Below, in pieces: positions 1 through 64,000 of a stretch of 64,000 nt of DNA; the stretch's first letter is position 1; each line of letters opens with the position of its first letter. The notes below the pieces were generated by a model that was given only the letters and a program-made list of their open reading frames with translations, had not been told where the DNA came from and made no database searches. The stretch comes from Sphingomonadales bacterium Ga0077531 (GTDB lineage: Bacteria > Pseudomonadota > Alphaproteobacteria > Sphingomonadales > Sphingomonadaceae). The position numbers and the translations under genes were made by a program. The stretch covers positions 1 through 64,000 of the forward strand of contig LNED01000013.1 in the NCBI GenBank assembly GCA_001464915.1, written 5' to 3'.

Positions 1-425
1 GTCGTTTGCTGAAAGGCAGCCTTTGGCGCAAATAAGCGGATAGCTGCCAAGCGAACGATTTGGGAGCGGCCAAGGGACAAGCCCATCCTCGCCCTTTGCA
101 TCACTGCGCAGCGCCAGTTCGGACACAAGACGGTGCACCCGCCCGGTCATCCGTGCATCAAGCGCCGCGCCGATATCCGCCAGAATGCGAAGCCGCAGCC
201 AATCAAACAGCGCCTGAAATGCATAAACCAGCGCCACCATAATCAGCAAGCCGAACAGGGTCGCAAAACTCCCGCTTGGCAGGACTGAGTCGTAAATCAG
301 CAGCATGTAGATCGGGCCGCCGAGCAGCAGCACGTTGATCAGCGCACTGAGCCACGCGACCGTAACGAGCGCAGCCTTTGAGCGATCCAGCGCAGCGCGC
401 AATTCGGAAGGGGCCTGAGTTGGCA
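1..425 (-). CDS. Type I secretion-type ABC transporter, N-terminal transmembrane part (runs off window; downstream part does not look like the family)
   Basis: Manual translation from ATG at 425: MPTQAPSELRAALDRSKAALVTVAWLSALINVLLLGGPIYMLLIYDSVLPSGSFATLFGLLIMVALVYAFQALFDWLRLRILADIGAALDARMTGRVH; resembles the N-terminus of PrtD/HlyB-like type I secretion ATPases. Open to window edge. Confidence 0.5.
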
Positions 426-593
426 TAGGTGGCTCGACTGCGCGGGTTTTACGACAAAATGGCGACTCGCTCGCACGCTATGTGCCACCGATTGCACGGC
501 GGTACATGGTCTTGATTGGCGCACCGGCAATTTCATGAGGTGCAGTTTTGATCAAAGCCCCTCGTGAGCCGGGATCAACCTGGCAGTCGCGCC

Positions 594-1349
594 TCACAAC
601 CCCGCTAACAATCGCGCACCAACTACCAGCACTAGCACTGCGGTCAGCCTCCTGATCCACTTGGGCGGGAGCAGACGCGCGGCGAGCTGGCTACCGATTT
701 GCCCACCAATCACTACTGCCACCAGCAATGGAAGCGCCGTGCTGATCGCTTGTCCGAACAGGCCGGGACCATTCTTGAGCATCTGCCCCCCCAGCCCGAA
801 TAGCGAGTTCACCAGAATGAACAGGCTCGCCGTGGCCGCTATCCCGCGCGCGCTTTCCCAGCGAACGAGGTGAAGCAAGGGCGCAAGGAAGATACCGCCG
901 CCGATCCCCACCAGGCCAGCGAGGTAGCCAAGGGGGGCAGCGGCAAGCGGCGTCCACTGGGCAAAGCGTGATGGCGCTCCGCTGTCAGTCTCGCGCACCG
1001 GGATCAGCATGGTGAGGCTAGTCAGCACCAGACTGGCACCAAGCAGCGTGAGGAAGGTGGTCTCCTTGATCGGTGTTAACCCGCCAAGAAAGCTTGCCGG
1101 AGCACCCAGCGCCACGATCAGCAAGGCCTTGCGCCATGGGGTCAGGCCGTTGCGTGCAAAGCGAATACTCGACCCCGCCACCACCGCGATGTTGCAGGCA
1201 AGCGAGATCAGCGGCAGCAGCCGGTAATCAAGCCCCGATAGCGCCAGCAGCGCTGAATAGGTCGAACCCCCGCCAAACCCGACGCTGGCGTAAAGCAACG
1301 CGGTGACGAGGAACGCCAGCGCCAGCAGCGCCGGAACAGCCCCGATCAT
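594..1349 (-). CDS. Sulfite exporter TauE/SafE family permease
   Basis: ORF 594..1352; hydrophobic, YASVGFGGGSTYSALLALSG and LVGIGGGIFLAPLL motifs typical of TauE/SafE. Confidence 0.85.
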   Translation of the reverse strand: MIGAVPALLALAFLVTALLYASVGFGGGSTYSALLALSGLDYRLLPLISLACNIAVVAGSSIRFARNGLTPWRKALLIVALGAPASFLGGLTPIKETTFLTLLGASLVLTSLTMLIPVRETDSGAPSRFAQWTPLAAAPLGYLAGLVGIGGGIFLAPLLHLVRWESARGIAATASLFILVNSLFGLGGQMLKNGPGLFGQAISTALPLLVAVVIGGQIGSQLAARLLPPKWIRRLTAVLVLVVGARLLAGL

Positions 1350-1383
1350 CACCGCTCCTCTCTAACCTCGCACCGCGCGCCGC

Positions 1384-4143
1384 TCAGGCAGTCTGCGGAG
1401 CGCCAATCGCGCCATGGCAGTGTTTGTACTTGTTGCCGGATCCGCACGGGCACGGTGCATTGCGGTTGATATCAAGATTGGCGAATGGATTGTCGGTGTT
1501 TGCCCCGCCCGGCCCCGTTGCTGCGCGCGGACTGCCCGCGAGCGAACCGAACAATTCGGGACGCAATTCCGATCCATCGCCATCGCCTGAATTGTCCATG
1601 CCGGTGAAGGGGTCGATATGACCGGTCAGGAAATCGGGCAGATCGGGCAGCGACTGCATCTGCGGCGGTTCGACCCGCAATTCTGCACGGAACAGAATCC
1701 GGGTGACTTCCTCGCGCAGGGTATCGAGCATCGATTCAAACAGGCCGAAAGCTTCCTGCTTGTATTCGTTGATCGGCTGCTTCTGGGCGATGCCGCGCAT
1801 CCAGATCACCTGCCGCAGCGCATCAAGCGTCGCGAGGTGTTCCTTCCAATGGTAATCGAGCTGGCGCAGCAGCACGTCCTTTTCGACGATCCGCCATGTC
1901 GCCGTATCGGCAGAGACCTTTGCGTCGGTCAGCTCGTCAGTCATCAGGCGCAGCTTTTCCTCCAGCAGATCAGGCTCAACCTGATCTTCCGCCAGCCATT
2001 CGTCAATCGGCGGCTCAAGGCCGAATATCTCGACGATCTTGGTCTTGAGCCCGGCGATGTCCCATTGTTCAGGATAGGAGCCCGGAGGGCATGCGGTGCC
2101 GACCATCGTGTTGATTGTGTCGTGGCGCATATCGACCACCACGTCATCAACCGCTTCGGAATCCATGATTTCAGCGCGCTGCTCGTAAACCACCTTGCGC
2201 TGGTCGTTCATCACGTCATCGTATTGCACGACCTGCTTGCGCGTATCGTAGTTGCGCGCTTCGACCTTTTTCTGCGCGGTCTCGATCGCCTTTGACAACC
2301 ATTTCGAGCCAATCGCCTCACCATCGGCGAGATTCGATTTCATCATCTTGGAAAACAGCGTGTCAGGGCCGAAGATGCGCAGCAAATCGTCTTCGAGGCA
2401 CAGGTAAAAGCGCGAAAGCCCCGGGTCGCCTTGACGGCCCGAACGGCCACGCAGCTGATTATCGATCCGGCGCGATTCATGGCGTTCAGTGCCAAGTACG
2501 AACAGGCCGCCTGCGGCGATCACCTGCTTTTTTTCTTCCGCCACCTCGGAACGTATGCGAGCAACGGCTTCGTCGCGCTCTGGGCCTGCGGGCAATTCCG
2601 CAAGCTCATCGCGGATCCGATATTCGATATTGCCGCCAAGCTGAATATCGGTGCCGCGTCCAGCCATGTTGGTGGCGATCGTGACCGCGCCAAGTCGGCC
2701 CGCCTGCGCCACAATCCGCGCCTCCTGTTCATGGAAGCGGGCGTTCAGCACGGCGTGCTTGACACCTTCCTTATCGAGGAACTGGCTAAGCAGTTCAGAT
2801 TTCTCGATCGAGACTGTACCGACCAGCACTGGCTGACCGATCTCGTTCTTTTCCTTAATCGCCTTGGCAATCGCGCCAAATTTATCGATCGTGCTCTTGT
2901 AGAATTCGTCTTCCTCGTCGATCCGGGCAACAGGCAGATTGGTCGGGATTTCGACCACACCGACCTTGTAAATGTCCCAGAATTCCGCTGCTTCGGTCGC
3001 GGCGGTGCCGGTCATGCCTGCCAGTTTTGGATACATGCGGAAATAATTCTGGAAGGTGATCGACGCCATCGTCTGATTTTCCGGCTCAATCCGCACGCCT
3101 TCCTTGGCCTCGACCGCCTGATGCAGCCCGTTCGACCAGCGACGCCCATCCATCATGCGCCCGGTGAATTCGTCGATAATGATGATCTTGCCATCTTTGA
3201 CGATGTAATCCGTGTCCCGCTTGCGGGCGAAGTTGGCTACCAGGGCCTGATCGAGGTGATGGACGACCTGCGTGTTTTCGACATCGTAGAGGTTGTCGGT
3301 CGCCAACAGCTCTTTTTCGATCAAGAGCTTTTCGACTTCTTCCAGCCCGTCTTCAGTCAGCTGAACCCGCTTTACCTTCTCGTCGATATCGAGCCATTCG
3401 ACCGGAATTTCCCGCGCGACTTGATCGAGCGCGACGTAAAGATCGGACTTGTCCTCGGTCGGGCCGGAGATGATCAGCGGGGTGCGTGCTTCGTCGATCA
3501 GGATCGAATCCACCTCGTCAACAATTGCGAAGTTGAACGGACGCTGCGCCATTTGCGCGCGCTCGTGCTTCATGTTGTCGCGCAGGTAATCAAACCCGAA
3601 TTCGTTGTTGGTGCCATAGGTTATGTCGGCGTTATAAGCGCCGCGCTTGTTCTCCTCGGGCATGTTCGGCACAATCACACCGACGCTGAGGCCGAGCCAG
3701 CTGTAAAGCTGTCCCATTTCCTCCGCGTCCCGCCGCGCAAGGTAATCGTTCACCGTTACGACGTGGACGCCCTTGCCTTCGATCGCGTTGAGATAAACGG
3801 CGAGCGTCGCCATCAGCGTCTTGCCTTCGCCGGTGCGCATTTCGGCGATTTCGCCACGGTGGAGCACAAGCCCGCCGATCAACTGCACATCAAAATGGCG
3901 CATACCGAATACCCGCACCGAAGCTTCCCGCACAGTGGCGAAGGCTTCAGGCAGAATGTCGTCAAGCTTGGCTCCATTGTCGATCAGCGCGCGCAGCTTG
4001 GCCGTCTGGCCTTGCAGTTCGCTGTCAGTGAGTGCCTGCAACTGCGGTTCGAGCGCGTTGATCTCGGCGACGATCTTGCGCAGCGATTTGACATAACGGT
4101 CGTTGGTCGAACCGAAGACGGATTTGACGATCGAATTGAACAT
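1384..4143 (-). CDS. secA: Preprotein translocase subunit SecA
   Basis: 919 aa; [36 protein letters not shown]-terminal zinc-binding [14 protein letters not shown]. Confidence 0.98.
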
Positions 4144-4264
4144 GTAACACAGACCTTTGACCTTGGGTGGCCCGGGATGGCGGGCCTAAAACGAATTCGG
4201 ATAAAACCGCGAGCGGCCTTGGGGCGCAGCGCGTCAGAACGGGGAATGCAGGCGAACTGCGAGC

Positions 4265-4540
4265 CTATTCGTAGGCGCGTTCGATCCCCATCAGCACCGG
4301 CAGGCGCAACGAAGCCGGGGGAGCCGGGCGGCTCTCGGGTGCTTCGACTTCGCGGGTTTCTTGCAGCGTTGTCGGGGCGGGCTGCACAGCAGCGTTTTCG
4401 CTTACCTGCGCTTCCTCCCCAGCCGCTGCGGCGATGCTGGAATTGCACGCCAAAGCCTCGGCCAGCGACGCTTGTGCCGGGCTGCCGAGTGCAGCAAGGC
4501 CGGTGAGCAGCGCCAGAAGAGCAAGAATGTGCCGGGTCAT
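4265..4540 (-). CDS. Hypothetical small secreted protein
   Basis: MTRHILALLALLTGLAALGSPAQAS signal-peptide-like N-terminus, upstream of secA. Confidence 0.5.
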   Translation of the reverse strand: MTRHILALLALLTGLAALGSPAQASLAEALACNSSIAAAAGEEAQVSENAAVQPAPTTLQETREVEAPESRPAPPASLRLPVLMGIERAYE

Positions 4541-4628
4541 AGTCCCTGACAAATAGGGAAACTGATGCGCTTCGTCCACCGACTTGTGCGATATTTACGC
4601 CGGGCCTCTCCCGCCCTAGAGCGCCGCT

Positions 4629-5855
4629 ATGCAAATCGAACCCTCGCCCCTCGCTCGCCCCTTTCCCCAATTGCCTGCAATCTCGGGCGTAGCGTTGCGC
4701 GTTGCGCGGGCGCGTTACAAAGATTGGGACCGCTGCGATCTGACCTTTGCGGAACTGACCGAAGGCACTGCTGTGGCAGGCGTATTCACCAAGAGCGCCT
4801 GCGCCTCGTCAGAGGTCGAGTTGGGACGCGAGCAGGTTAAGGCAGGCCGTGCGCGCGCGCTGATCGTCAATGCCGGCAATTCCAATGCCTTTACCGGGTA
4901 CCGCGGGCGCGAAGCAGTGGAGGCCATACAAGCGCAGGTCAGCAGCGCGCTCGGCTGCGAAATTGACCAAGTGTTTGTCTCTTCCACCGGAGTGATCGGC
5001 GTGCCGCTGCCGATAGACAAGGCTCGCGCCGGCATCGCCGCTGCACTGGAAGCGGAACTCTGCGGTTGGGATGAGGCGACAAACGCCATCGGCACTACCG
5101 ACACCTTTGCAAAGGGTGCGGGCGCGAGTGCCATGATTGGCGCAACGCGCGTCGAACTGGCTGGGATTATCAAGGGCAGCGGTATGATCGCGCCCGATAT
5201 GGCGACGATGCTCGGCTATATCTTCACCGATGCCGACGTCGCCCCCGCCTTCCTGCAGGACGCGCTCGAACGCGCCAATGCGGTGACGTTTTCCTGCATC
5301 ACCGTCGACGGTGATACCTCGACCAGCGACACGGTGCTGGCGTTTGCGACTGGCAAAGCGGGCAACGCGCGGATCGAAAACTGGAATAGCCCCGGAGCGG
5401 ACGCCTTTGCGGCGGCGCTGGCCGATGTGTGTCGCCAACTTGCCCAATTGGTGGTTCGCGATGGAGAAGGCGCAAGCAAGTTCATAACCATCCGCGTTTC
5501 CGGCGCGGCAGACGATGACAGCGCGCGGCGCGTCGCGCTAACCATCGCAAACTCGCCGTTGGTGAAAACCGCAATTGCGGGCGAGGATGCCAATTGGGGC
5601 CGCGTGGTCATGGCGGTAGGTAAAGCGGGCGAACCAGCCGACCGCGACAGGCTTTCAATCGCGTTCGGCGGCATCTGGACTGCTAAAAACGGCCTGCCGG
5701 TGGATAATTATGACGAAGCGCCCGTGGCCGCTCACCTTAAAGGTGAAGAGATCGACATCGCGGTTGACCTAGGGCTTGGCGAAGGTCGCGCCGTGGTATG
5801 GACCTGCGACCTTACCCACGGTTACATCGCAATCAACGCGGATTACCGCTCGTGA
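4629..5855 (+). CDS. argJ: Bifunctional glutamate N-acetyltransferase/amino-acid acetyltransferase ArgJ
   Basis: 408 aa; KGSGMIAPDMATMLGYIFTDA autocleavage/active-site region and C-terminal GYIAINADYRS. Confidence 0.97.
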   Translation: MQIEPSPLARPFPQLPAISGVALRVARARYKDWDRCDLTFAELTEGTAVAGVFTKSACASSEVELGREQVKAGRARALIVNAGNSNAFTGYRGREAVEAIQAQVSSALGCEIDQVFVSSTGVIGVPLPIDKARAGIAAALEAELCGWDEATNAIGTTDTFAKGAGASAMIGATRVELAGIIKGSGMIAPDMATMLGYIFTDADVAPAFLQDALERANAVTFSCITVDGDTSTSDTVLAFATGKAGNARIENWNSPGADAFAAALADVCRQLAQLVVRDGEGASKFITIRVSGAADDDSARRVALTIANSPLVKTAIAGEDANWGRVVMAVGKAGEPADRDRLSIAFGGIWTAKNGLPVDNYDEAPVAAHLKGEEIDIAVDLGLGEGRAVVWTCDLTHGYIAINADYRS

Positions 5856-6661
5856 GCGCGCCCAGCCTGTCGCACCTTGACCAAAAAATCCACGACTTGA
5901 TGCGGTTTGCAGCGCAGCGATCAATGCTGCCGCGCTTCCGTCAGCTCGCCGCGCACGAAATCGAGATGAAGGGCGCAGATGACCCCGTCACCATCGTTGA
6001 CCGCGAGGTTGAGACCTTCCTCACTGAAGCCCTGACTAAGCTCGCCCCCGGCGTCGCGGTTGTGGGCGAGGAAGCGGTGCATGCCGACAAATCAGTGCTT
6101 GATCACCTGTCAGGCCAATGCTGGATCATCGATCCACTGGATGGCACCGCCAACTTTGCCGAAGGTAAGGAACCATTCGGGATCATCATCGCACTCGCCG
6201 ACGCGGGGCGCGCAGTTGCGGGGTGGATATACGATCCTAACAAAGACCGGTTCTGCCACACCCGCGCGGGTGAAGGCGCGTTTGTGAACGGCGAACGGAT
6301 CACTGCGCGCACAACCGGACAGGATCGTCCGGTTAGCGCAGTCAGCCGCATCTTCCTAACCCCCGAACAATCGGCGATGGTCGATGCCAAGCTTGCGCCG
6401 CACTACACACTGGTCGACATCCCGCGGTGCGCCGCCGAGCAATATCCCCGCCTCGCTCTCGGTGAAAACGACGTCTCCAGTTTCAAGCGGACATTGGCGT
6501 GGGATCATGCCGCCGGTATCTTGTGGCTCAACGAGGCGGGCGGCAAAGCAGCCCGCCTCGATGGCAGCGAATACAGGGTGGATGAGCAGGACAAGCCGGG
6601 GCTCGTCGGTGCATCCAGCCCAGCAATCTGGGACGAATTCGTAGCGCGCGTGCTGGCCTAG
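5852..6661 (+). CDS. Inositol monophosphatase family protein (possibly histidinol-phosphatase type)
   Basis: GTG start overlapping argJ stop (GTGA); GEEAVHADKS...WIIDPLDGTANFAEG motif of the IMPase family. Confidence 0.85.
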   Translation: MSAPSLSHLDQKIHDLMRFAAQRSMLPRFRQLAAHEIEMKGADDPVTIVDREVETFLTEALTKLAPGVAVVGEEAVHADKSVLDHLSGQCWIIDPLDGTANFAEGKEPFGIIIALADAGRAVAGWIYDPNKDRFCHTRAGEGAFVNGERITARTTGQDRPVSAVSRIFLTPEQSAMVDAKLAPHYTLVDIPRCAAEQYPRLALGENDVSSFKRTLAWDHAAGILWLNEAGGKAARLDGSEYRVDEQDKPGLVGASSPAIWDEFVARVLA

Positions 6662-6663
6662 CC

Positions 6664-6984
6664 TTACAGTTCGCTTTCGAGCCATGCCTTGAGCTGGCTT
6701 TTCGGCGCAGCGCCAAGCTTGCGTGCGACCGCCTCGCCGTTCTTGAACAGCACCATCAGCGGGATCGACTGCACGCCCATTTGCGCGGCGATGTCGGTAT
6801 TTTCCATGATGTCGATCTTGGCGATCCGCACCTTACCAGCCAACTCTTCGCTGATTTCCTCCAGCGCCGGCGCGATCATCTTGCATGGGCCGCACCAATC
6901 GGCCCAGAAATCAACCAGCACAGGGGTGTCGCTGTCGAGCACATCGGCCTGAAAGGTAGCATCGGTAACATTGACGGTGGCCAT
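6664..6984 (-). CDS. trxA: Thioredoxin
   Basis: [16 protein letters not shown]...[17 protein letters not shown] (WCGPC active site). Confidence 0.95.
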
Positions 6985-7056
6985 GATTGCATTCTCCTGT
7001 TTGACCGCAGCATAGAAGCGGCAAGCGTTGGATTGCAATCTAGTGCGCAGCCTTGT

Positions 7057-10000
7057 TCACTCAATAGCGAGCGGGAAATAGGATTGCTGCGCCGCCTGCA
7101 ACCCTGACTTGTGCGCGGCGAGCGCATCGGGAGCGAGGTCGAAAAGCGCTGGCGTATGAGTGTAGAGCACGCCTGCACGCACTTCGCGGTCCGGATAGAT
7201 CGCTTCCAGCGCGGCGACATAGGCGGCCATCTGGCGCAACGTCGCGGCCGGGATTGCGGCTGCGGTGGCGGGCGGGCGACGGCTCGTCTTGAAATCAACC
7301 ACGGTGACGCGCGCGTCCTCAATTAGCAGCCGATCAGCCGTTCCTGCCACCACCACACCGCCCACAGTCGCGGCGAGCGGCACTTCGGCAAGTGCTTGCG
7401 GGGAAAACAGCGCAGCGAAATCGGGGTGATTGAGGACGCCGAGAGCCGAGGCGAGTATTTCCTTGCGCACTGTCTCGGTCAGATCACCCGCCTGCCGTGC
7501 AAGCCAGCCCCCCGCGACCGCCGCACGATCATCTGTCGGCACGTCGGGTAGGCGTTCAAGGAGCATATGGATCAGGCTCCCACGCCGCGCCGCATCGCGC
7601 ATAGCGTCAGGCGGCAGAGGCGGCTCGGCACCCGTGTCCTCCCCCGCGTTCGATGGCGCTAGCGGGCGCGGTGGGCGTGGTTCGGGGCCGATTGGCGTCA
7701 CCATCCAGTGCGGCAAGTCGGGCACAGTCTGCTCGACTAGAGCCGCTGCATCGTCCGGCACCAGCGGTTCAGCGCGGTAACCCCATTCCTTGCGCCAACT
7801 CCAAACCGGATCAACGATTTCCGGGCCATCGAAAAGTGGTGCCAGGCGGGTGTACCAGCTCTCGTCATGCGGCACGCCCTTTTTCGCTTCCCGCTTATTG
7901 AGCGATCCACCGATAAACAGTGCCTCCTCGGCGCGAGTCAGGGCGACATAAAGCAGCCGACTATGCTCCTGCTGGGCCGAAGCCTTGGCAACTTCGGCGG
8001 CCTCGCTGATCCGGCCCTTGCGTTCGTCCTTGTTCAGCGGCGGAAGCGGCACTTCACGCACCCGCTCATGATCGGCCGCGGTTCCAAATGCGTCATCATC
8101 CAGCGCCAGATCGCCAGCCTGGCCCGGCTCCCCCGTCGCATCGGCGAGGATCACGATTGGCGCCTGCAAGCCCTTCGACCCGTGCACGGTCATCACCCGA
8201 ACCTGCCCGGTGGAACTGTCCGAATCGCGCTTCAAATCTCCCGTCCCGGCATCGAACCACGTCAGGAACCTTGCAAGGCTCGGCCAATGTTCCGCCTCAA
8301 AGGCGAAGGCCGTGTTGATCAGTTCGTCGAGCGGATCATTGGCCTCGCTCCCCAATCGTTCGACCAGCCGTGCGCGGCCCTGCCACGGGCCGGTCAGCAA
8401 CCAGCTGATCAGCGCCTGCGGGGTCTGGTAATCGGCCAGGCGCAGCAATTCTCGCAGTTTATCCGCAGTGGCAACGACCTGCGGCGGCGCATCATCGCGG
8501 CGCACATGGTTCCACAGCCGAACCTTTTCAGGCCGGGGTACATAGGCGAGGATGTCGTCCTGGCTCCACCCGATCAGCGGCGAGGCGAGCAAGTTGGCCA
8601 AGCTCAAATCGTCGAGCGGCTGCGCAGCAAAACGTAGCGCCGCCAGAACATCCTTCACCGCCAACGGCGCGCCCAGCCGAAGCCGGTCAACCCCAGCCAC
8701 CGGCACACCGCGCGCGTGCAGTTTGGCAACAATCTGCGCGGCGAGTTCCTTACGCTTTTGCACCAGCACCATGATGTCGCCAGCTTGCGCGTGGCGGCGG
8801 GTACCTTTTGCGAGCACGAAGGGTTCGCCGTGCGGGCTGAGCCAGTGCTGGACTTGTCGCGCTATTTTATCTGCCAGCACGGCATCATGGCGTGGCAGCC
8901 AATCGCTGCTTTCGCTGTCGCTACCCTCGTCGTCGTCATCGCTGTCGCCCTGCTCTGGCACGATTGGAGGCCACAGTGTCACAAGGCCGGGGCGCTCAGC
9001 ACCCACATGATCGGCAGACGGCTTGTCGAGCCCAAATTCGGCGAAGCCCAGCAGCGCGATCATCCGATTGACGAAATCGAGCACCACATTGGCCGTGCGG
9101 AACGATTGGCCAAGGTCGAGCTCCTGCCAGCCCGGTTCACGCCGATTGTTCCGGCTGGCGCGAATACCGTCTCGCGCCTGAAAAATGCGCTTTTCGACTT
9201 TCGCCTTGGCGCGGGCGAAGTTTTCCGGGCTGGTGCCCTGAAAGCCGAAGATCGCCTGCTTGTAATCGCCCACGGTGAAGATGGTGCGTAGCTTGTCGCC
9301 GCGCGCGCCTTCGCCGCTGAAGAAATCATCGATCAGCGCGAACACGATGTCCCACTGGCTCTGGTTGGTGTCCTGCGCTTCATCGATCAGGATGTGATCA
9401 AAATGGCGGTCGAGCTTGTAGCGGATCCAATCTGCCGCTTCAGAATTGCCAAGCAGGTGCGCGGCCTTGCGGATCAGGTCAGCAAAATCGAGCAGGCCTT
9501 CGCGGGCTTTGCGCGCTTCCCACCGCAGCGCAAAGGCACGCCCGATTTCAAGCGCCGCGATGACAATCTCGGCGGTGGCAAGCAGGCCTTGGCGGATTTC
9601 GACTTCTTCAAGCGCGGAGCCGACGGTTTGCTGGTTCGTCACGAAGTCCGGGTCAAACTTCACTGCATGGCGAAGATTGCCGTTTGGCAACAGCTCGGCA
9701 TTGAGGACCCCGCCGACCAGACAATCCAACGCACTGGCACGTTCGCAGTGCTCCAGCCGCAGCCATCGTTCGATCCCGGCGATGGCCTTGTCGCCAGAGG
9801 CCTTTCCCCACTGACGCAGGGCGTTAAGTATCGACAGTAATTCGTCGTCTGGAAATATATCCGGATGCAGCGGCTCGTTCGCCCACGCCGCATCAGCATC
9901 GGCTGGCATACCCAACATCTGGCGCACTCGCGCGTCCATCGGCGAAAGCCATGCGTCGCGCCCGTGCCACATTTCATGGGCATCGGCGGCGCGCATTAGC

Positions 10001-10596
10001 CATTTTTGCAGCGCGGCGGGTTCCTTGCGGGTGGTGAACAGCCTGATCGCATCAATCACCCGGACATCATGCGTAGCCTCGGCTTCCTTGATCAAATCGG
10101 TCAGGACTTCGCGCGCCAGCAGGTCGCGCGTCCGGTCGTCCATCACCCGCGTGCCGGGCGCGAGGCCCGCTTCCTCAGGAAAATTGCCGATCAGGAACTG
10201 TGCAAAGGCATGAATCGTATCGATCCTGAGGCCGCCACCCGGACAATCGAGGACGCTAGCAAACATGCTGCGCGCACGTTCAAGCGTGGCGGGGCCGAAA
10301 TCTGCGCCAAGATAGCCCAATTCCTTGGCCAGCGTGCCTTCGGGCAAGCGCACCCAGCGTGCCAGCACTGCATTGATGCGGTTTGCCATTTCCGCCGCGC
10401 CGGCCTTGGTAAAGGTCAGGCACAGGATCTGCGACGGCGCGACGTCCTCGCGCAGCAGCAACCGCAGCACCCGGGCTGACAGCACCTGCGTCTTGCCGGT
10501 ACCAGCTGATGCTGACAGCCAGACGTTGTCTTCCGGATCAGCGGCCTTCAGCTGATTGTCCTGCAGCGGAAACACCAGCCCCCCGCCCCCGCTCAT
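7057..10596 (-). CDS. addA: Double-strand break repair helicase AddA (UvrD/Rep family)
   Basis: LSASAGTGKTQVLSARVLRLLL Walker A, HILIDEAQDTNQSQWD, TVHGSKGLQAPIVILAD; ATG overlaps addB stop (ATGA). Confidence 0.93.
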   Translation of the reverse strand: MSGGGGLVFPLQDNQLKAADPEDNVWLSASAGTGKTQVLSARVLRLLLREDVAPSQILCLTFTKAGAAEMANRINAVLARWVRLPEGTLAKELGYLGADFGPATLERARSMFASVLDCPGGGLRIDTIHAFAQFLIGNFPEEAGLAPGTRVMDDRTRDLLAREVLTDLIKEAEATHDVRVIDAIRLFTTRKEPAALQKWLMRAADAHEMWHGRDAWLSPMDARVRQMLGMPADADAAWANEPLHPDIFPDDELLSILNALRQWGKASGDKAIAGIERWLRLEHCERASALDCLVGGVLNAELLPNGNLRHAVKFDPDFVTNQQTVGSALEEVEIRQGLLATAEIVIAALEIGRAFALRWEARKAREGLLDFADLIRKAAHLLGNSEAADWIRYKLDRHFDHILIDEAQDTNQSQWDIVFALIDDFFSGEGARGDKLRTIFTVGDYKQAIFGFQGTSPENFARAKAKVEKRIFQARDGIRASRNNRREPGWQELDLGQSFRTANVVLDFVNRMIALLGFAEFGLDKPSADHVGAERPGLVTLWPPIVPEQGDSDDDDEGSDSESSDWLPRHDAVLADKIARQVQHWLSPHGEPFVLAKGTRRHAQAGDIMVLVQKRKELAAQIVAKLHARGVPVAGVDRLRLGAPLAVKDVLAALRFAAQPLDDLSLANLLASPLIGWSQDDILAYVPRPEKVRLWNHVRRDDAPPQVVATADKLRELLRLADYQTPQALISWLLTGPWQGRARLVERLGSEANDPLDELINTAFAFEAEHWPSLARFLTWFDAGTGDLKRDSDSSTGQVRVMTVHGSKGLQAPIVILADATGEPGQAGDLALDDDAFGTAADHERVREVPLPPLNKDERKGRISEAAEVAKASAQQEHSRLLYVALTRAEEALFIGGSLNKREAKKGVPHDESWYTRLAPLFDGPEIVDPVWSWRKEWGYRAEPLVPDDAAALVEQTVPDLPHWMVTPIGPEPRPPRPLAPSNAGEDTGAEPPLPPDAMRDAARRGSLIHMLLERLPDVPTDDRAAVAGGWLARQAGDLTETVRKEILASALGVLNHPDFAALFSPQALAEVPLAATVGGVVVAGTADRLLIEDARVTVVDFKTSRRPPATAAAIPAATLRQMAAYVAALEAIYPDREVRAGVLYTHTPALFDLAPDALAAHKSGLQAAQQSYFPLAIE

Positions 10597-13500
10597 GCGC
10601 CGTCTTCCTTGTCGGTCAGGGTTGTCACCCATTCATCCAAACGCATCAGCTGGTCATATTCGTTGTAGCCTTTGTAGTCGGGGTTTTCGCGGGCAGTGAA
10701 CGGCTCTCGACCCTTGATGTAATCGCGGATCGCTTCGGAAAGTTTGACGGCATGGTGTGGGAGAAACGCCTCGGGCAGCAGTCCGCCTTCTCGCGATGAA
10801 AGCTTCATCGGACTCTCGCGTTTGCCGAAGCTCCCATCTTTTCTGGCGAATGACCAATACTCAAAACGTGATGCGTAACCGGTCACCACTTGCCCGGTTT
10901 TCGGGTTCTCGAACCGACCGTGCTGGGCGATCAAACCGAGCATACCGAGTTGCAGCGCAAAGCCTGCCTCAACCTCCCGCTTGCTCGGCACGCGACCGGT
11001 CTTGTAGTCAACTATTGCGAGCGTGCCGTCCGCCAGCTTATCAATGCGGTCTGCCCGGCCAATAACTTTTACGCCATCAAACGTCATTATGCCTGAAATC
11101 TCTGTCGCAAGGACGGCGCGATCATCGGCCTGATCGGCATCAACCCACGCTTCGAACCGCTCCAGCGCCTCAATCAGGCGCGGCTGCCAAAGCGCGCGGA
11201 ATAACGGGTGAACCCGCGCGGCGGCAAACTGCGCTGCTGCGAAGGGCGCGATCGGCAGAGCAGGATCTGACTCGCGCGCCCTATGCCACTTGTCGAGGAT
11301 ATCGTGCACCAACGTGCCCCGCAGCGCCGGGTCGCTGAACGGATCGGCAGCGAGCGGCTGCAACTGTCTGAGGTCGAGGATCGCCTGTGCATAGAACTGG
11401 TAGGGATCGCCCAACAACCGATCAAGTGCTGTGACCTTGATCGTCACATCGCGTAAATTTGCTGCCGGATCAGGCGCAGGGCGCTGGTAAGCGGCGGCCC
11501 TGGGTCTGTCGCGGTCGAGATAGGGAAGCAGCGCCGGGATGGTGGTTTCTCGGTGCTCCTTGGCCAGATCATCGCCCAGCAGGGCCTCAACCCGCAGCAG
11601 GAACCGCGAAGGCAGCGTCGGCCCTTCGGCGTCGCGCAGGCTGCGGCTCAGCACCACCTGCGGCGCGCCCAGCGCTCCGGCAAGGTCATGGGCGGCAAGC
11701 CCGATGCGGAACTCCGCTCCGGGCACGCCCAACGCACGCAGAACAGCCGGTGCAAGCAGCGGATCAGCGGCAGGTGGCTGCGGCCAGCTGCCTTCATTCA
11801 GCCCGGCGCAGACCACCATATCAGCCCGCGCCATGCGCGCTTCAAGCAAGCCATATATCGCCACGCGCGGATGCCCGCCATAACCGGGGCGCACCGCGAC
11901 TTCGTCCATTGCATCACGAAGGATGCCGGCGATGTCGGTGCTTTCGATCTCGGTGCCGAGCGCCTCCGCATGACCGCGCAATTCTTCGATCATCGTGCCG
12001 AGCGCGCGGCCATCCTCACGTTCCCACACCAGTGATCCGGCGACGGTCTCGGCGGCCGCTGCCAGTACAGCAAGAGCATCGGATAGCGCGATCCGCAGGG
12101 GCCATTCGGTCAGCGGCGCAATCAGCGTCTCGGCTTCGGCCCACCATTCCGTCACGCCAGCCTTGTCCGCCGCCTTACGCAGCGGATCAAGACCGGGAGC
12201 TGGCGCTGGACCGCGCAACTGCCGGTCAAATGCGCGCAGGCCAATCAGCCAAGCGCGGCGCGCATCCCCGTCACCGCCGCGCACCAGCGGGTGGCCGAAG
12301 GCTGCGATCAGATTGGATGGATCAGGGCCATGCGCCGCAATCTCGGCCAATAACCCGACAAGCCTCCCTGCCGGGGTGAGTGACAAGGGCTGCCCGGCGG
12401 TGTCATCTGCGGTGATGTTCCAGCGCGTCAAATGCTGCGTCACCCGCCGCGCCAGACCACGATCTGGGGTCACGACCGCGATGCGCAGTTCGGGCTGCTC
12501 CAGCGCCTCGCGCACCAGCAGCGCAATCGCCTGCGCCTCGACTTCAATGGTCGCGCTGGTCATCAACCGCACGCCTGCCAAGCGCCGATTTTCTGCCTCC
12601 AGCTTGGCCCATGATCGGCTCGCTTGCGGCGGCAAAAACAGCGAGGAAATCGCGCGGCTGCGCGCCGGCTCTGCCGCTGAAATCCCGCGCCGATGCCACT
12701 GCTGCACCTCGGCGCGGTTCACTCCCATGCGGTTCAAGAGCAGTTTGAGATGGTACTGTGGGTGCGACAGCGCATCGTCTGACCCGAACACTGCTCCGCC
12801 GGGTTCATCCGACGCGCCTGCTCTGCCAAGCTCATCCCAGGCGGCATCGTTCATCGCCATATCAAGGTCGGGCAGCACCACAGCGCCTTGGGGCATGTCG
12901 GCGACTACGCGCAGCAACCGCGCCAGCGCAGGAGACGCGCTCGTCACCCCCGCAGCAACAATCGGAAACGGCGGCGGCGCCTGTTGCCACCGCCGCGCAG
13001 CGCGATCAAACAGCAAATTTCGCCGGGTCGCGGCATCGACCTCGCCGCGCACATCAAGCTCTATTTGCCAACGCGCGTTGACCCGAGCGAAAAGGCGGAT
13101 GGCGCGCTTCCAATGTTCGGCCACTCCCGCAACGCTGTCCAGCACCTGATCGTCGAGCAGGTCACCAGCAGTCTTTTCCTCAACCAGCAGCCGGTCCATC
13201 GCGCGCGCCATTTCGCGCGCCAGATTGAGGCGCGCCCGGCCCGGCAGCGATTCCATGCCTTCCGCCGCGCGCTCTTCGGCAATCAACCTGTCCAGCGACA
13301 GCCAGCGTCGCACGGGATCGCATGCCGGGGGAATGTCTGCCGCCCCCAGCGGATCGAGCGCCGCACCCAGCTTCTCATCAAGATCGAGATCACCGACCGC
13401 AATCATGCGTGGCATCAAAAGCCCGCTTTCACCCGCATCGCCAGCATGGCGTATGAAGGCTTCGGACAGCGTGCGTGCCGCGCGGCTTGAAGGCACCAAC

Positions 13501-13631
13501 AGCGTCAGGCGGGCAAGGCCGAAGCCGGGTTCGCGATAACGCGGCACCAAACCGGCGACCAGCGCGTCGGCGAAGCCGCGGTGCGCAGCGATGGAGTATA
13601 CAAGGGGCCCAATCCGGCGCGGCTCAGCCAC
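10593..13631 (-). CDS. addB: Double-strand break repair protein AddB
   Basis: VAEPRRIGPLVYSIAAHRGFADALVAGLV start; C-terminal PD-(D/E)XK nuclease-like ADRIDKLADGTLAIVDYKTG; adjacent to addA. Listed ORF 10593..13913 starts too far upstream. Confidence 0.9.
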   Translation of the reverse strand: MAEPRRIGPLVYSIAAHRGFADALVAGLVPRYREPGFGLARLTLLVPSSRAARTLSEAFIRHAGDAGESGLLMPRMIAVGDLDLDEKLGAALDPLGAADIPPACDPVRRWLSLDRLIAEERAAEGMESLPGRARLNLAREMARAMDRLLVEEKTAGDLLDDQVLDSVAGVAEHWKRAIRLFARVNARWQIELDVRGEVDAATRRNLLFDRAARRWQQAPPPFPIVAAGVTSASPALARLLRVVADMPQGAVVLPDLDMAMNDAAWDELGRAGASDEPGGAVFGSDDALSHPQYHLKLLLNRMGVNRAEVQQWHRRGISAAEPARSRAISSLFLPPQASRSWAKLEAENRRLAGVRLMTSATIEVEAQAIALLVREALEQPELRIAVVTPDRGLARRVTQHLTRWNITADDTAGQPLSLTPAGRLVGLLAEIAAHGPDPSNLIAAFGHPLVRGGDGDARRAWLIGLRAFDRQLRGPAPAPGLDPLRKAADKAGVTEWWAEAETLIAPLTEWPLRIALSDALAVLAAAAETVAGSLVWEREDGRALGTMIEELRGHAEALGTEIESTDIAGILRDAMDEVAVRPGYGGHPRVAIYGLLEARMARADMVVCAGLNEGSWPQPPAADPLLAPAVLRALGVPGAEFRIGLAAHDLAGALGAPQVVLSRSLRDAEGPTLPSRFLLRVEALLGDDLAKEHRETTIPALLPYLDRDRPRAAAYQRPAPDPAANLRDVTIKVTALDRLLGDPYQFYAQAILDLRQLQPLAADPFSDPALRGTLVHDILDKWHRARESDPALPIAPFAAAQFAAARVHPLFRALWQPRLIEALERFEAWVDADQADDRAVLATEISGIMTFDGVKVIGRADRIDKLADGTLAIVDYKTGRVPSKREVEAGFALQLGMLGLIAQHGRFENPKTGQVVTGYASRFEYWSFARKDGSFGKRESPMKLSSREGGLLPEAFLPHHAVKLSEAIRDYIKGREPFTARENPDYKGYNEYDQLMRLDEWVTTLTDKEDGA

Positions 13632-14340
13632 CCTGGAGCGCCTCCTCGGTCGGGCGGATCGCGTCAGGCGTGCCGACTTCGAACCACAGGCCAGTGAAGG
13701 ACATGCCGAAAAGCCGCCCCTCCTCCATCGCCCGGTTCCAGAGGATATTGGTTGAAAATGGCCCCTCGGGCGCATCGCGCAGAAGGCGGTGGGATACCAG
13801 CTGAATTCCGGTGTAGATGAACGGCGCGATGCGTCCGTCACGGCGGCGCGACAGCTTGCCCAGCGGATCCATATGGAAGTCACCGGGCCCGCTAAAATTG
13901 ACCGCTCGCGCATGCGGCACCACCAGCAGCAGCGCGTCCATTGTATCCGGATCCCAGCGGCGCGAAAGATCGTGGAACGCGCTTTTCGGCCCGTCGAGCC
14001 AGATGTTGTCAGCGTTCAAGGCAAAGAACGGATCGGGCAAGTCCTGGCGCGCGCGCGCCATCCCGCCCCCGGTTTCCAGAAGCAACGCCCGTTCGTCCGA
14101 AACGGTGACCTTAGGCACATCGCGCGCGAGCACATGGGCTTCCAGCGCATCGGCAAGATAGTGCACATTCACCACTGCGCGCGCCACGCCAGCTTCGCTT
14201 AGCCGGTCGAGCGCATGGTCGATCAACGCCTTCCCTGCCACCCGCACCAGCGGTTTGGGTTGGCTGGCGGTCAGCGGTCGCATCCGTTTGCCAAGCCCGG
14301 CGGCAAGGATCATCGCTGTGTCGGAGGCGAGCACACTCAC
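13624..14340 (-). CDS. murU: N-acetylmuramate alpha-1-phosphate uridylyltransferase-like nucleotidyltransferase (MurU)
   Basis: AMILAAGLGKRMRPLTASQPKPLVRVAGKALIDHALDRL signature; GTG start overlaps stop of upstream kinase (GTGA). Confidence 0.8.
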   Translation of the reverse strand: MSVLASDTAMILAAGLGKRMRPLTASQPKPLVRVAGKALIDHALDRLSEAGVARAVVNVHYLADALEAHVLARDVPKVTVSDERALLLETGGGMARARQDLPDPFFALNADNIWLDGPKSAFHDLSRRWDPDTMDALLLVVPHARAVNFSGPGDFHMDPLGKLSRRRDGRIAPFIYTGIQLVSHRLLRDAPEGPFSTNILWNRAMEEGRLFGMSFTGLWFEVGTPDAIRPTEEALQGG

Positions 14341-15323
14341 GCGGAAACGGCCCCGAAAGCAGCGCGTAGCTCTAACGGGATATTGGCATCGAACCACCGC
14401 GCCACCGGAGCCAGCGCCGGATGCGCTAGATCGCGCTCCAACGCTGCCCATACGCGCGGAATCATCTCAAGGTACTTGGGCTTGCCATCCCGGCGGTCGA
14501 GCCGGGTAAAGATGCCGACGATCTTGGCGTTCCGCTGCGCGCCTAGGCGAGCGTAATCGGCGAGGAAATCGTCACTGCTCACCTCTGCGGCTTCGCAATA
14601 ATGCGCCAGCATCGCCGCCTCCAGCGCCTCCGGTACATCACGCCGCGCGTCTTGCAGCAGAGAGACAAGATCATAGGCCGGATGGCCGACCAGCGCGTCC
14701 TGAAAATCGATCAGCCCCTGCGGCGCTCCCGCTTGCCCGCCAAGCAGCATGATGTTTTCAGCATGATAATCTCGCAGCACTGTGACGCCGGGGTTCTGGC
14801 GGGCGAGCATGGGCGAAAGCACATCTTCCCACGCCGCCGCATAGCCACCTGCGTCCGCAGTCAAACCCTGCGCAGGGCAATACCACTCGGTGAACAACGC
14901 CGCCTCGCGCAGATAGCCCGCCATGTCATAGGGCGCGAACGGCCCCGACGGCAGGCGATGGAGCGAAACCAACGCCTCGACGGCTGCCGCATAGGCCGCG
15001 TGTTCATCGGTCGGATGCTCATCAAGCCAATCGCGCATCCGGTCATTGCCAAAGTCTTCGGTCAAGACCCATCCGTGCGCCGCATCCTCGGCAAGGATCG
15101 CAGGTGCGCGCATCCCATTAGCATTCAACCATTGGGCTACGTGCAAGAACGGCGAAGGGTCTTCGTGCGGCGGCGGCGCATGCATCAGCATTGCCGTTTC
15201 GTCCGGTCGGGAGAGCCGGAAATACCGCCGGAACGAGGCATCGCCGGGCAACGGATCAATCGCCGCTCCCTCCCATCCAGCGCGGACGATAAATTCAGCA
15301 AGGCCTTGGGGAAGCATGTTCAT
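14337..15323 (-). CDS. amgK: Aminoglycoside phosphotransferase-fold sugar kinase, AmgK-like cell-wall recycling kinase
   Basis: VLRDYHAENIMLL catalytic loop, GLIDFQDALVGHPAYDLVSLLQDAR; next to murU. Confidence 0.8.
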   Translation of the reverse strand: MNMLPQGLAEFIVRAGWEGAAIDPLPGDASFRRYFRLSRPDETAMLMHAPPPHEDPSPFLHVAQWLNANGMRAPAILAEDAAHGWVLTEDFGNDRMRDWLDEHPTDEHAAYAAAVEALVSLHRLPSGPFAPYDMAGYLREAALFTEWYCPAQGLTADAGGYAAAWEDVLSPMLARQNPGVTVLRDYHAENIMLLGGQAGAPQGLIDFQDALVGHPAYDLVSLLQDARRDVPEALEAAMLAHYCEAAEVSSDDFLADYARLGAQRNAKIVGIFTRLDRRDGKPKYLEMIPRVWAALERDLAHPALAPVARWFDANIPLELRAAFGAVSA

Positions 15324-15796
15324 GGCATTCGCCCTACCCAATCTGCGCCGCCGCGGGCAATCGCAATCCGTCCGCCCGCGCCGCTTTCCCCCACCAATTC
15401 GCCAACCACTTCGAGCGTGATCGAAAGGCACCCCGGTTCATGCGCGAACCCACCCGCATGATCAGGCCATTCAGCGAGCAGCACCGCGCCCTCGCGGTAA
15501 TCGTCCAGCCCGATTTCGGCGAGTTCGTCGGGGTGCTTCAACCGGTAGAAATCGGCGTGCACTACCGGCAGGCGCAAATGCGGCGCGTCATATGTCTCGA
15601 TGATCGTGAATGTGGGCGACGGCACCTCGCCTTTATGCCCTAGCGCCGCCAGAATAGCGCGCGCCAAGGTGGTCTTGCCCGCCCCCAGCCCGCCGGTCAA
15701 CGCCACCACATCGCCCGCACGCACACGGGCGGCGATCGCAACGCCATAGGCTTGCATCGCGGCCAGATCGGGCAAAGGCGTGAGCACTTCACTCAC
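15320..15796 (-). CDS. tsaE: tRNA t6A37 threonylcarbamoyladenosine biosynthesis protein TsaE
   Basis: VVALTGGLGAGKTTLARAIL Walker A, SPTFTIIETY, HADFYRLKHPDELAEIGLDDY; GTG start overlaps divL stop. Confidence 0.95.
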   Translation of the reverse strand: MSEVLTPLPDLAAMQAYGVAIAARVRAGDVVALTGGLGAGKTTLARAILAALGHKGEVPSPTFTIIETYDAPHLRLPVVHADFYRLKHPDELAEIGLDDYREGAVLLAEWPDHAGGFAHEPGCLSITLEVVGELVGESGAGGRIAIARGGADWVGRMP

Positions 15797-18165
15797 GGCA
15801 GATGGATCGTTGCAGTGGTGCCAGTGCCTTTGCGGCTAGCGATTTCGAGCGTGCCATCATGCGCTTCGATCAATTGCCGGGCGAGCGGGATGCCGAGCCC
15901 GGTGCGACGTTCGGGCGCGCCGTCCTTGGTCGACTTCAACCCGCCCTGTGCACGGGCGAGTTCCTGCGTGCTCATGCCCCGACCATTGTCAGCGATCACG
16001 ATTTCGCAACCCCAGTCCGAGCCTTCGGGCGCCTTGCGCAGATCAATCACTATGCGCCCACCTTCGGGCGTACCGGCGATCGCGTTTTCGAGCAGATTGC
16101 CGAGCGCCCGGCCCATCTGGCGCGGATCGGCCTCCACCACCCGGCCCCGGCGGCCTTTCAGATCGAGGCTGAGGCCCGCCGCGATGATCGCCGCCTCTCG
16201 TTCGCGCACCAGTGTTGTGAGGAAGTCGAGCAGATCGACCCGTTCTTTGCGGATCGGTAGCAGCCCTGCCTCGCTCTGCGATAAGTCGAGCACGTTTTCG
16301 ACCTGTTCGGTCAGGCGCTCGACCGCGCTGAGGATCGCATCGACATATTCGCCTGCCTGCGCCGCGTCGCTCGCCACTCCGCTCTTGAGCAGTTCGGCAT
16401 AGCCGCCAATCGTGGTCAGTGGCGTGCGGAATTCATACGACATATTGGCGAGGAAGCGCGCCTTGACCGCGTCCGCTTCCTCCAGCGCCTCGGCCCGCTC
16501 ACGCAGAGCTTGCTCGGCCTTTTGTGAAGCCGTGATGTCGAGCACGGTCAACAGCCCATTGCCATCAGGCAGCGGGATCCCGGCGAACCGCAGCGTGCGC
16601 CCGTCCGCCAGATCGACCTGACCGCCCTTCTCGCGCCGATCAAGCGTGGCGGCGCGCACTGCTGCGCCAATCAGCCCAGCTTCTTCTGGCCGCACAAGAT
16701 TACGCCCAATGGCGTTCAGAAGTTCGTCCGCGCTCGGATGCTGGTCGAGCAGTTCGGTCGTCAGCCCCCAAGTGCCGGCAAAGCTGCGGTTCCACAACTG
16801 CACCGAACCATCGGGCGCAAAAATCGCCAGAGCTTCAAACAGGCTATCGAGCGTCGCGGTGCGGGTGCGCAATAGCGTGTCGCGCACAGCGGAGAGAGCA
16901 AGGCTTTCGGTGCGGTCTTCAGTGATCAGCACCAGCCCACCATCAGGCATCGGCTGCGCCACCACCCGGAGGTGCGTGCCACCGGGCAGCGGCCAGGCTT
17001 CCTCGCCAGTTTCTCGCATTCCGAACCACGCCTGCCGTTCGCGCCGCCACTCGGGAAAATCGCGCACTTCGGGCGTGCGTCCGCGTTCACGCGCCTCGGC
17101 CAGAAAGCGATCGAACGGCGTGAGCGCCTCAACCGCTTCATCGGTGAGTGAGAACAACCGTCGGAACGGACGATTGGCAAAGGTCAGGCGCTCTTCAGGG
17201 TCAAACTGCGCAACGCCGACCGACAGCTGGTCGAGCATCGCACGCTGCGCATCTCGGAACGCGCGGAATTCGCGGGCGACCTGCTGCTGTTCCTCAATAT
17301 CGATGGCATAGCCTGCCACGCCCTCCTGCCCCAAAGGCAGATCGCTGACCCGCAAAGTGCGCCGCGCGCCGTGAATGGTGGCGGCGACGATGCGCTCAGA
17401 TTTGCCTTGGCTCGCTAGCGAGGTGCCCGCGATTTCTGCCGGCGTTTGGCCGTCTTCAGGCTCAAGCAGTTCGATCTGGTTTTGCACGACTTCGGCGGCA
17501 CCTTCCCCGCCTACCGCGTCGACATAGGCCTGATTGACCAGTTGCAAGGTCAGGTCACTGCCCCGGAACCACATTGGCATTGGCGCAGCTTCGATCAGGC
17601 CAACCAGCGCAGCAAAATCGCCTGTCGCCCGCGACGCGGCGGCGCGCAGGCGGGCAAGTTCGGCATGGCTTTCGGTAAAGTCGAAAACCCAGACCAGCGC
17701 CGCCCCGCCCGGCGAAACCTGCGGATCGGCGAGCGTACCATAGAGTGCCAAACTGCGCTGCGATCCGGGCAGGTTGATTGCCATGCGGAATGGAGCCGCA
17801 CTTTTCTGCGTCGCCTGGACCCGCGCCCAGAGCTGATTGGCTTGCTCAGGCGATAGTCCGCCATTCTGGCCGCCGCCCTTCGCAACGGTGGCAGCGGGCG
17901 CGAGTTCACTCAGGTATTTGGGGATTGTCGCAAGGCCGAGCAACCGTGCCAGCTTGTCCGGCGCTTCGATCCGACCATCGACCCGCACCAACAACGGAAG
18001 CGCGGGTGAAATGTCGAGCAGCGCCTGCATCCGCTTGAGGCTGGATTTGAGCGCCTTGGCTCGCTTCATTCCCCGGTTGGCTCGCAGGATTACGACCGCC
18101 GCGCCCGCCGTCCATGCGGCGAGCATCAGTCCTATCAGCACAAGCAAAAGGGGCGAGACATCCAT
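15793..18165 (-). CDS. divL: DivL-type atypical PAS/kinase protein (Tyr in place of phospho-acceptor His)
   Basis: 790 aa, N-terminal TM, PAS-like regions, HisKA-like NMSYEFRTPLTTIGGYAELL with Tyr (TAT) at the His position, HATPase with LLENAI, DNGRGM, GLGIPLARQL. Confidence 0.85.
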   Translation of the reverse strand: MDVSPLLLVLIGLMLAAWTAGAAVVILRANRGMKRAKALKSSLKRMQALLDISPALPLLVRVDGRIEAPDKLARLLGLATIPKYLSELAPAATVAKGGGQNGGLSPEQANQLWARVQATQKSAAPFRMAINLPGSQRSLALYGTLADPQVSPGGAALVWVFDFTESHAELARLRAAASRATGDFAALVGLIEAAPMPMWFRGSDLTLQLVNQAYVDAVGGEGAAEVVQNQIELLEPEDGQTPAEIAGTSLASQGKSERIVAATIHGARRTLRVSDLPLGQEGVAGYAIDIEEQQQVAREFRAFRDAQRAMLDQLSVGVAQFDPEERLTFANRPFRRLFSLTDEAVEALTPFDRFLAEARERGRTPEVRDFPEWRRERQAWFGMRETGEEAWPLPGGTHLRVVAQPMPDGGLVLITEDRTESLALSAVRDTLLRTRTATLDSLFEALAIFAPDGSVQLWNRSFAGTWGLTTELLDQHPSADELLNAIGRNLVRPEEAGLIGAAVRAATLDRREKGGQVDLADGRTLRFAGIPLPDGNGLLTVLDITASQKAEQALRERAEALEEADAVKARFLANMSYEFRTPLTTIGGYAELLKSGVASDAAQAGEYVDAILSAVERLTEQVENVLDLSQSEAGLLPIRKERVDLLDFLTTLVREREAAIIAAGLSLDLKGRRGRVVEADPRQMGRALGNLLENAIAGTPEGGRIVIDLRKAPEGSDWGCEIVIADNGRGMSTQELARAQGGLKSTKDGAPERRTGLGIPLARQLIEAHDGTLEIASRKGTGTTATIHLP

Positions 18166-18266
18166 AGCCTACCAGCTATGCGCGCCTGCGCCCCAGTGCA
18201 ACGGCGATAACCCCGCCCGCCCCCAGCCCCGTTCAAAAACAGGTGAGGACGAGCGGATTTATACCA

Positions 18267-19691
18267 TCAATAGCGGTAATGATCGGGCTTGAACGGTCCA
18301 GCTTCGGGCACGCCGATATAGGCGGCTTGCTTCTGGCTCAGCTGGGTCAGCTTCACGCCCAGCTTTTCAAGGTGCAACGCAGCAACCTTTTCGTCGAGAT
18401 GCTTGGGCAGCACATAGACGTCATTGTCGTACTCGTCGGCCTTGGTGAAAAGTTCGATCTGAGCCAACGTCTGATTGGTGAAGCTTGCGCTCATCACGAA
18501 GCTCGGGTGGCCGGTGGCGCAGCCGAGGTTCACCAGGCGGCCCTTGGCGAGGATCAGGATCGACTTGCCATCGGGGAAGGTCACAAGGTCGGTGCCCTCC
18601 TTGATTTCCTTCCAGTCGTAGTTGTTGAGGGCGCTGATCTGGATCTCGCTGTCGAAGTGACCAATGTTGCAGACGATGGCCATCGGCTTCATCGACATCA
18701 TGTGCTCAGCGGTGATCACGTCTTCGTTGCCGGTGGCGGTCACGAAGATATCGGCACGCTTGACCGCGTCTTCCATCGTCACGACCTCAAAGCCGTCCAT
18801 CGCCGCCTGCAATGCGCAGATCGGGTCGACCTCAGTCACCATCACACGCGCGCCGCCATCCCGCAGCGACGCAGCCGAACCCTTGCCGACATCACCGTAA
18901 CCGGCAACGCAGGCGACCTTGCCGGCCAGCATCACGTCGGTCGCGCGGCGGATCGCGTCAACCAGCGATTCCTTGCAGCCATAGAGGTTATCGAACTTCG
19001 ACTTGGTGACGCTGTCGTTGACGTTGATCGCCGGGAACGGGAGCTTGCCCGCCTTGGCAATCTGATAAAGGCGCATCACACCGGTGGTGGTTTCTTCCGA
19101 CACGCCCTTGATCGCTTTCACCGTCTTGGTGAGGTAGCCGGGCTTGGCGGCGACAAAGGCCTTCAGCGCACGCTGGAATTCGATTTCTTCGGCGTTGGTC
19201 GGCTCACCCATTTCTTCGCCTGCTTCGATGCGTGCGCCCCACAGCGCGAACATGGTGGCATCGCCGCCATCATCGAGGATCAGGTTGGTGGTGAGGTCGG
19301 GGTTTTCATCGGTCGCCCAATCGAAAATACGCCCGACGTAATCCCAATATTCGGCCAGCGTCTCGCCCTTGATTGCGAACACCGGAATACCGCGTTCGGC
19401 GATAGCGGCAGCGGCGTGATCCTGAGTCGAGAAGATGTTGCAGGTCGCCCAGCGCACTTCGGCACCGAGTGCCACCAGAGTCTCGATCAAAACCGCAGTC
19501 TGGATCGTCATGTGCAGCGAGCCGGTGATGCGTGCGCCCTTTAAAGGCTGGGCCGCGCCATATTCTTCGCGCAGCGCCATCAGGCCGGGCATTTCGGTTT
19601 CGGCGATTTGGATTTCGTCACGGCCAAAGCGGGCGAGTGCGATATCCTTGATGACATATTCGTGGGTCTGCGTGGCAGCTAGGGTAGCCAT
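18267..19691 (-). CDS. ahcY: S-adenosylhomocysteine hydrolase (adenosylhomocysteinase)
   Basis: 474 aa from [37 protein letters not shown] to [10 protein letters not shown]; listed ORF (697 aa) is over-extended at the N-terminus. Confidence 0.98.
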
Positions 19692-19772
19692 GATGTGTCT
19701 CCTGCGCGGGGCGCGCTTTACGGGGGTAAGTTGATAAAACACGCCCGTAGCGGCACACCCGCCATAGGGCAA

Positions 19773-19792
19773 ATATAAACTTATCTTTATAT
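19773..19792. promoter_or_regulatory. Palindromic operator-like site ATATAAACTTATCTTTATAT between ahcY and peroxiredoxin
   Basis: 7-bp perfect inverted halves ATATAAA/TTTATAT separated by 6 bp, in AT-rich DNA about 80 bp upstream of the ahcY start. Confidence 0.5.
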
Positions 19793-19868
19793 GTCTAATT
19801 GTTGCTCGTGCCGCAGCTGCCGCTATAGAGGGAGGCAGAATTCCACCGACACAAAGGATGCACACTCC

Positions 19869-20348
19869 ATGACGATTTCCGTAGGCGACACCCTCCCCGA
19901 TGTCACATTGGTCAAGGCCACCGCCGAAGGGCCGCAGGCGGTAAAATCCTCGGATTACTTCGCCGGCAAGCGCGTGGCGCTGTTCTCGGTCCCGGGTGCC
20001 TTCACCCCGACCTGCTCGGCCAAACATTTGCCCGGGTTTGTCGAAAAGGCCGCCGACCTGAAAGCCAAGGGCGTTGACGAAATCGTCGGCACCGCAGTGA
20101 ATGATGCCTTCGTGATGGGCGCGTGGAATAAGGCATCTGGCAGCGACGACATCACCATGCTGGCTGATGGCAATGCTGAATTCGTCGAGGCGATCGGCCT
20201 TACCATGGACGGTTCGGGCTTTGGCATGGGCACACGCGGCCAGCGGTTTTCGATGGTGATCAACGACGGCGTGGTCGAGCAACTCAACGTCGAAGCACCG
20301 GGTGATTTCAAGGTGTCGAGCGCGGAGCACATGCTCGGCCAGCTGTAA
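19869..20348 (+). CDS. Peroxiredoxin (Prx5-type)
   Basis: [26 protein letters not shown] signature, ATG at 19869. Confidence 0.93.
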
Positions 20349-20372
20349 GCGAAAAGTCACCGTTATTTATCG

Positions 20373-20404
20373 AAAAGGGCGCCCCGCAAAGGGCGCCCTT
20401 TTTC
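20373..20404. terminator. Rho-independent terminator (likely bidirectional)
   Basis: AAAAGGGCGCC ccgcaaa GGCGCCC TTTTT hairpin between convergent genes. Confidence 0.85.
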
Positions 20405-20425
20405 GTTCATTGAGGGGTCAGTAGA

Positions 20426-20881
20426 TCAACCTTCGCGGTTATTTGCCCGCACTCCGTCAGCTTCTACGAGCAGAGCGGTTCGATCCTGTTCGACCAACGC
20501 CAACATTGCCGCGCGAAAGGCTTCGCGACGTGCATCCACCAACCGACCAATTGCCTTGGCATTGGTTTCACACCAGCCCGGCTTGGATCCTCTAGCTACA
20601 TCATCGCGGGTCAGCAGCCGGCGGGTTTGCAAAGTCTCGCCAACCTTGGCGGTACGCTCGACGTTCAGCGAGGCCGTCCAGTTGCAGCGCAGCGTACTGG
20701 GCCGACCAGCCACGCCAGCTGTCCCGACCTGTTTGGTCTCAATCGCGACCTTGCCCTGATAGTCTGCGGCAATCGGGCCGCCAGCGTGATCGATCACCAC
20801 CTCGTGCTCAAGCGCCACCGCAGGCGAAGCAAGGCACGCACCGACAACCAGCCCTGCAAAGCAGAGTTTCTTCATCATCAT
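20426..20881 (-). CDS. Hypothetical secreted protein
   Basis: MMMKKLCFAGLVVGACLASPAVALEHEV signal peptide; RSTLRCNWTASLNVER. Confidence 0.7.
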   Translation of the reverse strand: MMMKKLCFAGLVVGACLASPAVALEHEVVIDHAGGPIAADYQGKVAIETKQVGTAGVAGRPSTLRCNWTASLNVERTAKVGETLQTRRLLTRDDVARGSKPGWCETNAKAIGRLVDARREAFRAAMLALVEQDRTALLVEADGVRANNREG

Positions 20882-20966
20882 GTCTCCTGCATTATCCCGA
20901 CCTTATTTGGCCGGTGATGCAGATGAGGATAGCAATCGGATTGGCTCAAGCAAGGCTATCGGCAGG

Positions 20967-21596
20967 TTAGTAGCCCATCAGGCTCATCACTTCCTTGCGA
21001 CTGGCGTGATCGTCGAGAAAGCAGCCGAGCACACGGCTGGTGATCATGCCGACGCCCGGCGTTTTGACTCCGCGCCCGGTCATGCAGCCATGCTGCGCCT
21101 CGATCACCACAGCCACGCCGTGGGGGTCGAGATTCTCCCAGATGCACTGCGCAACCTCGGCCGTCAGACGCTCCTGAATCTGCAACCGCTGGGCATAGCC
21201 GTGAAGCACGCGTGCCAGCTTGGAAATGCCAACGATCTTCTTGTTTGGCAGATAAGCAATCGCCGCCTTGCCGATGATCGGGGCCATGTGATGTTCGCAA
21301 TGCGATTGGAACGGAATGTCCTTGAGCAAGACGATCTCGTCATAGCCGCCGACTTCCTCAAAAATCCGCGACAGGTGGATCGAAGGGTCTTCCTTGTAAC
21401 CTTCGCAATATTCGAGCCATGCCCGACCGACTCGTTTGGGTGTGTCGAGCAGCCCCTCGCGCGCGGGATCATCGCCGGCCCAAGCGATCAGCGTGCGGAT
21501 GGCATCTTGCACATGATCGGGCACATCGGGCTTGCCCATCGGGTTGTCCGGATCAAAGCCCTCATCATGATCGTGGGCGGCAGTCACGTAGTTCAT
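20967..21596 (-). CDS. folE: GTP cyclohydrolase I
   Basis: DIPFQSHCEHHMAPIIGKAAIAYLPN, GVAVVIEAQHGCMTGRG; most likely start MNYVTAAHDHDEG. Confidence 0.95.
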   Translation of the reverse strand: MNYVTAAHDHDEGFDPDNPMGKPDVPDHVQDAIRTLIAWAGDDPAREGLLDTPKRVGRAWLEYCEGYKEDPSIHLSRIFEEVGGYDEIVLLKDIPFQSHCEHHMAPIIGKAAIAYLPNKKIVGISKLARVLHGYAQRLQIQERLTAEVAQCIWENLDPHGVAVVIEAQHGCMTGRGVKTPGVGMITSRVLGCFLDDHASRKEVMSLMGY

Positions 21597-21795
21597 CGGT
21601 GGTCGTCTTTCTTCGCAATGCAGCGGGCCACTTTGGCCCAACGCCGGTCGATCCAGAGTGACGTCAACCATCATAGACGCATGACGTTCCGAGGCGCGAT
21701 GTCGATTGTTCATGGCAGGCAGGGCACCCGGTCGTTTATGTAGGAGTCAATTTCGGCAAATCACCTTAATTTTTGATACCAGCAAGGAGCAGCCT

Positions 21796-22185
21796 TTGCG
21801 CCATCACAGCACCGCCGAATTCGAGGCAGAAGCGCGCAGCGTGATGGACCGCTTGCCTGCCCAATTCCGCGAACCCTTGGCCGACGTCGTGCTGCGGGTT
21901 GAGGAATTTGCCACCGCTGAGCAGCTGGAAGCGTTCGGCATGACCGACCGCTTTGAATTGACAGGCCTCTATGAAGGCGTCCCCCTGCCTGAGCGATCGC
22001 AGTGGGATTATGAGGTCATGCCCCCCACCATCACATTGTTCCGCCAGCCGTTGCTGGAAGAGCTGATGGAGACCAAGGTAAGCTTTGCAGCCCTGATCCG
22101 CCACGTGGTGATCCACGAAGCGGGCCACCATTTTGGCCTGTCAGACGATGATATGCACGCGTTGGAGGATAGCGTCAGGGACTGA
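21796..22185 (+). CDS. Metallopeptidase family protein (zincin-like, DUF1025 type)
   Basis: HVVIHEAGHHFGLSDDDMHALE (HExxH); TTG start preceded by AAGGAG. Confidence 0.8.
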   Translation: MRHHSTAEFEAEARSVMDRLPAQFREPLADVVLRVEEFATAEQLEAFGMTDRFELTGLYEGVPLPERSQWDYEVMPPTITLFRQPLLEELMETKVSFAALIRHVVIHEAGHHFGLSDDDMHALEDSVRD

Positions 22186-22206
22186 TTCGAGCCGCCCCAG
22201 CTAGAA

Positions 22207-22248
22207 CCAACAACGCCCGCCCCTCTTGCGAGGAGCGGGCGTTGTTGG
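22207..22248. terminator. Long near-perfect hairpin abutting the 3' end of tRNA-Arg
   Basis: CCAACAACGCCCGC...GCGGGCGTTGTTGG, 14-bp perfect outer stem continuing with one mismatch; right arm overlaps the encoded CCA. Confidence 0.55.
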
Positions 22249-22322
22249 TGCACCCGGAAGGATTCGAACCTCCGGCCCCCAGATTCGTAGTCTGGTGCTC
22301 TATCCAGCTGAGCTACGGGTGC
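22246..22322 (-). tRNA. tRNA-Arg (anticodon ACG), CCA end encoded
   Basis: Revcomp GCACCCGTAGCTCAGCTGGATAGAGCACCAGACTACGAATCTGGGGGCCGGAGGTTCGAATCCTTCCGGGTGCACCA; cloverleaf with loop CTACGAA. Confidence 0.96.
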
Positions 22323-22381
22323 ACTTTGGAGCGCGGCACATAAGGGGGTCCTTGCAGCTTGGCAAGGCCTGTTTGGCGTGT

Positions 22382-22819
22382 TCAGTGATTTTGAAACAGC
22401 CCTTGCGCAAGGCTGATATCAAGCGGCGGCTTTGCCAGTGCCAGCACCTCTTGCGGGGTAAACCAATCAACTACTCCCCCTTCAAGCGCTTCAGGCGTGC
22501 AGTCCCAATCGGTCACTTTGTAAAGCAGGATTACAATTGCCTGGCCTTCGGTTTCGGCTGTGGATTCGGCAAAAACAACGGGAACGCAAGCGTCGGCACG
22601 GCAGGCAATTCCGAGCTCTTCACCCAATTCCCTGATCAGAGATTCCGTTGGCATTTCATCGGGTTCTACCTTGCCACCGGGGAACTCCCACAGGCCCGCA
22701 TGGTGCTTTCCAACTGGGCGGCGATGCATCAGCCAGCGCCCATCGTCGCGCGGTAATGCCCCTGCCACCACGGTAATCCAGCCAGCAGCAATGTCGGTTT
22801 TTTTTCCACCCAAGCTCAT
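22382..22819 (-). CDS. mutT: NUDIX hydrolase, MutT-like (8-oxo-dGTP diphosphatase)
   Basis: GLWEFPGGKVEPDEMPTESLIRELGEELGI Nudix box. Confidence 0.88.
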   Translation of the reverse strand: MSLGGKKTDIAAGWITVVAGALPRDDGRWLMHRRPVGKHHAGLWEFPGGKVEPDEMPTESLIRELGEELGIACRADACVPVVFAESTAETEGQAIVILLYKVTDWDCTPEALEGGVVDWFTPQEVLALAKPPLDISLAQGLFQNH

Positions 22820-22892
22820 TTCATCAACCTTTTCTTAACCCGCAGCAGCGATTTTCAGTCTCGTCAGGAAGCAAGCAATAGGTGTTAACCCC

Positions 22893-23096
22893 ATGATCTC
22901 GACAGTGATGAAAGACCTTGTCGAAGACCAGTCCGGGGCAACGGCTATTGAATACGGACTGATCGCTGCTCTCATTGCAATCGCCATCATTGGTTCGGTC
23001 GCCGCCATGGCGGGTGAAACGATCGAATTGTGGGGCAACACTGAGCGTAGCGTGACCGATGTAACCGACGGCCCTGATACGCCCCAAGCGGATTAG
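22893..23096 (+). CDS. Flp family type IVb pilin
   Basis: MKDLVEDQSGATAIEYGLIAALIAIAIIGSV prepilin signature. Confidence 0.9.
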   Translation: MISTVMKDLVEDQSGATAIEYGLIAALIAIAIIGSVAAMAGETIELWGNTERSVTDVTDGPDTPQAD

Positions 23097-23188
23097 GAAT
23101 TTTTAAAGAGTTGCCGGTTAATTCAAATTCGTCAGATCGCCAGGGGGTGATCGGCACGGGTACCAAAGACCAAACCAGGAGACTAGAC

Positions 23189-23383
23189 ATGACCTTCTTC
23201 AAAAATCTGCTTCGTGACGAGCAGGGCGCCACCGCCATCGAGTACGGCCTGATTGCTGCTCTGATCGCAGTTGCTGCCATCACCGCCATGACCGCCCTCG
23301 GCGGCGAACTCAGCGAAACCTTCAACACCGTTGAGCAAGACCTTGACGTTGCCAACAAGGCTCCGCCGCAGCCGGTCGACTAA
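23189..23383 (+). CDS. Flp family type IVb pilin (second copy)
   Basis: MTFFKNLLRDEQGATAIEYGLIAALIAVAAITAMTALGG; CAGGAG upstream of ATG 23189. Confidence 0.93.
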   Translation: MTFFKNLLRDEQGATAIEYGLIAALIAVAAITAMTALGGELSETFNTVEQDLDVANKAPPQPVD

Positions 23384-23405
23384 GCTTAGCTTAGCTACAA
23401 ATGAG

Positions 23406-23437
23406 AAACGGCGGGGAGCGATCCCCGCCGTTTTTCT
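23406..23437 (+). terminator. Rho-independent terminator after Flp pilin
   Basis: AAACGGCGGGGA gcga TCCCCGCCGTTT TTCTTT. Confidence 0.9.
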
Positions 23438-23486
23438 TTGTGTGCTGTGGTGGTGGCAAATGAACCGCCTGAAATGCGCTAAAAAA

Positions 23487-24956
23487 TCAGCGCGCGCGCA
23501 CCACCAGCTTCACCTTCTGCCCAGGTGTCAGACTGGCTCCACTGGACAGCCCGTTGAGCACCCGGAACCGTTCTTCCTGCGCGCTGGTATAGTCCATCCG
23601 CCGCGCCAGACTTGCGACAGTATCGCCGCGAGCAGCCGTCACCACCTGCAATTTCTTGGGCACAACGCTGGTTGCTTCGGACTGGGTGATTCGCCGCATC
23701 GACTGGAACATTGCGTTGAACGTCCCCGACTGTCCGGCAGGCGCGATCACTGCAAAGTGATAGGCCCGGTCGCGCGCGAATTCATAGGCGAACACTGTCA
23801 CATCGACTTGGCTGTTGCCGTTAGCGACGCGCGCTGTCCCATAAGCGGCGGGAAGGCCGTTGACCGTGGTCCGTTGCATCTGTGCGGGCGCGAGCGTGCT
23901 GTCCTTTCCGCCCAGCGCGGTAAACTGCTGACGAACATAGGTTTCAAGATTGCCGCTATACGGCGCCAGCGTCATCTGCGCCTGACCGCCCTGCCCCTGA
24001 ATGCTGACCGCGCGGGCACCGTTGACCATGTAGAAGCCCTGCGGCGCGGTGAAAGCGAGACGCAGTTCGGGATGGATGAAGGTGCTGCCTTCGATCAGCC
24101 CCTGCGCGGGGTCATCACCATACAACAAGCCATCAATCCGGGTGAGGAAGGTATCACGATTTGTTACGCCGCCGCCAGCCGTCCCGGCCTTGGCGAGCGC
24201 GCTTTGCACTCGGCTAGCGGGATCGGGGTGAGTCGAGGCCCATTCGGGAACGCTGGCGTTCCTGCCCTGAAGCCGCGCATCGAGCGAATTCTGCGCCGCG
24301 AGGCTGGCGAGCACTGTCCCCATCGCGCGGCGATCATATCCCGCCTTAGCGAGATACTGGATCCCGAGATCATCAGCCTCCAGTTCCTGCGAGCGCGAGA
24401 AGCTGAGTGTGAGCAGCTGCGAGCCTTGGAGAAAACCCTTTGATAGCGTGTTGCCGATGCTCGAATCGCCCAACAGGATCGAGCTCCCGATCGCGCCCAG
24501 CACGCCGAGGATCGAATTGCGCTGCGCGTTCTGCTGGCGCCGCTGACTGTGGCGCGCGGCCACGTGGCCGACTTCGTGGCCCAGCACACCGGCCAGTTCG
24601 GCCTCGTTGTTCATCAGCGTCACAAGCTGCCGGGTGGTGTAGATATAACCGCCGGGCACCGCGAAAGCGTTGTGAACGGGCGAATTCAGCAGGCTGACGG
24701 TAAAGCTTTCACGCGCATTGCCGAGGCCCGATTGCACCGCGATATTCTTGCCCACTTGTTCAACATAAAGCGCATGCGAACCTGTCATTGCGCCGCCGAA
24801 TTCGGCAAGGAATTTCGGGTGATACTGCGCGCCTTGCTGCGCTTCGGTCTGCGTGATCGGGGTTGATGCCGAAGGAACAGGTGCCCCTGCAACGCAGCCA
24901 GCCATAGCGATCGGCGCTACTCCGATCGCGAGTGTCCTGAGTGAAATTCGTGGCAT
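23487..24956 (-). CDS. M48 family metalloprotease lipoprotein with C-terminal LysM-like domain
   Basis: GCVAGAP lipobox, LAGVLGHEVGHVAARHS (HExxH), C-terminal TAARGDTVASLARRMDY...LTPGQKVKLV. Confidence 0.9.
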   Translation of the reverse strand: MPRISLRTLAIGVAPIAMAGCVAGAPVPSASTPITQTEAQQGAQYHPKFLAEFGGAMTGSHALYVEQVGKNIAVQSGLGNARESFTVSLLNSPVHNAFAVPGGYIYTTRQLVTLMNNEAELAGVLGHEVGHVAARHSQRRQQNAQRNSILGVLGAIGSSILLGDSSIGNTLSKGFLQGSQLLTLSFSRSQELEADDLGIQYLAKAGYDRRAMGTVLASLAAQNSLDARLQGRNASVPEWASTHPDPASRVQSALAKAGTAGGGVTNRDTFLTRIDGLLYGDDPAQGLIEGSTFIHPELRLAFTAPQGFYMVNGARAVSIQGQGGQAQMTLAPYSGNLETYVRQQFTALGGKDSTLAPAQMQRTTVNGLPAAYGTARVANGNSQVDVTVFAYEFARDRAYHFAVIAPAGQSGTFNAMFQSMRRITQSEATSVVPKKLQVVTAARGDTVASLARRMDYTSAQEERFRVLNGLSSGASLTPGQKVKLVVRAR

Positions 24957-25034
24957 TGATTGTTCTCCCGCCGGGTTCTTCTGGCGGGAGATTACCCGCA
25001 AACCAAGGTTGCGGGAACCCTCGGGAATTACGCC

Positions 25035-25979
25035 TTAACCGCCGATGGCCAGAAACCGTTCTTCGCGCGCAGCAATCAGCGCGTCGCCACTGTGGCCGGA
25101 CAGAAGATCAAGTTCCTCGGTCAGAGCTGCACCCAGTGCCCGTGCCGCTGCCACCGGATCGCGCTGCGCCCCGCCTAGCGGTTCCTTGACGATCCGGTCG
25201 ATCACCCCGTCACGCTTGAGATGCTGCGCGGTGACCTTCATCGCCTGCGCCGCATCGGCCGCCTTGTCCGAAGTGCGCCATAAGATCGAGGCGCAGCCTT
25301 CAGGTGAGATCACCGAATAGACAGCGTGCTCCATCATCAGCACCCGGTTAGCCGCTGCCAGCGCCACTGCGCCGCCCGAACCGCCCTCACCCACGATCAC
25401 CGCGACCATTGGCACGGGGAGCGCAAGGCATGCCTCGGTCGAGCGGGCGATAGCTTCGGCCTGCCCGCGTTCTTCCGCTTCGATCCCCGGAAACGCGCCC
25501 GAGGTATCCACCAGCGTCACCACTGGCAGTCCGAATCGGCTCGCCAGTTCCATTAACCGGATGGCCTTGCGATAGCCTTCGGGCTTACCCATGCCGAAAT
25601 TGTGCTTGATCCGGCTTTGAGTGTCGTTGCCCTTTTCATGCCCGATCAGCATGATCCGGCGCCCGTTCAGCTTGGCAAAGCCGCCCATGATCGCTTGGTC
25701 GTCGCCAAACAGCCGGTCCCCGCCGAGCGGCATGAAATCGGTGAAGGCGTGGGCGACATAGTCATGGAAATGCGGCCGCTGCGGATGCCGCGCGACTTGC
25801 GTCTTCTGCCACGGGGTGAGCGAAGCATAGGTGCTGGCCAGCAGTTCGATGCTTTTGGCTTCGAGCCGGCCAATCTCGCTTGCCACATCCACATCGTGCA
25901 GCGCATTGACGCCGCGCAGTTGCCCAATGCGCTCTTCCAGCGCGGCGACCGGCTTTTCAAAATCGAGGTACGAAATCAT
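25035..25979 (-). CDS. accA: Acetyl-CoA carboxylase carboxyltransferase subunit alpha
   Basis: 314 aa; [18 protein letters not shown]..., [25 protein letters not shown]. Confidence 0.97.
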
Positions 25980-25988
25980 CCTGCGGCG

Positions 25989-26876
25989 CTAGTCCGATGC
26001 GGGCTTTGTGGCAAGCGGGTGGCGGGAATTGACCAAGGCCACCAGCCGCGCGGCATCGACATGGGTGTAGATTTGCGTCGTCGCAATGTCGGCATGGCCC
26101 AGCAAGGTTTGCAGCACGCGCAGGTCTGCCCCGCCTTCGAGCAAGTGGGTGGCAAAGGCGTGGCGCAGCACGTGCGGACTGATCGCAGCGGGATCGAGCC
26201 CCGCGCGCGCTGCCAGCGCCTTGATCAGCTGGAACAATCGCACCCGGCTGAGATGCTGCCCGGTGCGCGAAGGGAACAGATAGCGTGAGGCGGGCATAGT
26301 CGGGCGCAGCAGGGCCCAGCGCCCCACCGCCTCCAACGCCCGCGCGCCGACCGGCACCAACCGGGTTGCCCCGCCCTTGCCCGTGATTGTCAGGAACGGC
26401 GCATCGCGCGGCACAGCGCTCAGCGGCAGTGCGACCAGTTCCGTCGCGCGCAGACCCGAACCGTAAAGTAACTCGATCAACGCCAGCTGCCGCACAGCCT
26501 TGGGATCATCGCCCGCCGCCTCCAGCTCTGCGCGCTCAAACAGCGCCGCGATGGCACCATGTCCCATCACCTTGGGCAACGGACGGCGCGTGCGCGGCGA
26601 AGGCAGCGCGCCCGACGGATCATCGCCCCGCCAGCCTTCGTCCACCGCGAACCCGAAAAATTGCCGCAGAGCCGATGCTTTACGCGCCACACTTGCCGGA
26701 GCCAGCGCGGCCCATTCGCCTGCGAGGGTAGCCACCGCATCGCGCGGTGCGGCGGCAAGGTCACCTATTGCATCCTCGGCCCCGTCCAGATCGCGGCGGT
26801 AGGCGGCGAGCGTATTGAGCGCCGCGCCGCGTTCCGCCGCCAGCATTGCGAGGAAAGCCTCGGTCGCGGCGGACAT
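25989..26876 (-). CDS. xerD: Tyrosine recombinase XerD
   Basis: ISPHVLRHAFATHLLEGGADLRVLQTLLGHADIATTQIYTHVDAARL. Confidence 0.9.
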   Translation of the reverse strand: MSAATEAFLAMLAAERGAALNTLAAYRRDLDGAEDAIGDLAAAPRDAVATLAGEWAALAPASVARKASALRQFFGFAVDEGWRGDDPSGALPSPRTRRPLPKVMGHGAIAALFERAELEAAGDDPKAVRQLALIELLYGSGLRATELVALPLSAVPRDAPFLTITGKGGATRLVPVGARALEAVGRWALLRPTMPASRYLFPSRTGQHLSRVRLFQLIKALAARAGLDPAAISPHVLRHAFATHLLEGGADLRVLQTLLGHADIATTQIYTHVDAARLVALVNSRHPLATKPASD

Positions 26877-26886
26877 CAGCCCAGCC

Positions 26887-28800
26887 TCAGCCGCGCGCCA
26901 CAGCCTCAGCGGCGATCATCCGGGCCTCGGCCTGCAATCCGACTCGGTTCAATGCCGAGGTGATGTGGTAGAGGTGCAGCGGAGTCATCTGCTCCCAGCT
27001 TGAACCCTGCATCCCCAGCCCGGCGAGCAGCGCCACTAAAGCAGCATTATCAACCGCCGCAGCACGCGAAATAGCCCGGCTCCAACGGGTCTGGCGCGCC
27101 AAATCAATGCCCAGATCATCGGCCAGCGCGCTGGCATCGCCATCGCTCAAGCGGCCAAGTCCGGCGAGGCCCGCCACCAGAAACGCCGACTTGCGCGAAC
27201 CTTCGCTCTCGTCATCGCTGATGAAGCTGTCCACTGCGCCCTGCCCCACGCCGCCGCTGCGCGGTGCGGAGAGCACGATCAGCGCCCAGCCGAGCGAGCC
27301 ATCATCCACCACATTGCGCCACGCCAATGCGTCCCGATCAAGTCCGGCAGAAAGCATGGCGGCGATCAGATCGCCCGCGGCATCGGTCTGCGCCGCATCA
27401 GCCGGAATGCGCGCGGCGGCATAGGCGGTCAGCACCCGCGCGCCGTAACCATCCCCGCCGCCCAGCGTTTTGCCCGCTGACCACAGCCGCTGCATCGCGG
27501 CGATCCGCGCTGCTGGATCGGTAGCGAGATAGGCTTCGCGCAAGGTCCGGGCATGCTGCGCTGCGTCGCCCTCTGCCGCCGGATCGGCATAGACTTCGGA
27601 ATAAAGGTCGATAATCGCGTCGGCCGACAGGATCCCTTCGCGCGCCGCACGTCCCGCATAACGCGCCCGTGCTGTCGCAGGCAGCATCGGCAACAATGCG
27701 CCCGATCGGGCGTAATAAGCCCCGCCGCTTGCCGTCAGCGCACCGTCCATCACTGGATCAGGCACCGGCTCACCCAGTGCAGTGGCGAGCGCAAAACGCC
27801 ACGGATTGAGATCATCGACCTCATCCCACTCAATCTCGACCGCGCGCTGCCCGCGCCCGGCTGACCCAGCAAACCGCCGTGCCAGCAGCACATCGATACG
27901 CGGCGCAATCCCCCGGCCCAGTGCCCGGTCAAGCTGCGACGCGGCAAGCGCGCTCTCCCCGGCATAGGCGTTGCAGATCGCCTGCCACATCTGCCATTCG
28001 CCGTCTTCCCGCGAGGATCCTTGCAGTCGCACAGCCGGGCACGCGCCAGTGATATCGCCGCTCGCCAGATAGGCGGCCAGCGCCTCGTTGGTGAGGCCGG
28101 GCGACCAATTGGCGGTGTCGATATCCTGCACCAGCGCGCGGGCCATCGCATATTCGCCGATGCGGTTGAGCACCCGCGCACGCAGCGCAGCGAATTCAAT
28201 GGCGTCCATTCCCAAAGGCGGGGCCATCCGGCTCACCAGCGCGCGGCGCAACAGGATATGGCCCCAACGCGATACCAGCGGCCCCTTGGTGCCAGCCAGC
28301 GCAGCGCGCACCAGACTGGCAGGCTGATTGGCGAGCGCAACCGGCGGTAGCCCGCCTTCGGCTCCTGATAGCAGACCGACGCGGGTCAACGCGCGGCGCG
28401 CACCGGCAGGAATATCTGATTTAGGCTTCAAGCCGAGCAGCTGATCAAGCTCCTCGGTCGACATGCTTTCGAGCTCGTCGAGGCTTGGCAGGCGGCTAAG
28501 TTCGCTGCGCGAGATTGCTGGCAAAGGCGGGAGGCTCGCGGGGTCCACCGCCACCGGCGGCGCGAAAGTTCCCGGAGTTGGTGCAGCCCCCCCGACCGGA
28601 TTGACCGGGGCAGCGGTTGGCGCAGGGGCCGGACGCGGCGGAGGCGTGGGGGTCGGATCATCAAAGCCCGGCGGCAGAATCGATTCGGGCTTTTGCTGCG
28701 CCGCGGCGAACCCGGTGATACCCGCGCCGCCTACTGCTCCGGCTAGCCCCAAGGCCAACACGCTAGCGGCCAATCCCCGGCGGTTGCGCGCAGGCTTCAT
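26887..28800 (-). CDS. Conserved-looking secreted helical-repeat protein of unknown function
   Basis: 637 aa from MKPARNRRGLAASVLALGLAGAVGGAG; Pro-rich linker then Ala-rich TPR-like helices; ATG overlaps stop of upstream small ORF. Confidence 0.75.
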   Translation of the reverse strand: MKPARNRRGLAASVLALGLAGAVGGAGITGFAAAQQKPESILPPGFDDPTPTPPPRPAPAPTAAPVNPVGGAAPTPGTFAPPVAVDPASLPPLPAISRSELSRLPSLDELESMSTEELDQLLGLKPKSDIPAGARRALTRVGLLSGAEGGLPPVALANQPASLVRAALAGTKGPLVSRWGHILLRRALVSRMAPPLGMDAIEFAALRARVLNRIGEYAMARALVQDIDTANWSPGLTNEALAAYLASGDITGACPAVRLQGSSREDGEWQMWQAICNAYAGESALAASQLDRALGRGIAPRIDVLLARRFAGSAGRGQRAVEIEWDEVDDLNPWRFALATALGEPVPDPVMDGALTASGGAYYARSGALLPMLPATARARYAGRAAREGILSADAIIDLYSEVYADPAAEGDAAQHARTLREAYLATDPAARIAAMQRLWSAGKTLGGGDGYGARVLTAYAAARIPADAAQTDAAGDLIAAMLSAGLDRDALAWRNVVDDGSLGWALIVLSAPRSGGVGQGAVDSFISDDESEGSRKSAFLVAGLAGLGRLSDGDASALADDLGIDLARQTRWSRAISRAAAVDNAALVALLAGLGMQGSSWEQMTPLHLYHITSALNRVGLQAEARMIAAEAVARG

Positions 28801-28991
28801 CGCGGTTGCTCCGGCAGTTGAACAGGCTGTGCCATAGTGCGCACCGGCTCTTCCCCGCCATCGATCCACGCCAACGCCAGCAGCGCCAGAAACGCCGCGC
28901 CCACCACAAGCGGCCAACGCGGCAAGGCACGCCGCAACTGGGCGGACGGAACGACTTGCTGTGGGCGAAGTGAGCGACGCAGGTTTGCCAT
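28797..28991 (-). CDS. Small single-TM protein of unknown function
   Basis: 64 aa; RWPLVVGAAFLALLALAWIDGG TM; stop overlaps next start (ATGA). Confidence 0.65.
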   Translation of the reverse strand: MANLRRSLRPQQVVPSAQLRRALPRWPLVVGAAFLALLALAWIDGGEEPVRTMAQPVQLPEQPR

Positions 28992-29029
28992 ATTGCGCCC
29001 GCCCTAGCCCATCTATAGGCCCTGCCGCA

Positions 29030-29596
29030 ATGACAGGAACGCAGCCCCTTGCCGAACAGGAATTCGCAGGCATCGCCGCGCGCATTACCCGCCCGGTGGT
29101 GCTCGTCGGCTTGATGGGCGTCGGCAAATCGACCGTCGGGCGCAAACTCGCCAGCCTGCTGGGGCGCGATTTCATCGATGCGGACGAAGCGATTGTCGCG
29201 GCGGCGCAGCGCTCCATCCCCGAAATATTCGAAGCGTTTGGCGAAGCGCATTTCCGTGACGGCGAACGCCGCGTGATCGCGCGGTTGGTGGACGAAGGTC
29301 ACGGCGTGATTGCCACCGGCGGCGGGGCCTTCGTCGACCCCGACACCCGCGCACTGGTGCTGGAACGCGGCATCGCTGTCTGGATCGATTGCGACATTGA
29401 TACGCTGGTGGAACGCACCGCGCGGCGCAGCAATCGGCCGTTGCTGAAGACCGGCGATCCCCGCGAAATCCTCACCCGGCTGGCGCAAGAACGCACGCCT
29501 TTCTATGCTCAAGCCCCCATCCGCGTGGTGAGCGAGAACGGCCCCCACGCCGACACTGCACGGGCGATTATCGAGGCGATTGACCAATGGCTGTGA
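29030..29596 (+). CDS. aroK: Shikimate kinase
   Basis: VVLVGLMGVGKSTVGRKLASLLGRDFIDADEAI. Confidence 0.96.
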   Translation: MTGTQPLAEQEFAGIAARITRPVVLVGLMGVGKSTVGRKLASLLGRDFIDADEAIVAAAQRSIPEIFEAFGEAHFRDGERRVIARLVDEGHGVIATGGGAFVDPDTRALVLERGIAVWIDCDIDTLVERTARRSNRPLLKTGDPREILTRLAQERTPFYAQAPIRVVSENGPHADTARAIIEAIDQWL

Positions 29597-30708
29597 TCAA
29601 CGTGGCGCTGGCCGGGCGCGCTTATGATGTGGTAATCGAAGCAGGTTTGCTGGCGCGCTTGGCGACGGCAGCGGCGCGGTTTCTGGCGAGTTATGCCGGC
29701 GGACGGGCGGTGCCACTTGTCGCGGATGAGAACACGCATCGGCTGTATGCGGCGTCGGTAGAAGCGAGCCTAGCCTCCCACAGTCTCACCGCCGACTGGT
29801 TTGTGGTTACCCCTGGCGAAGATGCCAAAAGCTGGGCGGTGCTGGAAGAGCTAACCGATTGGCTGCTGGCGCTGGGCGTTACCCGGTCGGATCATGTCTT
29901 TGCGCTAGGCGGCGGGGTGGTTGGCGATCTGGTCGGCTTTGCCTGCGCGATCACCAAGCGCGGTTGCGGGTTTGTGCAGATCCCCACAACCCTGCTGGCT
30001 CAGGTCGATTCGTCGGTTGGCGGCAAAACGGCGATCAACACCAAAGCGGGCAAAAACCTGATCGGTGCTTTCCACCAACCTTCGCTGGTGCTGATCGATC
30101 CGTTGGTGCTTGGCACTCTGCCGGAACGCGAAATGCGCGCCGGATATGCCGAGGTTTTGAAGTACGGATTGCTCGGCGATGCGGCGTTTTTCGATTGGCT
30201 GGAGGCCAACGGAAACAAGGTCTTGGCCCGCGAACCGGCGGCGCTTGAACACGCGATTGCCACCAGCATCGCAATGAAAGCGGCGATCGTTGCCGAAGAC
30301 GAACGCGAGACGCAGGACCGCCGCGCGCTGCTCAATCTCGGCCACACCTTCGGCCATGCGCTAGAGGCCGAGACGGGGTTCTCGCAGGCCTTGCTGCACG
30401 GCGAGGCTGTGGCGCTGGGCATGGTGCTGGCGGCCCGCTATTCGGCGCGGCGCGGGGAGATTTCCGCCGCCGATGCCGAGCGTGCCACAGCGGCGATTGC
30501 GGCGGCTGAACTGCCTGCCGCCCTCCCCGCATTGGGCCTGACCTGCGATGGGGCGCGGTTGGTTGAGCATATGCGCCATGACAAGAAGGCTGAGGCCACA
30601 ACCCTGCCGTTCCTGCTGCTGAAAGCCATTGGTGAGGCTTACGTGGCGCGCGATGTTGATCTGGCTGATATTGCGGCGTTTCTCGACGAGGAACTGGCTG
30701 CAAGATGA
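29587..30708 (+). CDS. aroB: 3-dehydroquinate synthase
   Basis: VFALGGGVVGDLVGFACAITKRGCGFVQIPTTLLAQVDSSVGGKTAIN. Confidence 0.97.
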   Translation: MAVINVALAGRAYDVVIEAGLLARLATAAARFLASYAGGRAVPLVADENTHRLYAASVEASLASHSLTADWFVVTPGEDAKSWAVLEELTDWLLALGVTRSDHVFALGGGVVGDLVGFACAITKRGCGFVQIPTTLLAQVDSSVGGKTAINTKAGKNLIGAFHQPSLVLIDPLVLGTLPEREMRAGYAEVLKYGLLGDAAFFDWLEANGNKVLAREPAALEHAIATSIAMKAAIVAEDERETQDRRALLNLGHTFGHALEAETGFSQALLHGEAVALGMVLAARYSARRGEISAADAERATAAIAAAELPAALPALGLTCDGARLVEHMRHDKKAEATTLPFLLLKAIGEAYVARDVDLADIAAFLDEELAAR

Positions 30709-31160
30709 TCGTCATCGCCGACCTTGCCGACACGCAAGTTCAAGCGCTGATCGGATACCACCAAGGCGACTTGCAGACCGTCTCTCCGCCCGGTCACAGC
30801 TTTGCTCTCGACCTGTCGGGGCTAGCCGATCCGGCGGTCACGGTTTGGGCCGTTTGGGTGGATGACCGGGTGGCAGCGATTGGCGCTTTGAAGCGGCTTA
30901 GCCCCAATCATGCCGAGCTCAAATCGATGCGCACCCACCCCGATTTTCTGCGGCGCGGGATTGCTGCTCGTTTGCTCGAAACGATCATCGACCATGCCCG
31001 AAGTGAGGGCATCGCCCGGCTCAGTCTGGAAACCGGCACGGGGCCGTTGTTCGAACCGGCGCTGGCGCTGTATAGCAAGCGCGGGTTTGCCAATGGCGAC
31101 GCGTTTGGCGATTACACCCTGACCGATTTCAACCAATGCCTGCATCTGGAGCTGGCCTAA
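30705..31160 (+). CDS. GNAT family N-acetyltransferase
   Basis: LKSMRTHPDFLRRGIAARLLETIIDHARSEGIARLSLETG; ATGA overlap with aroB. Confidence 0.9.
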   Translation: MIVIADLADTQVQALIGYHQGDLQTVSPPGHSFALDLSGLADPAVTVWAVWVDDRVAAIGALKRLSPNHAELKSMRTHPDFLRRGIAARLLETIIDHARSEGIARLSLETGTGPLFEPALALYSKRGFANGDAFGDYTLTDFNQCLHLELA

Positions 31161-31242
31161 AAGGGGTCTAGCGGGGGTCTGGGACGACCTAACCGGGGCC
31201 TAAACGGGCCTAGATTTCACCTATTTCCATTATTTCACAGAT

Positions 31243-31287
31243 ACATAGGTGATTTCGCGCAAAGTTTCGCCGCGAAATCACCTATGT
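31243..31287. repeat. 17-bp perfect inverted repeat between convergent genes
   Basis: ACATAGGTGATTTCGCG (31243-31259) / CGCGAAATCACCTATGT (31271-31287). Confidence 0.9.
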
Positions 31288-31326
31288 CTTGCATTTTGGC
31301 CCTTGGCCGGTGGGTAGGAAAGCGCC

Positions 31327-33381
31327 CTATTCCAGCTCGAGGATCACCGCGTCCACCGCCAGGCTCTCGCCTTCCGCCGCGTTGATTTTGGCGATCACGC
31401 CTTCTTTTTCAGCGCGCAGGATGTTTTCCATCTTCATCGCTTCGACCGTGGCGAGGGGTTGGCCGGGCTGCACTGTCTCACCCTCGGCCACGTGCAGTTT
31501 CACCAGCATCCCCGGCATTGGGCAGATGAGGAAGCGCGACAGATCGGGCGGCACCTTTTCCAGCATCAGCGATTCGTGCCGCGCCAGCCGCAGCGGCAGC
31601 ACCAGCGCAGTGTGCGCGGCCCCACGCGTGGTTACCTTCCAGCGGTTGCCGACACGCTCAACCATCAGGCCAAAGCGCACCTCTGCACCGTCGCCAACCT
31701 TTCCCGTCGCGCTTGCCTGCACCATGCCCGGCAACCAGTCACAGGTGCCGTCCACCCGCACACCATCAACCATCGCATGGCCATCGCCCAGCACGACCTC
31801 GTGCTTTGTATCGCCCAGCTTCACCAGCCATTCGTTTGTCACCGGCATCGGCCCATCAAGCTGGCCGGAAATACGCCGCGCGCGCGATTGCAGCGAAAAT
31901 TCGTTGCCCGCGCACACGGCAGCCAGAATGCGGCGGAGATCCTCGGAAGTCGCCGCGCCGTGGAAGCCTTCGGGATATTCCTCAGCGATAAACCCGGTGG
32001 TCAGCTCGCCCGATCGGAACCGCGGGTGTTGCATGATCGCGCTGAGGAAATCGATATTGTGGCTCAGCCCCTTGATCCGGAAATTGTCGAGCGCTTCGAT
32101 CTGCAAATCGGCCGCCTCGTCGCGGGTGGGGGCCCAAGTGATCAACTTGGCGATCATCGGATCGTAGAAGCGCGACACTTCACCGCCTTCGTACACGCCA
32201 TCGTCAACGCGCACCGAACCGGCGCCGTGCGCCACCCCGCGCCGCGCCTTGCCTGCGACGGTTTCATCCTCGCTCCAACCCGGCAGCGGCGGCGAATATT
32301 GTACCAACCGTCCGGTCGAAGGCAGGAACCCGCGATAGGGGTCTTCGGCATAGACGCGGTTTTCAATCGCCCAGCCATCGATGCCGATATCGTCCTGCGT
32401 GAAGGCGAGCTTCTCACCCGCTGCAACGCGGATCATTTGTTCGACAAGATCAATGCCGGTGATCGCTTCGGTCACCGGGTGTTCGACCTGCAAACGCGTG
32501 TTCATTTCGAGGAAGTAGAAGCTCTCCCCGCTCGGGTCGGCACCGCTGACGATCAGTTCGACCGTGCCCGCACTGTAATACCCCACCGCGCGCGACAGGG
32601 CGACGCATTGCTCACCCATCGCCTTGCGCATTTTGGGCGTGACGAAAGGCGACGGCGCTTCTTCGACCACCTTTTGGTGGCGGCGCTGGATCGAGCATTC
32701 ACGCTCGTTCAGATAGAGGATATTGCCGTGCTGATCGCCGAGGATCTGGATTTCGATGTGGCGCGGGTTGAGGATGAACTTTTCGATGAACACGCGGTCA
32801 TCGCCAAAGCTGCTCAGCCCCTCGCGCTTCACCGCTTCAAAGCCTTCGCGCACATCAGCCTCGGAATAGGCAAGGCGCATCCCCTTGCCCCCGCCGCCAG
32901 CGCTGGCCTTCATCATCACTGGATAACCGATTTCGTCCGAAATCCGCACCGCGTGTTCGGTATCGTCAATCTCACCGACAAAACCGGGGACGACGTTGAC
33001 GCCCGCCTGCATCGCAAGTTTCTTGGATTCGATCTTGTCGCCCATAGCCGCGATTGCGCCCACTGGCGGGCCAACAAAGGCGATACCTTCCGCCGCAAGC
33101 GCCTCGGCAAAGGAAGTGCGTTCCGACAGGAAGCCATAACCGGGGTGGACGGCATCAGCCCCGGTCTGTTTGCAGGCGGCGATGATCTTGTCCGCGATCA
33201 GGTAGGATTCCGCCGCGGGGGACGGGCCGATATGCACCGCCTCGTCCGCCATGGCGACGAAGGGCGCGCGCGCATCAGCATCGGAATAGACCGCGACGGT
33301 TTTGATCCCCATCTTGCGGGCAGTGGTAATGACCCGGCAGGCAATTTCGCCGCGGTTGGCAATTAGGATTTTCTTGAACAA
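31327..33381 (-). CDS. pccA: Acetyl/propionyl-CoA carboxylase biotin-containing alpha subunit
   Basis: MFKKILIANRGEIACRVITTARKMG, biotin carboxylase domain, C-terminal biotinyl VEAMKMENILRAE. Confidence 0.93.
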   Translation of the reverse strand: MFKKILIANRGEIACRVITTARKMGIKTVAVYSDADARAPFVAMADEAVHIGPSPAAESYLIADKIIAACKQTGADAVHPGYGFLSERTSFAEALAAEGIAFVGPPVGAIAAMGDKIESKKLAMQAGVNVVPGFVGEIDDTEHAVRISDEIGYPVMMKASAGGGGKGMRLAYSEADVREGFEAVKREGLSSFGDDRVFIEKFILNPRHIEIQILGDQHGNILYLNERECSIQRRHQKVVEEAPSPFVTPKMRKAMGEQCVALSRAVGYYSAGTVELIVSGADPSGESFYFLEMNTRLQVEHPVTEAITGIDLVEQMIRVAAGEKLAFTQDDIGIDGWAIENRVYAEDPYRGFLPSTGRLVQYSPPLPGWSEDETVAGKARRGVAHGAGSVRVDDGVYEGGEVSRFYDPMIAKLITWAPTRDEAADLQIEALDNFRIKGLSHNIDFLSAIMQHPRFRSGELTTGFIAEEYPEGFHGAATSEDLRRILAAVCAGNEFSLQSRARRISGQLDGPMPVTNEWLVKLGDTKHEVVLGDGHAMVDGVRVDGTCDWLPGMVQASATGKVGDGAEVRFGLMVERVGNRWKVTTRGAAHTALVLPLRLARHESLMLEKVPPDLSRFLICPMPGMLVKLHVAEGETVQPGQPLATVEAMKMENILRAEKEGVIAKINAAEGESLAVDAVILELE

Positions 33382-33471
33382 CAGGAACCTCCGGGGGCGT
33401 TACAGGCTTGGACTGCCTATGCCGCCCCCGGAGCCCGGTATCAACCTGACTAATTCAACTGCGCGACATGC

Positions 33472-33936
33472 CTAGTGATCGCTATGCGCATGGCCGATCT
33501 GAGTCACCTGCGCCGCGATCAGGGTATCGAACTCGGCCATCAGCTTTTCGGCGGCCTCTTTGCTGCCCGCCAGCTTGATCATCTCAGCCATCCATTTTTC
33601 GCCTTCGGGCGAATTGCGCTTCGCCAGATCGCCCGGGCCACCTTTCATCGGGAAGACATAGATGACGTCCCATTCGCCGGTATCGAGATGGATGCCGTGG
33701 ACGCCCGAATCCACGCCCGACATCCGGTCAGCCTTGGCGAAGTAATCCTTGATTATCTCAAGCGCGCGGTCGCGTTTGCCGGTATGGAACCGGGTCATCG
33801 TCACGCTGGCCCAGGTTACCTCCTCGGCCTGCGCAGCATCCTGCGCCTGTGCGGCAGCCGGCATGAATACGAGCGCCAATGCAAGCGCCGCAGCCGTCGC
33901 AAGTCCTTTACCAATATTAGAGTTTCGCATGTCCAT
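33472..33936 (-). CDS. Hypothetical secreted protein
   Basis: Signal peptide ALALVFMPAAAQAQDAA; TRFHTGKRDRALEIIKDYFAKAD. Confidence 0.65.
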   Translation of the reverse strand: MDMRNSNIGKGLATAAALALALVFMPAAAQAQDAAQAEEVTWASVTMTRFHTGKRDRALEIIKDYFAKADRMSGVDSGVHGIHLDTGEWDVIYVFPMKGGPGDLAKRNSPEGEKWMAEMIKLAGSKEAAEKLMAEFDTLIAAQVTQIGHAHSDH

Positions 33937-34044
33937 TCCTCCCCATTACCCCATGGAATGCGACCCGCAGTGTCACCTAGCGGTCAATCATGGCAAGCAT
34001 AAGGCGAGGATGCCGTAGCGTCAGCGCATGTCACCCAGCTCTGA

Positions 34045-34458
34045 TTACTGCGTTGCAATCAGCTCCCGCAGTTCATCGGTGCGCAGCCGGGTCAGGCGAG
34101 CCTTGCACGTGGCGCTGAACAAGGGTTCCAAGCTGCCGCCGCGCGCGGTGTAGCCATCGACCCGGCAATGCGCATCGCGATACCGCAGCCAGCCGCGCTG
34201 CGCTTCGAGCAGGCTTTCAAAGTATCCTTCGCGGGTGTCATATTCACCCCCGCCGCTCGCGGCGAAATCGGCATCGCGGGCTTTCATCACCGCGGCAGTT
34301 TCTTTCCACTGGGCATTGAGGCGTTCGTCCGCGACCTCGAAATCGCGGGCAGCACACTGGTTCATTTCCTGCTGGGCGATGGGATCATCGCAGTTCCACT
34401 CGGGCACGGGCGGGGTGGCGGATTGCAGCAGCAACGGGAGAATGAGCGAGGCGATCAT
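34045..34458 (-). CDS. LprI-like lysozyme-inhibitor family (DUF1311) secreted protein
   Basis: CDDPIAQQEMNQCAARDFEVADERLNAQWKE... LLEAQRGWLRYRDAHCRV. Confidence 0.82.
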   Translation of the reverse strand: MIASLILPLLLQSATPPVPEWNCDDPIAQQEMNQCAARDFEVADERLNAQWKETAAVMKARDADFAASGGGEYDTREGYFESLLEAQRGWLRYRDAHCRVDGYTARGGSLEPLFSATCKARLTRLRTDELRELIATQ

Positions 34459-35246
34459 GCGGCGTTCCTTTGCGCGTAGGCGATCAGGCTTTCAGCATAG
34501 GCGGGCGCGCCGCGCCTGTCGCCCTCGCCGCTGACAAGGGTTTGCACCGCTTTGCCGAGCATGGCGATATTGGCGGGCGAGAGGTTGCCGAGCGGTTCGA
34601 CATAAATGCCGATGCCAAACAGGATCGCGCCCGTCTGCGGGAGCCGCCGGAGTGTCTGGCGTTCTGAGCGCACGAACAACGTCTCGCCCGCGTTGTCGGG
34701 AGTGACATGGGCGAAGGCCTGCTGCGGCGGGCGGTCGGGCAGCCAGCGGCGGTTGCCTGTGGCGGCGATGAACCAGTTGCAGCGGGCGTAAATCGGGCCG
34801 GGTCGCAGCGTTTCCATGAAGCGATCAACCCCGGTGGCGAGTTGCTCCTCATACCCCGCAATCGGCGCATGGAGCGCGCGCAGGGGGAGGCCGATTTTCT
34901 GCGCGGGGTGCCAGTCGGAGGGCCAGGCAACCGCTGCGCCGATCAGGCGGTAGACGTCCTCATCCTCGCGCTTCGTGAGCAGGCACAGGTCTTCGTGGGT
35001 TGCGAGCGCGGCTTCGGGCAGCGCGCCTTGGGTGCCGAGCATTGCCGCGAGTTCGCGCCCCGGTGCGTCTGCTTCGGGGGTGAGTTGCACGCCCTGCGGC
35101 CAATCGGCAAAGCCCTCAGCGCGCGCCGCCAGATCGGGTTGCGGCTCTCGCCAATCGCGCTCCTCCAGCTTCACCAGCCCCATGCGGAGTTGCCCACCCC
35201 CGCGCGCCTTGGGCAGCAAAGCGTCGACGGAAAAGCCGAGGGTCAT
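34455..35246 (-). CDS. Heme-dependent oxidative N-demethylase-like protein (DUF3445 family)
   Basis: LTKREDEDVYRLIGAAVAWPSDWHPAQKIGLPLRALHAPI...RCNWFIAATGNRRW; ATGA overlap with next gene. Confidence 0.72.
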   Translation of the reverse strand: MTLGFSVDALLPKARGGGQLRMGLVKLEERDWREPQPDLAARAEGFADWPQGVQLTPEADAPGRELAAMLGTQGALPEAALATHEDLCLLTKREDEDVYRLIGAAVAWPSDWHPAQKIGLPLRALHAPIAGYEEQLATGVDRFMETLRPGPIYARCNWFIAATGNRRWLPDRPPQQAFAHVTPDNAGETLFVRSERQTLRRLPQTGAILFGIGIYVEPLGNLSPANIAMLGKAVQTLVSGEGDRRGAPAYAESLIAYAQRNAA

Positions 35247-36071
35247 TCAGCCGCCCCGACGCTCACACCGCAGCACCATCCCGAATTCGTCCAACCAATC
35301 CGCCTCGGTCGGCAGCAGATATTGCAGCGCTTCGGGGAGCAGGCCGTGAAGGCTCGTCGCGTGGCGCAATTGGGTGCGGCGGTCTGAGAAGCAATAAGGC
35401 TGATCTGCGGGCAGCACAGCCAGCAGCCGCTCCATGCCCGTCTCGGTCGCCCCGCCCTCGTCCGCGAGGCTGAGGTAAAGCGGCGGGCGCTTTGCCTCGC
35501 CCAACCCGCGGCGGCTCAACGCCTCAAAGTCCCATTGCAGACTTGGCGAGATCGCGCCGTAGCCGGTGAACATCTGCGGCGCGGTCGCCCAGGTCTCGAC
35601 CACGAAATGCCCCGCAGCGCTTTCGCCCACCAGAAACGCGTTGCCATCGTGGCGATAGCGCGCCTCGACCATCGGCTTGACCGCCTCGGCCATCCACGCA
35701 CGGAAGGCGGTGCTCTCACCTGCGGTGGGATACTTCGCACGCTCGGCAGCATCACCGGTCGCGGGGAGCAATTCGCGCGTGCGGTCCCGCGTCTCGATCC
35801 CGACGATGATCGCGTCCTTGCTCCGCCCCCACAGCGCACCCCAGCGCATCAGGCCGGCGCCCATCATCAAATCCTGCTTCATCGCCCCGTCGAGCAGGTA
35901 GATCACCGGCCAGCGCTTGTCCGGCTCGGCGGCGTAATCGGGCGGCAGGATGATGTTGACGCTGCGCTCCGCCCCGAGCGCCTCAAGCGTCACCGTCTCG
36001 CCAATGGTCAGCGGTTGCGGCTGCGGCGCGGGTGCCACTGCCAGAGCTCCTGCGGCGAGCAGGCCGATCAT
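35247..36071 (-). CDS. Alpha/beta hydrolase, esterase-D-like, secreted
   Basis: signal peptide; [37 protein letters not shown] (GESAAG). Confidence 0.8.
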
Positions 36072-37078
36072 TCAGCCGGCACCGCTGTCTTGCAAGCGCG
36101 CGCGGGTTCCTCGCCCTTGAGCGCCGTCAGGCCCAGCTTCGCAAACAACGCGCCGTCGCTGTCATCGCCCGCATTGGGCGCGGTCAGCAGCTTGTCGCCG
36201 GTGAAGATCGAATTCGCGCCGGCAAGGAAGCACAGCGCCTGCGTGGCTTCAGACATCGACTCGCGCCCCGCCGAAAGCCGCACCATCGAGCGCGGCATGG
36301 TGATGCGCGCGACCGCGACCGTGCGGACAAACTCGATATCGTCGATTTTAGCCAGCGGCGTATCGGCCAACATATTGCCCAGCACCGTGCCCTTCACCGG
36401 CACCAGCGCATTGACCGGCACGCTTTCGGGATGCTGCGGCAGCGTGGCGAGGGTGTGGACGAAGCCCACCCGGTCCTCACGCGTCTCGCCCATGCCGACA
36501 ATCCCGCCAGAGCACACATTGATCCCCGCCTTGCGCACATGATCGAGCGTATCCAAGCGGCACTGGAAATCGCGGGTGGAGATGACGCGCTCGTAATACT
36601 CAGGGCTGCTGTCGATATTATGGTTGTAGTAATCCAGTCCCGCCTCGGCCAGCATCTCCGCCTGATGCGGCTCCAGCATCCCCAGCGTCATGCAGGTCTC
36701 GAGCCCCATGTCGCGCACGCCCTTCACGATCTCGACAATTGCAGGCATGTCGCGGTCCTTGGGATTGCGCCACGCCGCCCCCATGCAGAACCGCTGCGAG
36801 CCCGCATCCTTGGCCTGCGCCGCACGCTGGAGCACGGCCTGCACGTCCATCAGCTTGGTCGCTTCCACGCCGGAATCCGCGCTGACCGACTGCGAGCAAT
36901 ATCCGCAATCCTCCGGGCACCCGCCGGTCTTGATGCTGAGCAGAGTGCAAAGCTGCACCTGCGTGGGCGGGTGGTATTCGCGGTGGACGCTGGCGGCCTG
37001 AAACAGCAGCTCGGTGAAGGGCAGGTCGAAGAGGGCCGCGATTTCGGTGCGGGTCCAGTCGGTGCGGGGGTGGGTCAT
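36068..37078 (-). CDS. bioB: Biotin synthase
   Basis: [20 protein letters not shown] radical SAM motif. Confidence 0.97.
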
Positions 37079-37311
37079 TTATTGCTTTCTCGATTCTTGA
37101 GAACGACGCTGGCGGCAATCGCTACAACGCCAAGCGCGAGGGGAACAAATCCGATGGGCGAATGCCATTCCTTGAACGCTGTGCAGGGGCCTTCCAGCAG
37201 ATCAACCGGCTTCATGCCGCAGCGAAAAACATAGGACTTTAGCGGTGAGGTCAGGAAGCCCGCGAAGACCAAAGCTACGCCGAAAATTTGCAAACTTCGC
37301 GGAAATGTCAC
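37075..37311 (-). CDS. Small membrane protein of unknown function
   Basis: [78 protein letters not shown]; stop overlaps bioB start (ATGA). Confidence 0.5.
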
Positions 37312-37325
37312 GGCGCGCACCCCTT

Positions 37326-37430
37326 CGTCATTGCGAGGAGCCGCAGGCGACGCGGCAATCCAGTTTCTGCCGTGGCCACCTGCGTCTAGGTCAGGAGCTG
37401 GATTGCTTCGCCTTCGGCTCGCAATGACGA
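37326..37430. repeat. Intergenic palindromic dispersed repeat (CGTCATTGCGAG...GCAATCCAG type)
   Basis: CGTCATTGCGAGGAGCCGCAGGCGACGCGGCAATCCAG (37326-37363) and inverse CTGGATTGCTTCGCCTTCGGCTCGCAATGACGA (37398-37430). Confidence 0.85.
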
Positions 37431-37441
37431 GGAAGTAGACG

Positions 37442-39595
37442 CTACTCCGCCGCCTCGTCCAGCCCTTCGCCGAGTGGTGGCATGTTGTGCCCCAACAGCA
37501 CGAGGATATCCGCCGCGCACTCCACCACATTTGAGCCGGGGCCATAGATCCCATGCACCCCCGCCTCGCGCAGGTAGTCGTAGTCCTGCGGCGGGATCAC
37601 GCCGCCCGCGGTGACCTTGATATCGCCGCGCCCGGCTTCGCGCAGCAGGCGGATCAGCTCGGGGATCAGGGTCTTGTGGCCTGCCGCCAATGACGACGCG
37701 CCGACGACGTCGACGTCGTGTTCAAGCGCCATGGCGACGGATTCCTCGGGAGTCTGGAACAGCGGGCCGGAGATCACCTCGAAACCCATGTCACCGAACG
37801 CGCTCGCGATCACATTGGCGCCGCGATCATGCCCATCCTGCCCCATCTTGGCGACCATGATCCGGGGCGCGCGGCCCAAGCGGCGGCCCACGGCCTCGAC
37901 GCCGTCCAACACCTGCGCCCAGCGGCGGTCGAATTCATAGGCGCTGGCATAGACGCCGCTGACCGGCGCGGGGGTGGCATCGTGACGGCCGAACACCTCT
38001 TCCATCGCCGAAGAAATCTCGCCGAGGGTGGCATCGTGGCGCGCGGCATCGACTGCCAGCGCCAAAACATTCGCACCGTCTGCACAGCCCGCCGTTAACG
38101 CCGCCAGCGCCGCGCGGCACGCCGCCTCGTTACGCCCTTCGCGCACCTTGGCGAGGCGTGCGATCTGCCCAGTGCGCACCTTCTGGTTGTCGATATCCAG
38201 AGTATCCATCGGGTCTTCGCTGTCTTTGCGGTACTTGTTGACCCCGACGATCACCGTCTCGCCCTTGTCGATCCCGGTCTGCTTTTCCGCCGCCGCACGC
38301 TCGATCGCGGCCTTGGGCGCGCCGGTGGCGACATAGGCGGTCATGCCGCCTGCTGCATCGACCTCGGCCATCATCGCTTCGGCTTCGGCCACCAAGGTCG
38401 CGGTCAGCGCCTCGATATAGTGCGAGCCGCCGAGCGGATCGACGACGTTGCAGATGCCGCTTTCCTCTTGCAGCACCAACTGTGTGTTGCGCGCGATGCG
38501 GGCCGAGAAATCGGTGGGGAGCGCGATCGCCTCATCCAGCGCATTGGTGTGGAGCGACTGGGTGCCGCCCAGCACCGCCGCCATTGCCTCCACCGTGGTG
38601 CGGATGACGTTGTTGTAGGGGTCTTGTTCTTGCAAGCTCACGCCCGACGTCTGGCAGTGGGTGCGCAGCATCTTGGAGCGTTCGTCCTTCGCCCCGAGAT
38701 CGTCCATCACCTTGTACCACAGCGTGCGCGCGGCGCGCAGTTTGGCGATCTCCATGAAGAAGTTCATGCCGATGCCGAAGAAGAAGCTGAGGCGGCCTGC
38801 GAAAGCGTCGATATCCAGCCCCGCGGCCATCGCGCGGCTCGCATATTCCTTACCATCGGCGATGGTGAAGGCCAGTTCCTGCACCGCGGTCGCCCCGGCT
38901 TCGTGCATGTGGTAGCCGCTGATCGAAATGCTATTGAATTTCGGCATGTTGGCCGAGGTATATGCGATGATGTCCGAGATAATCCGCATCGAAGGTTCGG
39001 GCGGGTAGATATAGGTGTTGCGGACCATGAACTCCTTGAGGATGTCGTTCTGGATCGTGCCTTCCAGCTTGTCCTGCGACACGCCCTGACGTTCCGCCGC
39101 GACGATGAAGAACGCCAGCACCGGGATCACCGCGCCGTTCATCGTCATGGAAACGCTCATGGAATCCAAGGGGATCTGGTCGAACAGGATCTGCATGTCA
39201 GCGACCGTATCGATCGCCACCCCCGCCTTGCCGACATCGCCGACCACGCGCGGGTGGTCAGAGTCGTAGCCGCGGTGGGTGGCGAGATCGAAGGCGACGC
39301 TGAGGCCCTTCTGTCCCATCGCCAGATTGCGCCGGTAAAACGCATTCGATTCCTCGGCGGTGGAGAAGCCCGCATATTGCCGGATCGTCCACGGACGGCC
39401 CGCATACATCGAAGCCTTCACCCCGCGCGTGAAGGGTGCGAAACCGGGCAAGCCGGGGTCAAAGCCTTCGTGATCTTCAATGGTATACAGCGGTTTGACC
39501 GCGATACCTTCGGGCGTGTGCCACGTAAGATCGCGGCCCTTCACCTCCTTGTCGGCGAGGGTGTTCCAGTCGGTGAGAGTCGGTTTTTGGGTCAT
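37442..39595 (-). CDS. scpA: Methylmalonyl-CoA mutase (catalytic plus B12-binding domains)
   Basis: 717 aa from [31 protein letters not shown]-type catalytic domain; [26 protein letters not shown]12 motif. Confidence 0.96.
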
Positions 39596-39608
39596 GTCGG
39601 GTACCATA

Positions 39609-39688
39609 TCCGTTCGTGTCGAGCGAAGTCGAGACACCGCGCGGGGTATCTCGACTGCGCGCTTCGCGCTCCGCTCGATATGAACGGA
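39609..39688. repeat. Intergenic dispersed inverted repeat (TCCGTTCGTGTCGAGC type)
   Basis: TCCGTTCGTGTCGAGCGAAGTCGAGACAC ... TATCTCGACTGCGCGCTTCGCGCTCCGCTCGATATGAACGGA. Confidence 0.8.
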
Positions 39689-39700
39689 GGTGGTGGGGGT

Positions 39701-40486
39701 TTACTCCCCCTTGAATTCCGGTTTGCGCTTTTGCAGGAACGACATCCCGCCCTCCATCGCATCAGCCGTCGCGCCTGCTACCCGCTGCGCTTCGGCTTCG
39801 GCCAACAGCACCATTTGCAGGTTGGTGTCGAGCGCGGTGGCCAGATTGCGCTTCATCTGGGCGTAGGCGATGGTCGGGCCATTCGCCAGTTTGGTCGCCA
39901 GTGCGCGGGCTTCGGTCATCAGGTCGGCATCATCGACGCACTTGTAGATCAGGCCCCATTCCTCGGCCTGTTCACCAGAGATTTTCTCGCCCAGCATCAT
40001 CATCCGGGTCGCGCGCGCACGGCCAATCGCGCGGGCGAGCAGCCAGGTCGATCCGCCATCGGGCACCAGCCCGATATTGACGAAGGCTTGCAGGAAGTAG
40101 GCGCTCTTGCCAGCAATGGTGAAGTCCGCCGCCAGCGCGAGGCTGCATCCCACGCCCGCCGCCGGGCCATTCACGGCGCAGATCACCGGCACATTCGCGC
40201 GGATCAGCTGGCTGATGGCGGGGTTATAGTGATTGATCAGCGCCTCGTGACTGCCACCCTTCCCGCCGAGCGCCGAGCCGCTGCCGCGTGCCGAAAGGTC
40301 GGCGCCCGAACAAAAGCCCTTGCCCTCGCCGGTAATCAGCACCGCGCGCGCGTCTCCAAGGTCATAGAACGCCTGCCCCAACTCGTCCGCCATCTGCGGC
40401 GGCATGGCGTTGAGCCGCTCGGGCCGGTTCAGGGTAATGGTGAGCAGCGGGCCGTCACGTTCGACGCGAATGGTTTCGTAGGACAT
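39701..40486 (-). CDS. Enoyl-CoA hydratase/isomerase family protein
   Basis: VLITGEGKGFCSGADLSARG; NVPVICAVNGPAAGVGCSLALAADF. Confidence 0.93.
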   Translation of the reverse strand: MSYETIRVERDGPLLTITLNRPERLNAMPPQMADELGQAFYDLGDARAVLITGEGKGFCSGADLSARGSGSALGGKGGSHEALINHYNPAISQLIRANVPVICAVNGPAAGVGCSLALAADFTIAGKSAYFLQAFVNIGLVPDGGSTWLLARAIGRARATRMMMLGEKISGEQAEEWGLIYKCVDDADLMTEARALATKLANGPTIAYAQMKRNLATALDTNLQMVLLAEAEAQRVAGATADAMEGGMSFLQKRKPEFKGE

Positions 40487-40500
40487 TTCTCTCTCACTTT

Positions 40501-40567
40501 CGTCATCCCGGACTTGACCCGGGATCTCAGGCGGCGGGCGACCCCGGCTCGGTGGCCGGGGTGACGG
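40501..40567. repeat. Intergenic dispersed palindromic repeat (CGTCATCCCGGACTTGACCCGGGAT type)
   Basis: CGTCATCCCGGACTTGACCCGGGATCTCAGG ... GGCCGGGGTGACG. Confidence 0.8.
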
Positions 40568-40575
40568 AATTGGGG

Positions 40576-41028
40576 TTAATCAGACCAGTGGGTGCCATCT
40601 TTGGGCGTTTCCATGATTTCGGTAAGCATGCCGCCCATGTCCTTGGGATGGACGAAAAAGATAGGGGTGCCGTGCGCGCCGATCCGTGTGGGGCCGAGGA
40701 TGCGCTTGCCGAGCGCCTCAAATTCCGAGCGCGCTTCGGCGATATCGGGCACTTCAAAGCATAGATGATGCTGGCCGCCCAAGGGGTTCTTGGCGATGAA
40801 GCCAGCGAGCGTGCTGTCCGGCCCGAGCGGTTCGACCAGCTCAATCTGCGTGCCATTCATCGCGCCATCCGCACCGGGGGTGTCGACGAAGCAGACCTTC
40901 ACGCCCTGTTCGGGCAGGTCGAAGGGCGTGTGGATCTTGGTCGCGCCCATGACGTCGCGGTAGAACGCGATCGAGTCCGCGATGGAGGGCGTGGCGACCC
41001 CGATGTGGTTGAGACGGCCGAGTTTCAT
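40576..41028 (-). CDS. mce: Methylmalonyl-CoA epimerase
   Basis: LGRLNHIGVATPSIADSIAFYRDVMGA...GGQHHLCFEVPDI...IFFVHPKDMGGMLTEIME. Confidence 0.95.
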   Translation of the reverse strand: MKLGRLNHIGVATPSIADSIAFYRDVMGATKIHTPFDLPEQGVKVCFVDTPGADGAMNGTQIELVEPLGPDSTLAGFIAKNPLGGQHHLCFEVPDIAEARSEFEALGKRILGPTRIGAHGTPIFFVHPKDMGGMLTEIMETPKDGTHWSD

Positions 41029-41037
41029 GTTGAAATC

Positions 41038-41826
41038 CTACGATAAGAGGGCGGTCACAGTAGTCGAACCATCGGCAAGGGCAGAGACCGCCCCATATGC
41101 ACGTAGCGCCCAGTCAGCTCTGTCAGTTTGCTCTTTGACGATGTCGAGGACCGAAAGCGTTCTCACCACTGTGGCCTTGCATTTTGAAAGGATCGCCTTC
41201 TGAAGCTCATCACCTCCATCGTCGACTATATTAGCCCCTTCAAGCGCCAAATAGGCTTGAATTACATCTCGCAAGCCCTCTAGAACGTATCCACTACCAA
41301 CCCATTCAAGCCTCTCTAGTCGAAATATAAACCGCGCAAGTCCATCAATTAGAGCCTGACGAATAAAACTCTTTTCGTCAGATTGCAGATCAATAAGCCA
41401 ACCAAATAAATCATTGACATCTTGTAAAATCTCTTCTCGCTCTTCTTTAGTCAATTTATGATAAGAGACATTTTCTCGAATTTGGCTGGATAGCATCTTA
41501 AGTACTGTCGCATTTGCACCGGAAACAGTCATCCGAAGCTGATTTATGTCTTGGTCAAGCACTTTCGGGTTGGCGAAAACAGCACGGATCGCCTTCAAAC
41601 TCCTAATAGCATCTTCCATGACATCTTGATCAAGCGGTAGTTTTTTGACTTCAGAAATGACTAAATCCGAACGATCAATAATTTCGAAAATAATCGAAAA
41701 CAAAGATGACGACCAAGGCTCTACATTTGCCCTAGACGTTAGCCGTGAGACAATTTTTTCGTTAGGTTCTTCAGATAGAAGCGCAAGTGTTTCTACCAGT
41801 TCTCGTGCGGGATCTGTCAGTGCCAT
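41038..41826 (-). CDS. AT-rich orphan gene, predicted helical protein of unknown function
   Basis: 262-aa intact ORF with markedly lower GC than flanks; no recognised motif. Confidence 0.75.
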   Translation of the reverse strand: MALTDPARELVETLALLSEEPNEKIVSRLTSRANVEPWSSSLFSIIFEIIDRSDLVISEVKKLPLDQDVMEDAIRSLKAIRAVFANPKVLDQDINQLRMTVSGANATVLKMLSSQIRENVSYHKLTKEEREEILQDVNDLFGWLIDLQSDEKSFIRQALIDGLARFIFRLERLEWVGSGYVLEGLRDVIQAYLALEGANIVDDGGDELQKAILSKCKATVVRTLSVLDIVKEQTDRADWALRAYGAVSALADGSTTVTALLS

Positions 41827-41832
41827 ACTACC

Positions 41833-43365
41833 TCACAGCGGAATATTGTCATGCTTCTTCCAAGGGTTCTCCAACTGCTTCGTCCGCAGCTTGCGTAGCC
41901 CCAGCGCAATCCGCCGCCGCGTCGAGTGCGGGTGGATCACCTCGTCAATATACCCGCGCGACGCCGCCACGAAGGGATTGGCAAACCGGTCTTCGTATTC
42001 CTTGGTGCGCTCGGCGATCTTGGCCGGGTCGTCCTTTTCCTGCCGGAAGATGATCTCCACCGCGCCCTTTGCGCCCATCACCGCGATTTCCGCTGTGGGC
42101 CAGGCGTAGTTCAAATCGCCGCGCAGGTGCTTGGACGCCATCACGTCGTACGCCCCGCCATAGGCCTTGCGGGTGATGACGGTGATTTTAGGCACGGTCG
42201 CCTCGGCATAGGCGAACAGCAGCTTCGCGCCGTGCTTGATGATCCCGCCCAATTCTTGGCTCGTGCCCGGAAGGAAGCCGGGGACGTCGACGAAGGTCAG
42301 GATCGGGATGTCGAACGCATCGCAGAACCGCACGAACCGCGCGGCTTTCTTCGATGAATTGATGTCGAGGCAGCCTGCCAACACCATCGGCTGGTTTGCC
42401 ACCACGCCCACGGTGCGGCCCTCCACGCGGCCAAAGCCGCACAGGATATTGCCTGCATGCATCGGCTGAATTTCGAAGAAATCGCCCTCGTCCAGCACCT
42501 TGGCGATGACTTCGTGCATGTCATAGGGCTGGTTGGCGTTGTCCGGGATCAACGTGTCGAGGCTGTTGTCGATCCGGTCCCACGCGTCGCCGGTGGGCAG
42601 AACGGGAGCTTCGTCGCGGTTCGACAAAGGAAGGAAATCAAAGAACCGCCGGGTCGCCAGCAGCGCCTCGATGTCGTTTTCATACGCGAGGTCGGCCACA
42701 GAAGTCTTGGTGGTGTGGGTGATCGCGCCGCCCAATTCTTCCTGCGTCACGACTTCGTTGGTGACGGTCTTCACCACATCCGGCCCAGTGACGAACATGT
42801 ACGAGCTGTCCTTCACCATGAAGATGAAGTCGGTCATCGCCGGGCTGTACACCGCCCCGCCCGCACACGGCCCCATGATCAGGCTGATCTGCGGCACCAC
42901 GCCGCTGGCGAGCACATTGCGCTGGAACACCTCGGCATAGCCGCCAAGGCTCGCCACGCCCTCCTGAATCCGCGCCCCGCCCGAATCGTTCAATCCGATC
43001 ACCGGCGCACCGACCTTCATGGCGGTGTCCATCACCTTGCAGATTTTCTCGGCATGGCGTTTCGAAAGGCTGCCGCCGAACACCGTGAAATCTTGGCTGA
43101 AGACATAGACCAAGCGCCCATTGATGGTGCCGCTGCCCGTTACCACCCCGTCACCCGGAATGCGCTGGGTTTCCATGCCGAAATCATTGCAGTCGTGCTC
43201 AACATAGGCGTCGACTTCTTCGAAGCTGCCTTCGTCGAGCAGCACGTCGAGCCGTTCGCGCGCGGTCAGTTTGCCCTTGGCGTGCTGGGCTTCGATGCGC
43301 TTGGCCCCGCCGCCCATGCGGGCAGCTTCGCGGCGGCGTTCCATTTCGGCGATATTGGCGGACAA
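41833..43365 (-). CDS. pccB: Propionyl-CoA carboxylase beta subunit (carboxyltransferase)
   Basis: 510 aa; [59 protein letters not shown]. Confidence 0.96.
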
Positions 43366-43463
43366 TGGGGTTCCCCTGTTGTTTGCTTTGGCATCTGCGT
43401 TGCCTTAGCCGGTGCGCAGCGTCAACGTGGCAAAAGTGGCGAGACGCAAACGCGAGGGCAGCG

Positions 43464-44579
43464 ATGAAGCAGGCGGATGTGCTGGTGATCGGCGGCGGGA
43501 TTGCGGGGCTATCGCTGGCCGCGCGGTTGGCGGCGCGTCTGGGAGATCGGGGCCGGGTGGTGGTGCTGGAGGGCGAAAGCGCGCCGGGATACCACGCTTC
43601 GGGCCGCTCGGTCGCATTTGCGCATTATGGGCTGGGCAATGAGGCAGTGCGGACGCTGACGGCGCTCAGCTTGGCAGAACTTGCGACACATGGCAGCGTG
43701 CACCCTGCCCTGCATATTGCTGCGGCGGATCAAGTCGCGGCTCTTGATGCTCTGGAGGCGGTGCACGTCCAGTATGGCTGTGATTACGCCCGCCTTGGCT
43801 CGGACGAGGCGCGTGTATTGATGCCCTGCCTGCGGGAGGAAGCGTGTCACGCCGCGCTGGTCGATCACGCGTCGCTCAAGCTTGATACCAACGCGATGCT
43901 GCAAGCCCATGTCGCAAGCCTGCGCGCCCACGGCGGCACGTTGGTCACCGGCGCGCAGGTCAGCGCGATTGCCCGGCAGGGTGCGGAATGGCGGGTGCTG
44001 ACGCTGGCAGGGGATTTTGCCGCTCCGATCCTCGTCAATGCGGCGGGCGCATGGGCGGATGTAATCGCGCGCATGGCGGGCGTCACACCCATCGGTATAG
44101 AGCCGCGCCGCCGCACGGTCATCAGCTTTGCTGCGCCAGAGGGTGATGATGTGCGCAGCTGGCCCTTCACCAAGACGGTGGGCGAAGGCTTCTATCTGCT
44201 CCCTGAAGGGCGCGGACAGTTGCTCGCATCAAGCATGGATCAGACCCCGAGCACGCCGTGCGATGCAGCGCCCGAGGAATTGGACATCGCCGTCGCAGCC
44301 GACCGCGTGGAGCAGGCGACCACCCTCCCGATCCGCCGGATCGCGCATAGCTGGGCGGGCCTCCGCAGCTTCGCGCCCGACGAATTGCCAGTTATCGGCC
44401 ACGCGGCAGGTGCGCCGGGGTTTGTGTGGGTAGCGGGGCAAGGCGGAGCCGGGTTCCAGACCGCACCGGCATTATCGCGGATTGCCGAGGCAGCGACGCT
44501 CGGTCTGCCCTTCCCGGAAGATTGCGCGGCAGCGGGCTTAGCGCCGGAGTTGTTCTCTCCGGCGCGGTTCGGAGCCTAG
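43464..44579 (+). CDS. FAD-dependent amino-acid/glycine oxidase-type oxidoreductase
   Basis: ADVLVIGGGIAGLSLAARLAA; C-terminal GFVWVAGQGGAGFQTAPALS. Confidence 0.88.
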   Translation: MKQADVLVIGGGIAGLSLAARLAARLGDRGRVVVLEGESAPGYHASGRSVAFAHYGLGNEAVRTLTALSLAELATHGSVHPALHIAAADQVAALDALEAVHVQYGCDYARLGSDEARVLMPCLREEACHAALVDHASLKLDTNAMLQAHVASLRAHGGTLVTGAQVSAIARQGAEWRVLTLAGDFAAPILVNAAGAWADVIARMAGVTPIGIEPRRRTVISFAAPEGDDVRSWPFTKTVGEGFYLLPEGRGQLLASSMDQTPSTPCDAAPEELDIAVAADRVEQATTLPIRRIAHSWAGLRSFAPDELPVIGHAAGAPGFVWVAGQGGAGFQTAPALSRIAEAATLGLPFPEDCAAAGLAPELFSPARFGA

Positions 44580-45298
44580 AAGCGGCGCATGACGCTGCGC
44601 GCAAGCGCCGGCGACAGCGAATAGACCGCGCGCAGCAGCTTCACCATCCCGACATTGGCCTCAGCCCGCCCGCCTTCGAGCGCAGTGATGATCTGGCGGG
44701 CGCATTCCTGCGGCGGCATCTTGGACGTGTCGCGGTCGGCGGTCATCTGCGTGTCGACCATCGGCGGCAGCGCCTCGATTACCTGGATCGGCTCGCCCGC
44801 AAGCTGGCTGCGCAAGGCCATGGTGTAGCTGCGCAAACCCGCTTTGCTCGCGCAATAGACCGAACTGGCCGTGTTGGGCGCAATGGCGAGGCCGCTGGTG
44901 ACGTTGATGATCGCGGCTTCATGCCGGGTGCGCAGGCGCGGCAACAGCGCGGTAATCAACCGGATCGGCGCGGAAAGGTTCGCATAGAGGCAGCCGTCAG
45001 CCGCATCGGCATCGGGCAAAGCATCACGCACATCATGCGGCACGCCCAGACCGGCATTGTTGATCAGGATATCGATCGGCCGATCGCCCAGCGCGGCGAC
45101 CAGCGCATCGACGCCCGCCGCGTTCGACAGGTCGGCGGCGAGCACCGCGAACCCATCCGCTTCCATCGCCGCCAGCCGCTCCGGATCGCGGCCGGTAAGG
45201 ATCACATGCGCGCCCTTGGCCTGAAGCTGCCGCGCCAGCTCACGCCCGATCCCGGCGCTGCCGCCGGTGAGCAGCACCACCTTGCCGTTCACATCCAT
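44576..45298 (-). CDS. SDR family oxidoreductase
   Basis: VVLLTGGSAGIGRELARQLQ; NNAGLG; YCASKAG. Confidence 0.92.
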   Translation of the reverse strand: MDVNGKVVLLTGGSAGIGRELARQLQAKGAHVILTGRDPERLAAMEADGFAVLAADLSNAAGVDALVAALGDRPIDILINNAGLGVPHDVRDALPDADAADGCLYANLSAPIRLITALLPRLRTRHEAAIINVTSGLAIAPNTASSVYCASKAGLRSYTMALRSQLAGEPIQVIEALPPMVDTQMTADRDTSKMPPQECARQIITALEGGRAEANVGMVKLLRAVYSLSPALARSVMRRF

Positions 45299-45324
45299 CC
45301 CAATTCCCCTGTTTCGCGCCCAGC

Positions 45325-46677
45325 CTACTTAAACAGCACCAGCTCTTCCGCCATCGTCGGGTGGATCGCCACTGTCGCGTCAAAATCGGCTTTGGTCAGG
45401 CCCGCCTTCACCGCGATGGCGGCGGCCTGCATGATCTCGGGCGCTTCGGGGCCGATCATGTGGATGCCGACGATCCGGTCATTCGCCGCATCGACGATCA
45501 TCTTGTACAAGCTGCGTTCGTTGCGGCCCGCGACGACGTTCTTCATCGGGCGGAAATCGGCCTGATAGACCTTGATATTGCCAAGGCTGTTGCGCGCCTC
45601 GCCCTCGGTCATGCCGACAGCGGCAATCGGCGGATGGCTGAACACTGCGCTCGGCACGCAGGAATGATCGACAGCGTAAGGCTCAATCCCGCCGAAGACT
45701 GAATCGGCGAACGCTTGGCCCTCGCGGATCGCCACCGGAGTCAATTGCACCCGGTCGGTCACATCGCCCACGGCATAAACGTAATCGACGTTCGTGCGGC
45801 TGAAGGCATCGACGACGATTTCGCCCTTTGTGCCCACGTCGACCCCGATGGTTTCCAGCCCCAGCCCTTCGACGTTCGGCACGCGGCCAGTCGCGACCAT
45901 CACAGCATCGAATTCGCGCGCGTCTTGCCCGGTGAGTTTGACCAGCAAGGTGCCGTCATCCTGCTTGTCGACCGATTCAAATTCGGCGTGGAACAGGAAT
46001 TCGATCCCCTTCACCATCGAGATCTGCAGCAACCGATCCCGCACGCTGGTGTCATAACTACGCAGGATCGTGTCCGAACGGTTGGCGATCGTCACCTTGG
46101 CACCGAATTCGTTGAAGATGCCGGCGAATTCATTGGCGATGTAGCCCCCGCCCGCGATCAGGATACGGCGCGGGATGGCGTCCAGATGGAACGCTTCGTT
46201 GGAGGTGATGACGTGTTCATTGCCGGGAAAATCGGGGATCAGCGGGCGCGCGCCGGTCGCAATCAGGATGTGCCCGGCGGTGATGACCTTGCCGCTCGCC
46301 AACGTCACTTCGTGGTCGCCGGTGATGGTCGCGCGTTCGGCGAAGACCGTGACATTGTGGTTGCTTAGCGTCTGGCCATACAGCCCTTCGAGCCGCGAGA
46401 CGTCGGCCTGCACGTGATCGCGCAGCTTGACCCAGTCGAAGCTTTTGCCTTCGATGGTCCAGCCGAATTGCTTGGCGTCCTCAAGATCCTCAGCGAAATG
46501 TGCTCCATAGACCAGCATCTTCTTGGGCACGCAGCCACGGATGACGCAGGTGCCGCCGACCCGGTATTCCTCTGCCACCGCGACCCGCGCGCCGTGCGCG
46601 GCGGCGACCCGGCTGGCGCGCACGCCGCCCGATCCTGCGCCGATGGTAAAGAGGTCATAGTCATATTGGTCGGCCAT
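45325..46677 (-). CDS. gor: Glutathione-disulfide reductase
   Basis: YDYDLFTIGAGSGGVRASRVAAAHGARVAVAEEYRVGGTCVIRGCVPKKMLVYGA. Confidence 0.95.
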   Translation of the reverse strand: MADQYDYDLFTIGAGSGGVRASRVAAAHGARVAVAEEYRVGGTCVIRGCVPKKMLVYGAHFAEDLEDAKQFGWTIEGKSFDWVKLRDHVQADVSRLEGLYGQTLSNHNVTVFAERATITGDHEVTLASGKVITAGHILIATGARPLIPDFPGNEHVITSNEAFHLDAIPRRILIAGGGYIANEFAGIFNEFGAKVTIANRSDTILRSYDTSVRDRLLQISMVKGIEFLFHAEFESVDKQDDGTLLVKLTGQDAREFDAVMVATGRVPNVEGLGLETIGVDVGTKGEIVVDAFSRTNVDYVYAVGDVTDRVQLTPVAIREGQAFADSVFGGIEPYAVDHSCVPSAVFSHPPIAAVGMTEGEARNSLGNIKVYQADFRPMKNVVAGRNERSLYKMIVDAANDRIVGIHMIGPEAPEIMQAAAIAVKAGLTKADFDATVAIHPTMAEELVLFK

Positions 46678-46804
46678 CGCGCTGCTCCCGCTTGAGTGCT
46701 TGCGCATATGGGCGAGCGTCCCGATGGCGGCAACCATCGGTGGGCGAAAATCAGCATTCCAGACAAAGAAATGGGGGCGCTAGGGCCCCCACTCTTATTT
46801 GTTA

Positions 46805-48328
46805 TCAGGCGCTGGCAGAGCGCGGTCGACCACCGCCACCGCCGCCGGGACGACCACGGCCACGATTGCCGCCGCCGCCGTTACCGCCGCCGCCTGAAGG
46901 ACGACCGCCGCCGCTTGGGCGACGATCACCACTGCTATTGCCGCCGGGCTTGGAACCAAAGGCGCGGCGATCGCCTTCAGGACGACGCTCGCCTTGCGGC
47001 TTACGATCACCGTCTGGGCGACGATCACCCTGCTGCGGACGACGCTCGCCTTCAGGACGGCGCTCGCCACCCTGCGGCTTGCGATCGCCTTGCGGACGCT
47101 GGCCGAGTGGGCGCGGGTTGACGCGCTTCATCGGAGTGCGGGCCGCTGGCTTGGTCGGGCCTTCGCCTTCAACAACCGCGCGGAAGTTATCCGGCAGCGG
47201 CAAGCGTTCCAGTTCTGCACCGGTGACCTTGCGGATATCCTTCAGATATGCGCGTTCATCCTCGGCACAGAACGCAATCGCGACCCCATCCTTGCCCGCG
47301 CGCGCGGTGCGCCCGATGCGGTGGACATATTGTTCGGGCACGTTGGGCAGTTCGTAGTTGATCACGTGGCTCACGCCCGGAATGTCGATCCCGCGTGCGG
47401 CGACATCGGTTGCGATCAGCACCGGCACGCGGCCCTTGCGGAATTCATCAAGCGCGCGCTGACGCTGCGGCTGCGATTTGTTGCCGTGGATCGCGTTGGC
47501 TTCGATCCCGGATTGTTCCAGCCGCTTCACCACCCGGTCCGCGCCATGCTTGGTACGGGTGAAGATCAGCACGCGTTCAATCGTGCCGGGCACCGGATGG
47601 CGGCCCTTGAGGATCATTTCGAGCAAGCTCAGCTTTTCGTCCTGCTGCACCATGAACAGGTGTTGGTCGATCCGTTCGGCCGTGGTGCTTTGCGGAGTGA
47701 CCGAAACCTGCACGGGATTGTTGCAGAACCCGCTGACCAGTTCCTTGATCGCCTTGGGCATGGTCGCGCTGAAAAACAGCGTCTGACGATCCTTGGGCGT
47801 GATATCGCGGATTTTGCGCAGCGCGTGGATGAACCCGAGATCGAGCATCTGGTCAGCTTCGTCGAGCACCAGAATTTCAATGCCGTTGAGGTTCAGCGCC
47901 TTCTGGTCGATCAGATCGAGCAGACGGCCCGGCGTGGCGACCAGAATGTCAGCGCCGCGGTGCAGCTTGTTGCGATCCTTGCCGACCGAAGTGCCGCCGA
48001 CGATGCATTGCACCTTGAGGCCCGCAAGCGCGCCGTAATCCTTGGCGCTGTCGGAAATCTGCACCGCCAATTCGCGGGTCGGTGCGAGCACCAGCATCCG
48101 GCAGGATTTGAACGGGATCGGCTTGTCTGATTCGCGCAGCCGATCAATGCTGGGCAGCATGAAAGCGGCGGTCTTGCCCGTGCCGGTCTGGGCAATGCCA
48201 AGCAGATCGCGGCCCTTGAGCACGGCGGGAATGGCCTGTTCCTGGATCGGGGTGGGGGTGTTGTAGCCCTTCATGTCAAGGGCCTGGAGCACGGGCTGCG
48301 ACAGCCCGAGTTCAGCAAAAGTAGTCAT
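46805..48328 (-). CDS. rhlE: DEAD-box RNA helicase, RhlE-like, with Arg/Gly/Pro-rich C-terminal tail
   Basis: AQTGTGKTAAF, VLDEADQMLD, FSATMP, HRIGRTARAG; tail GERRPEGERRPQQGDRRPDGDRK...GGGGNRGRGRPGGGGGGRPRS. Confidence 0.92.
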   Translation of the reverse strand: MTTFAELGLSQPVLQALDMKGYNTPTPIQEQAIPAVLKGRDLLGIAQTGTGKTAAFMLPSIDRLRESDKPIPFKSCRMLVLAPTRELAVQISDSAKDYGALAGLKVQCIVGGTSVGKDRNKLHRGADILVATPGRLLDLIDQKALNLNGIEILVLDEADQMLDLGFIHALRKIRDITPKDRQTLFFSATMPKAIKELVSGFCNNPVQVSVTPQSTTAERIDQHLFMVQQDEKLSLLEMILKGRHPVPGTIERVLIFTRTKHGADRVVKRLEQSGIEANAIHGNKSQPQRQRALDEFRKGRVPVLIATDVAARGIDIPGVSHVINYELPNVPEQYVHRIGRTARAGKDGVAIAFCAEDERAYLKDIRKVTGAELERLPLPDNFRAVVEGEGPTKPAARTPMKRVNPRPLGQRPQGDRKPQGGERRPEGERRPQQGDRRPDGDRKPQGERRPEGDRRAFGSKPGGNSSGDRRPSGGGRPSGGGGNGGGGNRGRGRPGGGGGGRPRSASA

Positions 48329-48580
48329 ATAAAAAATGCTCGCAAATAATCTGCGACGCGCGCTGGGCTGCCCAAACGCCAAGCGTCAAAGGGCACGCCA
48401 CGCGCGGCGCGGGGGTTGAAACCGCCCGCGTGAAAAGGGAAGTCTTGGGTAGAACCGAGGCGCGGCCGGGGCGGATGCTTTTAGATTTCCGCCGCTTCAC
48501 GCATGGCTAGCGCGCTTCGATAGGGCGCAGATGGGCGTAAAGTTGCGGAAAGTCAATCAATCATTGCGCAGCGCCAAGCA

Positions 48581-50134
48581 TCACCCCAACCCAGCCGCCG
48601 CCATCAGCGCCTTGGTGCTCGGGTCGAAATCGCCCTCCCCGCTGGCGATTTGCTTCGCAATCGCCTTGCCCAGTTCCACGCCGAATTGGTCGAACGGATT
48701 GATGCCCATCAGCACCGCGTTCGCAAACGTCCGCTGTTCGTGGAACGCGATCAGCGCGCCCAGCGCAGCCGCGTCGCAATCGTCGAGCAGGAAGGTGGTC
48801 GAGGGGCGATCCCCCGGATAGGCGCGCGCCGGATCGTCCGACGCCTTGCCCGCCATCAATGCCGCGCCTTGCGCCAGGCAGTTCATCAGCAAGGTGGTGT
48901 GATGCACCGGATCAAGCGCGTCGCCCGGCTCGATGCTCACCAGAAAATCGACCGGGATCAGGTGCGTGCCCTGATGCAGCAGCTGAAATACTGCGTGCTG
49001 CCCATCGGTGCCAACCCCGCCCCACGTGACCGGCGCGGTCGGGCCATCGACTGGCTGTCCATCGACCGTCACGCTCTTACCGTTCGATTCCATCTCCAAT
49101 TGCTGGAGATAGTCGGGCAGCAGCGCGAGCCGTTCGTCATAAGCGAACACCGCGCGGGTCTGGCAGCCTTTCAGACGGGTATAGAATTGATCGGCAAAGG
49201 CGGCGAGCAGCGGGGCATTCGCCCTGCCTTTGGTGGTGCGGAAGTGATCGTCCACCGCCTTTGCGCCCGCCAGCATCGCACGGAATTCGTCCATCCCCAC
49301 CGCCAGTGCAATCGGAAAGCCGATCGACGAAAACAGCGAATACCGCCCGCCCACGCTTTCGGGAAACGGCAGCACGCGGGTTTCATCGACACCCCATTCG
49401 ACCGCCTTTTCGGGCGCGGCGGTAAGCGCGATCACCCGCCCGCCCGGATCTTCGACACCATTATCTGCCAGCCACGCAAGCGCGCTTTCCGCGTTGGTCA
49501 GCGTTTCGATGGTGGTGAAGGTTTTCGATGCCAGCGCGATCAGCGTCGTTGCGGGGTCGCACCGAGCAAACGCCTGTTCCAGCGCGAGGCCATCAATGTT
49601 CGAGACGACATGCACATCGACTTGGCAAACATCGCGAGTCAGCGCGTCAATCGCCAACGCTGGGCCAAGCGCCGATCCGCCGATGCCGATGGCGATGCAG
49701 TGGCGGATTTCGCCCAAGGCGCCTTCGTGGATCGCCTCAACCAGCATCCCCATGCGGGCGAGCAAAGCATCAGCTTCCTCAACCTGCGCATCTGTGCCGC
49801 TGCCGCGCAATGCGCCGTGGGTGGCGGCGCGGCCTTCGGTGACATTGACGATCCCGCCGCCGAACAAAGCCTCGCGCGCCGCGCCAAACCCGCGCGCGTC
49901 AGCCAAAGCTTCAAACGCGGTCAGCGCCGCATCATCCAGATGCGTCTTGGAAAAATCGATTCGCATCCCCGCTTCCGCGTCGCCGCCAAGCGCGCTGGGC
50001 CATGTGATGCGGCGGGTGAAAGCCGCTGTCCGCGCCAGGTCTGCGGCGAACAGCGCGGCGAGCGTCACCGGTGCCATCGCGCGCAGATCGTCCCATGCCG
50101 CAGCGATGCTGTGTTTCTGAGCCGATCCGTTCAT
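48581..50134 (-). CDS. pgi: Glucose-6-phosphate isomerase
   Basis: IAIGIGGSALGPALAIDAL; SKTFTTIETLTNA; GINPFDQFGVELGKAIAKQ. Confidence 0.97.
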   Translation of the reverse strand: MNGSAQKHSIAAAWDDLRAMAPVTLAALFAADLARTAAFTRRITWPSALGGDAEAGMRIDFSKTHLDDAALTAFEALADARGFGAAREALFGGGIVNVTEGRAATHGALRGSGTDAQVEEADALLARMGMLVEAIHEGALGEIRHCIAIGIGGSALGPALAIDALTRDVCQVDVHVVSNIDGLALEQAFARCDPATTLIALASKTFTTIETLTNAESALAWLADNGVEDPGGRVIALTAAPEKAVEWGVDETRVLPFPESVGGRYSLFSSIGFPIALAVGMDEFRAMLAGAKAVDDHFRTTKGRANAPLLAAFADQFYTRLKGCQTRAVFAYDERLALLPDYLQQLEMESNGKSVTVDGQPVDGPTAPVTWGGVGTDGQHAVFQLLHQGTHLIPVDFLVSIEPGDALDPVHHTTLLMNCLAQGAALMAGKASDDPARAYPGDRPSTTFLLDDCDAAALGALIAFHEQRTFANAVLMGINPFDQFGVELGKAIAKQIASGEGDFDPSTKALMAAAGLG

Positions 50135-50183
50135 TGCCGTTCCCCTTTGCGCACGTGTGCGGCTGCGAGTAAGGGCAGGCGTG

Positions 50184-51053
50184 ATGGATGTTAAGACCCA
50201 ATCTCTCGGCGACGTGCTGCCCCCCGTTTTGCCAGACGCCGCTGCCAGCGATGCACCGCGCGCCGAAATCCGCGCAAATCAGGGCTGGGGCGGCTTTGTG
50301 TGGTTCCTGATCAAGCTGCTGATAGCGGTGCTGGCGTTCCGCACGCTGGTGTTCTCGCCCTTCTCGATCCCATCGGAAAGCATGTTGCCGCGACTGATGA
50401 ACGGCGATTATCTGCTGGCTGCGAAATGGCCCTATGGCATCTCGCGCCATTCGCTGCCGTTCGATCTGCCCTTGCCCGAAGGTCGGCTGCTGGCGAACCC
50501 ACCCGAACGCGGCGATATCGTGATCTTCAAACACCCGATTGACGGGCGCGACTATATCAAGCGGGTGATCGGGTTGCCGGGTGACACGGTGAGCGTTGTC
50601 GGTGGGCAAGTGGTGCTGGGCGGCACGCCGGTGCCGCGCGTGGCGGTGGCCGATGCGCTCATCGTGCAATCGCCCAACACGGGGTGCGAATGGGGCGGTG
50701 AACTGGTGCAGCGCGATGATGGCGGTGCGGCGTGCCGCTACACCGCTTTCCGCGAAACCCTGCCCGGCGGCAAAAGCTACACAGTGCTCGATTTCGGCAT
50801 GACCCCGGGCGATGGCTTTGCGCCCAAAACCGTGCCCGAAGGCATGATGTTCGTGATGGGCGACAACCGCGACAATTCGCGCGACAGCCGGTTTGACGCG
50901 GCCGAGGGCGATGCGGTTGGCCTCGTGCCGCAAGACCTGTTGGTTGGCCGCGCCAGCATCATCGTTTGGTCGACCGATGGCAGCGCCGATTGGCTGCTGC
51001 CGTGGACATGGTTTTCCGCCGCGCGCTGGGACCGCATCGGAGACGGATTGTGA
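50184..51053 (+). CDS. lepB: Signal peptidase I
   Basis: SPFSIPSESMLPRLMNGDYLLA; GDIVIFKHPIDGRDYIKRVIGLPGD; MGDNRDNSRDSR. Confidence 0.97.
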   Translation: MDVKTQSLGDVLPPVLPDAAASDAPRAEIRANQGWGGFVWFLIKLLIAVLAFRTLVFSPFSIPSESMLPRLMNGDYLLAAKWPYGISRHSLPFDLPLPEGRLLANPPERGDIVIFKHPIDGRDYIKRVIGLPGDTVSVVGGQVVLGGTPVPRVAVADALIVQSPNTGCEWGGELVQRDDGGAACRYTAFRETLPGGKSYTVLDFGMTPGDGFAPKTVPEGMMFVMGDNRDNSRDSRFDAAEGDAVGLVPQDLLVGRASIIVWSTDGSADWLLPWTWFSAARWDRIGDGL

Positions 51054-51733
51054 AACACCTCGATCCCGCCGCGCGCGATTGGCTGGAGGCGCAGGGCTTT
51101 GCGATAGCCGATGAGGCTCCGTGGCTCGAAGCGCTCACCCATGGCAGCTTCAACGGCACGGGCGCGGAGGCAGCGGATTACCAACGGCTCGAATTTCTGG
51201 GAGACCGGGTGCTGGGCCTGTCGGTCGCCAGCTGGCTATTCCGCGCAACCGGCGCGCCCGAAGGCAAGTTGTCGCAGCGATTGAACGCGCTGGTCAGCGG
51301 CACGACTTGTGCGCGGATTGCCCGCACCATCGGTCTGCCCGCGCACATCCGGCTTGGCAAACAGGCCCGCGATGATGGCGGGACGGATAGCGACAAGATC
51401 CTCGGCGATGTGATGGAGGCGTTGATCGGCGCGTGTTTTGTCCAGCACGGGTTTGATACCGCCCGCGACATCATCTACCGGCTGTGGGCGGATGAGCTGG
51501 AAGGCGACGAAGGTAAATCCAAACACCCAAAAAGCGCATTGCAAGAATGGGCCGCCGGTAACCGACGCGCCATCCCTGCTTACGAAGTGGTGGGCCGCAG
51601 CGGCCCTGATCACGCCGCGCGCTTCACCGTGCGCGTCAGCATCCGCAACGTCGGCGAGGCGGAAGCCACCGCCAATAGCAAAGGCGAAGCCGAACGGCTC
51701 GCCGCCAAGGCATTTCTCGAACAATACGGGTAA
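51050..51733 (+). CDS. rnc: Ribonuclease III
   Basis: GTG start overlapping lepB stop; QRLEFLGDRVLGLSVASWLF; dsRBD C-terminus. Confidence 0.96.
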   Translation: MKHLDPAARDWLEAQGFAIADEAPWLEALTHGSFNGTGAEAADYQRLEFLGDRVLGLSVASWLFRATGAPEGKLSQRLNALVSGTTCARIARTIGLPAHIRLGKQARDDGGTDSDKILGDVMEALIGACFVQHGFDTARDIIYRLWADELEGDEGKSKHPKSALQEWAAGNRRAIPAYEVVGRSGPDHAARFTVRVSIRNVGEAEATANSKGEAERLAAKAFLEQYG

Positions 51734-51749
51734 CGTCCCGAATGGAACC

Positions 51750-52697
51750 ATGATGGAAACTGAAACACCCACCGATACTGGCCCCACCCCCGGCCCCACC
51801 CGCTGCGGCATGATTGCCGTGATCGGCGCGCCGAACGCAGGCAAATCGACACTGGTGAACCAACTTGTCGGCCAGAAGGTCGCGATCACCTCGGCCAAGG
51901 CGCAGACGACCCGCGCGCGGATGCTGGGCATTGCGCTGCACGAACTGGCGGGCGTGCCGGTGCAGATGATCCTGGTCGATACCCCGGGCATATTCGCGCC
52001 CAAGCGGAGGCTCGACCGCGCAATGGTCAGCGCCGCATGGGAAGGCGCAGAGGCGGCCGATGCGGTGCTGCTGCTGGTCGATCCGATCAAACAGCGGCGG
52101 CATGAACTGGAGCCGCTGCTGGAGGCGCTGGCGACCCGGCCCGAACGCAAAATCCTCGTCATCAACAAGGTCGACCGCAGCAAGAAGGAACCCATGCTGG
52201 CGCTGGCGCAGGATCTGGCGGGCAAGGTCGATTTTGCGGAAATCTACTTCGTCTCGGCCCTGACTGGTGACGGGGTGCCCGAATTGAAGGACGCGCTAGC
52301 GGGCATGATGCCCGAGGCGGAATGGATGTATCCCGAAGATCAGGTCTCCAACGTTTCAGAACGCCTACTCGCCACAGAAATCACCCGCGAACAGCTGTAT
52401 CAGCAACTGCACGAAGAACTGCCGTACGACAGCGCCGTGCGGCCCGAGAAATACGAAGTGCGCGCCGATGGCAGCATCGAAATCCACCAGCAGATCGTGG
52501 TGGCGCGGGAGACACAACGCGCCATCGTGCTGGGCAAGGGCGGGTCACGGATCAAACAAATCGGCGCCGCCGCGCGCAAGGAATTGTCCGAAGTGCTGGG
52601 CGTGCCGGTGCACCTCTATCTCCACGTCAAGCAGCTGGAAAACTGGGCCGAGGACAAGGAGATTTTCGAGGAAATGGGGCTGGACTGGGTACGTTAG
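51750..52697 (+). CDS. era: GTPase Era
   Basis: MIAVIGAPNAGKSTLVNQLVGQKVAITSAKAQTTRARMLG; VDTPGIF; KH domain IVLGKGGSRIKQIG. Confidence 0.97.
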   Translation: MMETETPTDTGPTPGPTRCGMIAVIGAPNAGKSTLVNQLVGQKVAITSAKAQTTRARMLGIALHELAGVPVQMILVDTPGIFAPKRRLDRAMVSAAWEGAEAADAVLLLVDPIKQRRHELEPLLEALATRPERKILVINKVDRSKKEPMLALAQDLAGKVDFAEIYFVSALTGDGVPELKDALAGMMPEAEWMYPEDQVSNVSERLLATEITREQLYQQLHEELPYDSAVRPEKYEVRADGSIEIHQQIVVARETQRAIVLGKGGSRIKQIGAAARKELSEVLGVPVHLYLHVKQLENWAEDKEIFEEMGLDWVR

Positions 52698-52838
52698 ACG
52701 CCTCAGCTTAGCCCGGATCTGAACCAAAACCTGCCGTTCGGCTAGCGACCCCGAAGCAGACATTTGCGTCTTCCCAAAATGCCAGCACGTATCTGCTCTA
52801 TAATGCTGGAGAAAAACGCTGTGGTTCACGTGACCAAA

Positions 52839-53501
52839 ATGGCCCGAATGCTGGCCGCAACTTTTCTGCTGGTTTCGCCGACAGTGGCTCAAACATCGAT
52901 CACGAGCACGCCCGGCAATCCTGATCCAACGCCCATCATCGAAAGTGTGAAAATCGGCACGCAAGTGTGGATGCGGGAGAACTACGCAGGTACGCGCTTT
53001 CGCAACGGCGATCCGATTGCGCTGCTGACCGATGATTCTACTTGGGCCGAGGCAGGGCGAAACGGAGTGCCGGCATATACGACCTATTCCAATCAGATGC
53101 CTCCACCAGCCAAGTGGGGGCTGCTCTACAACTTCGCGGCCGTTACCGATGAACGTGGCATATGCCCGGAAGGTTGGCGTGTCCCAGACAATCGCGACTG
53201 GCTCGTGCTTGAAGATTTCCTTGGTGGCGGAGCGCAAGCCGCAAAGGCATTGAAAGCTACTGAAGGCTGGCCCGGAAGATACGCAGGGTCGGACAGCACC
53301 GGCTTTGGGGCACTTCCGGCTGGCTGGCGAACGCAAGAAGGCATCTTTTATCTAGCCGGACGCATCGGCTATTTCTGGACCAGCGAAAGATCACCGGACG
53401 GGACTGTCATGTCCCATATGGTTTTCGATGTCGAACGACCGATTTTCAGGATTGGCTATGATCCTGGGATGGGCCAATCTTTAAGATGTATCGCCGAGTA
53501 A
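52839..53501 (+). CDS. Secreted FISUMP-domain (Fibrobacter succinogenes major paralog-like) protein
   Basis: KIGTQVWMRENYAGTRFRNGDPI...WGLLYNFAAVTDERGICPEGWRVPDNRDWLVLEDFLGG...GFGALPAGWRTQEGIF...GYFWTSE...SLRCIAE. Confidence 0.8.
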   Translation: MARMLAATFLLVSPTVAQTSITSTPGNPDPTPIIESVKIGTQVWMRENYAGTRFRNGDPIALLTDDSTWAEAGRNGVPAYTTYSNQMPPPAKWGLLYNFAAVTDERGICPEGWRVPDNRDWLVLEDFLGGGAQAAKALKATEGWPGRYAGSDSTGFGALPAGWRTQEGIFYLAGRIGYFWTSERSPDGTVMSHMVFDVERPIFRIGYDPGMGQSLRCIAE

Positions 53502-53655
53502 TCTGACCGGCGAAAACTGACGTTCCGGATTCCACCCATCAGCGGCCATGAGCGACGATCTTCCGCAATCCCGTAAGCTGACCTGCGTCTTCGCTGCTCG
53601 TAATGGAGAGGCTCTATCGCCCCGTGCTTGACACCGCGCGACGAGGGGTTTGCAA

Positions 53656-54351
53656 TCACCCCCGCCCTAGCTTCTCCAGCTTCGCCTTCAGCGCGGCCTC
53701 GTCGAACGGCTTGACGATGTAATCATCCGCTCCCGCTGCGATGCCATCATGGATGTCCTTCGCCTCGCCGTTCGAGGTGCAGAACACTACCACCGGTTCT
53801 TTGGGTGTGGGGATGCCGCGCAGTTTGGTGACGAATTCGATCCCGTCCATTTCGGGCATGTTCCAATCGGTCAGCACCAGATCGGGCATCGATTTCTTGC
53901 AGCGCGCCAGCGCTTCTTCGCCGTTTTCAGCTTCGACCGGGACATAGCCCAGGCTGATCGCGATCTTCGACGAAACCTTGCGGATCACGCGGCTATCATC
54001 AACGATCAGGCAGGTCTTGGTGACAGCCGCAGGCGCAACGGCCCCGGCATAGCGGTCGCGCATCGCCTTGGCGGCAGCGACGATCGAATCGGTGTCAGAA
54101 GTGCCTGCGACATGGGGTACCATCTGCGGCGCGGCCGGAGCGGGAGGGACAGGTACCGCAACCGCCTCAGCCGACGGTTCAGGAGAGCGCGCTTGCGGCA
54201 CTGAGGCGGCGCGCTCGACGACGGCCTTTTCCGCATCCTCGGCTTCTTTGGTGAGCGCCGCTTCGTTCAACGCCAGCTTTTCAGCCAGCGTGCGGCCTTC
54301 CATCCCGGCGCGGCGGGTCTGACCGGATGTGCGCTTGATAAGGTTCTGCAC
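53656..54351 (-). CDS. CheY-like response regulator with about 110-aa N-terminal extension
   Basis: TCLIVDDSRVIRKVSSKIAISLGY; DLVLTDWNMPEMDGIEFV; FCTSNGE; DDYIVKPFDEAAL. Confidence 0.9.
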   Translation of the reverse strand: MQNLIKRTSGQTRRAGMEGRTLAEKLALNEAALTKEAEDAEKAVVERAASVPQARSPEPSAEAVAVPVPPAPAAPQMVPHVAGTSDTDSIVAAAKAMRDRYAGAVAPAAVTKTCLIVDDSRVIRKVSSKIAISLGYVPVEAENGEEALARCKKSMPDLVLTDWNMPEMDGIEFVTKLRGIPTPKEPVVVFCTSNGEAKDIHDGIAAGADDYIVKPFDEAALKAKLEKLGRG

Positions 54352-54353
54352 GT

Positions 54354-54656
54354 CTATCGCCCCCCGCCCAGTGTCGCAAAGCCCGCCTCAAAAGCATGGG
54401 CAGCGTAATCATCGGAATAGGGATCGGCGGCATCTAGGGTGCCGACAGCCTCGCCCGGGGTCAGCCGCACGTGGAGGTAGGGCATCCAGACATCACCGTA
54501 ATCGGCTTTCTGATACCACACGTCGATCACGTCATAGCTCGCCCACATGCCATCGGGTTCGCGCAAGCGCAGACCTTCGCCGATGCGCGGCACTGCGGCA
54601 AAGCGAACGCGATCCTGCGTTTGGTGGGTCTCGTTCTGGACTTCGATTTCTATCAC
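54354..54656 (-). CDS. Hypothetical protein
   Basis: VIEIEVQNETHQTQDRVRFAAVPRIGEGLRLREPDGMWASYDVIDVWYQKADYGDVWMPYLHVRLTPGEAVG; directly upstream of response regulator; start uncertain (54656 or 54716). Confidence 0.55.
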   Translation of the reverse strand: MIEIEVQNETHQTQDRVRFAAVPRIGEGLRLREPDGMWASYDVIDVWYQKADYGDVWMPYLHVRLTPGEAVGTLDAADPYSDDYAAHAFEAGFATLGGGR

Positions 54657-54746
54657 GGTGCGGGTCCCTAGTCTCAGGACTCGGGTGATAGGCAGCAATG
54701 CTTTATGATTTACCAACGCCGCGGCAGGAGATGGCGCGGCTGCACC

Positions 54747-57347
54747 TTATTCGGTTGCAGCCGCTGCCTTTTTCGCCGGGGCCTTCTTTTTCGCCGGAGC
54801 CTTCTTAGGGGCTGCCTTTTTGGCAGCGGGTTTTTTCGCCGCTGCCTTTTTGGGTGCGGCTTTCTTCCTGCCCTTCTTGGCGGGCGGGCCCTTGGCAATG
54901 CGGGCGTCGATCAGCGCGATGGCGATATCGATGGTGACATCCTCGGGCTTCATGTCTTTGGCGATGGTCGCATTGGTGGTGCCATCGGTGACATAGGGGC
55001 CGTAGCGGCCCGGCATCACCTTGATCTCCCCGCCGCTGGTGGGATGCGCGCCCAACGTGGCGATGGGCTCGGACGCGGTGCGCGTTCCGGGGCCACGATT
55101 GGCCGCTTGCGCGAGCAAATCGACCGCGCGGTTCATCCCCACCTCGAACACGTCTCGAGTGTTGGTGAGCTTGCCGTATTTGCCATCGTGGCGGAGATAG
55201 GGGCCATAACGCCCTATATTGGCTTCGATTTCCTTGCCCGTATCGGGATGTGCGCCAACGATGCGTGGCAGATCGAGCAGCTTCACCGCCCAATCCAAGT
55301 CGAAATCGTCGAGATCCTTGGGGATGCTGGCGCGTTTCGCTTCCTTGCCGTCGCCCATCTGGACGTAGGGGCCGAAGCGCCCGGTCTTGCGGTGGATATC
55401 CTCGCCGGTTTCGGGGTGCTGGCCCATCACGCCATCATCCGCGCCGTCCGCGCCCTCGCCGCCCGGTTGGGCAAAGCGGCGGGTGAATTTGCATTCGGGA
55501 TAGTTCACGCATGCGACAAACGCGCCAAACTTGCCGCCGCGCAACGATAGCCGCCCATTGGCGCGACCTTCGCTGGCGCACAGCGGGCAGGCGCGCGGGT
55601 CGGCACCGTCTTCGCGCGGGGGGAACAGGAAATCGGAGAGATATTCGTCCAATGCCTCGGTCACTTCCGAAGGCAGCTTCTCCATTACCTCGTCGGCCTT
55701 GGGCTTGAAGTCCTTCCAGAAGCGGGCCAGCACCGCCTTGTAATCCTCGCGCCCGTCAGAAACGACGTCGAGCTCGTCTTCCATCCCGGCCGTGAAATCA
55801 TAGGCGACGTAGGTGGGGAAAAAACGTTCGAGGAACGCGGTCAGCAAGCGGCCGGATTCTTCGGCGAAGAAGCGGTTCTTCTCCATCCGCACATAGGCCC
55901 GGTCGCGCAGGGTCTGGATGGTTGAGGCGTAGGTCGATGGCCGCCCGATGCCGAGTTCTTCGAGGCGTTTGACAAGGCTGGCTTCGGAGAAACGCGGCGG
56001 CGGCTGGGTGAAGTGCTGCGTCGCATCGACCGCGCGTTTGGCGGGCGTGTCCCCGGCCTTCATTACCGGCAGCAGGCTGCCATCATCATCGTCAGAATCG
56101 TCAAAGCTTTCCTGATAGACCGCGAGAAAGCCGGGGAAGCGAACCACCTGTCCGGTGGCGCGCAGCTCGTGCTGGCCGGTCGCATCGCGCAGGGTAACGG
56201 TGGTGCGTTCCAGCTGCGCGGTCGCCATCTGGCTCGCCATCGCGCGCTTGAAGATCAGGTCATACAGCTTGCCCTCGTCACCCGTGCCCACGCGGTCGCG
56301 GGTGAAATCCGTCGGGCGGATCGCCTCGTGCGCTTCCTGCGCGTTCTTGGCTTTGGTGCTGTAGAAACGTGGCTTTTCAGGGCGGTAATCTTCGCTGAAG
56401 CGCGCCGCGATGGCATCGCGCGCGGCCATAATCGCGCTCATATCCATCTGCACGCCGTCGGTCCGCATGTAGGTGATCGCGCCCGCCTCATACAGCGATT
56501 GCGCCAACCGCATGGTGTGCTGCGCTGAGAAGCCGAGCTTGCGCGCGGCTTCCTGTTGCAGCGTCGAGGTGGTGAACGGCGGCGCGGGGTTGCGTTTCAG
56601 CGGCTTGGTTTCAACGCCTTCGACGGTGAAGCGCCCGGCCTCTACGGCGGCCTTGGCCTCCATTGCAATGCCTTCAGCCCCAAGGCTCAGCTTCTCCAGC
56701 TTATCACCCCGGAACCGCACCAACCGCGCATCAAACTCGGTGCCATCGTGCATCATCCGCGCAACGACGCTCCAGTATTCGTCCGCCCGGAAGGCTTCGA
56801 TCTCACGCTCACGCTCAACAATCAGGCGCAACGCGACCGATTGCACGCGGCCCGCGCTCTTGGCACCGGGAAGCTTGCGCCACAGCACCGGCGACAGGGT
56901 AAAACCGAACAGATAATCGAGCGCGCGCCGCGCCAGATAGGCATCAATCAACGGCTGATCGAGCTCGCGTGGGCGGGTCATCGCCTCGGTCACGGCCTGT
57001 TTGGTGATCGCGTTGAAGGTGACGCGGTCGACCAGCGCGGGCACGCTTTTGCGCTTTTTCAGCAGTTCGAGGACGTGCCAGCTGATCGCTTCACCTTCGC
57101 GATCAGGGTCAGTCGCCAACACCAGACGGGTCGCGCCCTTGGCCGCATCGGCGATTTCCTTGAAGCGGCTTTGTTTGTCGCGGTAGAGTTCCCACTCCAT
57201 CGCAAAGTCGGCGTCGGGATCAACGCTGCCATCCTTGGGCGGCAGATCGCGGACGTGGCCATAGGACGCGAGAACCTTGAAGTCCTTGCCCAGATATTTC
57301 TCGATAGTCTTCGCCTTGGCGGGCGATTCAACGATGACAAGCTGCAT
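54747..57347 (-). CDS. topA: DNA topoisomerase I with Lys/Ala-rich C-terminal tail
   Basis: MQLVIVESPAKAKTIEKYLGKDFKVLASYGHVRDLP; AGAITYMRTDGVQM; CPLCASEGR zinc ribbon; tail KKAAAKKPAAKKAAPKKAPAKKKAPAKK. Confidence 0.97.
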   Translation of the reverse strand: MQLVIVESPAKAKTIEKYLGKDFKVLASYGHVRDLPPKDGSVDPDADFAMEWELYRDKQSRFKEIADAAKGATRLVLATDPDREGEAISWHVLELLKKRKSVPALVDRVTFNAITKQAVTEAMTRPRELDQPLIDAYLARRALDYLFGFTLSPVLWRKLPGAKSAGRVQSVALRLIVEREREIEAFRADEYWSVVARMMHDGTEFDARLVRFRGDKLEKLSLGAEGIAMEAKAAVEAGRFTVEGVETKPLKRNPAPPFTTSTLQQEAARKLGFSAQHTMRLAQSLYEAGAITYMRTDGVQMDMSAIMAARDAIAARFSEDYRPEKPRFYSTKAKNAQEAHEAIRPTDFTRDRVGTGDEGKLYDLIFKRAMASQMATAQLERTTVTLRDATGQHELRATGQVVRFPGFLAVYQESFDDSDDDDGSLLPVMKAGDTPAKRAVDATQHFTQPPPRFSEASLVKRLEELGIGRPSTYASTIQTLRDRAYVRMEKNRFFAEESGRLLTAFLERFFPTYVAYDFTAGMEDELDVVSDGREDYKAVLARFWKDFKPKADEVMEKLPSEVTEALDEYLSDFLFPPREDGADPRACPLCASEGRANGRLSLRGGKFGAFVACVNYPECKFTRRFAQPGGEGADGADDGVMGQHPETGEDIHRKTGRFGPYVQMGDGKEAKRASIPKDLDDFDLDWAVKLLDLPRIVGAHPDTGKEIEANIGRYGPYLRHDGKYGKLTNTRDVFEVGMNRAVDLLAQAANRGPGTRTASEPIATLGAHPTSGGEIKVMPGRYGPYVTDGTTNATIAKDMKPEDVTIDIAIALIDARIAKGPPAKKGRKKAAPKKAAAKKPAAKKAAPKKAPAKKKAPAKKAAAATE

Positions 57348-57420
57348 GATGGTTCCGGGCCGTCCCTTACGTGTGTACGCGCGAGGGTGAAGCGGGGCTC
57401 CTTACGGCGTCAAGCGCAAT

Positions 57421-57765
57421 TCACAAGCCTGCAAGCATCATGACCAGCAGCGCAAGCGCCAGCAATGGCAACACCCGATCTAGCGCCCGCCGCCACGGCG
57501 AGGCAAAATGCGCGCCGCCCAGCACCAGCACCGCAAGCGCAGCCGGAACCGCGAAGAAGAGGAACAAGGCGCCAAACGCCAAGGCGCCGAGAAAGAAAAT
57601 GAAGTCGTCGCCGCTTTCCATGGGCGCCTGCCCCCAGATCGCAAGAATGCCCAGATAGACGCAGCCCACCGCTATGATGATCAGCGATGCCCGCTCGCTT
57701 GTCGTCCGCCTTGTCCAAGCGTTCTCGGCCCATGCGTTCTGGGCCCACGCGTCCCGGATCGTCAT
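57421..57765 (-). CDS. Hypothetical membrane protein
   Basis: 114 aa, several hydrophobic segments. Confidence 0.6.
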   Translation of the reverse strand: MTIRDAWAQNAWAENAWTRRTTSERASLIIIAVGCVYLGILAIWGQAPMESGDDFIFFLGALAFGALFLFFAVPAALAVLVLGGAHFASPWRRALDRVLPLLALALLVMMLAGL

Positions 57766-57802
57766 CGGCCGAGCCCATTCGCAGCAAGCTCAGGCCCGCC
57801 CA

Positions 57803-58456
57803 TCACCCGAACACTTCCTCAATCGAATTGTCCTGCGGCCCCAGCAACTCGTAGGTAGCAGTCGACAATGCGAACAGCAGCAACGGGATTAATTGCAGCT
57901 CGATTACGTCGATCGGTTCCGCCGCGCGATCTGTGCCAAGCCCGGCAAGCAAGCCGCCGATCCCGCCGATCAGCCCTCCGATCAGACTGACTCCGATGAA
58001 TATCAGCGCAGCCGCCCCGGCAATCGGCAGGGTATGGCCGCGCACCGCCCGCCAGCTATTGATCGCCGCCGCAAAAGCGCCGTCTCCGCGTGCAACAATG
58101 TAAGAGGGCGCGGCGATGTAGCGGGCCACCAGAAATAATCCCGGCAACACGAACAGCCCAATACCAAACATGATGGGAATGATCAGCACCGCAGCTAAGC
58201 CGACGAAAGCAAAGATGTGGATGCGCGGCGTCTCCACCAGACCGCGCGCCTTCAGCAGTGAACGGAAAAGCCAATATTGGCCCGCGAAATAGAGGATCAG
58301 GCCCACCAGTCCGGTCGGCTCGTCACCCACCAGTTGTCCGACGAACGCCAGCACGGTGGCAACGGCAAGATAGGCCAGCAACTGCCACCAGACGAGCCTG
58401 AGGTTGGCAAACATCCCCGACACGAGCGCGCCAAAACTTACATCGCGGCGTGTCAA
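57803..58456 (-). CDS. Multi-pass membrane protein (YciC/glycerophosphodiesterase membrane-domain-like)
   Basis: 217 aa hydrophobic; TTG start overlaps dprA stop. Confidence 0.6.
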   Translation of the reverse strand: MTRRDVSFGALVSGMFANLRLVWWQLLAYLAVATVLAFVGQLVGDEPTGLVGLILYFAGQYWLFRSLLKARGLVETPRIHIFAFVGLAAVLIIPIMFGIGLFVLPGLFLVARYIAAPSYIVARGDGAFAAAINSWRAVRGHTLPIAGAAALIFIGVSLIGGLIGGIGGLLAGLGTDRAAEPIDVIELQLIPLLLFALSTATYELLGPQDNSIEEVFG

Positions 58457-59595
58457 ATCCCTGACCTTCGCACCAAACCACTTCCCTCACGTTCAATTTC
58501 GCCCGCCAGTTCGAGTTCCAGCAGCGCCATGTGCACAGCGGCTGTGCTCGATCCCGATTGGCGGATCAGTTCATCAACGCTGATGGGAGCGGAGGAAAGC
58601 AGCGCGGCGATGGCATCCGCACCCTCTCCGCCCACGTCTGCATCGGCCAGTTCCGCGTAGTCAAAATCCGCCGCGCCCTCGCTCACCCGGAACCGTGATC
58701 GCGGGGTGCCGGTGAAGCTTTGCAGCAGTTCCACCACCTCATCGGGCGTCTGCACCAGCACCGCGCCTTCGCGGATCAACTGGTTGCAGCCACTCGCGCG
58801 GGTATCGAGCGGGGAGCCGGGGATCGCCATCACCTCACGCCCCGCCTCGCCCGCCAGCCGCGCGGTGATGAGGCTGCCCGATTGCGGTGCAGCCTCGACC
58901 ACGAGCGTGCCAGCGGCCAGCCCAGCGATGATACGGTTGCGGCTTGGGAAATGCCTCCCGCGCGGTTCGGTGCCGGGGGGCTGCTCGGCGATCAGCAGCG
59001 CCTCATTGGCGATGCGTTCCTGCAAGGCGGTGTGCTGCGGCGGGTAGGTGATGTCGATCCCGCTCGCGATTACGCCGATGGTGGCGCGGCTGTAGTGGCC
59101 GAGCGCGCCTTCATGTGCCGCGCCGTCGATGCCCCTCGCCAAACCCGAGACGACGGTGAACCCCGCCTCGGCCAGTGCAGCGGCGAATTCGCGCGCCAGC
59201 TTCACGGCCGCTGCGCTGGCATTGCGCGCACCGACCAGCGCGACGCAGGGTTCGGATGCAAGCGCCAGCTTGCCTCGGCAGGTGAGGATTGGCGGGGCTG
59301 AGTCCAGTTCGGCCAACAAACCGGGGTAATCGGGCTGATCGTGGAACAGATAGCGGGCACCTGCTTTGCGCACCGCTGCGACTTCGCGTTCAATGCCGTC
59401 AGTGGGAGCCGGACGGTATGGCCCCTTCCCGCGGGCAGCAAGATCGGGCAGCGCATCAAGCGCCGCCGCCGCCGTCCCGAACCGCGCCAGCAATTGGCGA
59501 TAGCTCACCGGGCCGATATTCGGCGAACGCAGCAAGCGAATCCGCGCGAAGGCTTCGTTTTGTGAAAGCATCGGCTGCGACCCTTGGCTTTCCAT
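58453..59595 (-). CDS. dprA: DNA-processing protein DprA
   Basis: VALVGARNASAAAVKLAREFAAALAEAGFTVVSGLARGIDGAAHEGAL; PSRNRIIAGLAAGTLVVEAAPQSGSLITARLA. Confidence 0.95.
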   Translation of the reverse strand: MESQGSQPMLSQNEAFARIRLLRSPNIGPVSYRQLLARFGTAAAALDALPDLAARGKGPYRPAPTDGIEREVAAVRKAGARYLFHDQPDYPGLLAELDSAPPILTCRGKLALASEPCVALVGARNASAAAVKLAREFAAALAEAGFTVVSGLARGIDGAAHEGALGHYSRATIGVIASGIDITYPPQHTALQERIANEALLIAEQPPGTEPRGRHFPSRNRIIAGLAAGTLVVEAAPQSGSLITARLAGEAGREVMAIPGSPLDTRASGCNQLIREGAVLVQTPDEVVELLQSFTGTPRSRFRVSEGAADFDYAELADADVGGEGADAIAALLSSAPISVDELIRQSGSSTAAVHMALLELELAGEIEREGSGLVRRSGI

Positions 59596-59611
59596 CAGAT
59601 GCCCCCCGGCA

Positions 59612-60196
59612 TCACGGCTTGGCCGAGCCGATCTTGGGCTCCTCCCCGCGCATCAGCCGCCCGATATTGGCGCGGTGCTGCACCAGAACGATCGCGGCAA
59701 TGGCGAGCAGCGGTGCGATCGTCTGAGGGTAGCCCAACCCCCACGCCACCGCAGGCGCGGCGACCACGGTGGTCATCGATGAGACCGAAGAAATCCGGCT
59801 GAGATACAGCACCGCCGCCCAGATCGCGGCGCAGGCCAACATTGCAGGCCACGCCAGCGCCAGCAGCGCGCCCGCTGCACTCGCGAACCCTTTGCCGCCC
59901 TTGAACATCAGCCACGGGGTGAAGCAATGCCCTGCCACCGCTGCGACGCCTGCCACCCCTTCCGTGCCCGGCCAGACTTGTCCGGCGATCAGCACCGGCA
60001 CCGCCGCCTTGGCCGCGTCAAGTAGCACTGTGGCCGCCGCCAGCCCCTTGTTGCCCGTCCGCAGCACGTTGGTCGCGCCGATGCTGCCGCTACCTATGTC
60101 GCGCACATCGCCCAGCCCGGCGGCGCGCGTGAGGATCAGACCGAACGGGACTGATCCCAGCGCAAAGCCCAATAGTGCGGCGAAAACAGCTTCCAA
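59612..60196 (-). CDS. plsY: Glycerol-3-phosphate acyltransferase PlsY (TTG start)
   Basis: EAVFAALLGFALGSVPFGLILTRAAGLGDVRDIGSGSIGATNVLRTGNKGLAAATVLLDAAKA. Confidence 0.95.
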   Translation of the reverse strand: MEAVFAALLGFALGSVPFGLILTRAAGLGDVRDIGSGSIGATNVLRTGNKGLAAATVLLDAAKAAVPVLIAGQVWPGTEGVAGVAAVAGHCFTPWLMFKGGKGFASAAGALLALAWPAMLACAAIWAAVLYLSRISSVSSMTTVVAAPAVAWGLGYPQTIAPLLAIAAIVLVQHRANIGRLMRGEEPKIGSAKP

Positions 60197-60201
60197 GACA
60201 C

Positions 60202-60300
60202 TCTCCGTTCGCCCTGAGCTTGTCGAAGGGCCGCACTTCTTCTAGCGCCCAGAGTGCCAAAGGAAAGACGAGGCTTCGACAAGCTCAGCCCGAACGGAGA
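60202..60300. repeat. Inverted repeat filling the plsY-murI divergent intergenic region
   Basis: TCTCCGTTCGCCCTGAGCTTGTCGAAG (60202-60228) and inverse of TCTCCGTTCGGGCTGAGCTTGTCGAAG (ends at 60300); 25 of 27 positions identical. Confidence 0.95.
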
Positions 60301-60305
60301 TTTTT

Positions 60306-61106
60306 TTGAACGTCAAAGCATCCTCCCCCATCCTGCTGTTCGATTCCGGCGTTGGCGGGCTGACGGTGTATGACGCCCTGCGCGAGGTGCTGCCCCATGC
60401 CCCGGTGATCTACGCCGCTGATCTCGCCGGGCTCCCCTATGGCACGAAGACCGAGACGCAGATAGCTACGCGGGTCGCCGGATTGCTCGGGCGGATGGCC
60501 GAACGATACCAGCCGCGCCTTGCCTGCATTGCCTGCAACACGGCGAGCACGATTGCGCTCGGCATGGTGCGCGATGTGCTGGAGATACCTGTGGTCGGCA
60601 CTGTGCCGGCGATCAAGCCTGCCGCCGCGCTTACCCGCACCGGCACCATCGGCCTCGTCGGCACCGAGGCGACCATCCGCCAGGCGTATGTCGATGATCT
60701 TGAGGCGCGCTTTGGCAACGGCACCCGCCTGTTGCGGGTTGCCGCCCCCGGTCTGGTCGCGGCAGCCGAAGCGAAGCTGCGCGGGCACCCGGTTGATCCC
60801 GCCATTATCGCCGATGTCCATGCGCGGCTTACCGCCATGCCCGGGGCGGCAGATATCGACACGTTGGTGCTAGCCTGCACCCACTTCCCGCTTCTGTCGG
60901 ATGAACTCACCGCTGCGTTCGGCGACAACGTCCGCCAAGTCGACGGCGCGGCCGGCATCGCGCGGCGGATCGCGCACCTGCTCGAAGGCCAAAGCTTCGC
61001 CGCAACCGGCCCCAACCGTTTCATCGTCACCGGCCCATTGGCAGGCGCCGCAGGGCTGGAAGCCGCCCTCGCCGCGCGCGGATTTGGCCCGCCTGAAGCG
61101 TTCTGA
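60306..61106 (+). CDS. murI: Glutamate racemase (TTG start)
   Basis: SPILLFDSGVGGLTVYDALREVLP; ACIACNTAST; LVLACTHFPLL. Confidence 0.96.
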   Translation: MNVKASSPILLFDSGVGGLTVYDALREVLPHAPVIYAADLAGLPYGTKTETQIATRVAGLLGRMAERYQPRLACIACNTASTIALGMVRDVLEIPVVGTVPAIKPAAALTRTGTIGLVGTEATIRQAYVDDLEARFGNGTRLLRVAAPGLVAAAEAKLRGHPVDPAIIADVHARLTAMPGAADIDTLVLACTHFPLLSDELTAAFGDNVRQVDGAAGIARRIAHLLEGQSFAATGPNRFIVTGPLAGAAGLEAALAARGFGPPEAF

Positions 61107-61278
61107 CCTGCTGCGAAGGCTTGCGAAACGCTCGCAAACATCGCGGTGGTAAATCGATCACTGCAACCTTAAATACCCGCGAAACATTTACCCCACTTGT
61201 GGGTTATGAGCGCAGACGTTCGGAACAGGAATGGGCAGGCCGCACCATCGGCCCCGCCCTCAGCACAAAGAGCCGCGT

Positions 61279-62499
61279 GTGAACTACGATCAAATTTTCG
61301 ACCAGGCGATTGACCGGCTGCATGAAGAAGGCCGTTACCGCGTCTTCATCGACATCATGCGCAACAAGGGCGCCTATCCCAATGCGCGCTGTTTCCATGG
61401 GCATAACGGGCCCAAGCCGATCACGGTGTGGTGCTCGAACGACTACCTGTGCATGGGCCAGCATGAAAAGGTTATCGGCGCTATGGAAGCTGCGCTGCAC
61501 GATGTTGGCGCGGGTTCAGGCGGCACCCGCAATATCGGCGGCAACACCCACTTCCACGTCGAACTGGAACGCGAACTCGCCGATCTGCACGGCAAGGAAA
61601 CAGCGCTGCTGTTCACGTCGGGCTATGTCTCGAACGATGCGACGCTTTCCACGCTGGCGCGCTTGCTGCCGGGCTGTGTGATCTTCTCCGACGCGTTGAA
61701 CCACGCCAGCATGATCGCCGGCATCCGTAATTCGGGCTGCCCCAAGCGCGTGTTCCGCCATAATGATGTCGCCCACCTGGAAGAATTGCTGGCCGCAGAA
61801 GACCCCGACACGCCCAAGCTGATCGCGTTTGAAAGCGTCTATTCGATGGACGGCGATGTCGCCCCGATCCACGCGATCTGTGACCTTGCCGAGAAATACA
61901 ACGCGCTCACCTACATCGACGAAGTCCATGCGGTCGGCATGTACGGCGCACGCGGCGGCGGCATTTCGGAACGCGATAATGCCGCGCACCGGATCGACAT
62001 CATCGAAGGCACGCTCGGCAAAGCATTCGGCGTGATGGGCGGCTATATCGCGGCAAGCAACAAGGTGGTGGATTGCATCCGCTCCTATGCGCCGGGGTTC
62101 ATCTTCACCACGTCACTGTCGCCGGTGCTGGTCGCAGGCGTGCTGGCTTCGGTGCGGCACCTCAAGGAATCGTCAGTGGAACGCAACGCGCAGCACCGCG
62201 CGGCAGCGCAATTGAAGCTGAAGTTTGCCGAGGCCGGGCTGCCGGTGATGGATAGCGTCACCCACATCGTACCGCTGATGGTCGGCGATCCGGTGCGCGC
62301 CAAGAAGATCAGCGATATTCTGCTGGCCGAATACGGTGTGTATGTGCAGCCGATCAATTTCCCGACCGTGCCGCGCGGCACCGAGCGCCTTCGCTTCACC
62401 CCCGGCCCGCACCATACCGAGCCGATGATGGACGAGCTGACGGCGGCGCTGGTGGAAATCTGGGACCGGCTGGAAATGCGGCTCGCTGAGGCGGCGTAA
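61279..62499 (+). CDS. hemA: 5-aminolevulinate synthase (C4 pathway)
   Basis: GTG start, [62 protein letters not shown]. Confidence 0.96.
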
Positions 62500-62718
62500 G
62501 CATCACGTGATCGCCTGCAAGCGGTCTGAATTCGCCCGGCGTGCTGGGCGCTTCATCACGGCCAATGAACCGATGCGATGAAATGCTGTCAGTTCATCGC
62601 AAACTGCCCGTCGATGTCGCTTTTGTACAATAGCCCCCCCAGCGTTCGATTGCCATAGATGCCGAAGGGTCGCAGCCCCGGCAAAGCTCTTGCCGGGGTC
62701 GAATTGCTCGGAGGAACA

Positions 62719-63729
62719 ATGATTAGATTGGGTCGTAGTCTCGCATTCGTGATCGGATGCGCTCTTCTTTCAGCGTGCGGGGGCGAGGATAACGGCAAGC
62801 CGCCGCCGACCGGAGGCGGAGGGACACCAACCCCGACACCCACGCCGACCCCGACGCCGACGCCGACGCCATCCTATCCGCTGTTTTCAGCGCTGACGGG
62901 CGATCAGCAGTTTTCAAGCGCCTGCGCCGGGACGACGGAACAGGGCGGCCAGATCGCCGCCCTCACCGATGTCGGTTTCATCCGGTCGAGCACCTTCCCG
63001 TTGGCGATCGATCACGATTTCCTGTCGGGCACCAACAGTTGGCGGATCGCAAGCCGCTCGCCCGATGGTGTGGATTACACCAATACCTTCGGGCCGGCGG
63101 ACGTCATCACGACGGCCCAGCCCAACACGGTCGCATACCGGCAGGTGGACGCCAATAATTTCGGCAACCGCTTTGCGATCACCCAGCCAACATTGGGTGC
63201 CATCAACGCGGAATATGTTCGGGCCACCCGTGTTTTGGTCCGTCCGGGCAGCGTTCTCATCAACGCTTTCTGTGTCATCGGGGTGCCGACGCTGCTCACC
63301 GATCGTCCGTCGACATCGGTTTCCTACACGCAGTTCGCCTATAACGCGACGGCCTTCATCACCGACCGGACAACGCTCGCGCGGCGACAATTCGATATCA
63401 GCGAAAGCACCGCACAGCTCACCGCCAATCCCACCACTGGCGCGATCAATGTCACTCTGACGATCATCGGCCGCGAATTCCTCGCGGGCGGCGCGCTCGC
63501 CACCACTACGACCCCGCTCGGCACCTATGCCGGGCAATCGGGCATCGACGGGACCCAGCAGAGCTTCGCGGCGCCCTTGAACCGCCAACCGGACGGTTCG
63601 GTCGGCGGCGGCTTCTCAGGCTGGTTTTTTGGGCCACAAGGGCGCGAGGCGGGCCTCGCCTTCAGCTTCAGGATCATCGACGGGAATAATGATCTGGCGC
63701 TGGGCGGCTCTCTCACCGCACGCCGCTGA
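62719..63729 (+). CDS. Surface lipoprotein with (TP)n linker and TbpB-like beta-barrel
   Basis: LIGCALLSACGGE-type lipobox; TPTPTPTPTPTPTPTP; C-terminal GGGFSGWFFGPQGREAGLAFSFRI; GGAGG upstream. Confidence 0.8.
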   Translation: MIRLGRSLAFVIGCALLSACGGEDNGKPPPTGGGGTPTPTPTPTPTPTPTPSYPLFSALTGDQQFSSACAGTTEQGGQIAALTDVGFIRSSTFPLAIDHDFLSGTNSWRIASRSPDGVDYTNTFGPADVITTAQPNTVAYRQVDANNFGNRFAITQPTLGAINAEYVRATRVLVRPGSVLINAFCVIGVPTLLTDRPSTSVSYTQFAYNATAFITDRTTLARRQFDISESTAQLTANPTTGAINVTLTIIGREFLAGGALATTTTPLGTYAGQSGIDGTQQSFAAPLNRQPDGSVGGGFSGWFFGPQGREAGLAFSFRIIDGNNDLALGGSLTARR

Positions 63730-63788
63730 CCCCTTGCATTCCTCTCCCCTTGCGCTAGCCGACGAGGCCAGTTGCAAGGGAGAGCACA

Positions 63789-64000
63789 ATGGGCGGCACG
63801 CCTGACCAGACTTTTGCCGAGGTGGTGCTCGGTCGGCGTTCTATTCGCGGGTATCTGGACAAGCCGGTGCCGCGCGCGCTGATCGAAGAGGTGCTGACGT
63901 TGGCGATGCGTTCGCCCACTTCGATGAACACGCAGCCATGGCATTTCCATGTGATCACCGGCGAACCGCTCGACCGCATCCGGCGCGGCAATACCGAACG
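63789..64000 (+). CDS. Nitroreductase family protein (truncated by window end)
   Basis: Manual translation MGGTPDQTFAEVVLGRRSIRGYLDKPVPRALIEEVLTLAMRSPTSMNTQPWHFHVITGEPLDRIRRGNTE. Confidence 0.9.
   Translation, partial: MGGTPDQTFAEVVLGRRSIRGYLDKPVPRALIEEVLTLAMRSPTSMNTQPWHFHVITGEPLDRIRRGNTE

Follow-up and report, generated by a model that had tools for sequence, protein, structure and literature searches.

A dispersed REP dimer that seems to have been domesticated as leader and ribosome-binding site of plsY and murI

Introduction

REP sequences form head-to-head dimers, described for the GTAG and CGTC superfamilies (Di Nocera 2013, PMC3733652), and REPINs (Bertels and Rainey 2011, PMC3116915). 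The location of REPs and REP dimers near gene boundaries is already known (PMC3733652). Published REPs are mostly found at the 3′ ends of genes.

The Ssn/NTS system of Neisseria, in which a GIY-YIG nuclease is tied to scattered cognate repeats, is another close relative of the locus described here. The Neisseria repeat is not known to act in translation initiation.

The window, a stretch of 64,000 nucleotides, comes from a bacterium of the Erythrobacter/Porphyrobacter group and includes the divergently oriented genes plsY and murI. The gap between them is probably a non-autonomous REP dimer, associated with GIY-YIG nucleases, that settled at this site and was retained as a shared 5′ region. 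Judged by its anatomy and by comparison with relatives, a dispersed repeat seems to have been domesticated here as the leader and ribosome-binding site of both genes.

Anatomy of the plsY-murI gap

The two genes start on divergent TTG codons separated by 109 bp (60197-60305), and the REP dimer, from CCGTTCG through CGAACGG, takes up 93 of these (Table 1). This is the gap with inverted arms that was described in the initial annotation, with which coordinates and arm matches agree. The 15-mer CTGAGCTTGTCGAAG is found exactly twice in the window, once on each strand (60214-60228, +; 60274-60288, -), and the count stays the same if one mismatch is permitted; the chance expectation in the shuffled window is 0.01. 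The outer arms of the gap read TCTCCGTTCG (60202-60211) and CGAACGGAGA (60291-60300). The arm sequence as first annotated is right overall except for the number of T's, of which the murI side has seven rather than eight (GGAGATTTTTTTG). The CC/GG dinucleotide does lie between the outer stem and the REP body, but it is unpaired across the arms.

Table 1. Coordinates of plsY, murI and the features of the gap between them
Feature	Position	Strand	Basis
plsY, glycerol-3-phosphate acyltransferase, TTG start	59612..60196	-	TIGR00023, PF02660
murI, glutamate racemase, TTG start	60306..61106	+	TIGR00067, PF01177
REP dimer, whole element (inverted REP units)	60205..60297	.	136-arm consensus from 68 copies
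Left REP unit, CCGTTCG-CC-CTGAGCTTGTCGAAG-GG	60205..60230	+	sequence, arm consensus
Right REP unit, inverted, minus-strand CCGTTCG-GG-CTGAGCTTGTCGAAG-CC	60272..60297	-	sequence, arm consensus
GGAG, putative plsY Shine-Dalgarno, 6 nt from TTG	60203..60206	-	sequence; presumed function
GGAG, putative murI Shine-Dalgarno, 6 nt from TTG	60296..60299	+	sequence; presumed function
Core of the spacer, TTCTTCTAGCG, oriented; candidate for a promoter element or a signal in the leader	60237..60247	+	comparison; presumed function

A GGAG had been noted just upstream of both TTG codons, and it is indeed present at the same short distance on either side. The arms were thought to supply these Shine-Dalgarno (SD) sites, which is half correct. 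Judged by the dispersed copies, the element ends in CGG, so that it contributes the GG of each GGAG and the flanking bases contribute the A and G.

A dispersed family of REP-like units

The repeat belongs to a family of REP-like units with GTTCGNNCTGAGCYTGTCGAAG arms. The window genome has three inverted pairs and one additional match outside the pairs, and 60 congeneric genomes have between 0 and 28 exact pairs each, bearing out the initial view of a dispersed repeat. Pairs occur in just one of 40 genomes that represent other families of the order. A search of the window with Rfam at the gathering score gave one tRNA and no match for the repeat.

Each arm is laid out as a small tagged palindrome, GTTC followed by G-NN-CT-GAGCTTGTC-ga-AG-N′N′-C. 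The GTTC tag is present in nearly all 136 arms of the 68 dispersed copies. Although NN varies (CC, TG, TC, GG), it pairs with N′N′ of the same arm in 128 of the 136 dispersed arms and in 66 of 74 arms at plsY-murI loci. Within a pair, NN is identical in both arms in 6 of 68 copies, against 20.6 expected, and across the plsY-murI pair loci, 70 arm changes are one-sided and 12 matched. Since NN and N′N′ are complementary within arms and NN is rarely alike between them, the single-arm hairpin is the unit that is kept. A long inter-arm hairpin as a conserved feature is unsupported, given that NN mostly differs between arms and arm changes are mostly one-sided; the pairs apparently avoid long, perfect inverted repeats.

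All pairs have inverted arms, corresponding to the terminal inverted repeats of a MITE. Visual inspection of the three copies in the window genome, for which there is no clean empty site for comparison, revealed no recognisable target-site duplication. One of these copies (L005, C43 of the window genome, position 55775) has a second, CCCCGGATCCCCGGCCTGCGCCGGGGCAGGC-like repeat family about 50-110 bp to its right, which is also seen in relatives. In the gaps at L085, L089, L098, L103, L109, L163 and L175, an extra small palindrome (e.g., GGAAGCGTAGCTGGGCGTTGCCCAACC) occurs near the REP hairpin loop of one or both arms, as if repeats were nesting inside repeats.

The gap in related genomes

A total of 132 plsY-murI loci, congeneric and from other genera, were compared. 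Both arms are present at 37, one arm at 14 and neither at 62, while the other 19 have a large gap; the pair is found in 33 unique congeneric gaps and four from other genera. As proposed in the initial annotation, relatives were compared at this gap, and the plsY-murI copy turns out to be common to many of them, unlike the C22 copy of the window genome, which occurs at no orthologous site in relatives with both flanks found. The left flank of the C43 copy is not conserved in relatives.

The large gap measures about 830-1130 bp and contains two small ORFs whose products look, on inspection, like a LuxR-type HTH protein and an EF-hand protein. It is found at L090, L100, L102, L118-L121, L130, L133, L134, L139 and L140, among others. 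Both genes look leaderless at these loci, with GGCTATnAC a few nucleotides before the plsY ATG and TTGACC...GGCCATCG before the murI ATG. Many repeat-free gaps (L138, L143, L157, L164 and similar) have a different core, CCTARGTAAWAG followed by CGACAAG, which occurs at 22 of the 45 repeat-free loci of the genus and never together with the pair. The right half of this core resembles the right REP arm.

The pair, large-gap and repeat-free states all occur both within the genus and in other genera. On the plsY tree, the large-gap state is nearly random, with 17 changes for 19 rows, which suggests that the region has been exchanged between species, although the tree is weakly resolved, with 64 of its 126 inner branches open, and the order of gains and losses cannot be read from it.

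Spacer core, promoters and RNA folding

The spacer between the arms has a core, TTCTTCTARYG, that is always on the plus strand. It is present at 28 of the 33 unique pair loci of the genus versus three of 66 dispersed copies. The 12 nt that follow it are only 37% identical between species. At the congeneric pair loci, the tips of the element and the oriented core are conserved while the adjacent spacer drifts. At L132, L150, L154, L187 and L198, the asymmetric spacer looks inverted, its right-hand side resembling GCTAGAAGAAAGTGCAG, which would fit a flip between the arms or an insertion the other way round.

Neither an intrinsic terminator nor a sigma-70 consensus promoter was found in the gap. 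A promoter reading that takes TTGTCG as -35 and the CTA within the core as -10 has roughly the expected spacing but a weak match. Because the element makes up so much of the gap, both promoters should lie within it or inside the opposite gene.

The gap has folding z-scores of -5.05 on the plus strand and -5.17 on the minus strand. For the window sequence, an RNA that crosses both arms is predicted to have an unpaired probability of 0.00 at both SDs. In a plsY RNA that begins in the spacer, the corresponding value for the SD is 0.26-0.98; the picture is less clear-cut for the equivalent murI RNA, in which the GGAG can pair with the early codons TCCTCC.

Shine-Dalgarno sites and start codons

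Since no match to the 16S tail was found in the assembly of the window genome, the standard anti-SD CACCUCCUUU was used. With this sequence, the SD energies are -6.8 kcal/mol (plsY) and -5.8 kcal/mol (murI) at pair loci, and -4.0 and -2.3 kcal/mol, respectively, at large-gap loci. Where the arms have decayed (L116, L122, L125, L126, L141, L146, L150 and L154), one side or both still have GGAG or GGGA at the proper distance from the start. The murI SD is weak at L086, L114 and L095 despite intact arms and is therefore not universal. Finding the same SDs in relatives without the repeat had been named as evidence against a leader role. For the most part, repeat-free relatives have an AAGG-type SD or none at all; L116 and L126 are exceptions, and these look like decayed repeats.

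The same relationship between tip and start codon is seen in the family elsewhere. Tips that lie 5-12 nt from a start codon read GGAG or GGGG on 12 of 15 sides, compared to 28 of the 90 other sides (p = 0.0009), made up of one of 15 far-start sides and 27 of 75 stop sides; the gene calling behind this comparison was simple, and orthologues of a single gene (L054, L056 and L255 resemble each other) enter the count separately. In far-start copies, the SD is distinct from the element and lies downstream of it, whereas in near-start copies the tip is used.

These numbers bear on the possibility that the element is a passive bystander that landed beside existing SDs, with such insertions surviving best and the match to GGAG being half coincidence, due to the CGG tip. 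The A and G outside the element would fit such a history, and so would the GGAG or GGGG seen at 36% of stop-side tips and the roughly twofold preference of dispersed copies for gene ends over gene starts (75 versus 38 sides). It would not account for the use of the tip by near-start copies when far-start copies have their own SD, nor for a core that is oriented and specific to the plsY-murI locus. Moreover, an element that is almost the whole gap leaves little room for promoters elsewhere, and the pair has been retained in many species. A bystander is unlikely, though less so than the other alternatives below.

The repeat is also associated with the type of start codon used by murI. All 33 repeat-bearing congeners have an ATG, GTG or TTG start, versus 16 of 44 repeat-free ones. 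The other 28 of 44 (44-45) have no such codon near the expected start, and most have none further upstream either, as far as the in-frame stop; in most of these, an ATT or ATC is conserved. The ATT stands in the conserved context ACC-ATT-ACC-GAC-GCA at L138, L143, L157, L164 and L183, for example. ATT is likely to initiate murI in these repeat-free congeners. On the plsY tree, which is weak, few independent pairs bear on the contrast in start codons; two to three of them agree and none disagrees (p = 0.25). Repeat-free loci of other genera have a canonical murI start in 16 of 17 cases; the ATT start is therefore a feature of the lineage and need not be ancestral.

A GIY-YIG nuclease as partner

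At two loci, arms 331 bp apart bracket a small gene for a GIY-YIG nuclease (PF01541). The nuclease protein was used as a query against 114 congeneric genomes, and 30 of the best loci were inspected. Inverted arms are found on both sides of the gene at 25 of these 30 and on one side at one, and at the remaining four, a sister repeat, GTTCGNNTCGAGCGAAGTCGAGA, lies around the gene. CGTC-like palindromes surround other GIY-YIG genes of the order. At L355-L384, L340 and L347, each GIY-YIG subfamily has its own type of inverted REP (CTGAGCTTGTCGAAG, TCGAGCGAAGTCGAGA or CGTC-like palindromes), and the 3′ end of the nuclease gene sometimes runs into its flanking repeat.

Pairs are commoner in genomes with an arm-flanked nuclease (10 of 11, versus 24 of 50; p = 0.016) and also more numerous in them (p = 0.002), kinship being ignored in both comparisons. 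The nuclease presumably mobilises the REP pairs. The window genome offers only a GIY-YIG gene that is 41% identical and lacks these arms. With the cognate nuclease absent, the copies in this genome look non-autonomous.

Such a partner raises the question of whether the arms act as DNA only, as sites for the nuclease or for recombination, and are kept by repeated conversion or exchange between species rather than for the expression of plsY and murI. The arm-flanked GIY-YIG genes and the complementarity within arms, at dispersed and plsY-murI copies alike, are what would be expected of such sites, and the scatter of the three gap states on the tree, with the large gap nearly random, would be expected of exchange. 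However, the arms are intact in the window genome despite the missing cognate nuclease, GGAG persists where arms decay, and the oriented core is left unexplained, all of which makes this reading improbable, more so than that of a bystander. An ordinary RAYT-driven REPIN, whose architecture of tagged REPs in a head-to-head dimer is the same (PMC3733652), is very improbable, and a RAYT partner was rejected, as Y1_Tnp (PF01797) is absent from the window genome (G000) and from the pair-rich genomes G001, G004, G011, G025, G028 and G029, no arms occur near the Y1_Tnp loci fetched from other genomes, and the tag is GTTC, neither GTAG nor CGTC.

A proposed role for the element

In the favored explanation, a GIY-YIG-associated REP dimer retained as the shared 5′ region of plsY and murI, copies would have spread with the aid of a linked nuclease that was lost from the window genome or was never in it. 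Both promoters would be located inside the element, and the divergent mRNAs would begin in the spacer. In each mRNA, one of the arms would then form a small hairpin in the leader, together with an SD made of the element tip plus two flanking bases, and initiation at both TTG codons would use the GGAG as its ribosome-binding site. In a transcript across both arms, by contrast, the SD would be buried in a long hairpin.

Domestication of the repeat had already been put forward in the initial annotation. The dispersal of the repeat, the site shared with relatives and the survival of GGAG beyond the arms all agree with it; the GGAG is half flank, however, and the functional step is one that we infer. 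A broader proposal, and a more speculative one that may well not hold, is that REP dimers of the GIY-YIG-linked type serve as portable control modules that act in both directions, in which the tips provide SDs and the spacer a divergent promoter, and which alternate at plsY-murI with a non-canonical AUU-type start and weak SD and with a cassette whose mRNAs look leaderless.

Comparison with known systems

A literature search on the arm sequence, on Erythrobacter REPs and on GIY-YIG nucleases with REPs turned up, as the only relevant item, the line for E. cryptus in the table of a survey. Within this incomplete coverage of the literature, no description was found of the GTTC-tagged REP family, of a single dimer that supplies the SDs of two divergent genes, or of a dimer alternating with alleles that have an ATT start or look leaderless. 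At this locus, two core envelope genes seem to receive translation signals at once from one selfish palindromic repeat, in a form that can be read across more than 100 genomes, and the natural loci with and without the repeat allow the effect of a REP on gene expression to be compared.

Like MITEs used as promoters or leaders, the plsY-murI copy is a non-autonomous inverted-repeat element reused for regulation. Unlike in MITEs, the linked gene is a GIY-YIG nuclease rather than a DDE transposase, and a target-site duplication could not be recognised by eye. With the Neisseria Ssn/NTS system, the family (though not the window itself) shares a small GIY-YIG gene between copies of a repeat scattered over the genome; here, however, the cognate gene is absent from the window genome, and the arms are only candidate sites at which single-stranded DNA would be cut specifically. 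The resemblance to REPs and REPINs lies in the short, tagged, bulged and imperfect palindromes, in the inverted dimers with outer tags and in the many intergenic copies that hug the ends of ORFs. The family differs from them in its GTTC tag and lack of a RAYT, and the plsY-murI copy in its place between two genes with divergent starts, for each of which it forms the putative SD.
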